A stretch of DNA of 64,000 nucleotides from Aeromicrobium tamlense (GTDB taxonomy: Bacteria > Actinomycetota > Actinomycetes > Propionibacteriales > Nocardioidaceae), in NCBI RefSeq assembly GCF_013408555.1, contig NZ_JACBZN010000001.1, positions 3,162,001-3,226,000 on the forward strand, read 5' to 3'. The translations under genes and the position numbers were made by a program. Positions 1 through 64,000 of this stretch are shown here, in pieces; the stretch's first letter is position 1, and each line of letters opens with the position of its first letter. The notes beneath the pieces are model-generated. The model had not been told where the DNA came from. It did no database searches and saw nothing but the letters and a program-made list of their open reading frames with translations.

Positions 1-317
1 ACGTCGTGGTGAACCTCGTGCGGCCGTCCCTGCTGTCCGACGACACCGTCGAGGCGCTCGAGGCGGGTCGCCTCGACGCGAAGGCCGTCGCGCCGGTACT
101 GGAGAAGGCCGGGCTGCCGCGCGACGCCGCCGCCACGCTGGTCGCCGACGGGTTCGGGCACATCGAGCGCCAGCAGCTGCAGAACGAGCAGCGCACGATC
201 ATCGAGGAGTGCGGTCGGCCGCACGTCACGCTCCCGCTGCTGACGGGCGGGATCGACCTGGGCGCGCTGCAGGACCTCGCCGCCGAGCTCGCGCCGCTCG
301 TGGAGGACGCCCGATGA
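1..317 (+). CDS. ArsA-like ATPase, C-terminal fragment (runs in from the left)
   Basis: Only the last 105 or so codons are inside the window; the frame is open to the left edge, so the GTG at position 6 is not the real start. The visible part begins with a 'VVVNLVRP' strand, which in ArsA/GET3-type P-loop ATPases follows the switch regions, and continues as a charged helical tail. It overlaps the next ArsA-like gene by an ATGA (314-317), so the two are translationally coupled. Paired ArsA-like ATPases directly before a WhiB gene and a PBP gene are a conserved actinobacterial arrangement (Rv3679-Rv3680 in M. tuberculosis). The Walker A motif is outside the window, so catalysis cannot be judged from this fragment. 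Confidence 0.8.
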   Translation, partial: VVVNLVRPSLLSDDTVEALEAGRLDAKAVAPVLEKAGLPRDAAATLVADGFGHIERQQLQNEQRTIIEECGRPHVTLPLLTGGIDLGALQDLAAELAPLVEDAR

Positions 318-1513
318 CCGCCCGCGTGACCACCACCCCGCGCGAGCGCCGTCCCCGCACCGAGCGCCGGCTCTCCGCCACCGAGCAGCCGGCGCGGATC
401 GACGTCGACGGCCTGATCGCCGACCCGACCACCCGCATCGTCGTGTGCTGCGGCTCCGGAGGCGTCGGCAAGACCACCACCGCCGCGGCGCTCGCCCTGC
501 GCGCGGCCGAGCAGGGTCGCACGGTGTGCGTGCTGACGATCGACCCGGCGCGACGCCTGGCCCAGTCGCTCGGCCTGCTCGAGCTCGACAACACCCCGCG
601 TCCGGTCAAGGGCATCGACACCGAGCTCGGCGGCTCGCTCGACGCGATGATGCTCGACATGAAGACGACCTTCGACGAGGTCGTCGAGGCGCACGCCTCG
701 CCCGAGAAGGCCGCCGAGATCCTCGCCAACCCCTTCTACGTCGCGCTGTCGAGCTCGTTCGCGGGAACGCAGGAGTACATGGCGATGGAGAAGCTGGGCC
801 AGCTGCACGCCGAGGACCGGTGGGACCTCATCGTCGTGGACACGCCGCCGTCACGGTCGGCGCTGGACTTCCTCGATGCTCCCGAGCGGCTCTCGTCGCT
901 GCTCGACGGCCGGTTCATCCGGCTCATGCTGGCGCCGGCGCGCGGCCCGGCCAAGCTGCTGTCGGCGGGCCTGGGCATCGTGACGGGCGCGCTCAACAAG
1001 GTGCTGGGCGCGCAGGTCCTCACCGACATGCAGACGTTCATCGCCGCGTTCGACACGCTCTTCGGCGGGTTCCGCCAGCGGGCCGAGGCGACGTTCTCGC
1101 TGCTGCAGGCCGACGGCACGGCGTTCCTGGTGATCGCGGCGCCCGAGGCGGCGGCGATGCGCGAGGCGGCCTACTTCGTGGAGCGGCTGGCGGCCGACGA
1201 CATGCCGCTGGCGGGCCTCGTGGTGAATCGCGTCCACGACGAGTCGGCGGCCGGCGTCACGGCGGCCGACGCCGAGTCGGCCTCGCCCCGCCTGGCGGAC
1301 GGGCGGGCCGCGGAGCGCCGGACCGCGGAGCTGCTCGACGTCCATGCCGAGCGGATGCGGCTGGCGGAGCGCGAGAACCGCCTGCGCGAGCGGTTCAGTG
1401 CGGCACACCGCAACGTGGAGGTGGTGCCCGTGCCGGCACTGGACACGGACGTCCACGACCTCGGTGGCCTGAGGGTGATCGGTGATCACCTCGGCGCCCC
1501 GCAGGGCGCCTGA
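314..1513 (+). CDS. ArsA-like P-loop ATPase (second of a pair)
   Basis: A 399-residue protein with a Walker A motif GSGGVGKT at about residues 47-54 (the deviant ArsA/MinD type with a signature lysine) and a switch motif 'VVDTPPS' near residue 180. The family couples ATP hydrolysis to handling of a client (metalloid export or tail-anchored proteins). In actinobacteria the paired paralogues have envelope- and redox-related phenotypes and are not arsenic pumps, and no ArsB is present here. The ATG start overlaps the stop of the upstream partner by 4 nt, suggesting a stoichiometric heterodimer. The first 40 residues are Arg/Thr-rich and probably disordered. It converges on the whiB gene with only 7 nt between stops. 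Confidence 0.85.
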   Translation: MTARVTTTPRERRPRTERRLSATEQPARIDVDGLIADPTTRIVVCCGSGGVGKTTTAAALALRAAEQGRTVCVLTIDPARRLAQSLGLLELDNTPRPVKGIDTELGGSLDAMMLDMKTTFDEVVEAHASPEKAAEILANPFYVALSSSFAGTQEYMAMEKLGQLHAEDRWDLIVVDTPPSRSALDFLDAPERLSSLLDGRFIRLMLAPARGPAKLLSAGLGIVTGALNKVLGAQVLTDMQTFIAAFDTLFGGFRQRAEATFSLLQADGTAFLVIAAPEAAAMREAAYFVERLAADDMPLAGLVVNRVHDESAAGVTAADAESASPRLADGRAAERRTAELLDVHAERMRLAERENRLRERFSAAHRNVEVVPVPALDTDVHDLGGLRVIGDHLGAPQGA

Positions 1514-1520
1514 GGTCAGG

Positions 1521-1778
1521 TCAGCTGGCGGGAACGAGCAGCTCGCGCCACTTGCGGACGTGGGGCTTGCGACGCAGCAGGGCGCGGCGCTCACGCTCGG
1601 TCATGCCACCCCAGACGCCCCACTCGATCCGGTTGTCGAGCGCCTCGGCGAGGCACTCGGCGCGGACGCCGCAGCCGTTGCAGACGAGCTTGGCGCGGTT
1701 CTGCTCCGCGCCCTTCACGAAGAGATCATCGGACTTGCCGAGGCAAGCCGCGTTCTGAGACCAGTTGTCGTTCCACAT
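1521..1778 (-). CDS. wblA: WhiB-family iron-sulfur regulator (WblA/WhiB4 type)
   Basis: An 85-residue WhiB protein with the four cluster-binding cysteines (Cys12, Cys33, Cys36, Cys42 in C-x20-C-x2-C-x5-C), the turn motif GVWGGMT at 54-60 and a basic tail 'ERERRALLRRKP' for DNA contact. I chose the ATG at 1778 because a purine-rich GGGAAAGGG lies about 9 nt upstream; a longer open frame exists but adds 44 residues with no WhiB character. The neighbours (ArsA pair on one side, class A PBP on the other) match the wblA locus of Streptomyces and whiB4 of Mycobacterium, redox-responsive regulators that affect oxidative stress and development. A TAGGCT hexamer on the minus strand (1855-1850) is a possible -10. 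Confidence 0.9.
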   Translation of the reverse strand: MWNDNWSQNAACLGKSDDLFVKGAEQNRAKLVCNGCGVRAECLAEALDNRIEWGVWGGMTERERRALLRRKPHVRKWRELLVPAS

Positions 1779-1974
1779 GCGCAGAGACCCTTTCCCGAGA
1801 TCCTCCGGGTCCCCGTGACCGAGAGGTGAACTTGTTTCTGCTGAGAACGAGCCTAGGGATTTCCGCGGTAACCGGACAGATTCCTCCGGGTAGTTGATAC
1901 ATAGTCCCAAATAGTCATGTCGCTCCCGGGCCGCGCTGGTCTCGCCGGTGCCGGGGCGGGTTGCCGATCTCCCG

Positions 1975-1980
1975 TATCCT
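1975..1980 (+). promoter_or_regulatory. -10 element of a leaderless PBP mRNA
   Basis: TATCCT ends 7 nt before the ATG at 1988, placing the transcription start at or next to the start codon. No Shine-Dalgarno sequence precedes the ATG, which supports leaderless translation. Confidence 0.55.
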
Positions 1981-1987
1981 CGTGCCC

Positions 1988-4171
1988 ATGGCGTGGCAGG
2001 ACATGGGTGACTCGATCAAGAAGGTCGCCGAGAGCGAACCGCGGCCGACGTCGAAGCTGGGGGCGATCGGCTCGATCGCGTGGCTCTCGGTGCTGGCCGG
2101 AGTGATCGTCGCGGCGATCTTCGTGCCCGGCACGGCCTTCCTGGCCAGCACGTCGAACAAGGTCAGCAAGGACGTCGTCGACCTGCCGCTCGCGCTGCAG
2201 GACCTGCCGAATCCGCAGACCACCCGCCTGATCGCCTCCAACGGCAAGCGCGTCGCGTACTTCTACCAGGAGAACCGCCAGGACGTGCCGCTGAAGAAGA
2301 TCGCGCCGGTCATGCAGACCGCGATCATCTCGATCGAGGACTACCGCTTCTACGAGCACGGCGCCCTCGACCTCAAGGGCACGCTGCGCGCCCTGATGAA
2401 CAACGCCTCCGACGGCAACACGCAGGGTGGCTCGTCGATCACCCAGCAGCTCGTCAAGCTCACGCTCGTGCAGCAGGCCACGACCAAGGAGCAGCGCGCC
2501 GCCGCCACCGAGGTGTCCACGGCCCGCAAGATCCGCGAGCTCAAGCTGGCGATCAACTACGAGAAGAAGTACTCCAAGGACGAGATCCTGGAGCACTACC
2601 TCAACATCGCCTACTTCGGCGACGGCGCGTACGGCATCCGCGCCGCGGCCTACCACTACTTCTCGGTCAGCCCCGACAAGCTGTCCACCGCGCAGGCCGC
2701 CACGCTGGCCGGCCTCGTGCAGAACCCCGAGCAGTTCAACCCGCGCATCTACCCCGAGCGCGCGCTCCAGCGCCGCAACACGGTGCTCGGCGTCATGGCC
2801 CGCCTCGGCAAGATCCCCGAGGCCGAGGCCGAGGAGCTCAGCGCCACCCCGATCGGCCTGAAGATCACGTCGTTCCCCAACGGCTGCGTCGACTCCGAGG
2901 CCGCGTTCTCGTGCGACTACATCCGCCGCTACCTGCTGCAGGAGCCGGCGCTGGGCGAGACCGTCAAGGAGCGTCAGGCGATGCTCGAGCGCGGCGGCCT
3001 CACCATCAAGACCAACATCGACCTGTCGATGCAGAAGGCCGTCAACAAGGCGGTCACGAAGTACGTCGGCGACACCGACAAGGCGATCGGCTCGCTGGCC
3101 CTCGTCGAGCCCGGCACCGGCAAGGTGCGCGCCATCGGCCAGTCGCGCTCGATGGGCAAGGGCAAGGGCGAGACGTACATCAACTTCTCGGTGCCCCGCC
3201 GGTACGGCGACTCGAACGGCTTCCAGGCCGGCTCGACCTTCAAGATGTTCACCGCGGCCGCGGCCCTCGAGGACGGCATCCCCGCGAGCAAGTCCTACAA
3301 CTCGCCGCAGACGATGAGGATCCCCACGGGCACCTACTTCGACTGCGACGGCAACGGCACCGGCCAGTGGGAGGTCAAGAACTCCACGGGTGCGGGCGGC
3401 TTCAACATGGTCACCGGCCTGCGTCGCTCGGTGAACACCTACTTCGCCCAGCTCGAGCGCGACGCCGGCCTGTGCGAGACGGTGAAGATGGCCAAGCGGA
3501 TGGGCATCCCCACCGCTGAGCCCGACATCGACAAGGGCAGCCCCGGCAGCTACATCCCGTCGTTCACGCTGGGCCCGATCGACGTCAGCCCGCTCGACAT
3601 GGCCGCCGCCTACGCCACCCCCGCCGCCGGGGGCATGTACTGCGAGCCCGCCCCGGTCGCCGAGATCCTCGACCGCAGCGGCAAGACGATCAAGAAGTAC
3701 AAGCCCGAGTGCAAGCGCGCCATGAGCAAGAAGACCGCCGCCACGATCAACGCGATCCTCGTCGGCCTGCAGCAGCCCGGCGGCTTCGGCTACAGCAACG
3801 GCACCGGCCTGAGCATCCCGTCGGCCGCCAAGACCGGTACCACCAACGACAGCAAGGCCGTCTGGTACACCGGCTACACCCCCGAGATCTCGGCGGCGTC
3901 GATGATCGCGGGCATCAACAAGAAGGGCCAGCCGGCCGGCCTCGTCGGCACCACGCTGCGCGGCACCCCGGTGTCGTTCTCCCAGGCCGGCGGCTCCTCG
4001 CTGGCGGGTCCGCAGTGGAAGGCGGCCATGGGCGAGATCGAGAAGTCGCTCACCCCGGCCAAGTTCGACTCGGTGACGCTGCCGTCGGCGCCCCGCGCCA
4101 CGAAGAAGAGCGGCGGGGGCGACGACGATCGCCCGGGCCGCGGACGCGGCCGCGGCGGGGACGACGACTGA
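1988..4171 (+). CDS. ponA2: Class A penicillin-binding protein (bifunctional transglycosylase/transpeptidase)
   Basis: A 727-residue membrane-anchored peptidoglycan synthase. There is one transmembrane helix at about 25-55, then a GT51 glycosyltransferase domain with the catalytic glutamate in 'SIEDYRFY' (Glu117) and the 'QGGSSITQQLVK' signature. The transpeptidase domain has SxxK at Ser416 (STFK), SxN at 481-483 (SVN) and KTG at 615-617. The tail is low-complexity Gly/Asp/Arg. It polymerises glycan strands and cross-links stem peptides outside the membrane. Position next to whiB and before a metallophosphoesterase gene parallels ponA2 (Rv3682) in M. tuberculosis; the symbol is given by that synteny. 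The ATG at 1988 has a -10-like hexamer 7 nt upstream and no ribosome-binding site. Confidence 0.92.
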   Translation: MAWQDMGDSIKKVAESEPRPTSKLGAIGSIAWLSVLAGVIVAAIFVPGTAFLASTSNKVSKDVVDLPLALQDLPNPQTTRLIASNGKRVAYFYQENRQDVPLKKIAPVMQTAIISIEDYRFYEHGALDLKGTLRALMNNASDGNTQGGSSITQQLVKLTLVQQATTKEQRAAATEVSTARKIRELKLAINYEKKYSKDEILEHYLNIAYFGDGAYGIRAAAYHYFSVSPDKLSTAQAATLAGLVQNPEQFNPRIYPERALQRRNTVLGVMARLGKIPEAEAEELSATPIGLKITSFPNGCVDSEAAFSCDYIRRYLLQEPALGETVKERQAMLERGGLTIKTNIDLSMQKAVNKAVTKYVGDTDKAIGSLALVEPGTGKVRAIGQSRSMGKGKGETYINFSVPRRYGDSNGFQAGSTFKMFTAAAALEDGIPASKSYNSPQTMRIPTGTYFDCDGNGTGQWEVKNSTGAGGFNMVTGLRRSVNTYFAQLERDAGLCETVKMAKRMGIPTAEPDIDKGSPGSYIPSFTLGPIDVSPLDMAAAYATPAAGGMYCEPAPVAEILDRSGKTIKKYKPECKRAMSKKTAATINAILVGLQQPGGFGYSNGTGLSIPSAAKTGTTNDSKAVWYTGYTPEISAASMIAGINKKGQPAGLVGTTLRGTPVSFSQAGGSSLAGPQWKAAMGEIEKSLTPAKFDSVTLPSAPRATKKSGGGDDDRPGRGRGRGGDDD

Positions 4172-4180
4172 GCGAGGGGC

Positions 4181-4642
4181 TCAGGCGCCCAGCTGGCGCC
4201 TGACCTCGGCGGCCACGTCGCCGCCGTCGGCACGGCCCTTGGTCTGTGCCGAGACGGCGCCCATGACCTTGCCCATCGCCTTCATGCCCTCGCCGGCGGC
4301 GCCGGTCCGGTCGATGACGTCCGAGACGATCGCGGCGATCTCCTCGTCGCTGAGGGGCTCGGGCAGGTAGTCGGCCAGGATGGCGGCCTCGGCGCGCTCC
4401 TTCTCGGCGAGCTCGGGGCGGTTGCCCTCGTCGAACGCGGTGGCCGACTCGCGGCGCTTCTTGGCCTCCGACGACAGCACGGTGAGGACGTCGTCGTCGG
4501 TCAGCTCGCGCGCCTCCTTGCCGGCGACCTCCGCGTTGGTGATCGCGGCGAGCGCCATGCGGATCACGGAGGTGCGCAGGGCGTCACGGGACTTCAGGGC
4601 GGTGTTGAGGTCGTCGCGCAGGCGGTCCTTGAGAGCTGACAT
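4181..4642 (-). CDS. GatB/YqeY domain protein
   Basis: A 153-residue protein that matches the YqeY family over its full length: an N-terminal helical half ('LRDDLNTALKSRDALRTSVIRM') and the 'MGKVMGAV' motif near the C-terminus that is shared with the tail domain of GatB amidotransferase. YqeY proteins are free-standing versions of the tRNA-binding tail domain; their cellular role is not settled. It converges on the PBP gene, with 9 nt between stop codons. A NANNNT hexamer (GAGAAT) ends 6 nt before the ATG, so it may be leaderless, though the hexamer is a weak match. Confidence 0.85.
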   Translation of the reverse strand: MSALKDRLRDDLNTALKSRDALRTSVIRMALAAITNAEVAGKEARELTDDDVLTVLSSEAKKRRESATAFDEGNRPELAEKERAEAAILADYLPEPLSDEEIAAIVSDVIDRTGAAGEGMKAMGKVMGAVSAQTKGRADGGDVAAEVRRQLGA

Positions 4643-4678
4643 GTCGCCATTCTCCCACCGCCTGCGCGACGAGCGATC

Positions 4679-5443
4679 TCAGTGCCGCGGCTCCCAGCGG
4701 AACAGGCGCTTGGACAGGTCGTACCCGAAGTACGTCCACAGGGCGAGGCCCGCGACGGCCACGACGACGTTGCCGTAGACGTCCATCTCGTAGGCGGCGC
4801 GCACCAGTGTCACGAGCGCGCCGCCGGGCGTGAGGTCGAGCCAGCGGTTCTCGGTCATCGGCGAGGCGATGAGGGTGCCGAGCGCGAGAGCGACGTAGGG
4901 CATGCTCGAGATCTGCGCGGCGCTGGCGTTGGGGGTCAGCGCGGCGGTCGCGGTGGCGGCGGTGACCGACGAGGCCAGCAGGCCGACGAGCGCCGCCAGG
5001 AGCCACCACCAGGCACCCGGCATCCCGTTGCCCAGCGCCACCATGGCGACGAGGACCAGGAGGGTCTGGCCCAGGCACAGCAGGACCGGCGGCACGAGCA
5101 GGCCCGTCAAGATCACGAGGTCGGAGGACTCACCCGAGCGCAGCCGCTTGAGGAACAGGTCCTGGCGCCGGGTCACGAGGGTCGTCGTGGCGGTGATGTA
5201 GACGGTGAACATCACGAAGAACATGACGACCATCGAGACCATGCCGACCGATGCGGTGGTGTCGTCGGACGCCTCGACGGCGGTCTCGCGCTGGACGAAC
5301 AGGAACGCGGCGAACATCAGCGGCAGCGCGGTGGCGCTGAAGAGCACGGCCTTCGAGCGTGCGATGAGCCGGAACTCCGAGCCCGCGATCGCGCGGACGC
5401 GAGCGAGTGCGGTCGGCGAGGTGGGCGTGGTCGTGGTGCTCAT
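4679..5443 (-). CDS. ABC-2 type transporter permease
   Basis: A 254-residue integral membrane protein with six hydrophobic segments typical of ABC-2 exporters (first near residue 35, last near 225). It begins with a Thr/Ser-rich cytosolic stretch. The ATG overlaps the stop of the ATPase gene (ATGA at 5440-5443), so the two are one exporter unit. Exporters of this kind, next to DesK-type two-component genes as here, usually move lipids, antibiotics or peptides out of the cell; the substrate cannot be read from sequence. Confidence 0.85.
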   Translation of the reverse strand: MSTTTTPTSPTALARVRAIAGSEFRLIARSKAVLFSATALPLMFAAFLFVQRETAVEASDDTTASVGMVSMVVMFFVMFTVYITATTTLVTRRQDLFLKRLRSGESSDLVILTGLLVPPVLLCLGQTLLVLVAMVALGNGMPGAWWWLLAALVGLLASSVTAATATAALTPNASAAQISSMPYVALALGTLIASPMTENRWLDLTPGGALVTLVRAAYEMDVYGNVVVAVAGLALWTYFGYDLSKRLFRWEPRH

Positions 5444-6384
5444 GAGGCATCCTCCAGACGGTTGCTGCTGTGGCTGACGCGGGTGAAGATCTCGGACAGG
5501 CTGGCCTCCGAGGCGTTGAGCCGCTCGAGACGGTGGCCGTGCTGGTCGGCCCAGCGCAGCAGGCGGCCCAGCGAGGACTGCAGGTCGGCGACGTCGAGGC
5601 GGACGCGGTCCGCCGTGATGCGCAGCGAGACGGGGTCGACGACGGTGCGCAGCTCGCGGTCGAGGTCGGCGCCGGCCAGGCCGACGGTGGTGAACTCGAT
5701 CGCGGCGGGCGCGGTGCCCACGACGTCCGAGACGCTCCCCTCGGTGGCGACGCGGCCCTCGTGCATGATCGCGACGTGGTCGGCCAGCGCCTCGGCCTCC
5801 TCCAGGTAGTGCGTGGTCAGCACGACCGTGGTGCCGCCGGCCTTCAGGTCGGCGACGAAGCGCCAGGCGGCCTCGCGGGACTCGGGGTCCAGCCCGGCCG
5901 ACGGCTCGTCGAGGAACAGCACCTCGGGGTTGTTGAGCGTCGCGAGGATGAGGTCGAGTCGGCGGCGCTGACCGCCGGACAGCTGGACCACGCGGGTCCC
6001 GGCGCGGTCGGCCAGGCCGAGCCGCTCCAGCGCGTCGTCGGTGCGGCGGGGGTTGGTCGTGAGCGAGGCCCACAGGTCCACGGTCTCGCGCACCGTGAGG
6101 TCGCCGGCGAATCCCGACTCCTGCAGCATGATGCCGAGCCGGGGCCGCAGTCGCGCGCGGTCGGCGACCGGGTCCATCCCCAGGACGCGGACCCTCCCAG
6201 CGTCCGCGGCCCGATGTCCCTCCAGGGTCTCCATCGTGGTGGTCTTTCCCGCGCCGTTCGTGCCCAGCAGGGCGAACAGCTCGCCGCGCCGGACCGTCAG
6301 GTCGAGGTCGCGCACGGCGGTGAAGTCACCGTACGTGCAGGTCAGGCCGCGAACGTCGATCACGGCGTTGTCGGTGGTCTCCAT
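5440..6384 (-). CDS. ABC transporter ATP-binding protein
   Basis: A 314-residue nucleotide-binding subunit. It has Walker A 'GTNGAGKTTT', the Q-loop 'MLQESGF', the signature 'LSGGQRRR', Walker B 'VLFLDEPSAGLD' and the H-loop 'LTTHYLEEAE', followed by a C-terminal extension typical of drug/lipid exporter ATPases. I place the start at 6384 (ATG-Glu-Thr-Thr) because a GAGGGTGGAG sequence lies just upstream; an ATG 72 nt further upstream lies inside the palindromic operator candidate and is less likely. The gene is divergent from the sensor kinase at 6483, and a shared palindrome in the 98-bp gap suggests control by that two-component system. Confidence 0.88.
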   Translation of the reverse strand: METTDNAVIDVRGLTCTYGDFTAVRDLDLTVRRGELFALLGTNGAGKTTTMETLEGHRAADAGRVRVLGMDPVADRARLRPRLGIMLQESGFAGDLTVRETVDLWASLTTNPRRTDDALERLGLADRAGTRVVQLSGGQRRRLDLILATLNNPEVLFLDEPSAGLDPESREAAWRFVADLKAGGTTVVLTTHYLEEAEALADHVAIMHEGRVATEGSVSDVVGTAPAAIEFTTVGLAGADLDRELRTVVDPVSLRITADRVRLDVADLQSSLGRLLRWADQHGHRLERLNASEASLSEIFTRVSHSSNRLEDAS

Positions 6385-6442
6385 GTCTCCACCCTCGCGG
6401 CCGGGGACCGGTGCCCACCAGCGCGTGGAGTCACCAGATCCG

Positions 6443-6456
6443 ATGACATCTGTCAT
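6443..6456. promoter_or_regulatory. Palindromic operator candidate between ABC exporter and kinase genes
   Basis: ATGACA-TC-TGTCAT is a perfect 6-bp inverted repeat with a 2-bp centre. It lies 13 bp upstream of the kinase -10 hexamer (6470-6475) and in front of the divergent ABC operon, where a response regulator could control both directions. Confidence 0.5.
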
Positions 6457-6469
6457 GCGCCTCCTCGGC

Positions 6470-6475
6470 TACGGT
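6470..6475 (+). promoter_or_regulatory. -10 element of a leaderless kinase mRNA
   Basis: TACGGT ends 7 nt before the GTG start at 6483, and there is no Shine-Dalgarno sequence. Confidence 0.55.
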
Positions 6476-6482
6476 CGGGACC

Positions 6483-7607
6483 GTGAGCTCGAACCCCGAC
6501 GGCTTCGTCGCGACCTGGCGCTACACCGCCTCGAGCCTGTGGATCTACGTCGTGTTCGGGACGATCGGCCCGGCGGCGCGGGCGACGGGCGACCTGGTCC
6601 AGGGCACCGCGGTCGTGCGCAGCGTCCTGCTGCTCGTGGTGATCGCCGCCGTCGTGTGGCTCTCCTGCCGGCCCCTCATCGCCGCGGCGCGCCACGGACT
6701 GGGGCACGAGCAGATCGCGTGGTCGCAGCGGGCGAAGTACCTCGCGCCGGCCCTGCTGGTCTACCCGCTGGCCTGGCTGCCGCCGACGTTCCCGCCGGGG
6801 ATCGTCCTGGTCCCGTGGCTCGTCGTCTCGCTGCTGGCGATCGACGTGTCACCACGGCGCCGCAACACCCTGCTGGTGCTGGCGGTGCCGGTGCTGCTCG
6901 GCCTCTACGCCGTCGCGGGCTGGGACCAGCTGCTCGACCTGGACTTCCAGGGCGCCTACGTCATCGGCTTCATGGCGCTCTTCCTGCCGGCCGTCTCGGT
7001 GTTCCAGGTCTGGCTGTGGCAGCTCATGCTCCAGGTGCGGTCCGCGGGCGAGGCCGAGGCCGACCTCGCGGCGGTGCGCGAGCGGCTGCGCCTCGCGGCC
7101 GACCTGCACGACGTCCAGGGCCACCACCTGCAGGTGATCGCGCTCAAGGCCGAGCTCGCCGAGCGCCAGCTCGACCGCGATCCCGCCGCCGCGAGGGCGT
7201 CGATGGGCGAGGTCCAGCAGATCGCGCGCGATGCGATGACCGAGACCAAGGAGATCGTGCGCGGCTACCGGCGCACGAGCCTGCGCGAGGAGATGGCCAA
7301 CGCGGCCGCCGTCCTCGAGGCGGCCGGCGCCGACGTCACCGTGGAGTGCGACGAGGGCCTCGACCAGCCGCTGTTCGCGCTGGCGCTGCGCGAGGCGACG
7401 ACGAACATCCTGCGCCACAGCGCCGCGACCACCGTGCGGATCGAGGCGTCACCGGAGCGCCTGGCCATCACGAACGACGGCGCCCGCGAGGCCACGGGGT
7501 CGCCCGGCTCGGGCCTGGCGTCGCTGACCGAGCGGGTCGCGGCGGGCGGCGGCCGCTTGGCGGTCCGGCGCGAGGACGACCGCTTCACCGTCGAGGTGGT
7601 CCTGTGA
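6483..7607 (+). CDS. Sensor histidine kinase, DesK/NarL-partner type
   Basis: A 374-residue kinase. The N-terminal half has about five or six transmembrane segments with no large external domain, so it probably senses within the membrane. A HisKA_3 dimerisation motif 'DLHDVQGHH' puts the phospho-acceptor at His209. The ATPase domain follows with 'EATTNILRH' as N-box and 'GSGLASLTERV' as the G-box. It phosphorylates the response regulator encoded immediately downstream (GTGA overlap at 7604-7607). Divergent transcription from an ABC-2 exporter suggests that the pair detects membrane stress or an exported compound. Confidence 0.88.
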   Translation: MSSNPDGFVATWRYTASSLWIYVVFGTIGPAARATGDLVQGTAVVRSVLLLVVIAAVVWLSCRPLIAAARHGLGHEQIAWSQRAKYLAPALLVYPLAWLPPTFPPGIVLVPWLVVSLLAIDVSPRRRNTLLVLAVPVLLGLYAVAGWDQLLDLDFQGAYVIGFMALFLPAVSVFQVWLWQLMLQVRSAGEAEADLAAVRERLRLAADLHDVQGHHLQVIALKAELAERQLDRDPAAARASMGEVQQIARDAMTETKEIVRGYRRTSLREEMANAAAVLEAAGADVTVECDEGLDQPLFALALREATTNILRHSAATTVRIEASPERLAITNDGAREATGSPGSGLASLTERVAAGGGRLAVRREDDRFTVEVVL

Positions 7608-8200
7608 TCCGGGTCGTGGTCGTCGACGACGAGGAGATGATCCGCAGCGCGATCGTGGCCCTGCTCGCCCTGGAGGAGGACCTCGAGGTCGTGGGCGAGG
7701 CCGGCAACGGCGCCGACGGGCTCGACCTGGTGCGGACGCACGCGCCCGACGTCGTGCTGCTCGACCTGGAGATGCCGCCGACGGACGGGATCGAGGTCGC
7801 GACCCAGATCGACGGTCTCGCGCGGTCGGTCCTCATGACCCGCCACGCCCGCCCGGGCGTGCTCCGGCGCGCCATGGCCGCCGGGATCGCGGGCTTCGTG
7901 CCCAAGTCGAGCCCCGTGTCGGCCCTCGCGCAGGTCATCCGCGAGGTCGCGGCGGGCCGGCGCTACGTCGACTCCGAGGTCGCCGCAGCCGCACTGAACG
8001 CGGAGGCCTCGCCGCTCTCGGACCGCGAGCTGGACGCGCTGCGGCTGACCCGGCGCCATCTCTCGGTGGCCGAGATCGCGGGCACCCTGCACCTCGCCGA
8101 GGGCACGGTCCGCAACTACCTGTCGAGCGCGATGACCAAGACCGACACGTCCTCGCGGTACGAGGCAGCCGAGCACGCGTACGAGCACGGCTGGATCTGA
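7604..8200 (+). CDS. Response regulator, LuxR/NarL family
   Basis: A 198-residue regulator with a receiver domain (acidic pocket 'VDDEEM' near residue 6, phospho-acceptor Asp54 in 'LLDLEMPP', conserved Lys in 'VPKSS') and a C-terminal LuxR-type helix-turn-helix ('LSDRELDALRLTRRHLSVAEIAGTLHLA', quoted here in part). The GTG start overlaps the kinase stop. The usual Thr/Ser switch region reads 'LMTRHARPG', normal for this subfamily. Its probable targets are its own operon and the divergent ABC genes through the palindrome at 6443-6456; that is inference. Confidence 0.88.
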   Translation: MIRVVVVDDEEMIRSAIVALLALEEDLEVVGEAGNGADGLDLVRTHAPDVVLLDLEMPPTDGIEVATQIDGLARSVLMTRHARPGVLRRAMAAGIAGFVPKSSPVSALAQVIREVAAGRRYVDSEVAAAALNAEASPLSDRELDALRLTRRHLSVAEIAGTLHLAEGTVRNYLSSAMTKTDTSSRYEAAEHAYEHGWI

Positions 8201-8220
8201 CGGCGGTCGGTGGCGGCCAC

Positions 8221-8226
8221 TAGGCT
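8221..8226 (+). promoter_or_regulatory. -10 element of a leaderless mRNA
   Basis: TAGGCT ends 6 nt before the ATG at 8233; no ribosome-binding site is present. Confidence 0.6.
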
Positions 8227-8232
8227 TCCCGC

Positions 8233-9135
8233 ATGCGACTGACGCGGCTGCTGGGAGCGACCACGGCGCTCGGACTGGGCACGCTCGCGTACTCCTACGT
8301 CGAGGCCACGCGCCGCTTCGCGGTGCGCGAGTTCACGGCGCCGGTGCTGCCCGCGGGGCACGAGCCGATCCGCGTGCTGCACCTGTCGGACATCCACCTC
8401 ACGCCGGGCCAGCACGCGAAGCAGGAGTGGCTCGAGTCCCTCGCCGGGCTGCGGCCGGACCTCGTCGTGGACACGGGCGACAACCTCGCCCACCGCGACT
8501 CGGTCGTGCCTCTCGTGACCGCCCTCTCCGACCTCCTGCAGGTGCCCGGCGTCTTCGTCTTCGGGTCCAACGACTACTACTCGCCGAAGCTCAAGAACCC
8601 GGCCACCTACCTCACCGGCGGCACGGGCGTCGACACCGGCGGCGACTGGGAGCGCCCTCGCGACCTGCCGTACGAGGAGCTGCGCGCCGTTCTCTCCCAC
8701 CAGGGGTGGCGCGACCTCAACAACCGGCGGGACGAGCTCACGGTCAAGGGCACCCGCATCGCCTTCACCGGCGTCGACGACCCGCACCTGCGGTTCGACC
8801 GGCTCGACCACCAGCCCGCCGACGCCACCGCCGACCTGCGCATCGGCGTCGCGCACGCGCCCTACCTGCGCGTGCTCGACTCGTTCAACGCCGCGGGCAA
8901 CGAGCTGATCCTCGCGGGGCACACGCACGGCGGTCAGCTGCAGGTTCCGGGGTTCGGCGCGCTGGTCACGAACTGCGACATCGATCGGGCCCGCGCGAAC
9001 GGCCTCCACACGCACCGGACCCCGGGTCACGACCGCTCGTGGCTGCACGTCTCGGCGGGCTGCGGGACCTCGCCGTTCACCCCGTTCCGGTTCTGTTGCC
9101 GCCCCGAGGCGACAGTCCTCACCCTGACCGGGTAG
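8233..9135 (+). CDS. Calcineurin-like metallophosphoesterase, membrane-anchored
   Basis: A 300-residue protein with a short N-terminal hydrophobic stretch and the metal-binding blocks of the superfamily in order: 'LSDIHLTPG' (about 50), 'DTGDNLAHRD' (about 80), 'GSNDYY' in place of the usual GNHD (about 115), 'AHAPY' (about 210) and 'GHTHGGQ' (about 230). The Asn-Asp of block III is kept although the His is replaced. Homologues (Rv3683 type) lie close to ponA2 in other actinobacteria, which fits a role in envelope or phospholipid turnover; the substrate is unknown. It precedes tRNA-Pro by 18 nt. Confidence 0.85.
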   Translation: MRLTRLLGATTALGLGTLAYSYVEATRRFAVREFTAPVLPAGHEPIRVLHLSDIHLTPGQHAKQEWLESLAGLRPDLVVDTGDNLAHRDSVVPLVTALSDLLQVPGVFVFGSNDYYSPKLKNPATYLTGGTGVDTGGDWERPRDLPYEELRAVLSHQGWRDLNNRRDELTVKGTRIAFTGVDDPHLRFDRLDHQPADATADLRIGVAHAPYLRVLDSFNAAGNELILAGHTHGGQLQVPGFGALVTNCDIDRARANGLHTHRTPGHDRSWLHVSAGCGTSPFTPFRFCCRPEATVLTLTG

Positions 9136-9153
9136 AATTTCTGAGGTTGCACA

Positions 9154-9227
9154 CGGGGTGTGGCGCAGCTTGGTAGCGCGCGTCGTTCGGGACGACGAGG
9201 CCGCAGGTTCAAATCCTGTCACCCCGA
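9154..9227 (+). tRNA. tRNA-Pro (anticodon CGG)
   Basis: A complete cloverleaf can be drawn: acceptor CGGGGTG/CACCCCG, D-arm GCGC/GCGC, anticodon stem CGTCG/CGACG with loop TTCGGGA (anticodon CGG), and T-arm with TTCAAAT. The discriminator base is A; the 3' CCA is not encoded (ACCC follows). A strong hairpin follows at once. Confidence 0.93.
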
Positions 9228-9234
9228 CCCACTC

Positions 9235-9269
9235 ACGAAGCCCGGACTCCCTCGGAGTCCGGGCTTCGT
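9235..9269 (+). terminator. Intrinsic terminator after tRNA-Pro
   Basis: A 16-bp perfect stem (arms 9235-9250 and 9254-9269) with a 3-nt loop begins 8 nt after the tRNA. No U-tract, as is common in high-GC actinobacteria. Confidence 0.75.
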
Positions 9270-9577
9270 GCCGTTCTGGGGTGCATCGGCCCACGCCCTC
9301 CCGATTGGCGCGTAACTCGCAGTTAGGGCACACTGACCGGGTGCCCGGATCGGTCCGGGCGCTCGGCAGCTCCGGTGAGCGGGTTCTCCCGCGTGTGTGC
9401 ACCGGGGCGGGAAGGCCGAGGAGCCGCCCCGCAGGTGTTCCACCGTGCGGGGTGCGCCGGCGTGCTGGGGGGCATGCCGGCGCGAGCGAGGCGGTCGTCG
9501 GTCTGGTGGGGAAGCCACGGCCGGCGGCCGCCTTGCGACCTGCCCGGTCCCGACTCTCGTGCGTCGTGCGTCACACC
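9270..9577. other. Gene-free stretch between tRNA-Pro and aacS
   Basis: About 300 nt without a recognisable gene. One frame is open on the plus strand from a GTG at 9342 to a stop at 9580 and is preceded by CACACT 6 nt upstream, but its predicted product is Arg/Pro/Ala-rich and lacks the codon pattern of the neighbours. Several short GC-rich inverted repeats suggest RNA structure, yet I could not match it to RNase P RNA, tmRNA, 6C RNA or a known riboswitch. Confidence 0.4.
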
Positions 9578-9583
9578 TAGACT
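9578..9583 (+). promoter_or_regulatory. -10 element of a leaderless aacS mRNA
   Basis: TAGACT ends 6 nt before the ATG at 9590. Confidence 0.6.
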
Positions 9584-9589
9584 GCCGAC

Positions 9590-11539
9590 ATGCCTGCCGA
9601 CGTCCTCTGGGAGCCCGCCCTCTCCGGCACCTCCGCGATCGAGCGCTTCGCCGCCTGGGTCGCCCGCACGAAGGGAGTGGACGTCCCCGACTACGACGCG
9701 CTGTGGCAGTGGTCGGTGGACGATCTCGACGGGTTCTGGGGCGCCTGGGTGGAGTACCTCGACCTGCCGCACGACGGCACCGCCGAGCCCGTGCTCGCCG
9801 ATGCCTCGATGCCCGGAGCGCGCTGGTTCCCCGAGCTGCGGCTCAACTACGCCGAGGCGATGCTGCGCATCCCGGGGCGCGCCGACGACGACGTCGTGGT
9901 GATCGCGCGGTCGCAGAGCCGCGACGAGGTCACGCTGACCGCCGCCGGGCTGCGCGAGCAGGTGGCGCGGGCACGACAGGGACTTCTCGCGGCCGGCGTC
10001 AGCCCCGGCGACCGGGTGGCGGCCTACGCGCCGAACATCCCCGAGACGCTCGTGCTGCTGCTGGCGTCGGCCAGCCTCGGCGCGATCTTCTCCTCGTGCG
10101 CGCCCGAGTTCGGCACGCAGAGCGTCATCGACCGGTGGCAGCAGATCGAGCCCGTGGTTCTGCTCGCCGTCGACGGCTACCGCTACGGCGACAAGGGGAT
10201 CGACCGGCGCGACCAGGTGGCCACGATCACCGAGTCGCTGCCGTCACTGCGCCAGGTCGTCTGGTTGCCGTACCTGGACCCCGAGGCGCCCGCTCCCGAA
10301 GGCGCCACGACCTGGCGGGAGTTCACCGCCACCACCGGCCCGCTCGAGTTCGCGCGGCTGCCGTTCGACGCACCGCTCTACGTCTTGTTCTCCTCGGGCA
10401 CCACGGGCCTGCCGAAACCGATCGTGCACGGACACGGCGGCATCACGATCGAGCACCTCAAGGCGCTCAGCCTGCAGAGCGACCTCGGCCCCGAGGACCG
10501 CTTCTTCTGGTTCTCCACCACCGGCTGGATGATGTGGAACTACCTCGTCTCCGGCATCGGCGCGGGCACCACCGTGGTGATGTTCGACGGCAACCCGGCT
10601 CATCCGGGCCTCGAGGCGCTCTGGGAGATGGCCGCCGAGGTCGGGGTGACGTACTTCGGCACCAGCGCGCCGTTCCTGCTCCAGTGCCGCAAGGAGGAGC
10701 TGCACCCCGCGCGCGTCGCCGACCTCTCGGCGCTGCGCGCGCTCGGCTCCACCGGCGCCCCGCTGCCCGAGGCAGGATTCCGCTGGGTCTACGACGAGTT
10801 CGACCCGCAGGTGCAGCTCGCCTCGGTCTCGGGCGGCACGGACACCTGTGCGGCGTTCGTCGGGGCGGCGCCCACGGTGCCGGTCTACGCGGGCGAGATC
10901 TCGTGCCGGTCGCTGGGTTGCGACGTGGACTCGTTCGACGAGCAGGGCCGGCCGGTGCGCGACCAGCTGGGTGAGCTCGTCATCAAGCAGCCGATGCCGT
11001 CGATGCCCGTCGGCTTCTGGGGCGACGACGACGGCTCGCGCTACCGCGCCGCCTACTTCGAGGACTTCCCGGGCGTCTGGCGCCACGGCGACTGGATCGA
11101 CCTGACCTCGTACGGCTCGTGCACGATCACCGGCCGCAGCGACGCCACGCTCAACCGCGGTGGCGTGAGGCTGGGCACCTCGGAGTTCTACTCGGTCGTC
11201 GAGTCGATGCCCGAGGTCGCCGACAGCATCGTGGTGCACCTCGAGGACTCCGAGGGCGGCGCCGGGCGCCTGCTGCTGTTCGTGGCGCTCGTCGAGGGCG
11301 CGGTGCTCGACGACGACCTCACGAAGCGGATCGCCACCGAGCTGCGCTCGAAGCTGTCGCCTCGCCACGTGCCCGACGAGGTGCACCAGGTGCGCGGCAT
11401 GCCGCGCACGCTCTCGGGCAAGAAGCTCGAGGTACCCGTCAAGAAGATCCTGCGCGGCACGCCCGTGGACGAGGCGGCGGCCAAGGGCGCGCTGCAGAAC
11501 CCCGAGGTCCTCGACGACTTCCTCGCCTTCCGCCCCTGA
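9590..11539 (+). CDS. aacS: Acetoacetyl-CoA synthetase
   Basis: A 649-residue member of the ANL (acyl-adenylate) superfamily. The AMP-binding P-loop 'FSSGTTGLPKP' is near residue 267, the A5 block 'SVSGGTDTCAAF' near 412, 'HGDW' (A7) near 503, and the C-terminal catalytic lysine lies in 'LSGKKLEVPVKK' near 612. The motif 'STTGWMMWNY' and full-length N-terminal region 'WFPELRLNYAEAML' are characteristic of acetoacetate-CoA ligases rather than acetyl-CoA synthetase. It activates acetoacetate to acetoacetyl-CoA in the cytosol, linking ketone-body or leucine breakdown with polyhydroxybutyrate or lipid synthesis. It stands alone, is apparently leaderless, and converges on asd across a long palindrome. 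Confidence 0.92.
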   Translation: MPADVLWEPALSGTSAIERFAAWVARTKGVDVPDYDALWQWSVDDLDGFWGAWVEYLDLPHDGTAEPVLADASMPGARWFPELRLNYAEAMLRIPGRADDDVVVIARSQSRDEVTLTAAGLREQVARARQGLLAAGVSPGDRVAAYAPNIPETLVLLLASASLGAIFSSCAPEFGTQSVIDRWQQIEPVVLLAVDGYRYGDKGIDRRDQVATITESLPSLRQVVWLPYLDPEAPAPEGATTWREFTATTGPLEFARLPFDAPLYVLFSSGTTGLPKPIVHGHGGITIEHLKALSLQSDLGPEDRFFWFSTTGWMMWNYLVSGIGAGTTVVMFDGNPAHPGLEALWEMAAEVGVTYFGTSAPFLLQCRKEELHPARVADLSALRALGSTGAPLPEAGFRWVYDEFDPQVQLASVSGGTDTCAAFVGAAPTVPVYAGEISCRSLGCDVDSFDEQGRPVRDQLGELVIKQPMPSMPVGFWGDDDGSRYRAAYFEDFPGVWRHGDWIDLTSYGSCTITGRSDATLNRGGVRLGTSEFYSVVESMPEVADSIVVHLEDSEGGAGRLLLFVALVEGAVLDDDLTKRIATELRSKLSPRHVPDEVHQVRGMPRTLSGKKLEVPVKKILRGTPVDEAAAKGALQNPEVLDDFLAFRP

Positions 11540-11541
11540 CG

Positions 11542-11600
11542 AGATGTGCTCCCATTTCTACCTTTCAATCCCTCTGAAAGGTAGAAATGGGAGCACATCT
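11542..11600. repeat. Perfect 26-bp inverted repeat between convergent aacS and asd
   Basis: Arms 11542-11567 and 11575-11600 are exact reverse complements around a 7-nt loop. The arms are far more AT-rich than the surroundings. The position, 2 nt after the aacS stop and 16 nt from the asd stop, suits a bidirectional terminator. Confidence 0.85.
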
Positions 11601-11616
11601 TGGGCGGGCTGGCAGA

Positions 11617-14020
<2,404 letters not shown>

Positions 14021-14082
14021 GGACATTTCCTTGCTCTGGGGGTTGCTGGCACAGGGAGATGACGCCACGTTGCGCCTCGGCC

Positions 14083-14088
14083 AGTCTA
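14083..14088 (-). promoter_or_regulatory. Putative -10 of the lysC-asd operon
   Basis: TAGACT on the minus strand, about 63 nt before the lysC ATG; identical to the hexamer found before several leaderless genes in this window. Confidence 0.4.
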
Positions 14089-14140
14089 GCCCCTGCGCTT
14101 CCAGCCTCCGGCCCGCCGTCCGGGCGCTGGACGAGAGCGA

Positions 14141-14163
14141 AGTTTTCCCCGGTTGACCGGGTT
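14141..14163. repeat. Degenerate palindrome after recR
   Basis: GTTTTCCCCGGTTGACCGGG and the next three bases are an imperfect copy of the perfect 24-bp palindrome at 47174-47197. It lies 7 nt beyond the recR stop and may act as its terminator. Confidence 0.5.
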
Positions 14164-14169
14164 CGGCCA

Positions 14170-14766
14170 TCAGCCGACGGCGGTGCGGCCCTCGAACGCG
14201 CGCCCGAGGGTGACCTCGTCGGCGTACTCGAGGTCGCCGCCCACGGGCAGGCCGCTGGCGAGCTTGGTGACCTTCAGGCCGATCGGCACGAGCATCCGCA
14301 TGAGGTACGTGGCCGTAGCCTCGCCCTCGAGGTTCGGGTCGGTGGCGATGATGACCTCGGTGACGGCGCCGTCCTGCAGGCGGCCGAGCAGCTCCTTGAT
14401 GCGCAGCTGGTCGGGACCGATGCCCGCGATGGGGCTGATCGCGCCGCCCAGCACGTGGTAGCGGCCGCGGAACTCACGGGTGCGCTCGATCGCGATGACG
14501 TCCTTGCTCTCCTCGACCACGCACAGCACCGAGTCGTCGCGGCGCGGGTCGGAGCAGATGCGGCACGTGGTGTCGACCGTGACGTTGCCGCAGACCGAGC
14601 AGAACAGGACCTTGGTCTTGGCGTCGACGAGGGTCTGCGCGAAGCGCTTGACGTCCTCGGGGTCGGCGTCGAGGAGGTGGAACGCGATCCGCTGGGCGCT
14701 CTTCGGGCCGATGCCCGGCAGTCGACCGAGCTCGTCGATGAGGTCCTGGATCACGCTTTCGTACAC
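14170..14766 (-). CDS. recR: Recombination mediator RecR
   Basis: A 198-residue full-length RecR. It has a helix-hairpin-helix ('[20 protein letters not shown]', DNA binding), a four-cysteine zinc finger ('[16 protein letters not shown]', about 57-72), a Toprim domain ('[14 protein letters not shown]') and the C-terminal '[19 protein letters not shown]'. It acts with RecF/RecO to load RecA on gapped DNA. The GTG start at 14766 is preceded by TACGCT with a 6-nt gap, so the mRNA is probably leaderless. In many actinobacteria recR sits beside dnaX; here gdx, adh and pab genes separate them. Confidence 0.95.
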
Positions 14767-14772
14767 ACCGAC

Positions 14773-14778
14773 AGCGTA
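14773..14778 (-). promoter_or_regulatory. -10 element of a leaderless recR mRNA
   Basis: TACGCT on the minus strand ends 6 nt before the GTG at 14766. Confidence 0.55.
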
Positions 14779-14838
14779 GTCGGCCGCGGCCAGCCGAACC
14801 GCCTCCGACGAGGCGAGTCCGGCGGCCGCGTGCGCGAC

Positions 14839-15153
14839 TCAGTGCGCGAGCTTGAGACCGACGACGCAGCCGATCAGCCCGCCGATGAGCAGGAACTTGG
14901 TGATCGAGATCGGCTCGGTGCCGGTGTACATGGCCCAGCCGACCGTGGCGGCGGCGCCGATGCCGACCCACACGGCGTAGGCGGTGCCGATCGGCAGGTC
15001 CCGCATCGCCCACGCGAGGCCGGCCATCGAGATGGCGCAGGCGACGACGAAGACGATCGAGGGGACGAGCTTGCTGAAGCCCTCGCTGCGGCCCAGGGCG
15101 GTGGCCCACACGGCCTCGAACAGACCCGAGACGACCAGAACGATCCACGACAT
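14839..15153 (-). CDS. gdx: SMR-family guanidinium exporter (Gdx/SugE type)
   Basis: A 104-residue, four-helix small multidrug resistance protein. Glu13 is the proton/substrate-coupling residue, and 'GRSEGFSKLVPS' after helix 1 is the signature that separates SugE/Gdx guanidinium exporters from EmrE-type drug pumps; 'GTAYAVWVGIGA' is the conserved helix 3 motif. Such proteins are antiparallel dimers that exchange guanidinium for protons. The assignment is strengthened by a guanidine-III riboswitch immediately upstream. AAGGAG lies 6 nt before the ATG at 15153, so the riboswitch can control ribosome access directly. Confidence 0.92.
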   Translation of the reverse strand: MSWIVLVVSGLFEAVWATALGRSEGFSKLVPSIVFVVACAISMAGLAWAMRDLPIGTAYAVWVGIGAAATVGWAMYTGTEPISITKFLLIGGLIGCVVGLKLAH

Positions 15154-15159
15154 GACGCG

Positions 15160-15165
15160 CTCCTT
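15160..15165 (-). promoter_or_regulatory. Ribosome-binding site of gdx
   Basis: AAGGAG on the minus strand, 6 nt before the ATG and 3 nt after the riboswitch, placed so that ligand-dependent folding can hide or expose it. Confidence 0.7.
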
Positions 15166-15168
15166 CGT

Positions 15169-15209
15169 GGCCGTCTTGTCGCGCTCCGGGTACGACTCCA
15201 CTCGTCCGG
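15169..15209 (-). promoter_or_regulatory. Guanidine-III (ykkC-III) riboswitch
   Basis: Read on the minus strand the segment contains CCGGACGAG, then GTACCCGG, then GACAAGACGGC in that order and spacing. These are the conserved blocks of the guanidine-III aptamer (a small pseudoknot best known from Thermobifida fusca). The variable stem between the first two blocks is changed in sequence, as expected for a structured RNA. It lies directly before the SMR exporter gene, the usual target. Guanidine binding should raise gdx expression. Confidence 0.88.
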
Positions 15210-15297
15210 TGGCCGGGGATCCCGGCTCGGATTCCAGCCTTTCACGTCCGGGGTCGGGGGCCAAATCGGATGCAACGTCGGTGACACCTTCGCGGAC

Positions 15298-15303
15298 TAG
15301 CGT
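15298..15303 (+). promoter_or_regulatory. Putative -10 of the alcohol dehydrogenase gene
   Basis: TAGCGT lies 21 nt before the ATG, leaving a short leader that contains the GGAGAGGACG ribosome-binding site. Confidence 0.35.
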
Positions 15304-15324
15304 CCGTGGTGGAGAGGACGAACC

Positions 15325-16356
15325 ATGACCGACATCCCGCGCACGATGCGCGCCGCCGTCAGCGCCGAGGCCGGCGCCCCCCTGACCATCGACGAGGTGC
15401 CGGTGCCGACGCCCGGCCCGGGCCAGGCGCTCGTCCGGCTGATCACCTCGGGCGTCTGCCACACCGACCTGCACGCCGTGAACGGCGACTGGCCGGTGCC
15501 GCCGAAGCGCCCGCTCATCCCCGGCCACGAGGGCTTCGGCGAGGTGGTCGCGCTCGGCGAGGGCGTCACGCAGCTCGCGGTCGGCGACCGGGTCGGCAAC
15601 GCCTGGCTGTGGTCGGCGTGCGGCGCCTGCGAGTACTGCCGCCAGGGCTGGGAGACGCTGTGCGAGCAGCAGCAGAACGGCGGCTACGGCGTCGACGGCT
15701 CGTTCGGCGAGTACATGCTCGTGGACGAGCGCTTCGCCGCACGCGTGCCCGACGGGGTCGACGACGTCGAGGTCGCGCCGATCCTGTGCGCGGGCGTCAC
15801 GGTCTACAAGGGCCTCAAGGTCGCGAACACGCACCCGGGGCAGTGGATGGTCATCAGCGGCATCGGCGGCCTCGGCCACATCGCGGTCCAGTACGCGGTG
15901 GCGATGGGCATGCGCGTGATCGGCGTGGACGTCGACGACGCGAAGCTCGAGCTGGCGCGCAAGCACGGCGCCGAGCACGTCGTGAACGCGGCCAAGGACG
16001 ACCCGGTCGCCTTCGTGCAGGAGACGGTGGGAGGGGCGCACGGCGTCCTGGTCACGGCCGTGCACCGCGAGGCGTTCGGCCAGGCCACCGGCATGACCCG
16101 CCGCGGCGGCACGATCGTGTTCGTCGGGCTGCCGCCGGGTGACTTCCCGGCCAACATCTTCGACATCGTGCTGCGCGGGCTGACCGTGCGCGGCTCGATC
16201 GTGGGCACCCGTCAGGACATGGTCGAGGCGCTCGAGTTCTTCGCGGCGGGCCGGATCCACCCGACCGTGTCGACGAGGTCGCTGGACGAGATCAACGACA
16301 TCTTCGACGAGATGGAGCACGGCCGGATCGACGGCCGCGTGGTCATGCGGTACTGA
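15325..16356 (+). CDS. Zinc-dependent alcohol dehydrogenase (AdhP/AdhA type)
   Basis: A 343-residue medium-chain dehydrogenase. Catalytic zinc ligands are in 'GVCHTDLH' (Cys44), 'GHEGFGEVV' (His67, Glu68) and 'PILCAGVT' (Cys154 region); the structural zinc is held by the four cysteines of 'CGACEYCRQGWETLC' (about 97-111). The NAD-binding loop is 'GIGGLGHIAVQ' with Asp at the end of the next strand ('GVDVDD'), so NAD is preferred. It interconverts short primary alcohols and aldehydes. GGAGAGGACG precedes the ATG. Its 3' end overlaps the convergent pab gene by 14 bp. Confidence 0.92.
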   Translation: MTDIPRTMRAAVSAEAGAPLTIDEVPVPTPGPGQALVRLITSGVCHTDLHAVNGDWPVPPKRPLIPGHEGFGEVVALGEGVTQLAVGDRVGNAWLWSACGACEYCRQGWETLCEQQQNGGYGVDGSFGEYMLVDERFAARVPDGVDDVEVAPILCAGVTVYKGLKVANTHPGQWMVISGIGGLGHIAVQYAVAMGMRVIGVDVDDAKLELARKHGAEHVVNAAKDDPVAFVQETVGGAHGVLVTAVHREAFGQATGMTRRGGTIVFVGLPPGDFPANIFDIVLRGLTVRGSIVGTRQDMVEALEFFAAGRIHPTVSTRSLDEINDIFDEMEHGRIDGRVVMRY

Positions 16357-18964
16357 GTCCCAGGAAGCGCGCCAGCAGGTCGTGCCCGCGAGCGGTGAGG
16401 ATGGACTCGGGGTGCACCTGGATGCCCTCGATCGGCAGCTCGCGGTGGCGCAGGGCCATGACGATGCCCGAGCCGGTGCGGGCCGTGACCTCGAGGACCG
16501 GCGGGACGTCCTCGACGACGAGCGAGTGGTAGCGCGCGCAGACCAGCGGTGAGGGAAGGCCGGCGAACACGCCCGCCCCGTCGTGGTGGACGAGCGAGGA
16601 CTTGCCGTGCACCACGCGGTCGGCGCGGACGACGCGCGCGCCGAAGACCTCGCCGATCACCTGGTGGCCGAGGCAGACGCCGAGGACGGGCGTGTGGGCG
16701 CCGAAGCGGCGGACGACCTCGGCGCTGATGCCGGCGTCGGCGGGCGTGCCGGGCCCGGGCGAGACGATCACGTGGGTGAAGTCGCCACCGAGCAGCTCGT
16801 CGACCCTCGCGGCGTCGTGGCGCACGACCTCGGTGCTGCCGCCGAGCTCGCCCACGTACTGCGCGAGGTTGAACACGAACGAGTCGTAATTGTCGATGAA
16901 CAGCACCCGCGGCCGCCCGGTGGTGGACGGATCCTTCGACCTTCGGGTCGCTGGGGCGGCCGGGAGGTCGAGAGCTCCGGCTCCCCACAAGGCCCGGTGG
17001 GCCTCGGCGAGGCGGGCGGTGAGGGGTCCCGGCCCCCACGCGCCGACGCCCTCGCACGAGGTGACCGGGACGATGCCGCGCAGCGCGTTGGTGACGAAGA
17101 CCTCGGTGGCGGCCGCGAGGTCGGCGGTGGTGAGCCGGTGCTGGAACACGGGGATGCCGAGGCCGAGCGCCAGCTCGACCACGCGCGCACGGGTGGTGCC
17201 GGGCAGGAGGCGACCGTCGAGGGCGGGCGTGTGGAGGCCGTCGTCGAGGACCGCGAAGACGTTGGCGCGCTCGGTCTCCAGAACCGATCCGTCGGCGTCG
17301 AGCAGCAGCGGCTCGGCGGCGGCGGGCGCGACCCGCGAGCGGTCGGCCCACTTGTGCTCGCCGAGACCGCCCGGGAGCACCTGCGGCACGAGCGCCCACG
17401 CGGCCGGGGCGGTATCGAGCGGTGACGTGGTCATCGAGACCCGGACGTCGTCGCCGCGCGGGACCGCGTCGAGCCGCAGCCGTTGCCGGCCGTGCAGACC
17501 CGCGATGCGCCGGTGCACCGCCTCCTCGAGCCCGGCCCTGACGGTGGTGCCGTAGACGGACCGGACGCTGGCGTCGAGTCGCGCGAGGTGGGCGTCGAGG
17601 TCGTCGGCGTGGCCGTCCACGACGAGGACGGTCTCGAAGATCCCGCGGGACGCGTCGACGGCGCGGCCGGCGTCGCCGACGGGCAAGGCCGTTGCCTCCG
17701 ACACACCCGCCGGCGAGGCCTCGAGGTCGAGCCGTCCGCCGATCGCGCGGATCAGCGGCCGGGCCTTCACGAGGCACTCCGCGTACTCGTCGTCGGGGTC
17801 GGAGTCGGCCACGATGCCGCCGCCGACGCCCAGCCAGACCCGCTGCCGTCCCTCGGCGTCACGCGCGAACTCGAACGTGCGGATGACGACGTTGAGCTCC
17901 ATCCCGGCGGTGGCGCTCACGTGTCCGATCGCGCCCGTGTAGGCCTCGCGGCCGGTGGTCTCGAGCTCGGCGATGATCTCCATCGCTCGCACCTTCGGGG
18001 CGCCCGTGACCGAGCCGGGCGGGAACGTGGCGCGCAGCAGGTCGCCATCGCCGACCTCGGCGGGCAGGTGTCCCACGACGTCGGAGACCAGGTGCCACAC
18101 GCTGTGCCGCTCGAGCCGGTTGAGCGCCGGGACCCGCACCGATCCGGGCAGCGCCACGCGACCGAGGTCGTTGCGCATGAGGTCGACGATCATGACGTTC
18201 TCGGCGCGGTTCTTCGCCGAGGCCTCGAGCTCGCGGGGGTCGGCGGTCAGCGGCGCCGTGCCCTTGATGGGCGAGGTGAGCACCTCGTCGCCGGTGCGGC
18301 GCAGGAACAGCTCGGGCGAGAGGCTGGCCAGCGCTCCCTCGGGCGACGAGACGTAGGCCGCGTAGGCGGGGCGCAGTGACTCGACGCCCCTGCAGAACGC
18401 GTCGAGCGGGTCGCCCTCGAACGCCGCCTCGAGCCGTGCGCACAGGTTGACCTGGAAGATGTCGCCCGCCTCGATGTGGTCGAGGGCTCGTCGCACGGCC
18501 GCGCGGTGGGCGTCGGCACCGGGCGTCAGCTCGAACGTGCCCGCGGTGAACGGCTGGGCCGGCGCGGGCGTCACGACGGCCTCGAGGAGCGAGTCGACGC
18601 GGGCCGGATCGGGCTCACCGAGGGACTCGAGCCACCACGTGCCGCGGACCCGGCGCAGCACGAGGTCGTAGAGGCCGACCCGGTGGTCGGGCTGAGGAAT
18701 CGGTCGCGGCGGGCCGTCGGGGAGCTGCTCCACGTGGCGGCCGAGGCGGTAGCCCCACGCGCCGATCCAGCCACCGCCGAAGCCGTCGTCGTCCTGGCGG
18801 GGCAGGTCGACGTCGTCCCACGCCTCCAGCAGGCGTACGGGCTCGCAGGCGATGAGCGCCTCGCCCTGGTGCCACGCGCCGACGAGGGCGACCAGCCGGT
18901 CGCGGCCGCGCAGGCGCCGCAGGACCTCGGTGGGCGACGCGTCGAGGTCGAGTCGCCGCCGCAC
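16343..18964 (-). CDS. pabB: Trifunctional p-aminobenzoate synthesis protein: PabB-PabC-PabA in one frame
   Basis: An uninterrupted frame of about 873 codons encodes three enzymes. Residues about 1-416 are aminodeoxychorismate synthase component I ('SPIKGTAPL', 'ENVMIVDLMRNDLGRV', 'PGSVTGAPKVRAMEII'). About 420-665 is the PLP-dependent aminodeoxychorismate lyase PabC ('DASRGIFETVLV', Lys in 'GLGEHKWADRS', 'VTNALRGIVPV'). A linker of about 20 residues leads to the glutamine amidotransferase PabA, 687-873 ('FIDNYDSFVFNL', nucleophile Cys in 'GVCLGHQVIG', 'QVHPES'). Together they convert chorismate and glutamine into p-aminobenzoate for folate. I take GTG 18964 as start; TTG 19000 inside dnaX is an alternative. 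A GTG at the PabA boundary could also allow a separate PabA. The 3' end overlaps adh. Confidence 0.85.
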   Translation of the reverse strand: MRRRLDLDASPTEVLRRLRGRDRLVALVGAWHQGEALIACEPVRLLEAWDDVDLPRQDDDGFGGGWIGAWGYRLGRHVEQLPDGPPRPIPQPDHRVGLYDLVLRRVRGTWWLESLGEPDPARVDSLLEAVVTPAPAQPFTAGTFELTPGADAHRAAVRRALDHIEAGDIFQVNLCARLEAAFEGDPLDAFCRGVESLRPAYAAYVSSPEGALASLSPELFLRRTGDEVLTSPIKGTAPLTADPRELEASAKNRAENVMIVDLMRNDLGRVALPGSVRVPALNRLERHSVWHLVSDVVGHLPAEVGDGDLLRATFPPGSVTGAPKVRAMEIIAELETTGREAYTGAIGHVSATAGMELNVVIRTFEFARDAEGRQRVWLGVGGGIVADSDPDDEYAECLVKARPLIRAIGGRLDLEASPAGVSEATALPVGDAGRAVDASRGIFETVLVVDGHADDLDAHLARLDASVRSVYGTTVRAGLEEAVHRRIAGLHGRQRLRLDAVPRGDDVRVSMTTSPLDTAPAAWALVPQVLPGGLGEHKWADRSRVAPAAAEPLLLDADGSVLETERANVFAVLDDGLHTPALDGRLLPGTTRARVVELALGLGIPVFQHRLTTADLAAATEVFVTNALRGIVPVTSCEGVGAWGPGPLTARLAEAHRALWGAGALDLPAAPATRRSKDPSTTGRPRVLFIDNYDSFVFNLAQYVGELGGSTEVVRHDAARVDELLGGDFTHVIVSPGPGTPADAGISAEVVRRFGAHTPVLGVCLGHQVIGEVFGARVVRADRVVHGKSSLVHHDGAGVFAGLPSPLVCARYHSLVVEDVPPVLEVTARTGSGIVMALRHRELPIEGIQVHPESILTARGHDLLARFLGLSTA

Positions 18965-18977
18965 CGGCGGGGCAGGG

Positions 18978-20945
18978 TCAGCCGTGGGTGGTCTCGTCAA
19001 TGATCTCGGCTCCGAGGTGCTCGGCCAGCAGTGCCTCGGCGTCCTGCGTGCCGTCGTCGACGACCGGGTCGTCGGGGTCGACGCCCGCGTCGGGATCGAG
19101 CCGCTCGATGGGCACGGGACCCTGGCGGAGGGCATCGCGGACCGACTCGGGAACGCGCGACTCCTGCGGCGCGGGCGGGGACGGCGCACTCACGGCGGGG
19201 GCCGGCGCGGTGCCGGTGGGCGTGGCCGAGGGGTCGACGATCGCCTCGATGCGCCACTGCACCGCCATGACGTCGGACAGCGCCTGCTGGACGATCTGGT
19301 CGGAGCCGCTCTTGACGAACGAGTCGCGGGCGCCGGTGTTGACCAGCGCGAGGGTGAGGGTGGAGCCGTCGAGCGCCGCCACCTGGGCGTTCTGGCTGAG
19401 CATGACCCACGTGAAGCGGCGCAGCTGCTGCACCCGCTCGAGGACCTGCGGCCACATCCGGCGGACGTCGGCCGTGGTCAGCTGACCGGGTGCCGCGGGG
19501 GCCGGCTGCGAGATCTCGGGCTCGGGTGCCGAGGGCGGCTGCACCCGGGGCGCCACCGGGGCGGGCTGGGGCGCGGGCTCCGGGGCCGGCTGGGGCGTCG
19601 GCGTCCGGGGTTCGGGAGCCTGGGGCTCGGGGGACTGCGGCTCGTGAGCCTGCTGTGCGGGAGTCGGGGACTCGGTCTCCCACGTGGGATCCGGCGCAGC
19701 GACGGGCGCGGGCGCGGGTGCCGCGGCGGTCGGGGGCGGCGGGGCGTCGGCGGCCGCAGGAACGGGAGCCGGCGCGGCACCGGAGAGCCGCCGCTCGAGC
19801 CGGTCGAGACGTGCGTGGAAGCCCTCGACCGAGTTGTCGGCGCCGGGCACGAGGATCCGCGCGCACATCAGCTCGAGCATGAGGCGCGGGGCGGTGGCGC
19901 CGCGGAACTCGGTGAGCGCCTCGCTGACCAGGTCGGCCGCGCGGGTGAGCTCGGTGGGCTCGAAGCCCGCCACCTGGCGCTGGAGCACGGCGGTGCGGTC
20001 GGCGGGCGTCTCGAGCAGCCCGTTCTCGACGGCGGTGGGCACGGCCTTGAGGATCACGAGGTCGCGGAACCGCTGGAGCAGGTCCTCGGCGAACCGGCGC
20101 GGGTCCTGACCGGACTCGATCACCTTGTCGACGACCCCGAAGACGGTGGCGGCGTCGTCGGCCGCGAACGCCTCGACGGCCTCGTCGAGCAGCGAGTCGG
20201 GCGTGTAGCCCAGCAGCTGGACGGCGAGGTCGTAGGTGATGCCGTCGGGGCCCGAGCCGGCGAGCAGCTGGTCGAGCACGCTGAGGGAGTCACGGACCGA
20301 GCCGCCGCCGGCGCGCACGACGAGCGGCAGGGCGGTGGGCTCGAGGCCGACGCCCTCGCTCCGGCACAGCTGGAGCATGTAGTCGCTGAGCAGCTTCGGC
20401 GGGACGAGCCGGAACGGGTAGTGGTGCGTGCGCGAGCGGATCGTGCCGATGACCTTGTCGGGCTCGGTCGTGGCGAAGATGAACTTCAGGTGCGGCGGCG
20501 GCTCCTCGACGAGCTTGAGCAGCGCGTTGAAGCCCTGCGGCGAGACCATGTGGGCCTCGTCGATGATGTACACCTTGTAGCGGCTGCTGACGGGCGCGAA
20601 GAACGCGCGCTCGCGCAGGTCGCGGGCGTCGTCGACGCCGCCGTGGCTGGCCGCGTCGATCTCGATGACGTCGATGCTGCCGGGCCCGCCGCGCGCGAGG
20701 TCGCGGCAGCTCTGGCACTCGCCGCACGGGTCGGAGATCGGTGCGCGCTCGCAGTTGAGCGCGCGCGCCAGGATCCGGGCGCTGGTGGTCTTGCCGCAGC
20801 CGCGCGGTCCGCTGAACAGGTAGGCGTGGTTGACTCGGTTGTTCGACAGGGCGTGGCGCAGCGGCTGGGTGACGTGATCCTGGCCGATGACCTCGGCGAA
20901 CGTCTCGGGCCGATAGCGGCGGTAAAGCGCCAGGGGTGCGTCCAC
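18978..20945 (-). CDS. dnaX: DNA polymerase III subunit gamma/tau
   Basis: A 655-residue clamp-loader ATPase. Walker A 'GPRGCGKT' is at 46-53, the zinc module uses Cys65, Cys74, Cys77 and Cys80, the 'DEAH' Walker B is at 129-132, and the sensor-1 and SRC regions follow. After about residue 370 comes a Pro/Ala/Glu-rich linker and a C-terminal tau-like domain that contacts the polymerase. It loads the beta clamp at the fork. I prefer the GTG at 20945, because TAGGGT ends exactly 7 nt before it and no ribosome-binding site exists; a GTG three codons upstream overlaps that hexamer. I see no slippery site for a frameshifted gamma form. The pab gene begins 13 nt after its stop. Confidence 0.95.
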   Translation of the reverse strand: MDAPLALYRRYRPETFAEVIGQDHVTQPLRHALSNNRVNHAYLFSGPRGCGKTTSARILARALNCERAPISDPCGECQSCRDLARGGPGSIDVIEIDAASHGGVDDARDLRERAFFAPVSSRYKVYIIDEAHMVSPQGFNALLKLVEEPPPHLKFIFATTEPDKVIGTIRSRTHHYPFRLVPPKLLSDYMLQLCRSEGVGLEPTALPLVVRAGGGSVRDSLSVLDQLLAGSGPDGITYDLAVQLLGYTPDSLLDEAVEAFAADDAATVFGVVDKVIESGQDPRRFAEDLLQRFRDLVILKAVPTAVENGLLETPADRTAVLQRQVAGFEPTELTRAADLVSEALTEFRGATAPRLMLELMCARILVPGADNSVEGFHARLDRLERRLSGAAPAPVPAAADAPPPPTAAAPAPAPVAAPDPTWETESPTPAQQAHEPQSPEPQAPEPRTPTPQPAPEPAPQPAPVAPRVQPPSAPEPEISQPAPAAPGQLTTADVRRMWPQVLERVQQLRRFTWVMLSQNAQVAALDGSTLTLALVNTGARDSFVKSGSDQIVQQALSDVMAVQWRIEAIVDPSATPTGTAPAPAVSAPSPPAPQESRVPESVRDALRQGPVPIERLDPDAGVDPDDPVVDDGTQDAEALLAEHLGAEIIDETTHG

Positions 20946-20952
20946 GGAGACC

Positions 20953-20958
20953 ACCCTA
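20953..20958 (-). promoter_or_regulatory. -10 element of a leaderless dnaX mRNA
   Basis: TAGGGT on the minus strand ends 7 nt before the GTG at 20945; this spacing decides the start codon. Confidence 0.55.
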
Positions 20959-20996
20959 GACGCCTGCCCCGACAGCGGTCACCGTCGCCGCACAGC

Positions 20997-21608
20997 TCAC
21001 GGGCGAGGGCTCGCGCCGGCTCGTAGCAGCGGCACGAAGGCCGTCAGGTCGTCCGCCACGTGGGCGGCGCCGGCCGCCACCAGCTCCTCGGCCGAGCAGG
21101 GCCCGGTGGTCACGGCGAGGCCCCTCACCTCGGCGATCCGCGCCGCGTCCATGTCGTGCACGTGGTCGCCGACGTAGGTGTCGGCGGACTCGCGGACGAG
21201 GACCTCGGCCTTCTGCTCGCGCCAGGCGTCGCCCACCACCGCGTCGTGGGGCAGCCCGAGGTGCTCGAGGTGCAGGACGGCGTTCGGTCCGGCCTTCGCG
21301 GTGATGACGATGGCGCGGCCGAGCTCGCGCGCGGCGGCGAGCGCCTCGTCCGCGCCGGGCATCGCGAGCACGCGGGGGATCGCGATCTCGGGGTACATCG
21401 CGCGGTACCGCGCGAACATCTCGGGCACGGCCTCGGCGGGGAACCAGTGCTCGAGCTCCCACGTGAGCGGCGGCCCGAGCCGCGACACCGCCAGCTCGGC
21501 GTCGATCGGCACGCCCGTCTGGCGCGACAGCTCCTCGTAGACCGCGCGGATCCCCGGGCGCGAGTCGATCAGCGTCATGTCCAGGTCGAACCCGATCGTG
21601 CGCGTCAC
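20997..21608 (-). CDS. HAD-superfamily hydrolase (phosphoglycolate phosphatase-like)
   Basis: A 203-residue haloacid dehalogenase-type phosphatase with motif I 'GFDLDMTLIDS' (Asp nucleophile and the second Asp near residues 8-10), a helical cap, motif II 'VITAKAG' (Thr), motif III Lys in 'REQKAEV', and motif IV 'YVGDHVHDMDAA'. The second motif I position keeps Asp-x-Asp. The substrate is not evident; sugar phosphates or phosphoglycolate are usual for this subgroup. The GTG start overlaps the stop of the alpha/beta hydrolase (GTGA, 21605-21608), so the two are co-translated. Confidence 0.85.
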   Translation of the reverse strand: MTRTIGFDLDMTLIDSRPGIRAVYEELSRQTGVPIDAELAVSRLGPPLTWELEHWFPAEAVPEMFARYRAMYPEIAIPRVLAMPGADEALAAARELGRAIVITAKAGPNAVLHLEHLGLPHDAVVGDAWREQKAEVLVRESADTYVGDHVHDMDAARIAEVRGLAVTTGPCSAEELVAAGAAHVADDLTAFVPLLRAGASPRP

Positions 21609-22582
21609 GGGATCCAGCGGTCGAGCCACTCGCCGGTGAGCCGGTAGGCCTCGGCGCGCGGGTCGTCGTTCGACAGGTAGACGTCGTGGCGGGCGTTCCG
21701 CACCTGCAGCGAGGTGACGTCGCCGCCGAGGCAGCCCGACCACCGCGCGATCTGGCGGACGTCGAGCACGGCGTCGGACGTGTCGGTCTTCTCGTGGTGC
21801 TTGAAGCTGAACCACGACCGGTGCGACCGGAGCACGAGCGAGGGCACGCCGACGTCGAGGCCTCGGTGCAGGACCGCGTGGCCGCGCCGGACCGCCGTGA
21901 GCCAGCCGTAGGTCACGGGGAACCCGGCGAGCGGCTTCCAGGCGAGGTCGTAGTCCCACAGGCCGCCGTGCTCGCGGTAGAGGCTGACGCCGTAGGCCTC
22001 GGCGAGAGGCAGCCGCATGCGGTCCTTGGGGCGGACCTTCGCGAACGCGCGGATCGCCTGCGTGCCGATCGAGCGCATCCACGGCGCGCCCTGCAGGTCG
22101 AACCACGGGCTGTTGAGCACCAGGCCGGCGATGCCGCGCCCGCGCGCGCCGCCGGGCTCGAGGTTGAGCCGGTCGAGCCACAGCGGCAGCACGAGGCCGC
22201 CCGTGGAGTGCGCCGAGAGCACGATCGGCACGTCGGGCACCTCGGCGCGCACGGTGCGCAGGGTCTCGTCGAGCTCGCGGTCGTACAGCGCGAGGTCCGA
22301 GACGTAGTGCGGGGTGTGGCCCTGGCCCAGCGACCGGCCGCACTTGCGCAGGTCGAGGGAGTAGAAGGCGAAGCCGCGGTCGGCGTAGAACTCGGCGAGC
22401 TCGGTCTGGAAGAAGTAGTCGCTGAAGCCGTGCACGTAGACCAGTGCGCCGCGCGGCTCGCCCTCGAACCGGCGCCGGACGAGGGTCGCGGTGATCTCGC
22501 CCTCGCCGTCGGGATCGGTGCCCAGGTCGATCGTCCGTCGCTCGTACGGGTCGCCCAGCATGTCCTCGGTCCAGCCGGTCAT
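21605..22582 (-). CDS. Alpha/beta hydrolase, monoacylglycerol lipase-like
   Basis: A 325-residue serine hydrolase. The oxyanion strand 'LVYVHGFSDYFFQ' is near residue 55, the nucleophile elbow reads 'SAHSTGGLV' (Ser in G/A-x-S-x-G form) near 127, and the C-terminal His is in 'NARHDVYLS' near 305. The pattern 'YSLDLRKCGRS' resembles the monoglyceride lipase/lysophospholipase (Hydrolase_4) group. GAGGAGG lies 4 nt before the ATG at 22582, a strong ribosome-binding site, and TAGGGT on the minus strand at 22616-22611 is a possible -10. It forms an operon with the HAD gene. Confidence 0.82.
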   Translation of the reverse strand: MTGWTEDMLGDPYERRTIDLGTDPDGEGEITATLVRRRFEGEPRGALVYVHGFSDYFFQTELAEFYADRGFAFYSLDLRKCGRSLGQGHTPHYVSDLALYDRELDETLRTVRAEVPDVPIVLSAHSTGGLVLPLWLDRLNLEPGGARGRGIAGLVLNSPWFDLQGAPWMRSIGTQAIRAFAKVRPKDRMRLPLAEAYGVSLYREHGGLWDYDLAWKPLAGFPVTYGWLTAVRRGHAVLHRGLDVGVPSLVLRSHRSWFSFKHHEKTDTSDAVLDVRQIARWSGCLGGDVTSLQVRNARHDVYLSNDDPRAEAYRLTGEWLDRWIP

Positions 22583-22682
22583 CGGTCCTCCTCGCGCTGC
22601 TCGGACCCCCACCCTAGGCCCAGGCGACGGCTCGGTCCGGGGGTACGCGGCATCCTCCCGGGCCATCAGGAAAGGTGGAGTC

Positions 22683-23990
22683 ATGAGCACCTCGGCGCCG
22701 GAGACTCTCCGCATCATGGACCTCGCCCTGCGCGCGGGGGAGATGCTGCTGTCCAACGGCGCGGGCACGGCCGACGTGTCGGCGACGATGTCGTCGATCG
22801 CCCGCCATCTCGGCCTGCGCGGGACCTACGTCGACGTCACGCACATCATGCTGACGATGGTCCACGACCAGCAGCTCGACGAGCCGCCGCTGATCCTGCG
22901 TCGGAACGTGGTCCGGCGCGAGACCGACTTCGAGGACGTCACCGCGATCGACCGCCTCGTGAGCGACCTGCTGAACGACGAGCTCGGCCTCGACGAGGCC
23001 CGCTCGCGGCTGGCCGCGATCGCCACGAGCGGCCACGCGCGTCCTCGCTGGGTCGTGATCGCGGCGGCGGGCGCGGTCGGCGCGGGCGTCGCCCTCATGC
23101 TCGGCGGCGGCGTGCTGGTCACGGCGATCGCGTTCCTGGCCGCCGTCGTGATCGAGGTGGTCCGGCGGCCGCTCGAGGTACGGCGGCTCCCCGACTTCTA
23201 CATCCAGGTGGTGGGCGGACTGTGCGCCTCGCTGATCGCCGTGTCCGCCGCCGCGCTGCAGGTGCCGTCGCCGCCCTCGCTCGTCATCGCCGCCAACATC
23301 GTCGTGCTGCTCGCCGGTCTGGGCCTCATGGGCGCGATCCAGGACGCGCTCACCGGCTACCAGCTGACCGCCGTGGCGCGGCTGCTCGAGGTCGTGCTCG
23401 CCACGGGCGGCATCGTCGCCGGCGTCTCGGGCGGCCTCATGGTCGGTCGGATGCTCGGCGTCGACCTCGGCTCGGGCACGAGCTGGCCCGACCTGTCGCA
23501 CCTGCCGTTCGTCACGATCGGCGCGGCCGTCGCGGCCGCTGGCTTCGCGGTGCAGTCGTACGCGCCGTGGACCTCGGTGCCGGTCATCGCGGCGATCGGC
23601 GCGGGCGCCGGCGCGTTCTCGTCCGCCATGTTCCAGAACGGGCTCGACCGGCCCTGGGCCGCCGGGATGGCCGCCTTCCTCATCGGTGTCGTCAGCTACC
23701 CGGCCTCGCGCGGCCTGCGCATCCCGGCGCTGGTCATGGTGGTGCCCGCGATCGTCCCGCTGCTGCCCGGCCTGACGATCTACCGCTCGCTCGCGCAGCT
23801 GGCAGAGGAGAGCCTCTCGGGCATCTTCGCGGGCATCACCGCGATGGCGGTGGCGGTGGCGCTGGCCGCAGGTGTCATCCTCGGTGAGTATGCTGCTCAA
23901 CCGCTCGGACGCGAGACCAAGCGGCTCGAGCGCCGGCTGTCCGGACCACGTCTGGTGGGCCCCTTCCGAGCCAAGTCGAAGCGGAAGTGA
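22683..23990 (+). CDS. thrE: Threonine/serine exporter family protein (ThrE type)
   Basis: A 435-residue protein with the ThrE layout: a soluble N-terminal domain ('LALRAGEMLLSNGAGTADVSATM', an autoproteolysis-like region in this family, quoted in part) of about 120 residues followed by ten transmembrane segments, five in each of the two ThrE repeats. The best-studied relative exports threonine and serine by proton exchange in Corynebacterium. AAAGGTGGAG lies just before the ATG at 22683. The gene stands alone between the divergent hydrolase operon and the acyl-CoA dehydrogenase pair. The symbol denotes the family; substrate not proven. Confidence 0.85.
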   Translation: MSTSAPETLRIMDLALRAGEMLLSNGAGTADVSATMSSIARHLGLRGTYVDVTHIMLTMVHDQQLDEPPLILRRNVVRRETDFEDVTAIDRLVSDLLNDELGLDEARSRLAAIATSGHARPRWVVIAAAGAVGAGVALMLGGGVLVTAIAFLAAVVIEVVRRPLEVRRLPDFYIQVVGGLCASLIAVSAAALQVPSPPSLVIAANIVVLLAGLGLMGAIQDALTGYQLTAVARLLEVVLATGGIVAGVSGGLMVGRMLGVDLGSGTSWPDLSHLPFVTIGAAVAAAGFAVQSYAPWTSVPVIAAIGAGAGAFSSAMFQNGLDRPWAAGMAAFLIGVVSYPASRGLRIPALVMVVPAIVPLLPGLTIYRSLAQLAEESLSGIFAGITAMAVAVALAAGVILGEYAAQPLGRETKRLERRLSGPRLVGPFRAKSKRK

Positions 23991-24018
23991 CTCACTGGTG
24001 TCAACGGCAGTTGCACAG

Positions 24019-24024
24019 TATTCT
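24019..24024 (+). promoter_or_regulatory. -10 of the acyl-CoA dehydrogenase operon
   Basis: TATTCT is a good -10 hexamer. The palindromic operator candidate begins 6 nt after it, at the expected transcription start. Confidence 0.5.
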
Positions 24025-24029
24025 GGATG

Positions 24030-24045
24030 CTAAGCAAGCGCTTAG
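24030..24045. promoter_or_regulatory. TetR-like operator candidate
   Basis: CTAAGC-AAGC-GCTTAG is an inverted repeat with perfect 6-bp arms at the expected transcription start. TetR-family repressors of lipid catabolism bind sites of this size and style; which one acts here is unknown. Confidence 0.5.
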
Positions 24046-24061
24046 TGCGAAGGGGCACTTC

Positions 24062-25177
<1,116 letters not shown>

Positions 25178-25178
25178 C

Positions 25179-26276
25179 ATGGACTTCACCATCGATTCGG
25201 AGCAGAAGGCTCTCGTCAAGGCCGTCCGTGGCCTGATCACCAACGTCTACGAGTCCTCCGAGGCCCGTCGTGAGGTCACCAAGACCGAGCCCGGCTTCGC
25301 CGCGTGGGACAAGCTCGCCGAGATGGGCGTGCTGAGCCTGCCGTTCGAGGCCTCGCCCGTCGAGGTCTCGCTGGCCGCCGAGGAGCTCGGCAAGGTCATC
25401 GCCCCCGACCCGTTCGTCGAGGCGATCGTGCTGGCCGGCGGCCTCATCGAGGCGCTCGGCACCGACGAGCAGAAGAAGCAGTACGTCGACGCCATCGCCG
25501 GCGGCGAGGTCCTGCCGATCCTGGCGTGGCTCGAGCCCGGCAAGCGCTGGTCGACGCAGGCGTCGGTCACGTTCGCCGACGGCAAGCTCAACGGCGTGAA
25601 GGCCCCCGTGGTCCAGGCCGAGCGTGCCGACCTGCTGCTGGTCACGGCCGCGCTGCCCGAGGGCGGCACCGGCGTGTTCCTCGTCGAGGGCGCCACGGCG
25701 GTCGAGACGGCCGTCACCAACGACGGCAGCCGCGCCGCCACCGTCACGTTCGGCGACACCCCCGCGGTGCAGCTGGGCGAGGGTGGCGACCAGACCGCCG
25801 CGCTCGAGGTCGCCCTCGACCGCGCCCGCATCGCCTACGCCCACGAGGCGCTCGGTGCGATGGAGACGGCACTGACCACCACGGTCGGCTACCTCAAGAC
25901 GCGCAAGCAGTTCGGCGTCACGCTCAACACGTTCCAGGCGCTCAACCACCGCGCCGCGGACATGTACGTCGCGCTCGAGCTCGCGCGCAGCACGATCACG
26001 TGGGCCACGATCGTCGCGGCCGACGAGGACACCACGCCCGAGCAGCTGGCCACGGCCGCCTCGCACGCGGCGCTGCAGGTCAGCGTGGCCGGTCGCCACA
26101 TCGGTCTCGACGCGATCCAGCTGCACGGCGGCATCGGCATGACCGCCGAGTACTCGGTCGGCCACTACGCCAGCCGGCTGCTCGCGATCGAGCACCTGGT
26201 CGGCGACGGCGAGTTCCACCGGGCGCGACTGGCCGCCACGGTCGGCGACCACGACGTGTTCGACCCGATCGGCTGA
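25179..26276 (+). CDS. Acyl-CoA dehydrogenase, subunit 2 of a pair
   Basis: A 365-residue partner, shorter and more divergent: the middle beta domain lacks the clear FAD-binding signature seen in subunit 1, while the C-terminal domain keeps 'RKQFGVTLNTFQALNHRAADM' (in part) and 'QLHGGIGMTAEYSVGHY'. This division of conserved motifs is typical of alpha2beta2 acyl-CoA dehydrogenases in actinobacteria. The ATG lies 1 nt after the stop of subunit 1. A bidirectional terminator follows, separating it from the convergent lipoate ligase gene. Confidence 0.88.
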   Translation: MDFTIDSEQKALVKAVRGLITNVYESSEARREVTKTEPGFAAWDKLAEMGVLSLPFEASPVEVSLAAEELGKVIAPDPFVEAIVLAGGLIEALGTDEQKKQYVDAIAGGEVLPILAWLEPGKRWSTQASVTFADGKLNGVKAPVVQAERADLLLVTAALPEGGTGVFLVEGATAVETAVTNDGSRAATVTFGDTPAVQLGEGGDQTAALEVALDRARIAYAHEALGAMETALTTTVGYLKTRKQFGVTLNTFQALNHRAADMYVALELARSTITWATIVAADEDTTPEQLATAASHAALQVSVAGRHIGLDAIQLHGGIGMTAEYSVGHYASRLLAIEHLVGDGEFHRARLAATVGDHDVFDPIG

Positions 26277-26289
26277 TCCAGCCTCACCC

Positions 26290-26330
26290 ACGACGAGACC
26301 CGCCGAGCGCTGCTCGGCGGGTCTCGTCGT
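26290..26330. terminator. Bidirectional terminator between acyl-CoA dehydrogenase and lplA
   Basis: A 19-bp perfect stem (26290-26308 with 26312-26330) and a 3-nt loop, 13 nt after one stop and 51 nt from the other. Confidence 0.8.
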
Positions 26331-26341
26331 CTGCGTGGTCG

Positions 26342-26361
26342 CCGCTCCACAAGTGGAGCGG
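26342..26361. repeat. Second short palindrome in the same gap
   Basis: CCGCTCCAC-AA-GTGGAGCGG is a perfect 9-bp inverted repeat next to the terminator, possibly the terminator for the opposite strand. Confidence 0.55.
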
Positions 26362-26381
26362 GGGCGGGGCCACCCCGCGGC

Positions 26382-27431
26382 TCAGGGCACGCGGTGGGTC
26401 CACTCGCGCGTCGAGAACTTCTCGTCGACGAGGCGCTTGGCCTCGCTGAGCTCGGCCTCGGTGTACTCCGAGTCGCGCGTGGCGTACCGGCGGCGGAACG
26501 TCTCGAGGAAGCTGTCGAGGATCGCCTCGCGCGTGAGGCCGGTCTGCGAGCGCATCGGGTCGACGCGCTTGTTGGCCGAGCGGGTCCCCTTGTCGCTCAT
26601 CTTCTCGCGACCGATGCGCAGCACCTCGGTCATCTTGTCGGCGTCGATGTCGTAGGCCATCGTCACGTGGTGCAGCACCGAGCCGCCGGCGAAGCGCCTC
26701 TGGGCGGCGCCGCCGATCTTCCCTGCGTCGCTGGCGATGTCGTTGAGCGGCACGAACCGCGCGTTCACGCCGACCTCGGCGAGCGCCTCGATCACCCAGT
26801 CGTCGAGGAACGAGTAGGAGCGCTCGAAGCTCAGCCCCTCGACCAGTGAGCCGGGGACGACGAGCGAGTAGGTGATGCAGTTGCCCGGCTCCATGAACAT
26901 CGCCCCGCCGCCGGAGACGCGTCGCACGACGTCGATGCCGTGCTTCGCGGCGCCCTCGGCGTCGATCTCGTTGACGTAGCTCTGGAAGGAGCCGATCACG
27001 ACGAGCGGGCTGTCCCAGTCCCAGATGCGGAACGTGGGCGGGCGAGTGCCGTCGGCGACCTCACGGCCGATGATCTCGTCGAGGGCGACGTGCATGGCCG
27101 GGTCCATCGTGACGGGACCGATCACGTCGAAGGTGTGGTCATGCCAGCCGGTGGCCTTGCCGAGCGCCCGGCGGACGGCGATGCCGACGGCCTCGGGCGT
27201 GAAGCCGATGAAGGCGGTCTCGGGGCCGACGGCCCCGGTGATGGAGGAGGTGAGCTGGTCGACGGACGCGTCGACCGAGAGGCCGGTCAGCGCCGCGTTG
27301 ACGTCGAGGAGGGCCTCCTCGGGCTCGAGGAAGAAGTCCCCCGAGACACTGACGTCGACGAGCCGGTCGTTCTGGACTTCGAGGTCGACCGCGACGAGCT
27401 TGCCGCCCGGGACCTTGTATTCACCGCGCAT
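26382..27431 (-). CDS. lplA: Lipoate-protein ligase family protein with permuted domains
   Basis: A 349-residue protein. Residues about 1-85 ('MRGEYKVPGGKLVAVDLE', 'FFLEPEEALLDVNAALTG') look like the small accessory domain that lies at the C-terminus of E. coli LplA, or is the separate LplB in archaea. Residues about 100-349 are the catalytic biotin/lipoate ligase fold, with 'VVRRVSGGGAMF' (lipoyl-AMP loop) and Lys in 'DAGKIGGAAQRR'. So the order is accessory then catalytic. The usual His-Asp after the GGGA block is Met-Glu here. It attaches lipoate to E2 and GcvH proteins. Its ATG abuts a hairpin (27432-27482). Confidence 0.82.
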   Translation of the reverse strand: MRGEYKVPGGKLVAVDLEVQNDRLVDVSVSGDFFLEPEEALLDVNAALTGLSVDASVDQLTSSITGAVGPETAFIGFTPEAVGIAVRRALGKATGWHDHTFDVIGPVTMDPAMHVALDEIIGREVADGTRPPTFRIWDWDSPLVVIGSFQSYVNEIDAEGAAKHGIDVVRRVSGGGAMFMEPGNCITYSLVVPGSLVEGLSFERSYSFLDDWVIEALAEVGVNARFVPLNDIASDAGKIGGAAQRRFAGGSVLHHVTMAYDIDADKMTEVLRIGREKMSDKGTRSANKRVDPMRSQTGLTREAILDSFLETFRRRYATRDSEYTEAELSEAKRLVDEKFSTREWTHRVP

Positions 27432-27482
27432 GTCCGGTTCAACACCCCCTGGCGGCAGATGCTTCCGCCAGATGAACCGGAC
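27432..27482 (-). promoter_or_regulatory. Hairpin abutting the lplA start codon
   Basis: Outer arms 27432-27441 and 27473-27482 (10 bp, perfect) enclose inner arms 27449-27455 and 27465-27471 (7 bp). On the minus strand the ATG follows the stem directly, and the only G-rich ribosome-binding candidate lies between the inner and outer arms. It could be a terminator for the upstream small gene or a translation gate. Confidence 0.55.
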
Positions 27483-27498
27483 GTGCGAGGCGGGTGAC

Positions 27499-27711
27499 TC
27501 AGCGCGCCGGCGGCAGGTCGTCGCGACGGGTGTCGCGCACGGCGTGGTCGCGGCGGCTGTTGACGATCAGGCTCAGCACGATGCCCAGGGCACCGGCCGC
27601 CATGCAGATGTAGCCGACCATGGTCAGGTCGATGCCGTTGATGGCATCGGTCACCGCGAACGCGAGGATCGCGCCGATGGCGATCAGGGCGATGGATCCA
27701 CCGAAGTACAT
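27499..27711 (-). CDS. Small membrane protein (DUF6458-like)
   Basis: A 70-residue protein with two transmembrane helices (about 4-24 and 31-51) joined by a short Asp-containing turn, then a charged tail 'NSRRDHAVRDTRRDD'. The start 'MYFGGSIALIAIGAILAFAV' is typical of a family widespread in actinobacteria with no known function. GGGAAGGGAC lies 5 nt before the ATG at 27711. It sits between tRNA-Ser and lplA. Confidence 0.75.
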   Translation of the reverse strand: MYFGGSIALIAIGAILAFAVTDAINGIDLTMVGYICMAAGALGIVLSLIVNSRRDHAVRDTRRDDLPPAR

Positions 27712-27830
27712 GTCAGGTCCCTTCCCTCGATGACGGCCGGAGCGGGTGCACCGACCGTTTCGGTCTGCAAAACGGTGGCACGGATCGCGGGTGTCCGCAT
27801 TCTGAGCAGGCGAGAGGGTCCGGGAACCAG

Positions 27831-27877
27831 CGAAGCCGGCCCTCGGGATCTCGGTGAGATTCCCTGAGCCGGCTTCG
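27831..27877 (-). terminator. Terminator after tRNA-Ser(GGA)
   Basis: Outer arms 27831-27840 and 27868-27877 (10 bp, perfect) continue into an imperfect inner stem. It starts 3 nt after the tRNA 3' end. Confidence 0.7.
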
Positions 27878-27879
27878 AG

Positions 27880-27967
27880 TGGCGGAGGATAGGGGATTCG
27901 AACCCCTGAGAGCTTTCACTCAACCCGCTTTCCAAGCGAGCGCACTAGGCCACTATGCGAATCCTCC
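27880..27967 (-). tRNA. tRNA-Ser (anticodon GGA)
   Basis: On the minus strand: acceptor GGAGGAT/ATCCTCC, anticodon loop TTGGAAA (GGA), the long class II variable arm of a serine tRNA, T-loop TTCGAAT, discriminator G, and an encoded CCA at 27882-27880. Reads UCC and UCU. Confidence 0.95.
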
Positions 27968-28018
27968 GCCGAGGAGTCTACGTGGACCCGGCCGCGCGGA
28001 GCGAATCGGGCCCGTCGC

Positions 28019-30574
28019 TCAGTCGTCGGTCTGTCCCGGGCAGGCGGTCGCGTAGTCCGGGAGAGTGTCCGTCTCGACCCCGAGGGCCTCGGCGCGGCTG
28101 CGGCCGAGGTTCCACTCGAGCCACGACGCGTCGTCGCGGCGGTCGGTCGTCAGGGCGCACTCGCTCTCGCTCCCGAGCCGCGACTCCATCGTGGGCACGG
28201 CGTCGTCCGAGAGCTGTGACAGGAAGTACCAGTCGACCTTGCCGGTGGTCTCGTAGCGGTCGAGGTTGTGGTCGGCGATCCAGGCGTCAGGGTTGATCGC
28301 GGCGATGCCCAGCAGCAGCACCGCGCCGCTGATCAGGCCGAACCGCGGCAGCCAGGTGCCGCGCAGTCGCCAGCCGGCGGCGATCGTGGCGAGCACCAGC
28401 AGGCCGAGCCAGCCCTCGAAGACGTCGACCAGCAGTCGCAGCTGGGTGAAGCCGTAGGCCTCCTGGTAGAGCGCCATCCGGTTGAGCGCCGACGCCACCA
28501 CGAGCAGCGTCATGACGCACAACAGGCCGAGCGCGACGCGCAGCCACGTCCGGTCCGCGACGGTCTCGCGGGAGGCCTTGCGGGACGCGGCCCAGACCAC
28601 GAACAGCGTCAGCGCCGTGGCGACCGTCAGCTGGCCGAAGCCCTGGTGCACGTACTCCGCGTAGGTCAGCCCGGTCGTGCGCTCGAAGTAGTCGCGCCCG
28701 CCGAAGATGGCCGCGGCCTGGGCCACGAGGAAGGCGACGAACACCGCGTCCACGACCAGCGCGGGCACGAGCCACTCGAACCGCTTCGCCACCGGAGAGG
28801 ACTCCCAGCGGACCGTGTCCACCTCCGGCGGGTTGAGCGCCAGGTAGGTGCCCGCCAGCGCGATGCCGCCGACGGCGATGGCGACGAACACCTGGACCGC
28901 GAAGTCGGCGGAGCCGAAGTCGGGCACGAGGCCGCTGAACCACTCGGCGAACAGCGCGTCGGCCGACATGAACAGGAAGGCGAAGATCGTCAGGCCGAGG
29001 ACCGACCAGAGCACGGTGCGCACCACGGCGATGCCGTGACCGGTGCCCGTGAGCATCCGCACCGTGCGGCCGAGCCACGGGATGCCGCGCAGGCCCGCGA
29101 GCGGCCACGAGATCGCCGAGATCACGAAGCCCGGCACGTTCCTCGCGTCCGTGAGCGCCATGGTGGCGATCGCACCGCCGGCCATGAGGCACAGGATCAC
29201 GATCCACTCGGCGTCGCGGATCAGCGCCGTGGAGGCCAGGAGGGTGCACAGGACGGCGCACGCGATGGTGAACGGCCGGCGCCGGCGCGGGCTGGCCGCG
29301 AACAGCAGCAGGCCCGCCGCCATCAGCACGAGGAACGTGCCGAGGCCGAGGTCGTGGAACGGCAGCGCCATGCCGGCGAGCACGCCGACCCCGACCGCCC
29401 AGGCGAGCAGGCGCGGTCGTCCGGGCTCGCCCCGGTCGGGCCACAGGCCGCCGAACAGCGAGTCCGTCATGGACGGGAGCGGTGGCGGGGTCGCCGAGGG
29501 CGGGGTCGGTGCGGAGGTGTCGGGCACGGGGATCTCCTTCGGTGCGGCCACGGGGGCGCGGTCACGGGTCGGGGGCGCGGTGAGCGGCAGGACGGCGTGG
29601 ACGCGCGCGCCGGCGTGGCCGGCCTCGGGGTCGACGAAGCGGATCGTCCCGCCATGCAGGTCGGTGACCCAGCGTGCGATGGCCAGGCCCAGGCCCGTGC
29701 CGCCCCCGCCCTCGGTCTCGGCGAGGGTGCCGAAGCGCTCGAACGCGCGGGCACGCGAGTCCGGCGCGACGCCGGGACCCTCGTCGGCGACCTCGAGCAG
29801 CCAGCCGTCGTCGACGCGTCGCGCCCGGATCGACACCGTCCCGCCCGCCGGCGAGTGCCGGGTGGCGTTGTCGACGAGGTTCGCCACGAGCTGGCGCAGC
29901 CGGGCCGCGTCAGCCTCGACGGTGAGGTCGGCGGGCTCGACGGCCACCGTGACCTCGACGTCGCGGTCGCCGTACTGGAACTCGTCGGCGGCGGACGCGA
30001 GCAGCTCGCCGACGACGACCGGCTCCACGTGCAGGGGCACGGCGCCGGCGTCCACGCGGGACAGGTCCAGGAGGTCGGCCACGAGGTCCGAGAGCCGCTC
30101 GGCCTGCGCCAGCGCGCTGCGCAGGGTGGCCGGGTCGGGCTCGCTCACGCCGTCGGCGAGGTTCTCCAGCAGGGCGCACATGGCGGTGAGGGGCGTGCGC
30201 AGCTCGTGGCTGACGTTCGCGATGAGGTCGCGACGCTGGCGGTCGACCTGCTCGAGGTCGGCGGCCATGCGGTTGAAGGCACGGGCCAGCTCGCCGATCT
30301 CGTCGCGCGAGGTGTCGGTGATGCGGGTGCTGTGGTCGCCGCGCGCCATCCGTGCCGCCGCCGCCGTCATCTGGCGCAGCGGCGAGGTCATGCCCGACGC
30401 CAGCAGCTGGGTCACCGCGAGGGCCAGCGCGATCGTCACGGGGATGCTCAGCCAGATCGGCACGCCGCCCGCGGCGCCCACGGTAGCCACGATCGAGGCC
30501 ACCAGGACGCTCGCCGCGACCAGCAGGCCGAGCTTGACCTTCACCGACCCGACGGGGTCCAGAGGCCGCGTCAT
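28019..30574 (-). CDS. Histidine kinase fused to a DUF4173/DUF4153-like membrane domain
   Basis: One frame of 851 codons. Residues 1-330 are a standard sensor kinase: two transmembrane helices (13-33, 40-60), a HAMP domain, His123 in 'NVSHELRTPLT', Asn235 in 'NLVDNATRHS' and G-boxes 'DEGPGV' and 'GGTGLGLAIA'. A Pro/Thr-rich linker (about 333-385) then leads to about 460 residues with some twelve transmembrane segments and the motif 'RTTGLTYAEYVHQGF', which is typical of the DUF4153/DUF4173 family. The ATG overlaps the stop of the OmpR-type regulator (30571-30574). No convincing ribosome-binding site marks a separate start for the membrane part. The kinase relays to that regulator; the role of the membrane domain is unknown. 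Confidence 0.85.
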   Translation of the reverse strand: MTRPLDPVGSVKVKLGLLVAASVLVASIVATVGAAGGVPIWLSIPVTIALALAVTQLLASGMTSPLRQMTAAAARMARGDHSTRITDTSRDEIGELARAFNRMAADLEQVDRQRRDLIANVSHELRTPLTAMCALLENLADGVSEPDPATLRSALAQAERLSDLVADLLDLSRVDAGAVPLHVEPVVVGELLASAADEFQYGDRDVEVTVAVEPADLTVEADAARLRQLVANLVDNATRHSPAGGTVSIRARRVDDGWLLEVADEGPGVAPDSRARAFERFGTLAETEGGGGTGLGLAIARWVTDLHGGTIRFVDPEAGHAGARVHAVLPLTAPPTRDRAPVAAPKEIPVPDTSAPTPPSATPPPLPSMTDSLFGGLWPDRGEPGRPRLLAWAVGVGVLAGMALPFHDLGLGTFLVLMAAGLLLFAASPRRRRPFTIACAVLCTLLASTALIRDAEWIVILCLMAGGAIATMALTDARNVPGFVISAISWPLAGLRGIPWLGRTVRMLTGTGHGIAVVRTVLWSVLGLTIFAFLFMSADALFAEWFSGLVPDFGSADFAVQVFVAIAVGGIALAGTYLALNPPEVDTVRWESSPVAKRFEWLVPALVVDAVFVAFLVAQAAAIFGGRDYFERTTGLTYAEYVHQGFGQLTVATALTLFVVWAASRKASRETVADRTWLRVALGLLCVMTLLVVASALNRMALYQEAYGFTQLRLLVDVFEGWLGLLVLATIAAGWRLRGTWLPRFGLISGAVLLLGIAAINPDAWIADHNLDRYETTGKVDWYFLSQLSDDAVPTMESRLGSESECALTTDRRDDASWLEWNLGRSRAEALGVETDTLPDYATACPGQTDD

Positions 30575-31260
30575 GGGGTGACCTCGAGCGCGTAGCCGAC
30601 ACCGTGCACGGTGCGGATCCGGTCGGCGCCGATCTTGGCGCGCAGGCCCTTCACGTGGCTGTCGACGGTGCGGGTGCCTGAGGCCTCGGCCCAGCCCCAG
30701 ACCTCGGCCAGCAGTCGCTCGCGCGAGAGCACGTCGCCGGGCGCGGCGGCGAGGCACACGAGCAGGTCGAACTCTGTGGGCGTCAGGTGGATCTCCTCGT
30801 CCGCGACCCAGACGCGCCGGGCGCCGACGTCGAGCCGCAGGTCGCCCCACTCGCGCACCGAGCCCTGGGCGGAGGCCGCGAGCTGGGCGGCCCGGTCGAC
30901 CCGCCGGAGCAGGGCGGACACCCGCGCCACCAGCTCACGCATGCGGAACGGCTTGGTCAGGTAGTCGTCGGCGCCGACGGCGAGGCCCACCAGGACGTCG
31001 GCCTCGTCGTCGCGCGCCGTGAGCATGAGGACCGGGACGGGCCGCACGGCCTGGATGCGGCGGCACACCTCGTGGCCGTCGAAGCCCGGGAGCATCACGT
31101 CCAGCACCACGAGATCGGGGTCGTGCTGCTCGAACGCCGCCACCGCGCCGGGCCCGTCCCACGCCCGCACGACCTCGTGACCGTGGGCGGTCAGCCGGTC
31201 GGTCACGGCGGTGCCGATGGTGGGCTCGTCCTCGACGAGCAGAATGCGGCGAGCGGTCAT
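30571..31260 (-). CDS. Response regulator, OmpR/PhoB family
   Basis: A 229-residue regulator: receiver domain with Asp10-Asp11-type pocket 'VEDEP', phospho-acceptor Asp54 ('VLDVMLPG') and Lys103 ('LTKPF'), then a winged-helix DNA-binding domain ending 'IRTVHGVGYALE'. TAGGTT ends 6 nt before the ATG at 31260, so its mRNA is probably leaderless although GGAGG also lies in that gap. It is translated just ahead of the fused kinase, with a 4-nt overlap. Targets are unknown. Confidence 0.92.
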   Translation of the reverse strand: MTARRILLVEDEPTIGTAVTDRLTAHGHEVVRAWDGPGAVAAFEQHDPDLVVLDVMLPGFDGHEVCRRIQAVRPVPVLMLTARDDEADVLVGLAVGADDYLTKPFRMRELVARVSALLRRVDRAAQLAASAQGSVREWGDLRLDVGARRVWVADEEIHLTPTEFDLLVCLAAAPGDVLSRERLLAEVWGWAEASGTRTVDSHVKGLRAKIGADRIRTVHGVGYALEVTP

Positions 31261-31266
31261 GCCTCC

Positions 31267-31272
31267 AACCTA
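31267..31272 (-). promoter_or_regulatory. -10 element of the OmpR-type regulator operon
   Basis: TAGGTT on the minus strand ends 6 nt before the ATG at 31260. Confidence 0.55.
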
Positions 31273-31373
31273 GGAGCCCGGGTCGCCGGATCGTGGGGAC
31301 GAATCGTGAAGATCCTGTGCAGATCGCCCCGGCGAGTTCGGGCTCCCGCTTCGGACGCCCACGTCCGGCCTCG

Positions 31374-31379
31374 TATAGT
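31374..31379 (+). promoter_or_regulatory. -10 of the SRP RNA gene
   Basis: TATAGT, the best -10 match in this area, ends 6-7 nt before the start of the SRP RNA helix. Confidence 0.55.
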
Positions 31380-31385
31380 GGTGAC

Positions 31386-31475
31386 CAGCCCCTCGCGTGG
31401 CGGCACATCACCCAACTCCCCCAGGGCAGGAATGCAGCAAGGGTCAGTGGTCCCTGCCGGGTACGCGAGGGGTCC
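31386..31475 (+). ncRNA. ffs: Signal recognition particle RNA, small bacterial type (4.5S-like)
   Basis: The terminal arms CCCCTCGCGT and ACGCGAGGGG pair to close a long hairpin. The apical region contains GGGCAGGAATGCAGCAAGGG, the conserved domain IV loop bound by Ffh. With Ffh it targets ribosome-nascent chains to the membrane. The ends are set from the pairing and the upstream TATAGT and may be off by a few nucleotides. Confidence 0.92.
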
Positions 31476-31483
31476 TTGCGTTC

Positions 31484-32248
31484 CTAGGGGTGCACGCGCG
31501 CCGCGCGCATGATCGCGCGGCTGGCCCCCTTCACGTAGCCCGAGGACGGCTTCGCCCCGTACTCCACCGTGATCGCCGTGCCGTGCTTCGCGAGGTAGCG
31601 GTTGTACCAGCCGGTGAGCGTGGGCGAGGTGCCCTTGCCCTGCGCGACGCCGAAGTGCTTGCGCTTGAGCTTCAGCTCCTTCGCGAGCCGCTTCTCGAAG
31701 GCCACGTCCTTCCCGGACGTGCCGACGCCGTGCAGCGGCTGGTGCAGCGACACGATGTAGTCGGGCCGCTGGCTCTTGAGGAACTTCATCATCGTGCGTG
31801 TCTCGCGCTCACTGGCCTTCTTCGGGCCTCCGTAGGTGCGGGAGCCCTTGGTGCCGCGGATCCAGCCGCTCGTCGGCCAGTTGCGGTTGAGGTCCACCCC
31901 GCGCGCGTTCGTGCGCGTCTTGCGGGCGGCGCCGTCGGGGTTCATCGTCGGGATGATCCACAGGCCCGTGCCCGCCTTCGGCTTCACGCGCTTGACCGCG
32001 TGCTGGGCGGTCTTGCGGCCGGCCGGCTCGTCACCGTGCATCTGCCCGAGGATCAGCAGGACCCGCTTCGGCTTCTTCGCGCCGCGGTAGAAGGCCACGA
32101 TGCTGCGGCCCTGGTGGCTCGTGCCGATGACGACCTTGCGCGTCGTGTAGTCCGAGTCCGCCGCCTGCGCCGGCACGCTGACCAGCGCCGGGGCGACGAG
32201 CCCCATCGACAGGACGACTCCCGCTGCTGCCTTCACTGCCCCCGACAT
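31484..32248 (-). CDS. Secreted M14-family zinc carboxypeptidase (MpaA-like)
   Basis: A 254-residue protein with a signal peptide (cleavage predicted after Ala-Gln-Ala at about 29). Zinc ligands are His71 and Glu74 in 'QMHGDEPAG' and His169 in 'SLHQP'; the catalytic glutamate is Glu229 in 'TVEYG'. 'NPDGAARKTRTNARGVDLNRN' (in part) is the substrate-binding region and resembles MpaA, which removes residues from murein peptides. A cell-wall peptide substrate is therefore plausible. It starts 4 nt after the HerA-like gene, so the two may be co-transcribed, and its stop lies 8 nt from the 3' end of the SRP RNA. Confidence 0.85.
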   Translation of the reverse strand: MSGAVKAAAGVVLSMGLVAPALVSVPAQAADSDYTTRKVVIGTSHQGRSIVAFYRGAKKPKRVLLILGQMHGDEPAGRKTAQHAVKRVKPKAGTGLWIIPTMNPDGAARKTRTNARGVDLNRNWPTSGWIRGTKGSRTYGGPKKASERETRTMMKFLKSQRPDYIVSLHQPLHGVGTSGKDVAFEKRLAKELKLKRKHFGVAQGKGTSPTLTGWYNRYLAKHGTAITVEYGAKPSSGYVKGASRAIMRAARVHP

Positions 32249-32252
32249 GGGA

Positions 32253-33995
32253 TCACCGCTTCTTCTTGAAGATCGCCTTGATGAGTTCGCGGGCGGCGGT
32301 GCGACTCGCCTCCCCGATCGCCCGGTCCATGGGCGACATCCGGTTCGAGCCGCGGCTGCGGCTCTTCGTGCGCGTGCCCGTCGGGCGCTCGCGGGCCAGG
32401 TCCTTCTCGAGTCTCTCGGCCTCCTCGGCCGCGCGCTTGCGCTCGGCCTCGGCGGTGGCGGCCTCCGTGGCCGCGCGGGTGCGCTCGGCCATCGCCTCGG
32501 CCGCGCCCCCGGTGGAGGCGACGGCCGCGTACTTCGCGGCGAGGGGCGAGGCGGCCACGGCGGCGGTCATCGCGGCGGCGTCGGTGGGCTCCATCGACCC
32601 CTGAGGGGCGCGGACGCGCGTCCACGCGACGGGCGACGGCGCGCCCTTCTCGTTCATGACGGTCACGATCGCCTCGCCCGTCGCCAGCTGGGTCAGGACC
32701 TCCTCGAGGTCGTAGCCCGAGTGCGGGTAGGTCGAGACGGTCGCCTTGAGCGCCTTCGCGTCCTGCGGCGTGTGGGCGCGCAGCTGGTGCTGGACGCGCG
32801 AGCCCAGCTGGGCCAGCACGTCGTCGGGCACGTCCTTCGGCGTCTGGGTGACGAAGAAGATGCCGACGCCCTTCGACCGGATGAGCCGCACGGTCTGGAC
32901 GACGATCTCGAGGAAGTCCTTCGACGCGCCCTTGAACAGCAGGTGGGCCTCGTCGAAGAAGAAGACGAGCTTCGGGCGGTCGGTGTCGCCGACCTCGGGG
33001 AGCGTCGAGAACAGCTCGCGCAGCAGGTACATGAGGAAGGTCGAGAACAGCTGCGGCTGGTCCTGCACGCCCGGGACCTCGAGCAGCGAGACGATGCCGC
33101 GGCCGTCGGCATCGGTGCGCAGCACGTCGGCGACCTCGAACGCGGGCTCGCCGAAGAACACGTCGGCGCCGGAGTCGGCGAACGTGACCAGCTCGCGCAG
33201 GATCACGCCGACCGTGGCGCTCGAGAGCCCGCCGATCGCCTTGAGCTCGGGCTTGCCCTCGGCGCTGTCGAGGAACGCCACGACGGCACGCAGGTCCTCC
33301 AGGGTCACGAGGCGCAGCCCGGCCTTGCGCGCGTAGTGGAAGACCAGTGAGAGCGAGGACTCCTGCGTGGTGTTGAGGTCGAGGACCTTCGACAGCAGGA
33401 TCGGCCCGAACGCCTCGACCGTGGCGCGGATCGGCACGCCGGTGCCCTTCGCGCCGAGGGCGTAGAACTCGGTGGGGAAGGCCGTGGCCTGCCAGTCCTG
33501 GCCGATGCTCGCGGTGCGCGCGAGCAGCTTCTCGTTCGAGGCACCGGGGGTCGCGATGCCCGAGAGGTCGCCCTTGATGTCGGCCGCGAAGACCGGGACG
33601 CCGCCGGCCGAGACCTGCTCGGCCAGCACCTGCAGGGTCTTCGTCTTGCCGGTGCCCGTGGCGCCCGCGACGAGGCCGTGGCGGTTGAGCATGCCGAAGG
33701 GGATGCGCACCGGGACGTCGGCGCGCGGCTCGCCGCTCTCGACCAGCGCGCCGATCTCCAGCGCCGGGCCCTCGAACGCGTAGCCGGCGCGGATCTGAGC
33801 CACCTGCTCGCTGTCCGCGGCCGGAGCCTCGGCCGCGGGGGCCTCCGTCCGATCGGCGGCCCTCGCCTGCGCCGCCTCGGCCGCGGCGGCCAGCTCGTCG
33901 GCGCGGCGCTGGGCCTCCTCGGCGGCGGCCTTGGCCTCGGCGGCGGCTCGGGCGGCCGCGGCGACCTCGTCGGCGGAGGGATCGGTCTCGGTCAT
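32253..33995 (-). CDS. HerA-like P-loop ATPase (DUF853/YjgR family)
   Basis: A 580-residue protein: an Ala/Glu-rich coiled coil (about 5-50), a HerA-type ATPase with Walker A 'GATGTGKTKTLQ' near 113 and Walker B 'LVFFFDEAHLLF' near 350, 'FVTQTPKDVPDDVLAQLG' as the sensor motif, and a basic C-terminal tail. The family is related to DNA translocases such as HerA and FtsK, but the physiological role of YjgR-type members is not established. TAGCCT ends 6 nt before the ATG, so the gene is probably leaderless. Confidence 0.85.
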   Translation of the reverse strand: MTETDPSADEVAAAARAAAEAKAAAEEAQRRADELAAAAEAAQARAADRTEAPAAEAPAADSEQVAQIRAGYAFEGPALEIGALVESGEPRADVPVRIPFGMLNRHGLVAGATGTGKTKTLQVLAEQVSAGGVPVFAADIKGDLSGIATPGASNEKLLARTASIGQDWQATAFPTEFYALGAKGTGVPIRATVEAFGPILLSKVLDLNTTQESSLSLVFHYARKAGLRLVTLEDLRAVVAFLDSAEGKPELKAIGGLSSATVGVILRELVTFADSGADVFFGEPAFEVADVLRTDADGRGIVSLLEVPGVQDQPQLFSTFLMYLLRELFSTLPEVGDTDRPKLVFFFDEAHLLFKGASKDFLEIVVQTVRLIRSKGVGIFFVTQTPKDVPDDVLAQLGSRVQHQLRAHTPQDAKALKATVSTYPHSGYDLEEVLTQLATGEAIVTVMNEKGAPSPVAWTRVRAPQGSMEPTDAAAMTAAVAASPLAAKYAAVASTGGAAEAMAERTRAATEAATAEAERKRAAEEAERLEKDLARERPTGTRTKSRSRGSNRMSPMDRAIGEASRTAARELIKAIFKKKR

Positions 33996-34001
33996 GTGCT
34001 C

Positions 34002-34007
34002 AGGCTA
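34002..34007 (-). promoter_or_regulatory. -10 element of the HerA-like gene
   Basis: TAGCCT on the minus strand ends 6 nt before the ATG at 33995. Confidence 0.55.
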
Positions 34008-34098
34008 GTTCCCCCCGGCCGTCGCGCCAGGGGCTCCGCGTCGTTCGGGGAGGCACACCATGGATCCCGTGGTCATCGAGCGGCTGTGAGCCGCCCCT

Positions 34099-34104
34099 TA
34101 GACT
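34099..34104 (+). promoter_or_regulatory. -10 element of a leaderless two-gene operon
   Basis: TAGACT ends 6 nt before the GTG at 34111; identical to the aacS hexamer and spacing. Confidence 0.6.
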
Positions 34105-34110
34105 GATCGG

Positions 34111-34413
34111 GTGATCTTTCGCCGCGTGGGGGACGGGCGGCCGTACCCCGACCATGGACTGACCCAGAGTGACTGGGCTGCCATCGCGCCGACCCAGGTG
34201 CGCCTGGACGATCTCACCACCACCAAGACCACCCTCGACCTCGAGACGCTGCTCGACACCGACTCGACGTACTTCGGCGACCTGTTCGCCCACGTCGTCG
34301 GCTGGAAGGGCGAGCTGTTCCTCGAGGACGGGCTGCACCGGGCCCTGCGAGCAGCCCTGCAGCAGCGCACCATGGTCCACGCGCGCGTCTTCACGATCGG
34401 GAAGCAGTCATGA
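34111..34413 (+). CDS. Conserved actinobacterial protein of unknown function, paired with LytR_C gene
   Basis: A 100-residue soluble protein, 'MIFRRVGDGRPYPDHGL' at the start and 'STYFGDLFAHVVGWKGELFL' in the middle. I recognise it as a small family conserved across actinobacteria; similar proteins are sometimes labelled as VapB-like antitoxins, but no toxin gene is adjacent and the Tyr/Trp/His-rich core does not look like a DNA-binding antitoxin. No enzyme motif is visible. It overlaps the LytR_C gene by ATGA (34410-34413), so a shared role in envelope biology is a reasonable inference. Confidence 0.75.
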   Translation: MIFRRVGDGRPYPDHGLTQSDWAAIAPTQVRLDDLTTTKTTLDLETLLDTDSTYFGDLFAHVVGWKGELFLEDGLHRALRAALQQRTMVHARVFTIGKQS

Positions 34414-34922
34414 GCAAGGCCGTGGAGCGTCTCGTCGTCCTGGGCACCGCGGGCGTGTTCGTCGCGGGCACCGCGCTCGGGCTGAACCTCGCGTTCTCCA
34501 AGCCCGATCCCGTGGCCGCCGAGCCCACGTGCGAGATCAAGAAGATCGCGAAGGGCGAGGTGCTCAGCAGCAACCTCGTCATGGTGCACGTCTACAACGC
34601 CAGCCAGCGTGCCGGCGTCGCCAACCGCGTGAAGATCAACCTCGAGCGCCGTGGCTTCCTCGGCGGCGTCGCCCAGAACAACCCCGGCCAGCTCAAGCCG
34701 AAGAACGTCATGGTGCTGAGCCAGGACCCGGCCGACCCCCGCGCGCGGCTCGTCGCCCGGCAGTTCAAGGGCAAGGTCGAGCGCGTCCAGGCCGACTTCG
34801 AGACCGAGGACGGCATCTCGGTGCTGATCGGTCCGGACTACCAGGGCCTCAAGAAGGCGGGCACGAAGCTCAAGGCCTCCCAGGACGTCACCGTGTGCGT
34901 CCCCACGATCACCCTGCCGTAG
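34410..34922 (+). CDS. LytR C-terminal domain protein, membrane-anchored
   Basis: A 170-residue protein with an N-terminal signal anchor (about 8-30) and an extracytoplasmic LytR_C domain: 'LVMVHVYNASQRAGVANRVK' and 'VQADFETEDGISVLIGPDYQGL' (in part) are its hallmark strands. This domain occurs at the end of LytR-CpsA-Psr wall-polymer ligases and alone in small proteins such as Cei of mycobacteria, which affect envelope integrity. Two cysteines, in 'PTCEI' and 'TVCVP', could form a disulfide outside. Its TAG stop abuts the stop of the convergent antiporter gene with no gap. Confidence 0.85.
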   Translation: MSKAVERLVVLGTAGVFVAGTALGLNLAFSKPDPVAAEPTCEIKKIAKGEVLSSNLVMVHVYNASQRAGVANRVKINLERRGFLGGVAQNNPGQLKPKNVMVLSQDPADPRARLVARQFKGKVERVQADFETEDGISVLIGPDYQGLKKAGTKLKASQDVTVCVPTITLP

Positions 34923-36425
<1,503 letters not shown>

Positions 36426-36458
36426 ACCATCCCCTTCCCTCGCGCCGGTGGGGTGATC

Positions 36459-36905
36459 CTATCGGCCCTCGACGTGGTCGATCAGCCGATCCGTGGCGGC
36501 GCGGTAGCCGGGGACGCCCTCGCCGATCACGTGAACGACGGCCACGTCGGCGACGTACGAGTGGTGGCGGAACGGCTCGCGCGCCATGACGTCGGAGATG
36601 TGCACCTCGGCCACGGGCAGCGCCACGCCCGAGAGCGCGTCGCGCAGCACGACCGAGGTGTGGGTGAGCCCGCCGGGGTTGATGACGATGCCGGCGCAGT
36701 CGTGGCGGGCCTCGTGGATCGCGTCGAGGAGGACGCCCTCGTGGTTGCTCTGCACGGCGCGCACCTCGTAGCCGCGGGCGGCGGCGGCCTCGGCGACGAG
36801 CGCCTCGACGTCGGCGAGCGTCTCGGAGCCGTAGATGTCGGGCTCGCGAGTGCCGAGGAGGTTGAGGTTGGGCCCGTTGACGAGCAGCAGCCGGCGGGTG
36901 GTCAC
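36459..36905 (-). CDS. aroQ: 3-dehydroquinate dehydratase, type II
   Basis: A 148-residue type II dehydroquinase: 'LLLVNGPNLNLLGTREPDIYG' (in part; catalytic Tyr25), 'QSNHEG', 'INPGGLTHTS' and 'EVHISD' (catalytic His). It forms dodecamers and dehydrates 3-dehydroquinate in the shikimate pathway, feeding the chorismate used by the pab gene elsewhere in this window. TAGGTT ends 6 nt before the GTG, so it is apparently leaderless and divergent from the flavodoxin gene. Confidence 0.95.
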   Translation of the reverse strand: MTTRRLLLVNGPNLNLLGTREPDIYGSETLADVEALVAEAAAARGYEVRAVQSNHEGVLLDAIHEARHDCAGIVINPGGLTHTSVVLRDALSGVALPVAEVHISDVMAREPFRHHSYVADVAVVHVIGEGVPGYRAATDRLIDHVEGR

Positions 36906-36911
36906 GCGGCC

Positions 36912-36917
36912 AACCTA
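36912..36917 (-). promoter_or_regulatory. -10 element of a leaderless aroQ mRNA
   Basis: TAGGTT on the minus strand ends 6 nt before the GTG at 36905. Confidence 0.6.
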
Positions 36918-36956
36918 CCGTCGCGAGCGCCAGCCCGGGTGACCCCCGCCGCGGCC

Positions 36957-36962
36957 TAGCCT
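36957..36962 (+). promoter_or_regulatory. -10 element of a leaderless flavodoxin mRNA
   Basis: TAGCCT ends 6 nt before the GTG at 36969. Confidence 0.6.
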
Positions 36963-36968
36963 CGGAGC

Positions 36969-37493
36969 GTGCCTCTCGTCGTCCACGCCTCCAAGTACGG
37001 GTCCGCCGAGCTCTACGCGAGCTGGATCGGGGAGGCGCTCGGCGCGCCCGTGGCCGCCGCCGACGAGGTCACCCCGCAGCAGCTGGCCGCGACAGACGTG
37101 GTCGTGCTGTGCGGCGCGATCTACGGCCCGACCCTGCGGGGCAGCAGCCTGCTGCGGAAGGCCATGGAGCTGGGCACGGCGACGCGGTTCGTCCTGGTCA
37201 CGGTGGGGCTCAGCGACCCCGGGATCACGACGAAGCGCGACGAGCTGGTCGCGTCGAAGCTCCCCGACGAGCTGCGCGAGCGGCTGGAGGTCGTCCACGT
37301 GCGCGGCGCGATGGACCGGTCGCGGCTGAGCCTGGTGGAGAGGTCGATGATGTCGACGATCCGCCGCGGGCTCGCGGTGAAGCGGGACCGCACGGCCGAG
37401 GAGCAGGCCATGCTCGACGCGCTCACCCCGGACTCGATCGACCTCACCGACCGCGCTGCGGTCGCCACGGTCGTCGAGGCGTGCCTAGGCTGA
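36969..37493 (+). CDS. Flavodoxin-domain protein (HemG-like fold)
   Basis: A 174-residue protein starting 'MPLVVHASKYGSAELYASWI', the phosphate-binding loop of long-type flavodoxins, and continuing with 'VVLCGAIYGPTL'. It resembles the flavodoxin_5/HemG group, which in enterobacteria oxidises protoporphyrinogen; the actinobacterial members are of uncertain function. It is followed after 3 nt by an LLM oxidoreductase gene, which has its own -10 inside this gene's last codons. Confidence 0.75.
   Translation: MPLVVHASKYGSAELYASWIGEALGAPVAAADEVTPQQLAATDVVVLCGAIYGPTLRGSSLLRKAMELGTATRFVLVTVGLSDPGITTKRDELVASKLPDELRERLEVVHVRGAMDRSRLSLVERSMMSTIRRGLAVKRDRTAEEQAMLDALTPDSIDLTDRAAVATVVEACLG
37486..37491 (+). 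promoter_or_regulatory. -10 element of the LLM oxidoreductase gene
   Basis: TAGGCT ends 5 nt before the ATG at 37497 and overlaps the stop codon of the preceding gene. Confidence 0.45.
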
Positions 37494-37496
37494 GCC

Positions 37497-38366
37497 ATGC
37501 GCTTCAGCGTCCACGTCTACAACTTCACGATCCCCGGCGAGCCGCAGACGCTCGCCCCGACCCTCGCCGAGACGGCGCGCCGGGCCGAGCAGGCCGGCGC
37601 CGATGCCGTCACCCTGATGGACCACTACTTCCAGATGGAGACCGTCGGCCGCTCCGAGGACCCCATGCTGGAGGGCTACACAGCCCTGGGCTACCTCGCC
37701 GCCGTCACCGAGCGGGTCAAGCTGGGCCTGCTGGTCACCGGCGTGACCTACCGCCACCCCGGCCTGCTGGCCAAGATCGCCACGACCCTCGACGTGCTGT
37801 CGGGTGGTCGCGCGATCCTGGGCCTCGGCGCCGCCTGGTACGAGCGCGAGCACCTCGGCCTCGGCGTTCCGTACCCGTCGATGAAGGAGCGGTTCGAGCG
37901 GCTCGAGGAGACGCTGCAGATCGTCCACCAGATGTGGAGCGACGACGACGGCGCCTACGAGGGCAAGCACTACCAGCTGGCCGAGACGATCTGCCATCCC
38001 GCGCCGATCCAGCAGCCGCACCCGCCGATCCTGCTCGGCGGCATGGGCGAGAAGAAGACGCTGCGGTTCGTGGCCGAGTACGGCGACGCCTGCAACCTCT
38101 TCCCCGCCGGCGTCGACGTCATCCGGCACAAGCTCGAGGTCCTCGACCAGCACTGCGCCGACGTGGGTCGCGACCCCGCCGACATCCTGCGCACCCTGCA
38201 GTCGCCCGGCGACGCCGTGAAGGACCCCGAGAAGTTCCTCGAGGACGTCGCGGCCTACGCCGAGCTGGGCATCCAGTCGGTGTCCGTCTCGCCGCACGGT
38301 CCCGACCCGGTGGCCTGGGTCAGCGAGTTCGCCGAGAGGACCGCGCCGCGTCTCGCCGAGATCTGA
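37497..38366 (+). CDS. LLM-class (luciferase-like) F420/flavin oxidoreductase
   Basis: A 289-residue TIM-barrel luciferase-like monooxygenase with 'GADAVTLMDHYFQM', 'RVKLGLLVTGVTYRHPGLLAK' (in part) and 'DVLSGGRAILGLGAAWYEREH' (in part), the motifs of the F420-dependent actinobacterial branch. It probably uses F420 or FMN to oxidise or reduce a small organic substrate; the reaction is unknown. It may be leaderless. A long palindrome and a terminator separate it from the convergent LamG phosphoesterase. Confidence 0.85.
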   Translation: MRFSVHVYNFTIPGEPQTLAPTLAETARRAEQAGADAVTLMDHYFQMETVGRSEDPMLEGYTALGYLAAVTERVKLGLLVTGVTYRHPGLLAKIATTLDVLSGGRAILGLGAAWYEREHLGLGVPYPSMKERFERLEETLQIVHQMWSDDDGAYEGKHYQLAETICHPAPIQQPHPPILLGGMGEKKTLRFVAEYGDACNLFPAGVDVIRHKLEVLDQHCADVGRDPADILRTLQSPGDAVKDPEKFLEDVAAYAELGIQSVSVSPHGPDPVAWVSEFAERTAPRLAEI

Positions 38367-38380
38367 CGCGCGGGACCGAC

Positions 38381-38442
38381 CCACTTTTGGATGCGTTGCA
38401 CCTTTTCGGCGACCGAAAGGGTGCAACGCGTTCCAGAAGTGG
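38381..38442. repeat. Long imperfect palindrome, family member A
   Basis: Arms 38381-38409 and 38413-38442 pair over about 27 of 30 positions with a 3-nt loop. The right arm shares CCAGAAGTGG and GTTCCAGAAGTGG with the element at 45247-45309. It lies between convergent genes. Confidence 0.8.
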
Positions 38443-38480
38443 CAGATGGCTGAGCGAGCAGGCCGCCATCGTCGCCACCC

Positions 38481-38519
38481 ACGACGAAGGCCCCGGGGAT
38501 CGCCCGGGGCCTGCGTCGT
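38481..38519 (-). terminator. Terminator of the LamG phosphoesterase gene
   Basis: A GC-rich stem (ACGACG..GGCCCCGGG paired with its complement) 12 nt after the stop codon at 38531, on the minus strand. Confidence 0.75.
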
Positions 38520-38530
38520 TCAGGGCCGGC

Positions 38531-41500
38531 TCAGCGCTTGACCACCCGCAGGGTGACCGCGGTGTTGCGAGCGCCGACCCGGTCGTTGCCGAGGTAGCTG
38601 ATCACGAGGCGGTGCTTGCCCGCCTTCAGCTTCGGCAGCCGGACGGTGAGCCTGCCGTTCCGCACCGTGCCGTCGGCGACCACGCGGCCCTTGACCTTCA
38701 CCAGGACCTTGCCGTTGGCCTGGGCCGGAGCGGCGACCCGGACCCGCACCGCTGCGCGCTGCGAGGTCTTGATCCGCTTCTTCGCCAGCGAGGCGCGGAC
38801 CGTGGCCTTGGCCTTCGCGACGCGCGAGGCCATCGACGTGGCGGTCACCGGCTGGTGCCCGACGGTCGTGGCCGTCACGCGCACGCTGATCGACCGGCCG
38901 ATGTCGGCCGACGTCACCCGGTAGTCGCCGCCCGTGGCGCCCCGGATCGGCTGACCGTCCCGCAGCCACTGCGCCTGCAGGGTGGCGGCCTCGGTGTTCG
39001 ACCACGTGCCGATGCTGGCCCGCAGGATCGAGCCGACGCGCATCGCGCCGCTCACCTTCGGGCGGACCGTGTTGACCGGGGCCTTCGCGCCCTTGACCTC
39101 GACGACCCGGGTGACCATCGACTGGTTGCCGTTGGCGTCCGCGACCGAGTAGGTCAGCGCGTAGGTGCCGGGCTTGGCCGTGTCGACCTCGCCGAGCACC
39201 TGGACCTTCTCGGTGACGTCGCCGTCGACCGCGTCCTGCGCCGAGACGCCGGTCATCGGGTCGAACACCTCCTTGAGCTCGACCGAGCCGTTCTTCGGGA
39301 CGGTCAGGACCGGCGCGGTCGTGTCCGTCCCGCTGGAGCCCGCCGTGAAGAGCGAGATCTGGCTGACCTCGCCGGGCAGCTCCTCGCCCGAGGCGGCGTC
39401 GACGCTCGTGGCGTGCCAGGCGTACGTGCGACCCGCCTCGAGGCCGTTCCAGGTGACCGTGGCCGGCCAGCCCGAGCGCACGGTCTCCTCGCCGATCACG
39501 CGGTCGGTCGGATCCACCACGACGAGGCCGTCCGAGCTGAAGCTCGTCTTGCGGGTCGTCAGGTTGATCGGCAGTCGCGTGTCGTCCTCGGTGCCGTTGT
39601 AGCGGAAGCGGTCGTCGTACTCGGTGGCGCCGAAGTTCTCCAGCAGCGGCGAGTAGGTGTCGACCGCGACCTCGCCCTGGTCGAGATCGAACTGCAGCAG
39701 GCGGAAGAACGACGAGCCGAACTGCAGCGGCGTGTTGCTGTCGTAGCCGACGCCCGTCAGCCCCAGCTCGTCCGAGCTCACCTTGTAGAACTGGTAGTCC
39801 GCGAGCAGCTCGACCACGTGGTGACCCTTGCGGGCGACGTCGCGCCGCAGCTCGATGCTGACGCCGTGCTCGTGGCCCGACAGGACGAGGGCGACGTTCG
39901 CGTTCTTCTTGATGACGTCGTCCAGCACCTGGCGGCCGTCGTAGGAGAAGCCGCTGCCGCGACCGTCCGGATTGACGCTCGGCGTCAGGTAGGCGTGCGT
40001 CAGGACGATCGCGTTGCGGTCGGAGAACTGCTTGAGAACCCCGTCGGCCCAGGCAGCCTCCTCGGCATCGACGCCGAAGCCGAGCGAGACGACGACGAAG
40101 TCGAGGTCGCCCTCGCTGAACAGCACGTAGTTGTTGCTGTTGTCGCCCTCCTTCCACGGCGTGAACTCCGCCTTCGCGTCCTGCCAGGCCTGGCTCTGCT
40201 CGAGCGTGGCGTAGCGGTCCGGACCGAAGTAGTCGTTGTAGAGGGCGTCCGGGCCGGTGTCCGCGCCGTAGAGGTTGTCATGGTTGCCGGGCAGGACCGT
40301 GTTGACCATGCCGGCGTCGTCGAGGACCTTCTGCGCCTCCGACGCCACCTCGAACTCGGCGCGCGCGTTCGGCTCGTCCGAGCCGACGTTGTGCCAGTTC
40401 TCGATGATGTCGCCGGTGTGGGCCGTGAACGCGATCTTGCGCTCGTCGGCGTTCGCCGCGATCCACTCGGTGATGCCGCGGTAGGCGCTGCGCCAGACCT
40501 CGCGCTCCTGCTCGGTCTCCTGCTCCACCGCGCCCTCGGAGAGGTACTGCGTGTCGGTGACGTGGGCGATCGAGAAGTCGTAGTCGTCCGGGTTCTCGAA
40601 CGAGTTCTTGACCTCGTTGGGCAGGTCGTCGGCGAACGGATCCTCGCCGGTCACCAGGACCGGGACGGTGCCGTCGTGGCGGTGACGGCTGCGCAGGTCG
40701 CCGGTCAGCTGGACCTGTCCCTCGGCGTTGCCGCGCGAGCGGGCGAGCTCCTCCCAGGCGCCGCCGTCCCAGACGCGCAGCACGACCTCGCGCGCAGGAT
40801 CGACGCGACCGCTCCAGATCACCTGCTGGTCCGACCTCGACGTGACCGGCACGTCGAACTGCTGGAACGGCAGCTCGGACGTCGACGGCGAGTCGAGGAA
40901 CGTCTCGTCGCCCGGCGCGGCCGCGTCGGCGATCGGCTTCTCGTCGGTGCCCGTGAAGTCGCGCTCCTTCGGGATGCCCGTCAGGACGCCCTGGCGGCCC
41001 TGCTTCGCGACGACCACGTCGGCCTCGCGGAACGTTGTGCGCACGCGGTCGCCCGACGGGTTCGTGGCGTTGGCCGAGAGGCGCACGGAGCCGCCGCCCT
41101 GCTCGGTCTCGGTGCCGCCCGCGGACGGCACGTTGGCAGTCGTGAAGGTCGTGGTGTGGTCGATCGGCGTGCCGAAGACGTCGTGACCCTCCACCGTGAT
41201 CTCGTGCTCGCCGGCCTTGAGCCCGGCGCCGATCTCGTCGCCCGGCTCGATCGGGTCGCCGTCGAGTGCGTAGCGGACGTCGCGACCGACGCCCTCGGGG
41301 TTCGTGAACTCGACGCCGAAGCGGGTGCGCTTCGTGAGTCGCTCGTCCGCCGCAGGCGTGGTCGAGCTGACCTTGACGTTGTAGTTCGCGGGGCGGCCCG
41401 CGAAGGCGTCGCGACCCAGGGCGAGCACGCCCTCGGCGTCGACGGCCTCGCTGAAGACCCGCACGCGGCTGATCGTCGAGGGGGAGAAGAACGCGGGACG

Positions 41501-42865
41501 GTCGCGTCCGCTCGCGTCTCCTCCGATCACGAGGTTGCGGGCGCCGGCGCTCGGCGAGCTGAGCGTGCCGGTCGCGGGCGTGCTGGCCGCCAGGACGCCG
41601 TTGACGTAGAGGCGGACCATCTCGCCGTCGTACGTTCCGACCGCGTGGTACCAGCGCCCGCTCTCGATCTGCGTGCTCGTGTTGCGGTAGGCGCCACCGA
41701 TGTGGGGGTTGAACGAGAGGCGGTCGCCGTACATGACGACGCCGAAGCCGCCCGCCTCCTTCGCGCCACACAGGTTGCCGCGCGTCTCGACGCCGCTGGC
41801 CTGGAAGTCGTCGTCGTACTTGAACACGCACTCGACGGTCATCTGGTTGGCGAGCTTCGGGAACTGCGCCTCGAACGGGTAGAGGTAGGCCGAGCCGGCG
41901 CCGTCGAACTCGGCGACCTTCGTGCCCATCGGGGCGTCGTCTCGCACCTCGGGCGAGCCGAAGGTGCGCGGGGTGAGGCCCTGCGCGCCGTCGACCGGGG
42001 CGCCGGAGGAGAAGTCGAGGTCGAGGACATCGGCCTTCGGGGCGGCGGGACCCTCGCGGTCGGCGTCGGCGAGCGCCGACACCTGCTCGGCGGTGAGCGG
42101 ATCGCTGTAGATGCGGCTCGTGCGCAGCGTGGTCTGCGCGAAGAACTGGGGCTTGTTCGAGGCGTTGACGTCACCCGCCAACATCATCGAGTCGGCGCCG
42201 GCGGTCGAGTGCTTGAAGGCACCCGCGGCGGCGACGTCGCGGACCAGCTCACCGTCCAGGTAGAGCTTCAGTCGGGTGCCGTCCCACGTCGCGACCGTGT
42301 GGTGCCACGTGCCGGTGGTGATCGGGACGCGGACGCTCTTGTAGCCGCCGCCGACGTGGATCATGAAGTGCACGTCGTTGCCCGACATGACCGTGGCGAA
42401 GCCGCCCGACTCCTTCGACGAGCACAGCGCCGCCTCGGTGCTGGCGGACGTGCGCGGCCCGTCGAAGCGGAACGAGCACTCCAGCGACATGCCCTGCTCG
42501 AGCTTGGCGAACTCCGAGCGGATCGGGTAGCCGATCGCGTCGTCGGTGCCGTCGAAGCTCAGGACCGAGCGCCCGGTGCCGAGGTCGGCGCCCGCGGTCG
42601 GCTCGCCGTGCACGGTGGGCTCGAGGCCCTGCGCGTGCTCGGTGAGCTGGCCGCCCTTGAAGTCGACGTCGAAGACGTCGGCGGTCGGGAGGTCGACGGC
42701 CTGGCGCAGCGCGGACGCTGCGGCCGGCGGTGCGGCGATGCTCGACATCGAGCTCACCGCCGCATCGGCCAGTCGGGGCGACGCGAGGGCGGGCGTGGTG
42801 GTGAAGGTGCCGAACCCGACCGCCGCGGCGAGCGCGAGGCTGGAGGTGGTGCGAAGGGATCGCAT
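38531..42865 (-). CDS. Secreted multidomain metallophosphoesterase with two LamG domains
   Basis: A 1,444-residue exported protein. A signal peptide occupies about 1-28. Two LamG/concanavalin-like domains follow (about 60-265 and 275-480), which look like a tandem duplication (each opens with 'DV.D.DF..G' and 'AQGL.P'). After an all-beta spacer comes a calcineurin-type phosphoesterase (about 760-1060: 'HVTDTQYL', 'TGDIIENW', 'GNHDNLY', 'LTHAYL', 'GHEHG'), then a DUF5011/HYR-like domain (about 1185-1260) and two Ig-like domains. I take the ATG at 42865, which begins the signal peptide. It should hydrolyse an organic phosphate or phosphodiester outside the cell. PHO-box-like repeats lie upstream, fitting phosphate-starvation control. 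Confidence 0.85.
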   Translation of the reverse strand: MRSLRTTSSLALAAAVGFGTFTTTPALASPRLADAAVSSMSSIAAPPAAASALRQAVDLPTADVFDVDFKGGQLTEHAQGLEPTVHGEPTAGADLGTGRSVLSFDGTDDAIGYPIRSEFAKLEQGMSLECSFRFDGPRTSASTEAALCSSKESGGFATVMSGNDVHFMIHVGGGYKSVRVPITTGTWHHTVATWDGTRLKLYLDGELVRDVAAAGAFKHSTAGADSMMLAGDVNASNKPQFFAQTTLRTSRIYSDPLTAEQVSALADADREGPAAPKADVLDLDFSSGAPVDGAQGLTPRTFGSPEVRDDAPMGTKVAEFDGAGSAYLYPFEAQFPKLANQMTVECVFKYDDDFQASGVETRGNLCGAKEAGGFGVVMYGDRLSFNPHIGGAYRNTSTQIESGRWYHAVGTYDGEMVRLYVNGVLAASTPATGTLSSPSAGARNLVIGGDASGRDRPAFFSPSTISRVRVFSEAVDAEGVLALGRDAFAGRPANYNVKVSSTTPAADERLTKRTRFGVEFTNPEGVGRDVRYALDGDPIEPGDEIGAGLKAGEHEITVEGHDVFGTPIDHTTTFTTANVPSAGGTETEQGGGSVRLSANATNPSGDRVRTTFREADVVVAKQGRQGVLTGIPKERDFTGTDEKPIADAAAPGDETFLDSPSTSELPFQQFDVPVTSRSDQQVIWSGRVDPAREVVLRVWDGGAWEELARSRGNAEGQVQLTGDLRSRHRHDGTVPVLVTGEDPFADDLPNEVKNSFENPDDYDFSIAHVTDTQYLSEGAVEQETEQEREVWRSAYRGITEWIAANADERKIAFTAHTGDIIENWHNVGSDEPNARAEFEVASEAQKVLDDAGMVNTVLPGNHDNLYGADTGPDALYNDYFGPDRYATLEQSQAWQDAKAEFTPWKEGDNSNNYVLFSEGDLDFVVVSLGFGVDAEEAAWADGVLKQFSDRNAIVLTHAYLTPSVNPDGRGSGFSYDGRQVLDDVIKKNANVALVLSGHEHGVSIELRRDVARKGHHVVELLADYQFYKVSSDELGLTGVGYDSNTPLQFGSSFFRLLQFDLDQGEVAVDTYSPLLENFGATEYDDRFRYNGTEDDTRLPINLTTRKTSFSSDGLVVVDPTDRVIGEETVRSGWPATVTWNGLEAGRTYAWHATSVDAASGEELPGEVSQISLFTAGSSGTDTTAPVLTVPKNGSVELKEVFDPMTGVSAQDAVDGDVTEKVQVLGEVDTAKPGTYALTYSVADANGNQSMVTRVVEVKGAKAPVNTVRPKVSGAMRVGSILRASIGTWSNTEAATLQAQWLRDGQPIRGATGGDYRVTSADIGRSISVRVTATTVGHQPVTATSMASRVAKAKATVRASLAKKRIKTSQRAAVRVRVAAPAQANGKVLVKVKGRVVADGTVRNGRLTVRLPKLKAGKHRLVISYLGNDRVGARNTAVTLRVVKR

Positions 42866-42927
42866 GGGCAGTGTGCTCCTACGGGGAAAGCCATCAGGAC
42901 GCCCTGAGACTCTCGGCGAGAGGTTCT

Positions 42928-42960
42928 TCCCGGTGAACGCCGGGTGAGCGCCCGGAGCAC
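42928..42960 (-). promoter_or_regulatory. PHO-box-like direct repeats (minus strand)
   Basis: On the minus strand three consecutive 11-nt units read GTGCTCCGGGC, GCTCACCCGGC and GTTCACCGGGA. The last two match the Streptomyces PhoP consensus (GTTCACCCGGC). They lie about 65-95 nt upstream of the phosphoesterase ATG. Confidence 0.6.
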
Positions 42961-42980
42961 GATGCGTGAGCACTCGGTGC

Positions 42981-43013
42981 GTTCGGGGTCCGTTCGCCGT
43001 CCGTTCGCCGGGG
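42981..43013 (+). promoter_or_regulatory. Second array of 11-bp direct repeats (plus strand)
   Basis: Three units with exact 11-nt period read GTTCGGGGTCC, GTTCGCCGTCC and GTTCGCCGGGG. They resemble PHO-box units with G at position 5, in the opposite orientation to the array at 42928-42960. Confidence 0.5.
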
Positions 43014-43037
43014 GCGGCTCCGTGGCCCGCGTCACGA

Positions 43038-43592
43038 CTACTGCGCGGGCGTCCAGCCCGGGGGAGGGTCCTCGCCCACGCGGCCGTCGACGGCCTCGCG
43101 GAGGAGGTCGGCGTGGCCCGTGTGCCGGGCGTACTCCTCGAGCAGGTCGAACAGCAGGCGACGCAGGCTCGGATGCGCGCCGTCGGCGTCGCTCACGGCG
43201 ACGGACTGGTCCAGCCCTCCGTCTGCCAAGGCCTCGGCGTACCGCTGCCGGGCGCGAGCGACGGCGTCGTCGTAGAGCGCGTAGAGCTCCTGCGCGGTTC
43301 CGGTGACGGTGAAGGAGGCGTCGTCGCTGCCGTCCCAGTCGAGCTCGGCCCACAGGTCGCCGGGTGAGCGTCCGGCCAGCTTCGTGGCGGACGTGAAGTC
43401 CTCGACGAAGGCCAGGTGGGACAGCAGCCCCGCCAAGGTCAGGGTCGACGAGGGGAACGTGGCGTGCAACGACGCGGTGTCGAGGCCGTCGACCTTCCAG
43501 CGGAAGGTGGCGCGCTGGCGGTCCAGTGCGCCCAGGAGGTGCTCGACCTCCGAGGCGGCCATCGGGGGCTCCCACCAGGATCCGTCGACCAT
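43038..43592 (-). CDS. DinB-superfamily protein (DUF664, mycothiol-transferase-like)
   Basis: A 184-residue four-helix-bundle protein. 'TLAGLLSHLAFVEDF' (first metal-ligand His) and 'LLFDLLEEYARHTGHADLLRE' (in part; the second and third His) match DinB/MST-type enzymes. Many actinobacterial members transfer mycothiol or modify small electrophiles in a metal-dependent way; the substrate is not known. TACCGT ends 6 nt before the ATG at 43592, so it is probably leaderless, and it is divergent from the monooxygenase-fold gene. Confidence 0.82.
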   Translation of the reverse strand: MVDGSWWEPPMAASEVEHLLGALDRQRATFRWKVDGLDTASLHATFPSSTLTLAGLLSHLAFVEDFTSATKLAGRSPGDLWAELDWDGSDDASFTVTGTAQELYALYDDAVARARQRYAEALADGGLDQSVAVSDADGAHPSLRRLLFDLLEEYARHTGHADLLREAVDGRVGEDPPPGWTPAQ

Positions 43593-43598
43593 GGCACG

Positions 43599-43604
43599 AC
43601 GGTA
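43599..43604 (-). promoter_or_regulatory. -10 element of the DinB-like gene
   Basis: TACCGT on the minus strand ends 6 nt before the ATG at 43592. Confidence 0.55.
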
Positions 43605-43664
43605 CGTCGCACGCGGCCCGATCGCACCGGTCTCGACGACCCCATGTCGTGCTTGACTCCGATC

Positions 43665-43946
43665 ATGACCTTCGCCGTCGTCTCGGTGCACTCGCCCAAG
43701 CCCGAGCACCGTGCCGCCGTGATCGACTCGATGCAGCGCTACAGCCGGGTCGCGCGCGAGCAGCCCGGGCTGGAGTGGACGGGCGTCGTGGACGACGCGA
43801 GCGGCCGTCTCGTGGGCATCGCGCTGTGGGAGTCCGAGGAGGCCGCGGCCGCCGCGCGCCCGGCACTCATGGCCGAGGTCGGCGATGATCCCTTCGCCGA
43901 CTGGGACGAGCAGCCGATCGACGGGCTGCGCGGCCTCGTGCGCTGA
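43665..43946 (+). CDS. Small antibiotic-biosynthesis-monooxygenase-fold protein
   Basis: A 93-residue ferredoxin-like protein: 'FAVVSVHSPKPEHRAAVIDSMQ' (in part) and 'VGIALWESEEAAAAARP' resemble the dimeric alpha/beta-barrel (ABM) family, which includes monooxygenases and heme-degrading enzymes as well as many of unknown role. The ATG at 43665 is preceded by TTGACT with a 6-nt gap, one mismatch from the leaderless -10 seen elsewhere. It ends just before the terminator shared with tRNA-Ser. Confidence 0.65.
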   Translation: MTFAVVSVHSPKPEHRAAVIDSMQRYSRVAREQPGLEWTGVVDDASGRLVGIALWESEEAAAAARPALMAEVGDDPFADWDEQPIDGLRGLVR

Positions 43947-43960
43947 CTCGGAAGGCGAGA

Positions 43961-43988
43961 ACCCCGCCGAGCTCGCGCTCGACGGGGT
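43961..43988. terminator. Terminator between the ABM-fold gene and tRNA-Ser(CGA)
   Basis: A 12-bp stem (ACCCCGCCGAGC with GCTCGACGGGGT, one G-T mismatch) and a 4-nt loop; it can serve the plus-strand gene and the minus-strand tRNA. Confidence 0.7.
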
Positions 43989-43999
43989 CCTGATCCTGC

Positions 44000-44089
44000 T
44001 GGCGGTGGCGGTGGGATTTGAACCCACGGTGGGCGTGAACCCACACACGCTTTCGAGGCGTGCTCCTTAGGCCGCTCGGACACGCCACC
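44000..44089 (-). tRNA. tRNA-Ser (anticodon CGA)
   Basis: On the minus strand: acceptor GGTGGCG/CGCCACC, anticodon loop CTCGAAA (CGA), a long class II variable arm, T-loop TTCAAAT, discriminator G and encoded CCA (44002-44000). Reads UCG. Confidence 0.95.
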
Positions 44090-44153
44090 GCCGAGGAGTT
44101 TACGTCAGTCACCCCGCCGCGGCCCAATCGGGGCGGTCAAGGGGTCGGGGGCC

Positions 44154-44159
44154 TAGGGT
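44154..44159 (+). promoter_or_regulatory. -10 element of a leaderless YdcF mRNA
   Basis: TAGGGT ends 6 nt before the GTG at 44166. Confidence 0.6.
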
Positions 44160-44165
44160 TCAGGC

Positions 44166-45221
44166 GTGGGGTGGGCTCTCGTCGCGCTGCTGGCGCTCGC
44201 GGCCGGAGTGACTGCGTGGCAGGACCCGCGTCGGCTCCGCATCGGCGTCTACCTCACGCTCGCGATCGGTCTGGCGGTCGTGGGTCTGCTCGGCCGGCTC
44301 GCGCTCCTGATCGCCGGATCCGACGATCCGCTGCGGCTCGCGTGGGCGCTGCTGATCGCCCTCGGCGTCGCGTTCTCGGCCGTGGTCGTCCTCGGCCTGG
44401 CCAGTGTCGCGAACGGAATCCTCATGATCCGGCGGGAGGGCCGGCGCCCGGCCAATCTGCTCTCGCTCGTGTTCGGGCTCGGCGTGCTGGGCTACTGCGC
44501 GCTGATCGTCGTCATGTGGTGGGTCGACCGGAACCACACGGACGTGGCCCTCGAGCTGTTCTTCTGGATCGTCGCGATCGGCGTCCCGTTGGGCTACCTG
44601 GCGTTCGTGTTCGTGGCGTTCGTCGGCTACGGGCTGCTGTACGGCTGGGCCGCCGATCGCTGGGCCAGGCCGGTCGACGCGGTCATCGTCCTCGGCGCCG
44701 GGCTGAGCGGCGAGCGGGTGACGCCGCTGCTGGCCTCGCGGCTCGACCGCGGCAGGCAGGCGCTCGAGCGATCGCGGTCGCGCGGGAAGGACACCCATCT
44801 CATCTGCTCGGGCGGGCAGGGGCCGGACGAGGTCGTGCCGGAGGCGGTCGCGATGGCGAACCACCTCGCCGAGCAGGGTGTCGACCGCGACCTGCTGTGG
44901 TTGGAGGACGCCTCGACCTCGACGGAGGAGAACCTGCGGTTCAGCGCCCGCGTCGCCGCCGAGCACGGCGTGGAGTCCGGTCGGTTCGCCGTCGTCACGA
45001 ACGACTTCCACGTGCTGCGCGCGGCGCTGCTGCTGCATCGGATGGGGCTCGAGGGCCACGGCCTCGGCGCGCGCACCGCGCGCTACTTCTGGCCCAGCGC
45101 GATCCTGCGCGAGTACGCCGCGATCCTGTGGGAGCACCGCCGCCTCAACACGGTCCTGCTGGCGCTCTCCTGCGTCCCGATGGCGCTGCTCCTCGTGCGC
45201 ACCGTCGCCTCCGGGACCTGA
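44166..45221 (+). CDS. YdcF/ElyC family membrane protein (DUF218)
   Basis: A 351-residue protein with five or six transmembrane helices in the first 160 residues, a DUF218 domain ('DAVIVLGAGLSGERVTPLL', 'LICSGGQGPDEVVPEA', 'ASTSTEENLRFS', 'FAVVTNDFHVLRAALL') and one C-terminal helix. The family includes ElyC and SanA, which affect peptidoglycan and envelope integrity, and YdcF, which binds SAM. The reaction is unknown. It converges on the FMN-reductase gene across a palindrome. Confidence 0.85.
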   Translation: MGWALVALLALAAGVTAWQDPRRLRIGVYLTLAIGLAVVGLLGRLALLIAGSDDPLRLAWALLIALGVAFSAVVVLGLASVANGILMIRREGRRPANLLSLVFGLGVLGYCALIVVMWWVDRNHTDVALELFFWIVAIGVPLGYLAFVFVAFVGYGLLYGWAADRWARPVDAVIVLGAGLSGERVTPLLASRLDRGRQALERSRSRGKDTHLICSGGQGPDEVVPEAVAMANHLAEQGVDRDLLWLEDASTSTEENLRFSARVAAEHGVESGRFAVVTNDFHVLRAALLLHRMGLEGHGLGARTARYFWPSAILREYAAILWEHRRLNTVLLALSCVPMALLLVRTVASGT

Positions 45222-45246
45222 GACGCCGCCACCCGCCCCTCCGACT

Positions 45247-45309
45247 CCACTTTCGGAACGGCTTGCACGCTTTCCTGCGGCGGAAAGGTGCATCCCGTTC
45301 CAGAAGTGG
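45247..45309. repeat. Long imperfect palindrome, family member B
   Basis: Arms 45247-45275 and 45282-45309 pair with few mismatches. GTTCCAGAAGTGG in the right arm is identical to that of 38381-38442, and the left arm shares CCACTTT. It lies between convergent genes. Confidence 0.8.
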
Positions 45310-45339
45310 GCATGGGGCCGGCGGCGGAGCGTCCGGAGG

Positions 45340-45939
45340 TCAGCCGGGCTGGCTGATCGACAGCATCGTCTCGCTGAAGAGGTCGATCTCGTCGTCCTTC
45401 GAGCGGCCCGAGCCGGCGCCGGCGAGCAGGCTGGCGAGCTCGCCAGCCGCCCGCTCGATGCGCGACTGGAGGGTGCCCTCGCCGGCCGAGCCCCAGTCGT
45501 GCGGGCTGGCGAAGACGCCCGTCGGCACGACCACGGCCTGCAGGTAGGCGAACAGCGGCCGCAGCGCGAAGTCGATCACGAGCGAGTGGCGAGCCGTGCC
45601 ACCCGTTGCGGCGAGCAGCACGACCTTGCCGATCAGCGCGTCGTTGTCGAGCGCGTCGACGAACGACTTGAACAGGCCCGGGTAGGAGGCCTTGAACGTC
45701 GGCACCACGACGATCAGCGCGTCGGCCTCGCCGACCTGGTCGTACACGTGCTGCAGGCGCGGGGCCGCGAAGCCGGTGAGCGCCGCATCGGTGATCTCGT
45801 GCGCGAAGTCGCGCAGGTTGACGACCTCGATGCTGGCGCCGCCGAGGGCGGAGCCGGAGGCGGCGGCGAGCCGGTCGGCCAGCATGCGCGTGGTCGACGG
45901 CTCGCCGACACCGGCGGACAGGGCGACGATGCGGGTCAT
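45340..45939 (-). CDS. NADPH-dependent FMN reductase (CE1759 type)
   Basis: A 199-residue flavodoxin-like reductase: 'IVALSAGVGEPSTTRMLAD' binds FMN phosphate and 'VVVPTFKASYPGLFKSFVD' is the family motif. It is translated from an ATG overlapping the stop of the LLM monooxygenase (45936-45939), so it probably supplies reduced FMN to that enzyme. Similar LLM/FMN-reductase pairs occur in Corynebacterium (CE1758/CE1759). Confidence 0.85.
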   Translation of the reverse strand: MTRIVALSAGVGEPSTTRMLADRLAAASGSALGGASIEVVNLRDFAHEITDAALTGFAAPRLQHVYDQVGEADALIVVVPTFKASYPGLFKSFVDALDNDALIGKVVLLAATGGTARHSLVIDFALRPLFAYLQAVVVPTGVFASPHDWGSAGEGTLQSRIERAAGELASLLAGAGSGRSKDDEIDLFSETMLSISQPG

Positions 45940-47042
45940 GCGGGCACTTCCTCTTCGATCGCCGCGTCGCGGGCGGCGACACGGGCGGCGTGGGTGGGGG
46001 CGTCCGGCACATCGGCCGGTCGGCGCGCGTCGAACTCGGCGCGCATGGTGGGCAGGATCTCGCCGAGCAGGTCGAGCTGCTCGAGCACCGTCTTCAGCGG
46101 CAGGCCCGCGTGGTCGACGAGGAACAGCTGGCGCTGGTAGTCGCCGAAGTAGTCCGCGAACGCGAGCGTGCGCTCGAGGACCTGCTGCGGGCTGCCGACC
46201 GTGAGGGGCGTCTGCTCGGTGAAGTCCTCCATGCTCGGCCCGTGTCCGTAGACGGGGGCGTTGTCGAAGTACGGCCGGAACTCGTTGACCGCGTCCTGGC
46301 TGTTCTTGCGCATGAAGAACTGACCGCCGAGACCGACGATCGCCTGCTCCGGGGTGCCGTGCCCGTAGTGGGCGTAGCGCTGCCGGTAGAAGTTGATCAG
46401 CCGGATGTAGTGCTCCTTGGGCCAGAAGATGTTGTTGGCGAAGTAGCCGTCGCCGTAGAACGCGGCCAGCTCGGCCACCTCGGGCGTGCGGATCGAGCCG
46501 TGCCACACGAACGGCGCGACGCCGTCGAGCGGCGCGGGCGTCGAGGTGTAGCCCTGCAGCGGGGTGCGGAACTTGCCCTCCCAGTTGACGACCGGCTCGC
46601 TCCAGAGCTTCTGCAGCAGCTGGTAGTTCTCGATCGTCAGCTCGACGGCCTTGCTGATGTCCTTGCCGAACCACGGGTAGACCGGGGCGGTGTTGCCGCG
46701 GCCGAGCATGAGGTCCATGCGGCCGTCGACGAGGTGCTGCAGCGTCGCGTAGTCCTCGGCGATCTTGACCGGGTCGTTGGTCGTGATGAGGGTCGTCGAG
46801 GTCGACAGGATGATCTTCTCGGTCTGCGCGCCGATGTAGGCCAGCGTCGTCGTGGGGCTGGAGGGCACGAACGGCGGGTTGTGGTGCTCGCCGGTGGCGA
46901 AGACGTCCAGCCCGACCTCCTCGGCCTTCTTGGCGATCTCGACCGTGGCCTTGATGCGCTCGTGCTCGGTCGGGGTCGAGCCGTTCGTGGGGTCGGTGGT
47001 GACGTCGCCGACGGTGAAGATGCCGATCTGCATGCTGCTCAT
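45936..47042 (-). CDS. LLM-class flavin-dependent monooxygenase (CE1758 type)
   Basis: A 368-residue bacterial luciferase-like protein beginning 'MQIGIFTVGDVTTDP' (from Met4) with 'DVFATGEHHNPPFVPSSP', 'STTLITTNDPVKIAEDYA' and 'GRMDLMLGRGNTAPVYPWFG' (in part), the motifs of FMNH2-using monooxygenases. It works with the reductase encoded directly downstream. GAGG precedes the ATG at 47042, and an AT-rich inverted repeat of MarR type lies 20 nt upstream, so the operon is probably induced by a small aromatic or oxidising compound. The substrate is unknown. Confidence 0.86.
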   Translation of the reverse strand: MSSMQIGIFTVGDVTTDPTNGSTPTEHERIKATVEIAKKAEEVGLDVFATGEHHNPPFVPSSPTTTLAYIGAQTEKIILSTSTTLITTNDPVKIAEDYATLQHLVDGRMDLMLGRGNTAPVYPWFGKDISKAVELTIENYQLLQKLWSEPVVNWEGKFRTPLQGYTSTPAPLDGVAPFVWHGSIRTPEVAELAAFYGDGYFANNIFWPKEHYIRLINFYRQRYAHYGHGTPEQAIVGLGGQFFMRKNSQDAVNEFRPYFDNAPVYGHGPSMEDFTEQTPLTVGSPQQVLERTLAFADYFGDYQRQLFLVDHAGLPLKTVLEQLDLLGEILPTMRAEFDARRPADVPDAPTHAARVAARDAAIEEEVPA

Positions 47043-47062
47043 GTCCTCAGTCTCCCAGAAGA

Positions 47063-47080
47063 TAGTTAAACATTCAACTA
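47063..47080. promoter_or_regulatory. MarR-type operator candidate
   Basis: TAGTTAAACATTCAACTA is symmetric at 14 of 18 positions (TAGTTNAANNTTNAACTA) and strikingly AT-rich for this genome. Its position just upstream of the LLM operon suits a MarR repressor site. Confidence 0.6.
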
Positions 47081-47136
47081 GTGGAACGCTGGAGTGTCGG
47101 GACTATTCCCGGCGAGGTCACTGAACGAGGTTTCCT

Positions 47137-47172
47137 GTCACTTCACGAGGTTCGCAAACCTCGTGAAGTGAC
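47137..47172. repeat. Perfect 16-bp hairpin upstream of the LLM operon
   Basis: Arms 47137-47152 and 47157-47172 are exact complements with a 4-nt loop. A diverged copy of the left arm lies just before it (about 47118-47136). Confidence 0.8.
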
Positions 47173-47173
47173 G

Positions 47174-47197
47174 GTTTCCCCGGTTAACCGGGGAAAC
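47174..47197. repeat. Perfect 24-bp palindrome after tadA
   Basis: Arms of 12 bp without spacer, from GTTTCCCC to GGGGAAAC, 10 nt beyond the tadA stop. A degenerate copy lies at 14141-14163. It may be the tadA terminator. Confidence 0.8.
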
Positions 47198-47207
47198 TGC
47201 GGACTCG

Positions 47208-47648
47208 TCAGCGCCCGAAGAAGGAGCGCAGCAGCACGGAGGAGTCGTCGGGCAGGACGTCGGCGAGGACCTCGGGCCGGTGGTTGAGGCGCCGGTCGCG
47301 CACCACGTCCCACAGCGAGCCGACGGCGCCGGCCTTCTCGTCCCAGGCGCCGAACACGAGCCGGTCGACGCGTGAGGAGACCACCGCGCCGGCGCACATC
47401 GTGCAGGGCTCGAGCGTGACGACGAGCGTGCAGCCGTCGAGGCGCCAGCGCCCGAGGGCGGCCGCAGCCGCACGCAGCGCCACGATCTCGGCGTGGCCGG
47501 TGGGGTCGGCGTCGCGCTCGCGGGTGTTGCGGCCCTCGCCGACGATCTCGCCCTCGTGCACCACCACGGCGCCCACGGGCACGTCGCCCTCGGCCGCGGC
47601 CTCGCGCGCCAGCTCGAGCGCCCGCCGCATGTACGGGTCCCAGGTCAC
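47208..47648 (-). CDS. tadA: tRNA-specific adenosine deaminase
   Basis: A 146-residue deaminase with the zinc site 'GHAEIVALR' (His52, Glu54 as proton shuttle) and 'PCTMCAGA' (Cys82, Cys85). It converts A34 of tRNA-Arg(ACG) to inosine. I start it at the GTG 47648, which overlaps the stop of the upstream partner gene (GTGA). A 24-bp palindrome follows the stop. Confidence 0.92.
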   Translation of the reverse strand: MTWDPYMRRALELAREAAAEGDVPVGAVVVHEGEIVGEGRNTRERDADPTGHAEIVALRAAAAALGRWRLDGCTLVVTLEPCTMCAGAVVSSRVDRLVFGAWDEKAGAVGSLWDVVRDRRLNHRPEVLADVLPDDSSVLLRSFFGR

Positions 47649-48106
47649 CCGACGATCGCCTCGAACTGGTCGCCGAACCCGAGCTTCTCGGCGAGGTCGG
47701 CTAGCGCCTCGTCGGGGAACAGGTCGTCGTCGTCGCACAGCAGGCTCAGCTCGACGGACGCCAGACCGAGGTCGCTCACGATGTCGAGGTCGCCCACGGG
47801 CATCGGCTCCTCGTCGCCGTCGGGAGCGTTCACCAGCTCGGCCAGGTCGGCGGCGATGGGCCAGTCCCACACGGCCGTCGCGTCGGACAGCAGCGCCCGC
47901 ACGTGCTCGCCGCTGCGGCGCACGATCACGAAGAAGTCGTCGTTGACCGAGGCCAGTCCGAGCACCCCCACCTCGGAGGGGAATCGCGCGAGCGCGGCGG
48001 TGAGTCCGTCGAAGTCCTCACCCAGCCGGGGCGGGAGTTCGACGACGGTCCACGCACCCTCGTCGCGGTACGCGGCGATCACGAAGTCGACGTCGTCCTC
48101 GGCCAC
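47645..48106 (-). CDS. tRNA adenosine deaminase-associated protein
   Basis: A 153-residue acidic protein ('MAEDDVDFVIAAYRDEGAW', 'FFVIVRRSGEHVRALLSDA') that I recognise as the small conserved gene that precedes tadA in many actinobacteria. It has no catalytic motif I can see. Tight coupling to tadA (4-nt overlap) suggests a role in deaminase function or stability, but this is inferred only from neighbourhood. Confidence 0.8.
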   Translation of the reverse strand: MAEDDVDFVIAAYRDEGAWTVVELPPRLGEDFDGLTAALARFPSEVGVLGLASVNDDFFVIVRRSGEHVRALLSDATAVWDWPIAADLAELVNAPDGDEEPMPVGDLDIVSDLGLASVELSLLCDDDDLFPDEALADLAEKLGFGDQFEAIVG

Positions 48107-48140
48107 TCTGCGATGGTGACAGACGCCCGCGACCGGCCGC

Positions 48141-48146
48141 TACCCT
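48141..48146 (+). promoter_or_regulatory. -10 element of a leaderless upp mRNA
   Basis: TACCCT ends 6 nt before the ATG at 48153. Confidence 0.6.
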
Positions 48147-48152
48147 CGAGGC

Positions 48153-48794
48153 ATGCGTGTTCACGTCGCCGACCATCCCCTGATCTCCCACAAGCTCTCC
48201 GTGCTGCGCGACGCGAGCACCGACTCGCCCACGTTCCGGCGCCTCACCGAGGAGCTCGTGACCCTGCTGGCCTACGAGGCCACGCGCGAGGTCAGCGTCG
48301 AGCCCGTCGAGGTGACCACCCCGCTCACCACCACCGAGGGCGTCCGGCTCACCAGCCCCGGCCCGCTGGTCGTGCCGATCCTGCGCGCCGGGCTCGGCAT
48401 GCTCGAGGGCATGCAGCGGCTGCTGCCCACGGCCGAGGTCGGCTTCCTGGGGATGATCCGCAACGAGACCACCTTCGAGGCCGAGACCTACGCCGAGCGC
48501 CTGCCCGACCGTCTCGACGGCCGCCAGTGCTACGTGCTCGACCCGATGCTGGCCACGGGCGGCACCCTCGCGATGGCGATCGACTTCCTGGTGAAGCGCG
48601 GTGCCCGCGAGATCACCGCGATCACACTGCTGTCGGCGCCCGAGGGCATCGAGCGGCTCGAGCGCGACACCGCCCACATCGACGCCCCGCTCAACCTGTT
48701 CTCCGCCGGCCTCGACGAGCGCCTCGACGAGAACGGCTACATCGTGCCGGGCCTGGGCGACGCCGGCGACCGCCTCTACGGCGTCGTGGACTGA
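48153..48794 (+). CDS. upp: Uracil phosphoribosyltransferase
   Basis: A 213-residue enzyme that makes UMP from uracil and PRPP. The PRPP loop is '[15 protein letters not shown]' (about 129-143), 'PILRAGLGM' is the uracil-facing loop, and '[13 protein letters not shown]' is the conserved C-terminus. Divergent from the tadA-associated gene by 46 nt. The stop overlaps the start of the deaminase gene by one base (TGATG), forming a nucleoside/base salvage operon. Confidence 0.95.
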
Positions 48795-49795
48795 TGCACG
48801 AGTTCATCGCGGCGCTGCCGAAGGCCGAGCTCCACGTCCACCACGTCGGCTCCGCCTCGCCCGAGACCGTCGCCGAGCTCGCCTCGCGCCACACCGACTC
48901 GCCCGTCCCCGCCGATCCCGGGGCACTGGCCGAGTACTTCACCTTCACCGACTTCGCGCACTTCATCGAGGTCTACCTGTCGGTGGTCGACCTGCTGCGC
49001 ACGCCCGAGGACATCTGGACGCTGACCCACGAGGTCGGCCGTGACCTCGCCGCGCAGAACGTCCGGTACGCCGAGCTGACGATGACGCCCTACACCTCGA
49101 TCGTGCGCGGCATCCCCGCCGAGGCGTACGTCGAGGCCATCGAGGACGCCCGCCAGGCCGCCGAGCGTGACTTCGGCGTGGCCCTGCAGTGGATCTTCGA
49201 CATCCCCGGCGAGTCCGGCATCCCGGCCGCCGACGTCACCCTCGACACGGCGCTGCGGCTCGGCCCCGGCTCGCTCGTCGGCTTCGGCCTGGGCGGCCCC
49301 GAGATCGGCGTGCCGCGTCCACAGTTCGCCCCGCACTTCGAGCGCGCGAGGGCCGCCGGCCTGCACAGCGTGCCGCACGCCGGCGAGTCCACCGGTCCCG
49401 AGTCGATCCGCGACAGCCTCGACCACCTCGGCGCCGAGCGGATCGGCCACGGCATCGCCGCCGCGCAGGACCCCGCGCTGATGGAGCGACTCGTCGCCGA
49501 GGGCGTCGCGCTCGAGGTGTGCCCCACGTCGAACGTCCGCACGCGCTCGGTGCCGTCGCTGGAGGAGCACCCGCTGCCCGTCCTCGTCGAGGCCGGCGTC
49601 ACAGTGACGATCAACTCCGACGACCCGCCGATGTTCGGCACCACGCTGAACGCCGAGTACGCGGTCGCGGCCGACCTGCTGGGCCTCGACGAGGAGGGCC
49701 TGCGCGCGCTGGCCACCGCCGCCGTCGACGCCAGCTTCGCGTCCGACTCGATGAAGGCGCACCTGCGCGAGGAGATCTCCGCGGCGGGTCGCTGA
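48794..49795 (+). CDS. add: Adenosine deaminase family protein
   Basis: A 333-residue TIM-barrel amidohydrolase. The metal site uses 'ELHVHHVGS' (His14, His16), His in 'VPHAGES' (catalytic Glu nearby), 'IGHGI' and 'NSDDPPMF'. These are the motifs of adenosine/AMP deaminases, but the first reads HVHHVGS rather than the usual HLHLEGS, so a related substrate (aminodeoxyfutalosine or another purine nucleoside) is possible. It is translationally coupled to upp, supporting a salvage role. Confidence 0.85.
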   Translation: MHEFIAALPKAELHVHHVGSASPETVAELASRHTDSPVPADPGALAEYFTFTDFAHFIEVYLSVVDLLRTPEDIWTLTHEVGRDLAAQNVRYAELTMTPYTSIVRGIPAEAYVEAIEDARQAAERDFGVALQWIFDIPGESGIPAADVTLDTALRLGPGSLVGFGLGGPEIGVPRPQFAPHFERARAAGLHSVPHAGESTGPESIRDSLDHLGAERIGHGIAAAQDPALMERLVAEGVALEVCPTSNVRTRSVPSLEEHPLPVLVEAGVTVTINSDDPPMFGTTLNAEYAVAADLLGLDEEGLRALATAAVDASFASDSMKAHLREEISAAGR

Positions 49796-49848
49796 CCCCG
49801 CCGGCCGCTCGACAGGACAGGCGGCGCGCTCACCGGCACAGTGGTCGG

Positions 49849-51303
49849 GTGGGTGACCGAACGACGCGCGGGGGAGCCGATCCCCTCGCCGTCGACGAGC
49901 CCGATCCGCGGCGCTGGCACATCCTCGCGGTGACCCTCGTCGTCGGCTTCATGACCCTGCTCGACGTGACGGTCGTGAACGTCGCGGTGCCGTCGATCCG
50001 CGAGGGACTGGACGCCTCCGCCGGGACGGTGCAGTGGGTGGTCTCGGGCTACGCGCTGACCTTCGGCCTCGTGCTGGTGGCCGGCGGGCACCTCGGCGAC
50101 GCGTACGGCCGGCGCCGGATCATGACGATCGGTCTCATCGCGTTCATCGTCGCCAGCGCCGCCGTCGGACTGGCGCCTGGTGCGGGCTGGATGATCGCGG
50201 CGCGGCTGGCCCAGGGCGCCGCCGCGGGCCTGCTCACGCCGCAGAACGCGGGACTGATCCAGGAGCTGTTCACCGGGCCGGAGCGCGGTCGCGCCTTCGG
50301 CTACTTCGGCCTGACGGTCGCGGTCGCATCCGGCATCGGGCCGGTCCTCGGCGGCGGCATCATCGCGCTGGCCGGCACCGACCTGGGCTGGCGGCTGATC
50401 TTCCTCGTCAACGTGCCCATCGGCCTCGTGGCACTCGTCGCGATCCGCCGCCTCGTGCCGGTGCCGCGCGGTGACGCCGACCGCGAGCACATCGACGTCG
50501 TGGGCGCGCTCATCCTCGGCCTGAGCGTGCTGTGCCTGCTGTACCCGCTCATCGCGGCCGAGTCCGGCGAGCGGCTGCCGCTGCTGCTCGTGCTGGCGGT
50601 GCTGCCGCTGGCGGTGGCGTTCGTGCGCTGGGAGCGCTCCGTGCGGGCCCGCGACCGGCAGCCGCTGCTCGACGTCGGGATGCTCTCCGAGCTGCCCACC
50701 TACGGCAGCGGCATCGTGATCGGCACCCTGTACTTCGCGGGCTTCACGGGCGTGTTCCTGACGTCGTCGGTGTGGCTGCAGGAGGTGCGCGACCTGAGCG
50801 CCCTGCAGAGCGGCCTGCTGCTGACCCCGTTCGCGGTCGGCGCCGCGATCACCTCGACCCCGGCGGGCCGACTGGTCAGTCGCGCCGGGCGCCTGGTGAC
50901 GATCGTCGCGCTCGTCGTGATCATGGTCGGCTTCAGCGCGATGGCGTGGATGACGCCCGGGCAGACCGACCAGGCCCTGTGGTGGACCTTCGCGCCGCTG
51001 CTGCTGTTCGCCGGGCTCGGCGGCGGCGGCGTCGTCGCGCCCAACCAGACGCTCACGCTCCAGGACGTGCCGCCGAGCGTGGGAGGAGCCGCCGGCGGAG
51101 CCCTGCAGACCGGCCAGCGGATCGGGTCGGCACTCGGCACCGCGGCGCTGATGACCGTCTACGGGCTGACCGCATCGGCGCACGACGGCGACACGGCGCT
51201 GCGGGTCTCGCTGCTCGTCTCGGTCGTGGTGCTCGGCCTCGCGCTGGCGGTCGCGGTGGGCTCGCACGTGCAGGCCGGCCGGCGCGAGGCCGCGCCCGAC
51301 TGA
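49849..51303 (+). CDS. MFS transporter, DHA2 (14-helix) drug:proton antiporter family
   Basis: A 484-residue membrane protein with about fourteen transmembrane segments. Motif A 'GGHLGDAYGRRRIM' is near residue 82 and motif C 'GPVLGGGI' near 165, both typical of drug/proton exporters such as EmrB or Pur8. I place the start at the GTG 49849; CACAGT ends 6 nt before it, a weaker form of the leaderless -10. No regulator gene is adjacent. It converges on pntB across a palindrome. Confidence 0.85.
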   Translation: MGDRTTRGGADPLAVDEPDPRRWHILAVTLVVGFMTLLDVTVVNVAVPSIREGLDASAGTVQWVVSGYALTFGLVLVAGGHLGDAYGRRRIMTIGLIAFIVASAAVGLAPGAGWMIAARLAQGAAAGLLTPQNAGLIQELFTGPERGRAFGYFGLTVAVASGIGPVLGGGIIALAGTDLGWRLIFLVNVPIGLVALVAIRRLVPVPRGDADREHIDVVGALILGLSVLCLLYPLIAAESGERLPLLLVLAVLPLAVAFVRWERSVRARDRQPLLDVGMLSELPTYGSGIVIGTLYFAGFTGVFLTSSVWLQEVRDLSALQSGLLLTPFAVGAAITSTPAGRLVSRAGRLVTIVALVVIMVGFSAMAWMTPGQTDQALWWTFAPLLLFAGLGGGGVVAPNQTLTLQDVPPSVGGAAGGALQTGQRIGSALGTAALMTVYGLTASAHDGDTALRVSLLVSVVVLGLALAVAVGSHVQAGRREAAPD

Positions 51304-51306
51304 CCT

Positions 51307-51380
51307 CCGACATGTGGAGCGCTCCCCACCCTTCTCAGCCCGCGAGTGCCGAGAAACGGTGGAGAGCGCTACACATCTGG
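51307..51380. repeat. Long imperfect palindrome between MFS gene and pntB
   Basis: Arms about 51307-51339 and 51348-51380 pair over most positions, including ATGTG and AGCGCTC blocks. Like the palindromes at 11542, 38381 and 45247 it contains ACC-n-TTTC near the loop and lies between convergent genes. Confidence 0.7.
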
Positions 51381-51403
51381 CCCGCCGGGGGCGGCGCCGG
51401 GAC

Positions 51404-52810
51404 TCAGAGAGCCTTGATGATGTCCTCGACGCGGTCCTTGGCGTCGCCGAACAGCATCTGGCTGTTCTCGCGGAAGAACAGCGGGTTCTGCACGCCCGCG
51501 TAGCCGGCGGCCATCGAGCGCTTGAACACGATGACGTTCTTGGCCTCCCACACGTGCAGGACGGGCATGCCGGCGATGGGGCTGGACGGGTCCTCGGCGG
51601 CGGCCGGGTTGACCGTGTCGTTGGCGCCGATGACGAGCACGACGTCGGTGTCCTTGAGGTCGTCGTTGATCTCGTCCATCTCGAGGACGATGTCGTACGG
51701 GACCTTGGCCTCGGCCAGGAGCACGTTCATGTGACCGGGCAGCCGACCGGCGACGGGGTGGATGCCGAAGCGGACGTCGACGCCCTTCTCGCGCAGGCGC
51801 GCGGTGAGGTCGGCGACCGGGTACTGCGCCTGCGCGACGGCCATGCCGTAGCCGGGCGTGATGACGACGCTCTTGGCGGACGAGAGCAGCTCGGCGGCGG
51901 CCTCGGCGTTGATCTCGCGGTGGTCGCCGTAGTCGGTGTCGTCGCCGGGGCCGGCCTCGATGCCGAAGCCGCCGGCGATGACGGAGATGAACGAGCGGTT
52001 CATCGCCTTGCACATGATGTAGGACAGGTAGGCACCGGAGGAGCCCACGAGCGCGCCCGTGATGATCAGCAGGTCGTTGTTCAGCAGGAAGCCCGAGGCG
52101 GCCGCGGCCCAGCCCGAGTAGCTGTTGAGCATCGAGACCACGACGGGCATGTCGCCGCCGCCGATCGAGGCGACCAGGTGCCAGCCGAGGCCGAGCGCGA
52201 CCAGCGTGACCAGGATCAGCAGCCACAGCGCGGGGTCGACGACGAACCAGATGGTCAGGATCACGAACAGCGCGAGCGCGCCGAGGTTGATCCAGTTCTT
52301 GCCCGGCAGCACGAGCGGGGCGGACTTCATCTTGGCGCTCAGCTTGAGGTAGGCCACGATCGAGCCGGTCAGGGTGACCGCGCCGATGAACACGCCGATG
52401 AAGACCTCGGCGTTGTGGATGTCGAGCAGCGTCCCGGCGTCGCCGGGCAGGTCGTGCGGGAGGTCGCGGTAGCCCAGGTAGCCGTTCCAGCCGACCAGGA
52501 CGGCCGCGAGGCCGACGAACGAGTGCAGCAGCGCGATGAGCTCGGGCATGCCGGTCATCTCGACGATCTTGGCGCGCCACAGGCCGATCGCGGCGCCGAT
52601 CGCCATGGCGACGATCAGCAGGGCCAGACCGATGCCGGGCTCGTTGTCGACCACGAGGACGAACGTCGCGGCGAGCGCGATCGTCATGCCGGAGATGCCG
52701 AAGACGACGCCCCGGCGGGCGGTCTCGTGCTTGCTCAGCCCCGCGAGGCTGAGGATGAACAGCAGGGCGGCGACGAGGTACGCAGCGTTGGCGAGGGAGG
52801 AGGCAGTCAC
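51404..52810 (-). CDS. pntB: NAD(P) transhydrogenase subunit beta
   Basis: A 468-residue subunit with about nine transmembrane helices (membrane domain dII) and a C-terminal NADP-binding domain dIII ('[17 protein letters not shown]', '[20 protein letters not shown]', '[12 protein letters not shown]', '[12 protein letters not shown]'). With PntA it uses the proton gradient to reduce NADP with NADH, giving NADPH for biosynthesis and redox defence. It starts 11 nt after pntA. Confidence 0.95.
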
Positions 52811-52821
52811 AGGTCAGCCCT

Positions 52822-54393
52822 TCACTTCGAGAACATGCTGAGCATGCGACGGGTCACGGCGAAGCCGCCGAAGACGTTGATGCTGGCGAAGAGGACGGCC
52901 ACGAACGCCAGCGCCCGGATGACGTTGTCGTCGGCACCGATCTGGATCATGGCGCCGACCACGATGATGCCGCTGATCGCGTTGGTGACGCTCATGAGCG
53001 GCGTGTGCAGCGCGTGGTGCACGTGGCCGATCACGTAGTAGCCGATCACGATCGACAGCGCGAGCACGGTGAAGTGCTGCGGCAGCTGACCCGGCGCGGT
53101 GGCCAGGACCCACAGGAAGATCAGGACGCCCGCGGCGAGCGCGCCGATCTTGACGCCGGGGTTGACCGGCTTCTTCGGCTCGGGGGCCGGGGCGGGCTCC
53201 TTCGGCGCGGCGGCCGGGGCCGGCGCGGCCGAGACCTGCACCGGCGGCGGCGGCCAGGTCTTCTCGCCGTCGCGCACGACGGTGACGCCGCGCTGGACGA
53301 CGTCGTCGAAGTCGAGGACGATCTGGCCGTCCTTGCCCGGCGTCAGCAGCTTGATGAGGTTCACCAGGTTGGTGCCGTACAGCTGCGAGGCCTGGGTGGG
53401 CAGGCGGCCCGCGAGGTCGGTGTAGCCCAGGATCGTGACGCCGTTGGCGGTGACGACCTTCTGGCCGGCGACCGAGCCCTCGACGTTGCCGCCCTGCGCG
53501 GCGGCCATGTCCACGATCACGCTGCCGGGCTTCATCGAGGCCACGTCGGCGGCGGTGATGAGGCGAGGCGCGGCGCGTCCCGGGATCAGGGCGGTGGTGA
53601 CGATGATGTCGACGTCGGCGGCCTGCTCCGAGTAGATCTCCGCGGCGCGCTTGTCGTACGCCTCGCTGGTGGCCTTGGCGTAGCCGTCGGAGGAGACCTC
53701 CTTGGCCTCCTCGGGCACGACGACCTCGAGGTACTCCCCACCGATCGACTTGACCTGGTCGGCGACCTCCGGACGCGGGTCGGTGGCACGCACGATCGCA
53801 CCGAGGCTCGACGCGGCGCCGATGGCCGCCAGGCCCGCGACTCCGGCGCCGGCGACCAGGACCTTGGCCGGCGGCACCTTGCCCGCGGCGGTGACCTGGC
53901 CGGTGAAGAACCGGCCGAACTCGTGGGCGGCCTCGACGACGGCGCGGTAGCCGGCGATGTTGGCCATGGAGGAGAGCACGTCCATGGACTGGGCGCGCGA
54001 GATGCGCGGCACCGCGTCCATCGCCAGCACCGTGATCGGTCGCGATGCCAGCTTCTCCACCAGGTCGGGGTTCAGGCCGGGGCTGATCATGCTGATCAGC
54101 GTCGCGCCGTCCAGCATCAGGGCGATCTCGATCTCGGTCGGCGCGTTGACCTTGAAGATCACGTCGCTGGCCCACGCGTCGGGCTTGTCGCTGATCGTGG
54201 CCCCGGCCGCCGCGTAGGCGTCGTCGCTGAAGCTCGAGGCCGCTCCGGCCCCGCTCTCCACCGTCACCAGATAGCCGAGATCGATCAGCTGCTTCACCGT
54301 CGCCGGAGTCGCGGCGACGCGAGTCTCGCCGGGCGCGGACTCCTTCACGACGCCGATCCGCATCGAGCCCAGATCGGGCAGGGGGGTGCTCAT
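52822..54393 (-). CDS. pntA: NAD(P) transhydrogenase subunit alpha (full length)
   Basis: A 523-residue protein that joins the soluble NAD domain dI ('[20 protein letters not shown]', '[20 protein letters not shown]') to the Pro/Ala-rich linker and the short membrane part (last about 110 residues, four helices), i.e. the E. coli-like unsplit form. The ATG at 54393 is chosen because TATTGT ends exactly 7 nt before it and open codons further upstream lack family similarity. A 27-bp inverted repeat overlaps that -10, indicating repressor control. Confidence 0.94.
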
Positions 54394-54394
54394 C

Positions 54395-54421
54395 CCGCAG
54401 ACAATAGCCGGGTGTCTGCGG
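54395..54421. promoter_or_regulatory. Inverted repeat over the pntA promoter
   Basis: CCGCAGACA and TGTCTGCGG are perfect 9-bp arms around a 9-bp spacer that contains part of the pntA -10. If transcription starts at the ATG the repeat is not transcribed, so an operator is more likely than a hairpin. Confidence 0.55.
54401..54406 (-). promoter_or_regulatory. -10 element of a leaderless pntAB mRNA
   Basis: TATTGT on the minus strand ends 7 nt before the ATG at 54393. Confidence 0.6.
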
Positions 54422-54513
54422 ACCCGGCGCATGAGGTGTGTCACGTTACGGACAGGTAACACAGGGCCGGCGTGGCAATCGGTGCATGTGACATCGCCAG
54501 TGGCACATTTCAC

Positions 54514-54526
54514 ATACCGCCGGTAT
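54514..54526. promoter_or_regulatory. Palindromic operator candidate over the SDR promoter
   Basis: ATACCG-C-CGGTAT is a perfect 13-bp palindrome that overlaps the -10 hexamer of the SDR gene (54524-54529), a position suited to a TetR-type repressor. Confidence 0.55.
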
Positions 54527-54529
54527 CTT
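54524..54529 (+). promoter_or_regulatory. -10 element of a leaderless SDR mRNA
   Basis: TATCTT ends 7 nt before the ATG at 54537. Confidence 0.55.
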
Positions 54530-54536
54530 GGCGGGC

Positions 54537-55427
54537 ATGTCGTCTCTGAAGCCCCAGCAATTCCGCGGCAAGGTCGCGCTCATCACGGGTGCCGCGCGTG
54601 GCATCGGCGCCGCGGTGGCCCGGGCCTACGTCGTCCACGGCGGTCGCGTCGCCCTCGTCGGCCTCGAGCCCGACCTGCTGGAGGAGCTGAGCACCGAGCT
54701 CGGCGAGTCGGCCGCGTGGTGGCAGGCCGACGTCCGCAGCAGCGACCAGCTGCGCACCGCGATCGACGAGGCCGCGGCGTACTTCGGACGCCTCGACCAC
54801 GTGGTGGCCAACGCGGGCATCGCGTCCTACGGCACCGTCCGCCAGATCGAGGACGACGCCTTCGAGCGCGTCATCGACGTCAACCTCAACGGCGTCTTCC
54901 GCACGGCCAAGTACGCGATCCCGCACCTGCGGGCCTCGAAGGGCTACCTGCTCGTCGTGTCGTCGCTGGCCGCCTTCTCCAACATCGCCGGACTCAGCTC
55001 CTACAGCGCCAGCAAGGCCGGCAACGAGGCGCTCGCCGTCGCGCTGCGCCAGGAGGTCGCGCACCTCGGGATCAAGGTGGGCATCTGCCACCCCTCGTGG
55101 ATCGACACCGACATCGTCCGCAACGCCGAGGCCGACCTGCCCACCTTCAAGGCGATCCGTCGCAGGCTGCCGTATCCGGCGAACACCACCACCGACGTCG
55201 AGACCTGCGCGGAGAGGATCCTCGTGGGGCTGGCGAAGCGCAAGAGCCGTGTCTACGTCCCGCAGGCCGTGCTGCTGGCCAACTGGACGAAGGCGTTCGT
55301 GAACTCGCCGGCCACGTGGCCCTACGTACGGCTGCTGACCCGCCGAACGGTGCCGGCGCTGGAGCAGGAGGTCACGGCGCTCGGCCGCTTCCACCACGCG
55401 CACACGCCGGTGACGCCGCAGCAGTAG
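54537..55427 (+). CDS. Short-chain dehydrogenase/reductase
   Basis: A 296-residue SDR with the NADP-binding '[16 protein letters not shown]' near residue 16, 'NAGIAS' near 92 and the active-site triad Ser-Tyr-Lys ('[23 protein letters not shown]', in part; Tyr and Lys near 156 and 160). The C-terminal extension of about 50 residues with a hydrophobic stretch ('[13 protein letters not shown]') is typical of the retinol-dehydrogenase-like or lipid-linked subgroup. The substrate is unknown. I start at the ATG 54537, not three codons earlier, because of the -10 spacing. An operator candidate overlaps the promoter. Confidence 0.85.
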
Positions 55428-55428
55428 G

Positions 55429-56079
55429 TCAGTCGCCCTCGGTCTGCACCGAGGCGGCGAGCGAGACCATGTGGCCGAGGCGCGCGATCTCGGAGGGGAG
55501 GAACTCCGGACCTCCGTGGCGGCCGACGGCGACGAAGAACTCGGTGCCCGAGCGGGTGGTGCCGGGGGAGCCGGCCAGCACGGTGGAGTCCCAGGCCGCC
55601 ACCTCGGGCAGCGCGCGGGCGCTCTCCACCTTCAGCCAGCCGTCGCAGTCGGGCACGACGCGCGGGGCCGCCGACGAGCCGAACATGAACGCCGCGCCCT
55701 CCTCGCCGGGGCCCACCGCCATCGCCCAGTCGGTGCGGAACGTGGAGGGGATGACCTCGACGAGCCGCTCGATCGCGAGATCGGGCTCGTCGGTGAAGGC
55801 CTCGACCGCCTCGAGGTCCATGCTGAGGTTGGCGCCGGCGGTGTAGCGGCTGATCCAGTGGACGTGCACGCCCTCGAGCGCCTGGCAGGCCGTGATGAGG
55901 GCGTCGGGCATGACGGTGTGCGGCAGCTCGAGCAGCACGTCGTCGACCGCGATGCCGTCGGAGCGGTGCTCGACGATCTCGATCGCCTCGATGTCGGCGC
56001 CGGCGCCACCGAGGGCCGTCGCGAGGGCGCCGAGGGAGCCCGGCACGTCGGGGAGCTCCACGCGCAACAGAAACGCCAT
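55429..56079 (-). CDS. ACT-domain amino-acid-binding protein
   Basis: A 216-residue cytosolic protein with an N-terminal ACT domain ('FLLRVELPDVPGSLGALATALG', in part) of the type that binds amino acids, followed by about 130 residues without an obvious enzyme motif but with a GAF-like alternation ('DWAMAVGPGEEGAAFMFGSS', 'FFVAVGRHGGPEFLPSEIARL'). It looks like a small-ligand sensor; no partner is adjacent. I start at 56079 ('MAFLLRVE'), since GACAAT ends 7 nt before it; an ATG three codons upstream is possible. Its stop is 1 nt from the convergent SDR stop. Confidence 0.72.
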   Translation of the reverse strand: MAFLLRVELPDVPGSLGALATALGGAGADIEAIEIVEHRSDGIAVDDVLLELPHTVMPDALITACQALEGVHVHWISRYTAGANLSMDLEAVEAFTDEPDLAIERLVEVIPSTFRTDWAMAVGPGEEGAAFMFGSSAAPRVVPDCDGWLKVESARALPEVAAWDSTVLAGSPGTTRSGTEFFVAVGRHGGPEFLPSEIARLGHMVSLAASVQTEGD

Positions 56080-56153
56080 GGCAGCCATTGTCGCGCGTCC
56101 CGATTGCAGGGAGGTAAACGCGGCGCTGGCGAGTCGCGTCCGGGCGCAGCCCC

Positions 56154-56159
56154 TAGGCT
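56154..56159 (+). promoter_or_regulatory. -10 element of a leaderless acetyltransferase mRNA
   Basis: TAGGCT ends 6 nt before the GTG at 56166. Confidence 0.6.
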
Positions 56160-56165
56160 GGCGCC

Positions 56166-56888
56166 GTGGTGGAGCACGCACGCGGGACCGAGGGCCTGCG
56201 ACTCGTCGGCTCGTCGCAGCTGGTGGCCGAGCCGCCGATCCGGATGCTGGGCGACCTGCTGGTCCGCGGCGGCACGACGCACGTCGGCGCGTTCACGAGC
56301 CTGGCCCACGGCGTCGAGACCCAGGGGGCCACGATCGGCCGCTACTGCGAGTTCGCCCCCGACATCCTGATCGGCGCCACCGGCCACCCGCTGACGTGGC
56401 TCGGCGTCAACTCCTTCCAGTACAAGAAGGCCACGTGGGGCTGGCACCCCTCGGCGTCGGAGTCCGAGGTCATCGACCCCGAGGCCGACGGGCGCCCCTC
56501 GTTCCGCGGCGAGCCGTCGGTGGTCGGGAACGACGTGTGGATCGGCGCGAAGGTCGTGGTCCTGCGCGGCGTCACGATCGGCGACGGCGCGGTCGTGGCC
56601 GCTGGCGCGGTGGTCACCGAGGACGTGGCGCCCTACTCGATCGTCGGCGGCATCCCGGCCCGACCGATCCGCGACCGCGTCGACCCCGCCACCCGCGAAC
56701 GACTGCTCGAGCTGGCCTGGTGGCGGTTCTCGCCCAACCAGCTGGCCGGCGTGACCTTCGACGACCTGCCGCGCGCGATCGCGCAGCTCGAGGAGCGGCT
56801 GCCCGGCCTCGAGCCGTATGAGCCCGGGTTCGTGCCCGTCGAGCGCCCGCAGCGAACCGACGCCAAGCGGTCGCGCTGGAGGCGCTGA
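56166..56888 (+). CDS. CatB-like hexapeptide-repeat O-acetyltransferase
   Basis: A 240-residue left-handed beta-helix protein: hexapeptide repeats '[20 protein letters not shown]' and '[22 protein letters not shown]' (in parts), the catalytic His in 'GATGHP', and '[13 protein letters not shown]' as the C-terminal cap. This is the xenobiotic/sugar O-acetyltransferase (CatB/Vat) family that uses acetyl-CoA as trimers. The true acceptor (sugar, wall component or antibiotic) is unknown. It is followed by ku after 17 nt. Confidence 0.85.
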
Positions 56889-56905
56889 AGGCGGATACTG
56901 GCTGG

Positions 56906-57745
56906 ATGCGAGCCATCTGGAAGGGCGCGATCAGCTTCGGGCTGGTCCATGTGCCGGTGAAGGTGTACTCCGCCACCGAGAGCCACGACGTGTCGCTGCA
57001 CCAGGTCCACGACGAGGACGGCGGGCGCATCCGCTACGAGCGCCGCTGCGAGATCTGCAAGGAAGTCGTTCCCTACAAGAACATCGACAAGGCCTACGAC
57101 GACGGCGAGAAGACGATCGTCCTCACGGACGAGGACCTCAAGTCGCTGCCCGCCGAGCGCAGCCACGAGATCGACGTCGTCGAGTTCGTGCCCGACGACC
57201 AGATCGACGTCCTGCGCCTGGGCAACCCCTACTTCCTCGAGCCCGAGGAGAAGGCGCTCAAGCCCTACACGCTGCTGCGCCGCGCGCTCGAGGACACCGA
57301 GCGCACCGCCGTGGTCACGTTCGCGCTGCGCCAGCGCACCCGCCTGGGCGCCCTGCGCGTACGCGATGGTGTGCTCGTGCTGCAGACCCTGCTGTGGGAC
57401 GACGAGGTCCGCACGGCGGACTTCCCCGTGCTGGAGAACACCGCGAAGGTCACCGACAAGGAGCTCGCGATGGCGGGCCAGCTGATCGAGTCGCTCGCGG
57501 GCGACTTCGACGCCAGCCAGTTCACCGACGACTACCAGGAGCAGCTCAAGACCCTCATCGAGGCCAAGCGCAAGGCGGGCGAGGGCATCGAGACCGAGGC
57601 CACCTTCGGCGAGCAGGAGGAGGAGGGCGGCGAGGTCGTCGACCTCATGGAGGCGCTGCGACGCAGTGTCGAAGCGCGCAAGGGCGACGCGAAGTCCGAC
57701 GGCAAGCCCAAGAAGAAGGCGGCGAAGAAGAAGTCGTCGGCCTGA
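56906..57745 (+). CDS. ku: Non-homologous end-joining protein Ku
   Basis: A 279-residue bacterial Ku: the core beta-barrel begins 'MRAIWKGAISFGLVHVPVKV' and contains 'CEICKEVVPYKNIDKAYD' (zinc-knuckle remnant) and 'EFVPDDQIDVLRLGNPYFLEP' (in parts). The tail is lysine-rich ('KPKKKAAKKKSSA'), as in Ku forms that bind DNA through a basic C-terminus. The homodimer encircles DNA ends and recruits LigD, encoded close by. GATACT ends 6 nt before the ATG. Its stop is embedded in a palindrome with the GAF-ANTAR stop. Confidence 0.95.
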   Translation: MRAIWKGAISFGLVHVPVKVYSATESHDVSLHQVHDEDGGRIRYERRCEICKEVVPYKNIDKAYDDGEKTIVLTDEDLKSLPAERSHEIDVVEFVPDDQIDVLRLGNPYFLEPEEKALKPYTLLRRALEDTERTAVVTFALRQRTRLGALRVRDGVLVLQTLLWDDEVRTADFPVLENTAKVTDKELAMAGQLIESLAGDFDASQFTDDYQEQLKTLIEAKRKAGEGIETEATFGEQEEEGGEVVDLMEALRRSVEARKGDAKSDGKPKKKAAKKKSSA

Positions 57746-57754
57746 GTCAGGCCG
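57738..57754. terminator. Stop-codon-spanning palindrome
   Basis: CGGCCTGA-G-TCAGGCCG is a perfect 8-bp inverted repeat that contains both convergent stop codons (ku and GAF-ANTAR), probably a compact bidirectional terminator. Confidence 0.5.
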
Positions 57755-58514
57755 GCTGCGGGTCGCCGTTCTCGGGAGCGTTCTTCGGAGGATCGGCCAT
57801 GAGGGACTCCGGCACGTCCACGCGAATGGTGCCGGGGAACTCCGACACGGGACGCTTGCGGTTCTCCACGACCCAGGTCGCCACGGCGTGCAGCTTCTGG
57901 TTGTGGTTCTGGGAGTAGCGACGCAGCACGTCGAACGCGCGGTCGGCCTCGATGTCGAAGCGCTCCATCAGTATTCCCTGGGCCTGCCCTATGACCTTGC
58001 GGGCATCGATCGCGTGGAGCAGTCCCTGCTCGTGGTGCGCGTTGGCCAGGGCGACCGAGGCGTGGCGGGCGAAGATCAGCGCGGTGGCCAGATCGTTCCC
58101 GTCGAACGCGTCGGGCCGGTCGGCGTACAGGTTGAGCGATCCGTAGCGGCGCTCGCGGGTCTCCAGCAGCACGCTCATCGCACTGCGGATGCCCAGGTCG
58201 CCCGCGGCCCGGCCCCACTTGGGCCAGCGCGGGTCGAGGCTGACGTCGTTCGAGACGAAGCTGCCGCCGGCCTCGAGCGCGTCCAGGCAGGGGCCCTCGT
58301 CGAGCTCGCGCTGGAGCTCGTGCGACCGGATCACCCGCTCGGAGGTCGTCGACGCCGTCTCGATGCGCGTGCGCGAGTGGACCAGCATGATGCCGGCGTC
58401 ATCACACTCGGCGGCCTTGCGGGCATATTCGGTGATGCGTTCCACGGTCTTCTCCGTGGTCGGCTGCTCGTGCAGGTCGAGCGCCACCTCGGAGAAGAAG
58501 TCAAGCACGGACAC
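57747..58514 (-). CDS. GAF-ANTAR domain regulator
   Basis: A 255-residue protein: GAF sensor domain (about 20-160; 'DDAGIMLVHSRTRIETASTT', 'ELQRELDEGPCLDAL', 'RSAMSVLLETRERRYGSLNLYA', in parts) and an ANTAR RNA-binding three-helix domain (about 170-220; 'VIGQAQGILMERFDIEADRAFDVLRR', in part). ANTAR proteins bind paired hexaloop RNA hairpins and prevent termination. The C-terminus is Pro-rich. AAGGAG precedes the GTG at 58514. It lies on the opposite strand between ku and ligD. Confidence 0.88.
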   Translation of the reverse strand: MSVLDFFSEVALDLHEQPTTEKTVERITEYARKAAECDDAGIMLVHSRTRIETASTTSERVIRSHELQRELDEGPCLDALEAGGSFVSNDVSLDPRWPKWGRAAGDLGIRSAMSVLLETRERRYGSLNLYADRPDAFDGNDLATALIFARHASVALANAHHEQGLLHAIDARKVIGQAQGILMERFDIEADRAFDVLRRYSQNHNQKLHAVATWVVENRKRPVSEFPGTIRVDVPESLMADPPKNAPENGDPQPA

Positions 58515-58567
58515 GGCCGCTCCTTCACACTGGTGACTACGAACAGTACGCGGAGGGGGTCAAGGTC

Positions 58568-60976
58568 GTGGCAGGCGCGTCCACCCAAACCGTCTCGGTG
58601 GACGGACGGCTGTTGAGGCTGACGAACAGCGACAAGCCGATGTACCCGGCGACGGGCACCACGAAGGCCGACGTCATCTCGTACTACGTGCAGGTCGCGC
58701 CGTGGCTGCTGCCGCACCTCGCGGGGCGTCCGGTCACCCGCAAGCGCTGGGTGAACGGCACCGGCCCGGGGGCCGAGGTCTTCTTCGAGAAGAACCTGCC
58801 GGACTCCGCGCCCGACTGGATCCGCCGGGTCACGATCAAGCACAAGTCGCGCACGAACGTCTACCCGATCTTCGAGTCCGTGGCCGACCTCGCCTGGGCC
58901 GGACAGGTCGCCGCGCTGGAGCTGCACGTGCCGCAGTGGCAGGTCGACGCCACCGGCGTGCCGCAGAACCCGGACCGTCTCGTGATCGACCTCGACCCCG
59001 GCCCGGGAACGGGGCTGCCGGAGTGCGTCGAGGTCGCGCACGCGGCGCGCGAGCTGCTGGCCGACATCGGGGTCGAGTGCTTCCCGGTCACCAGCGGCAG
59101 CAAGGGCATCCACCTGTTCGCGCACCTCGACGGCACGCACGACTCCGACTACGTCAACGCCTTCGCGAAGCAGGTCGCGCAGGCGCTCGAGGCGTCGATG
59201 CCCGAGCTCGTCGTGAGCGACATGAGCAAGGCGAAGCGCGCGGGCAAGGTCCTGGTGGACTGGAGCCAGAACAACGGCGCGAAGACCACGATCTCGCCGT
59301 ACTCCCTGCGCGGCCGCGACGAGCCCACCGTGGCGGTGCCGCGCGACTGGGACGAGCTCGACGAGGACCTGCGCCACCTCACGATCGACGAGGTGCCGGC
59401 GCGGCTGGCCGAGCGGGGCGACCCGATGGCGTCGCTCGCCGGACCCGTGGCCGACAGGCTCTCCACCTACCGGTCGATGCGCGACGCCAGCCGGACCCCG
59501 GAGCCCGTGCCCGACTCGGTGGTGCGCGGCCGCGACGGCGACCCGATCTTCGTCATCCAGGAGCACCACGCGCGCCGGCTGCACTGGGACTTCCGGCTCG
59601 AGCGCGACGGCGTGCTGGTCTCGTGGGCGCTGCCGAAGGGCGTGCCGGACTCCACCAGCGGCAACCACCTCGCGGTCCAGACCGAGGACCACCCGATGGA
59701 GTACGCGACCTTCGCGGGGAGCATCCCGAAGGGCGAGTACGGCGCGGGCGACGTCACGATCTGGGACCACGGCCACTTCGACCTCGAGAAGTGGAACGAC
59801 CACGAGGTGATCGCGACGCTGCACGGCACGCAGGAGGGCGGGCTCGGTGGCTCGAAGCGGCTCGCCCTCATCAAGACGGGCGAGAACTGGCTGATCCACC
59901 TCATGAAGGACCAGCAGCCCGGGGCGCCGTCCACGACCTCGCGACCGAAGGCGACGAAGGGCACGAAGCCGGCGAAGAAGAAGGCACCGGCGGGACGCTC
60001 GGGCTTCGTCCCGCCGATGCTCGCGGTGCTCGCGGGCGGCCGCGACGCCTCCGGTGACGGGTGGGCCTACGAGCTGAAGTGGGACGGCATCCGGTGCGTC
60101 GCGGTGGTCTCGGGCGAGGACGTGCGGCTGTACTCGCGCAACCACAACGACGTCAGCGCCAGCTATCCCGAGCTCGTCGAGGAGCTCGCCGCGATGGGGC
60201 TCGACACGGTCCTCGACGGCGAGATCGTCGCGATGGACGAGCGTGGCATCCCCTCCTTCGGCCGGCTGCAGCAGCGGATGGGCGTCACCAAGCCGGGTGA
60301 CGTGGAGCGACTCCGGCGCACGACGCCCGTGCAGCTGATGCTGTTCGACCTCCTCGAGCGCGACGGCACCTCGCTGCGCGACCTCCCCTACGACGACCGC
60401 CGAGACGCGCTGGAGGAGCTCGACCTCGAGTCCGAGCTGGTGCACGCGCCGCCCGCCCACGGCGGCACGATCGACGAGGCCGTGGCGCTGAGCCGGAGCC
60501 ACCAGCTGGAGGGCATCGTGGCCAAGCGGCGCGCGTCCACGTACGACCCCGGTGCGCGCTCCACCGACTGGCTCAAGATCAAGAACCAGGACACGCAGGA
60601 GATCGTCATCGGCGGCTGGCGCCCGAGCAGTGGCGGGCGCGGGATCGGATCGCTGCTCGTGGGCGTGCCCGTGGAGGGAGGCCTGCGCTACCTCGGCCGT
60701 GTCGGCACGGGCTACAGCAACGCCGAGCGGCTCAAGCTCCGCTCGCTCCTCGACCCGCTCGAGCGGAAGACCTCGCCGTTCGTCGACGAGGTCGAGTCCG
60801 CGGCCTCCCGCGATGCCACCTGGGTGACGCCGCGGCTGGTCGGCGAGGTCGTCTACGGCGACTGGTCGCCCGCGGGGCACCTGCGACACGCCAGCTGGCG
60901 CGGCCTGCGACCGGACAAGGACGCGGCCGACGTGGTGCTCGAGGCGGCTGCCGAGGTGCGACTGACCCCGCCGTGA
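58568..60976 (+). CDS. ligD: Multifunctional NHEJ DNA ligase LigD (Pol-PE-LIG)
   Basis: An 802-residue protein with the mycobacterial domain order. Pol (about 10-300) has 'VIDLDPGPG' with the catalytic Asp pair; the 3'-phosphoesterase (about 318-455) has 'EHHARRLHWDFRLERDG' with the metal-binding His; a Lys-rich linker leads to the ATP-dependent ligase (about 490-800) with the adenylated Lys504 in 'ELKWDGIR', 'LDGEIVAMD' and 'LEGIVAKR'. The Pol part fills gaps with a ribonucleotide preference, PE trims ends, LIG seals. The GTG at 58568 has GGAGGGGG upstream. Confidence 0.95.
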   Translation: MAGASTQTVSVDGRLLRLTNSDKPMYPATGTTKADVISYYVQVAPWLLPHLAGRPVTRKRWVNGTGPGAEVFFEKNLPDSAPDWIRRVTIKHKSRTNVYPIFESVADLAWAGQVAALELHVPQWQVDATGVPQNPDRLVIDLDPGPGTGLPECVEVAHAARELLADIGVECFPVTSGSKGIHLFAHLDGTHDSDYVNAFAKQVAQALEASMPELVVSDMSKAKRAGKVLVDWSQNNGAKTTISPYSLRGRDEPTVAVPRDWDELDEDLRHLTIDEVPARLAERGDPMASLAGPVADRLSTYRSMRDASRTPEPVPDSVVRGRDGDPIFVIQEHHARRLHWDFRLERDGVLVSWALPKGVPDSTSGNHLAVQTEDHPMEYATFAGSIPKGEYGAGDVTIWDHGHFDLEKWNDHEVIATLHGTQEGGLGGSKRLALIKTGENWLIHLMKDQQPGAPSTTSRPKATKGTKPAKKKAPAGRSGFVPPMLAVLAGGRDASGDGWAYELKWDGIRCVAVVSGEDVRLYSRNHNDVSASYPELVEELAAMGLDTVLDGEIVAMDERGIPSFGRLQQRMGVTKPGDVERLRRTTPVQLMLFDLLERDGTSLRDLPYDDRRDALEELDLESELVHAPPAHGGTIDEAVALSRSHQLEGIVAKRRASTYDPGARSTDWLKIKNQDTQEIVIGGWRPSSGGRGIGSLLVGVPVEGGLRYLGRVGTGYSNAERLKLRSLLDPLERKTSPFVDEVESAASRDATWVTPRLVGEVVYGDWSPAGHLRHASWRGLRPDKDAADVVLEAAAEVRLTPP

Positions 60977-61018
60977 GACACGATGGAGGTCCGACGACAT
61001 CTGTGCGAAGGAGCCATT

Positions 61019-61480
61019 GTGGGCAAGAAGAGCGTGAAGGATCACGTCGACACCGTCGTGGAGCAGCTGCCGGACGCGTCCGAGCTGCGCGACCTCCGGG
61101 ACCAGCTGGTGGAGCGTCTTCCCGACCGAGCCGAGTGGCTGGCGCTGCGCGACGATCTCATGGAGAAGCTCCCGGACAAGACCGAGCTGCTCGACCTGCG
61201 TGACAACCTGGTCGACAAGCTGCCCGACGAGGTCAGCGACAAGCTGCCGATCGAGAAGCGCCAGCGCTTCCGCGGCCTGCGGAAGGTCGCGTTCGTGGGC
61301 CTGCTGACCGCCGGCATCGCGGGCGTCGTGGCCTTCTTCAAGGCCCGGTCCGCCGACCAGCCGACGTACACGGCCTCGACCTACACGACGCCGGGTCGGC
61401 CGACGACCTCCACGACGCCGACCACGCCCACGGGCGACGTCGGTGCCACGGGCACGGTCACGCCGCCGCCGACCGTCTGA
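61019..61480 (+). CDS. Membrane-anchored protein with 17-residue helical repeats
   Basis: A 153-residue protein of unknown function. Residues about 8-65 contain three tandem 17-residue units with the consensus xxxELxxLRDxLxxKLPD, most likely amphipathic helices. One transmembrane helix follows ('VAFVGLLTAGIAGVVAFF', about 88-105), then a Thr/Pro-rich tail of about 45 residues. The GTG at 61019 is chosen because GAAGGAG precedes it by 5 nt. It starts 42 nt after ligD; a link with repair is not implied by its sequence. Confidence 0.75.
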   Translation: MGKKSVKDHVDTVVEQLPDASELRDLRDQLVERLPDRAEWLALRDDLMEKLPDKTELLDLRDNLVDKLPDEVSDKLPIEKRQRFRGLRKVAFVGLLTAGIAGVVAFFKARSADQPTYTASTYTTPGRPTTSTTPTTPTGDVGATGTVTPPPTV

Positions 61481-61492
61481 CCGACACACGAG

Positions 61493-61526
61493 CGAGGGCC
61501 CCGGGAATCTCTTCCCGGGGCCCTCG
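61493..61526. terminator. Bidirectional terminator
   Basis: A 15-bp perfect GC-rich stem (61493-61507 with 61512-61526) and TCTC loop between convergent genes, 12 nt and 15 nt from the two stops. Confidence 0.8.
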
Positions 61527-61541
61527 TCGTTGGTTCGGTGA

Positions 61542-61715
61542 TCAGTGCTTGAACGCGTCCTTCACGTTCTCGCCGGCCTGCTTGACGTCGGACTTGGCCT
61601 GGTCGCCCTTGCCCTCGGCCTCGAGGCGCTCGTTGTCGGTCGCCTTGCCGGTGGCCTCCTTGGCCTTGCCCTTGACGTCCTCGGCGGCGTTCTTCAGCTT
61701 GTCGTCAAGTCCCAT
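61542..61715 (-). CDS. CsbD-family stress protein
   Basis: A 57-residue, very hydrophilic, Lys/Glu/Asp/Ala-rich protein 'MGLDDKLKNAAEDVKGKAKE', matching CsbD over its full length. CsbD-like proteins are small, probably disordered proteins made under general stress (sigma B in Bacillus). AGGTGGAG lies 3 nt before the ATG at 61715. I looked for a sigma-B-type promoter upstream and could not find a convincing one. Confidence 0.88.
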   Translation of the reverse strand: MGLDDKLKNAAEDVKGKAKEATGKATDNERLEAEGKGDQAKSDVKQAGENVKDAFKH

Positions 61716-61896
61716 GATCTCCACCTTCGCTCGGGGGTCTGTTCTTGTCTCCATGCCACCACGGACGCACGGTGTCCGCATCTTCAGAGGGACGCGGCAC
61801 GCGTGTTGCGGGCAGGTGAAACCTCTGGCGTTCCAGTGACGCGCGCCACGTCCGTCGTACAGGATGAGCGGAACCTCCTCCGACGAAAGAGCACCG

Positions 61897-64000
61897 ATGT
61901 CCCTCTCCCCACCCCTCGCCCGCCCCGCCAGGGCCGTCGCGGCCGCGTTCCTGAGCGGAGCCCTGTGCCTGGGCACGCTCGGCGCGACCGCCACGAGCGC
62001 CTCGGCAGCCGAGCCGGTCGCCGGCGCCCGCACCTCCGGCGACTCCCTGTTCCCGAACGTGGGCAACGGCGGCTACGACGTGAAGCACTACGACCTCGAC
62101 ATCGCCTGGACGCCGGGCGCGCCCGTCGCGACCGCGAGCACGATCGCCGCCACCGCGAAGATCACGGCGACCGCCGACGCGCCGCTGTCGGAGTTCTCGC
62201 TGGACTTCGAGGGCCTCACGGTCGAGTCGATCACCGTGAACGACGCACCCGCCTCGTGGACGCGCGACGTCGACGCCGCGGCCACGAAGTACAAGCTCAT
62301 CATCACGCCGGCGACGCCCGTCGAGGGCGAGTTCACGACCGTGATCACGTACTCCGGCTCGCCCGTCACCCACATCGACCCCGACGGCTCGCGTGAGGGC
62401 TGGATCGCCGGCGACGACGGTGCCACCGCCGTGAACGAGCCCGTCGGCGCGATGACCTGGTACCCCGTCAACAACTCGCTGAAGGACAAGGCGAAGTACG
62501 ACATCAAGCTGACGATCCCGCGGCTGATGGACGGCGAGACCATGGCCGCGGCCAGCAACGGCACGCTGCACTCCAAGACGCGCAACGGCGCCCTGGAGAC
62601 CTGGCACTGGCGCCAGCCGAACCAGATGGTGCCCTACCTGTCGATGGTCTCGATCGGCAAGTACGAGGTGCGCGAGTCGGTGGTCGAGCTCGAGAGCGGC
62701 ACGTACCGCGACTGGACGTTCCTCGACTCCGCGATGACGACGACCCAGCGGAACACGACGCTGGCGAGCCTGGCGCAGACGCAGGACATCATGCGCTGGA
62801 TGGAGTCGAGGTTCGGCCCCTACCCGGGCGTGGCCACCGGCGCGGTCGTCGACCGCATCAACGTGGGCTACGCGCTGGAGACGCAGGACCGCTCGTTCTA
62901 CCAGAACTCGGTCAGCCGCGGCACGCTCATCCACGAGATCGCCCACCAGTGGTTCGGCAACGCGGTGTCACCGACGGACTGGAGCGACCTGTGGCTCAAC
63001 GAGGGCATGGGCGACTACGCCCCGCGGGCCTACAACCTCGCGAGCGGCACCACCACGACCACGCCCGAGACGGCCTACTTCAACTCGTGGAACGCCAGCG
63101 CCCCGACGTCGGCCCAGTGGCAGGTGCCGCTGGCCGGCTTCACCGACCCGGCCATCCTCTTCAACTACGTCTACGGGCGTGGCGGCATGACGTTCGAGGC
63201 GCTGCGCACCATCGTGGGCGACGAGGCGTGGTTCGAGATCCTGCGCACGTGGGTCGCGGAGAACAACGGCTCGGACGCCTCGACGGCCGACTTCGTCGCG
63301 CTCGCGAACCGGGTCTCCGGCAAGGACGTGCGACCGGTGCTGAACCCATGGCTCTACGGCACGGTGAAGCCGGCGTGGCCGTCGAAGTGGAACCTGTCGG
63401 CGGCTGCCGACGCCACGGGCCCGGTCGCCGCGGGTGACACCGTCGTGCACACCCTGACGGCGCAGAACACGGGCAAGGTCGCCCTCGGCGGCCAGACCGT
63501 GACGGTCGACGTCGCCGACCTCGTCGACGACGCGCGCCTCGGCGCGCTCCCGGCGGAGCTGGCGAACCTCGGCGGCACGCTGCGGTGGACGATCCCGGCC
63601 ACGGCGGCCGGCGCGTCCGCGACCGTCTCGTTCCCCGCCACCGTCAAGGAGTCCTCGTCCGGCGGCACCGTCGGCCTCACGACGAGCTCCAGCGCGCTGG
63701 GCTCGTTCTGCCTCACTTGCAGCGTGTCGACGGCGATCGCCGACCAGGACGACGCGTGGACGCTCGGCCTGTCGGCGGACCCGCTGCCGGGCGACGTCGA
63801 GACCGGTGACGAGATCACCTACAGCGTGGCCGCGAAGAACACGGCGGTCCACCCGCTGCGCGACGCGACGGCCGAGATCGACCTGTCCGACGTGCTGGAC
63901 GACGCCTCCGTGGTCTCGCTGGGCGACGGGCTCGAGCTCGACGGCACGACGCTGCGCTGGTCCGTGCCCCGCGTCTCGAGCGGCCAGACCGCCCGCGCGG
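61897..64000 (+). CDS. Secreted M1-family metallopeptidase (runs off the right edge)
   Basis: An open frame from the ATG at 61897 to the window end (701 codons) with no stop. A signal peptide lies at about 1-38 ('SASAAEP' cleavage region). The thermolysin-like zinc site is His346-Glu347-x-x-His350 with Glu369 in 'LWLNEGMGD', exactly the HExxH-x18-E spacing of M1 aminopeptidases. The N-terminal part is the usual beta-sandwich; the exopeptidase motif is not the standard GAMEN ('GYALETQDRS' stands there). From about residue 500, repeats of a DUF11/CARDB-like beta domain begin. It should cleave peptides outside the cell. Confidence 0.88.
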   Translation, partial: MSLSPPLARPARAVAAAFLSGALCLGTLGATATSASAAEPVAGARTSGDSLFPNVGNGGYDVKHYDLDIAWTPGAPVATASTIAATAKITATADAPLSEFSLDFEGLTVESITVNDAPASWTRDVDAAATKYKLIITPATPVEGEFTTVITYSGSPVTHIDPDGSREGWIAGDDGATAVNEPVGAMTWYPVNNSLKDKAKYDIKLTIPRLMDGETMAAASNGTLHSKTRNGALETWHWRQPNQMVPYLSMVSIGKYEVRESVVELESGTYRDWTFLDSAMTTTQRNTTLASLAQTQDIMRWMESRFGPYPGVATGAVVDRINVGYALETQDRSFYQNSVSRGTLIHEIAHQWFGNAVSPTDWSDLWLNEGMGDYAPRAYNLASGTTTTTPETAYFNSWNASAPTSAQWQVPLAGFTDPAILFNYVYGRGGMTFEALRTIVGDEAWFEILRTWVAENNGSDASTADFVALANRVSGKDVRPVLNPWLYGTVKPAWPSKWNLSAAADATGPVAAGDTVVHTLTAQNTGKVALGGQTVTVDVADLVDDARLGALPAELANLGGTLRWTIPATAAGASATVSFPATVKESSSGGTVGLTTSSSALGSFCLTCSVSTAIADQDDAWTLGLSADPLPGDVETGDEITYSVAAKNTAVHPLRDATAEIDLSDVLDDASVVSLGDGLELDGTTLRWSVPRVSSGQTARA

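Follow-up and report, generated by a model that had tools for sequence, protein, structure and literature searches.

The 64,000-nt stretch of Aeromicrobium tamlense DNA analyzed here (the window) almost certainly carries a guanidine-III (ykkC-III) riboswitch that switches on the translation of a guanidinium exporter of the Gdx type, and we attach this confidence to the riboswitch and the exporter together. We observed the aptamer itself (through a covariance model), its location directly ahead of the ribosome-binding site of the only SMR gene in the genome, and the covariation of P1 and P2 among its relatives; guanidine binding by guanidine-III RNAs, their predicted role as ON switches, and guanidinium export by Gdx proteins are taken from published work. 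In addition, the GTC trimer that often adjoins the start codon in aptamer-led genes suggests how the OFF state could work, and we give about an even chance to a start-masking step in the guanidine-III switch. Coordinates are collected in Table 1.

Table 1. Features of the riboswitch and its gene, in positions of the window
Feature	Position	Strand	Basis
Guanidine-III aptamer, Rfam extent including 5' hairpin	15164..15231	-	RF01763
41-nt pseudoknot core, same length as the crystallized Thermobifida RNA	15169..15209	-	sequence; 41-nt RNA of 5NWQ, as described in PMC5696562
CCGGACGAG, P1 5' strand and C6/G7 of the ligand site (PMC5696562 numbering)	15201..15209	-	sequence; structure paper, binding-site description
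GACAAGACG, conserved 3' strand; proposed OFF-state start-codon mask	15172..15180	-	sequence; masking role is a proposal
AAGGAG, probable Shine-Dalgarno sequence	15160..15165	-	sequence
CGTC adjoining the start codon, including the GTC trimer overrepresented in aptamer-led genes	15154..15157	-	leader comparison
Proposed OFF hairpin, CGCGACA-A-GACG (15183-15172) with CGUC-A-UGUCGUG (15157-15146)	15146..15184	-	RNA fold
gdx-type SMR exporter gene, 104 aa	14839..15153	-	PF00893; PDB matches; W16

A cmscan search of the whole window against all Rfam (4,227 families) gave a minus-strand match to RF01763 (guanidine-III) at 56.2 bits (E = 6e-9), above the curated gathering score of 36 and aligned over the full length of the model (positions 1–67 of 67). 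This was the sole RF01763 match in the genome (E = 7.4e-11); the search was also positive in 1 of 14 control genomes. The first-pass annotation had placed a guanidine-III riboswitch at 15169–15209 and had named a covariance-model search as its check; the riboswitch is real, and the check was run and passed. That interval is exactly the 41-nt core, but it came with no strand (minus) and omitted the 5' hairpin of the Rfam model. The core blocks CCGGACGAG, CGTACCCGG, and GACAAGACG lie on the minus strand, and the P1 pseudoknot (CCGG/CCGG) is present together with the conserved ACGA, GUACC, and GACAAGACG. As had been described, AAGGAG and then the ATG at 15153 follow the core, so that the guanidine-related SMR gene starts 10 nt past the end of the Rfam match.

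The upper P2 of the window aptamer reads TGGAGT and contains a U15–G38 wobble, which fits the earlier claim that the variable stem is unlike that of the Thermobifida RNA. This difference is unremarkable, since 14 of 222 distinct aptamers have a U15–G38 pair. Otherwise, the window aptamer resembles that of Thermobifida fusca (5NWQ) in its core blocks and their order, in the canonical C16–G37 with G9, in the CCGG/CCGG pseudoknot, and in lying before a ribosome-binding site. The crystal structure places G9 on C16–G37 and includes base triples, as described in PMC5696562, whose position numbers we use throughout. The window aptamer differs in having a 5' hairpin ahead of the core and a ribosome-binding site directly after it, whereas the Thermobifida aptamer is described as standing 16 nt from its own.

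Because 185 of 341 genomes of the same family carry an RF01763 match (183 over the cut-off), the window aptamer is one more member of a known riboswitch class, true and ordinary, and as an example it is not especially new. The exact core pattern, a scan that selects canonical cores only, occurs in at least 119 stretches of public genomes, and 237 unique representatives, mainly from Actinobacteria, are counted in the passage on this class in PMC12186494. We also assembled a class-wide sample selected by SMR protein, comprising 94 loci among the matches listed outside the family, 87 of them with an aptamer. Checking 20 of the 94 against Rfam gave 18 RF01763 matches, 16 over the gathering score, and none at L236 and L283. 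Across the 87 aptamers, pair 16–37 was C–G in 60, A–U in 25, and U–G in 2, and was never broken. P1, assigned by pattern, was CCGG/CCGG in 69, GCGG/CCGC in 13, CTGG/CCAG in 2, and "other" in 3; two of the last (L284 and L287) are really GCGG/CCGC, giving 15 of that form, and L241 is a true mismatch.

Two variants stood out in these comparisons. In one, A16–U37 replaces C16–G37, frequently accompanied by a G-to-C change at base 9 (L324–L393 and, in the class sample, L234, L240, and L246 among others), a change at a base triple beside the ligand site. Base 9 was C in 8 of 25 A–U aptamers vs. 0 of 60 C–G aptamers of the class sample, and in 11 of 43 vs. 1 of 177 in a larger, partly pattern-selected set. 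Nine of ten A–U loci compared with Rfam were RF01763 matches over the gathering score and L304 fell just below it (35.5 bits); the A–U form occurred in 83 of 299 genomes of the family of G616, in a survey that selects A16 and U37 by design. In the other variant, all 15 aptamers with a GCGG/CCGC P1 precede two tandem SMR genes (L269, L273, L274, L275, L277, L280, L284, L287, L292, L293, L294, L295, L296, L301, and L304, among the matches listed in the 87-locus sample), and the only other aptamer locus with a tandem SMR partner, among the matches listed, was L286 (G677). The aptamer subtype with a swapped P1 seems to be associated with two-gene SMR pumps. A plasmid protein search (at least 5,000 records, mostly relatives below 60% identity) and a PF00893 search of 13 family genomes were left out of these results.

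The SMR gene downstream is the sole PF00893 match in the genome, and its protein scored 74 bits against a cut-off of 23.7, placing it in the SMR fold family. Its best PDB matches were 6wk5 (E = 5.6e-20), which we take to be Gdx-Clo, and 8vxu (2.1e-19), both titled "Multidrug resistance protein, SMR family"; EmrE-type chains were far weaker (from 7.8e-07). Counting residues on the translation, we found E13, W16, S42, Y59, and W62, as in Gdx-Clo, so the Trp16 and Glu13 of Gdx-subtype SMR proteins are both present, in line with the Gdx signature claimed before. W16 is conserved in Gdx, with Gly or Ala in Qac proteins, in the family comparison of PMC7695847. Unlike Gdx-subtype SMR exporters, the protein scored 97 bits against the 126-bit cut-off of the NCBIfam SugE equivalog (NF008512), and we therefore call it Gdx-type rather than SugE. 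Among the things tested, this missed cut-off was the only one against the riboswitch and exporter.

The surroundings of the gene were also surveyed. The genome gave no match to the arginase family or to the guanidine-I riboswitch (RF00442), which shares its ligand and overlaps in genes with guanidine-III but has a different fold (class comparison in PMC7266159), and no urea carboxylase over the cut-off, the 21 partial matches being parts of biotin enzymes; this, with no other SMR match, is the genome context of the export role. Downstream of the gdx-type gene lie recR and an aspartate kinase gene, and this order of the three genes, with a 94% identical recR, recurs in Aeromicrobium choanae (L089). 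Among 82 related loci examined, recR adjoined gdx in 6 and adhP adjoined it at high identity in none. An inverted repeat (CGGAC-TAGC-GTCCG, 15293–15306), possibly an operator or shared promoter region, lies between the riboswitch and a divergent adhP-like gene (15325–16356, plus strand). A sigma-70 promoter and terminator scan of 14700–15420 found neither, and because such a scan covers actinobacterial promoters poorly, we make no promoter claim. Elsewhere, the window holds a small SRP RNA (RF00169, 54.9 bits, 31387–31477, plus strand) and three tRNAs (9154–9227, plus; 27967–27883, minus; 44089–44003, minus).

The comparison of leaders revealed a trimer enriched next to the start codon. Of 203 clustered SMR genes led by the aptamer, 111 had GTC adjoining the start, vs. 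19 of 467 other genes. The clusters represent 287 distinct leaders (start-NNN-TGG leaders only), and the control genes were identified by an in-house rule requiring a Shine-Dalgarno motif, which may have misplaced some starts. At the next eleven offsets, GTC appeared in only 0 to 20 of the 203 leaders each; the largest count, 20 of 203 three nucleotides further up, compares with 23 of 467 controls. With spacers of 31–75 nt, GTC still adjoined the start in 14 of 33 leaders. A pattern-scan set (149 loci, of which 136 matched gdx and 135 were used, L043 having no called start) gave GTC before the start in 58 of 108 gdx loci, among the matches listed, vs. 11 of the 300 other genes found there. Within the A. 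tamlense genome itself, the figure was 8 of 167 genes.

Relatives without the aptamer lacked the trimer. GTC was found in 41 of 87 class-sample loci with the aptamer vs. 0 of 6 without it, two of the six having doubtful starts (L270 and L313) and a further locus, L268, having no start (Fisher P = 0.03, although such values overstate the case because the loci are related). In the same family as A. tamlense, none of five aptamer-less gdx genes had GTC before the start, two of them (G205 and G132) sharing similar upstream DNA. Rfam found no RF01763 in these eleven aptamer-less loci; for all of them except L236 and L283, and for L268, this held at E up to 1. We also considered the base at -4: among GACU leaders with GTC, 11 of 34 carried A there, vs. 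4 of 77 GACG leaders (P = 3e-4). However, we judged this covariation with GACG/GACU to be confounded as evidence of masking, since A also stood there in 7 of 19 GACU leaders without GTC, and composition may explain the association.

The aptamer also precedes other genes. Of ten non-SMR genes under it with a clear start, five had GTC (L015, L017, L031, L047, and L084) and five did not (L057, L083, L088, L102, and L135). In three loci (L015:1581–1829, L017:1238–1486, and L031:1239–1487), it lies directly before a small membrane protein, assigned to the NCBIfam CBU_0592 family in L015 (42 bits, cut-off 25) and alike by translation in the other two; this is possibly a guanidine-related gene. In L057:7084–7998, L102:2940–4079, and L135:5487–6641, it precedes arginase-family genes (PF00491 for the first two, alike by translation for the third), which are possibly guanidine hydrolases.

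What the trimer might do is suggested by its sequence. GUC-A-UG can pair with the near-invariant ACAAGAC, and we therefore propose this strand as a start-codon mask until guanidine refolds it. Without guanidine, GACAAGACG would pair with the start region (GUC-A-UG, extended in the window to CGUC-A-UGUCGUG), masking the start codon and leaving the Shine-Dalgarno sequence in a loop. Put in terms of the strands, GACAAGAC would be paired with GUCAUG in the ligand-free state, and GACAAGACG with CGUCAUGUCG only when the ligand is absent. GACAAGACG is needed in the pseudoknot to form the ligand site; guanidine would draw it there and free the start region. We read GUC-A-UG as the complement of CA-A-GAC in the aptamer 3' strand, and such a pairing would account for the trimer having to adjoin the start codon. 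A translational ON switch is predicted in the relevant passages of PMC5696562 and PMC12186494. At the level of titles, abstracts, and passages, we did not find a start-codon pairing described for guanidine-III, and an earlier description may exist.

In the window, the OFF helix would have 11 pairs and one mismatch; the hairpin folds at −17.4 kcal/mol (z = −2.10, with 8 of 200 shuffles as good), and the duplex of aptamer strand and start region, at −16.3 kcal/mol, is matched by 1 in 467 control start regions (percentile 0.002). For 135 loci, the duplex of each aptamer strand with its own start region had a median percentile of 0.13 against the 467 controls, but 17.8% of loci exceeded 0.5, which counts against masking. 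In a survey of 84 leaders whose spacers did not exceed 30 nt, the leaders together had 2.95 expected pairs vs. 0.90 for controls (P = 1e-5); in the frame of this survey, the window did no better than its controls (0.87 vs. 1.79, rank 0.525). Folds of the whole window leader contained the masking helix in three of six frames and lacked it in the other three, with one further predicted fold also containing it, and the modeled leader thus appears close to balance between folds. In many loci, those with Ala at codon 2, only 3 + 2 pairs around a mismatch make up the core helix, and Ser at codon 2 was no commoner with GTC (19 of 59 vs. 16 of 50).

A substantial, if tentative, alternative is that the riboswitch is real but either conceals the Shine-Dalgarno sequence in its OFF state through other, locus-specific pairings or acts mainly on mRNA stability, with GTC serving otherwise. 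This would suit the frame-dependent folds of the window, the discussion in PMC5696562, which proposes only unspecified competing OFF structures, and the statement in PMC12186494, attributed there to Richards and Belasco 2021, that guanidine-III additionally protects mRNA against RNase E. Yet it leaves unexplained why GTC is enriched only in contact with the start codon, with short and long spacers alike, and why it is absent from 11 aptamer-less relatives. Another reading, which we find unlikely, has GTC and the preceding C pair with the GACG of the 5' strand CCGGACGAG instead of the 3' strand. CGTC is complementary to that GACG too, and the T at -5 in 48 of 111 GTC leaders would pair with A8; however, expected pairs of the 5' strand with the start region were at the control level (0.30 vs. 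0.38 over 84 leaders), and pairing in this register would not account for contact with the start codon.

It is less probable still that GTC is a functionless inheritance from one ancestral leader. The loci are related and, among the matches listed, mostly actinobacterial, but neighboring positions are freely variable (from -6 to -4, even the commonest base is present in no more than about half of the 111 leaders with GTC), the trimer is kept across spacers of 12–75 nt, and it recurs before the five non-SMR genes named above as well as in Myxococcus (L093) and a Planctomycetes MAG (L035). Finally, a chance or decayed match with no working riboswitch is barely credible, as the imperfect P2, with two non-standard marks in the covariance-model alignment, must be set against an E value of 6e-9 over all Rfam families, intact core blocks, and many relatives with the same placement before gdx.

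For A. tamlense, these results point to a guanidinium-export role for a gene that annotation could label a multidrug pump. For guanidine-III riboswitches, the GTC-before-start pattern supplies a concrete OFF pairing, testable with few mutants. We put somewhat short of an even chance on start masking being a built-in platform of the whole class, in which ACAAGAC, as part of the guanidine-binding fold, would double as a start-codon mask via GUC-A-UG and the conserved element would take in the three bases adjoining the start codon, irrespective of gene and spacer length. If this is true, ligand binding and translation would compete for the same nucleotides.
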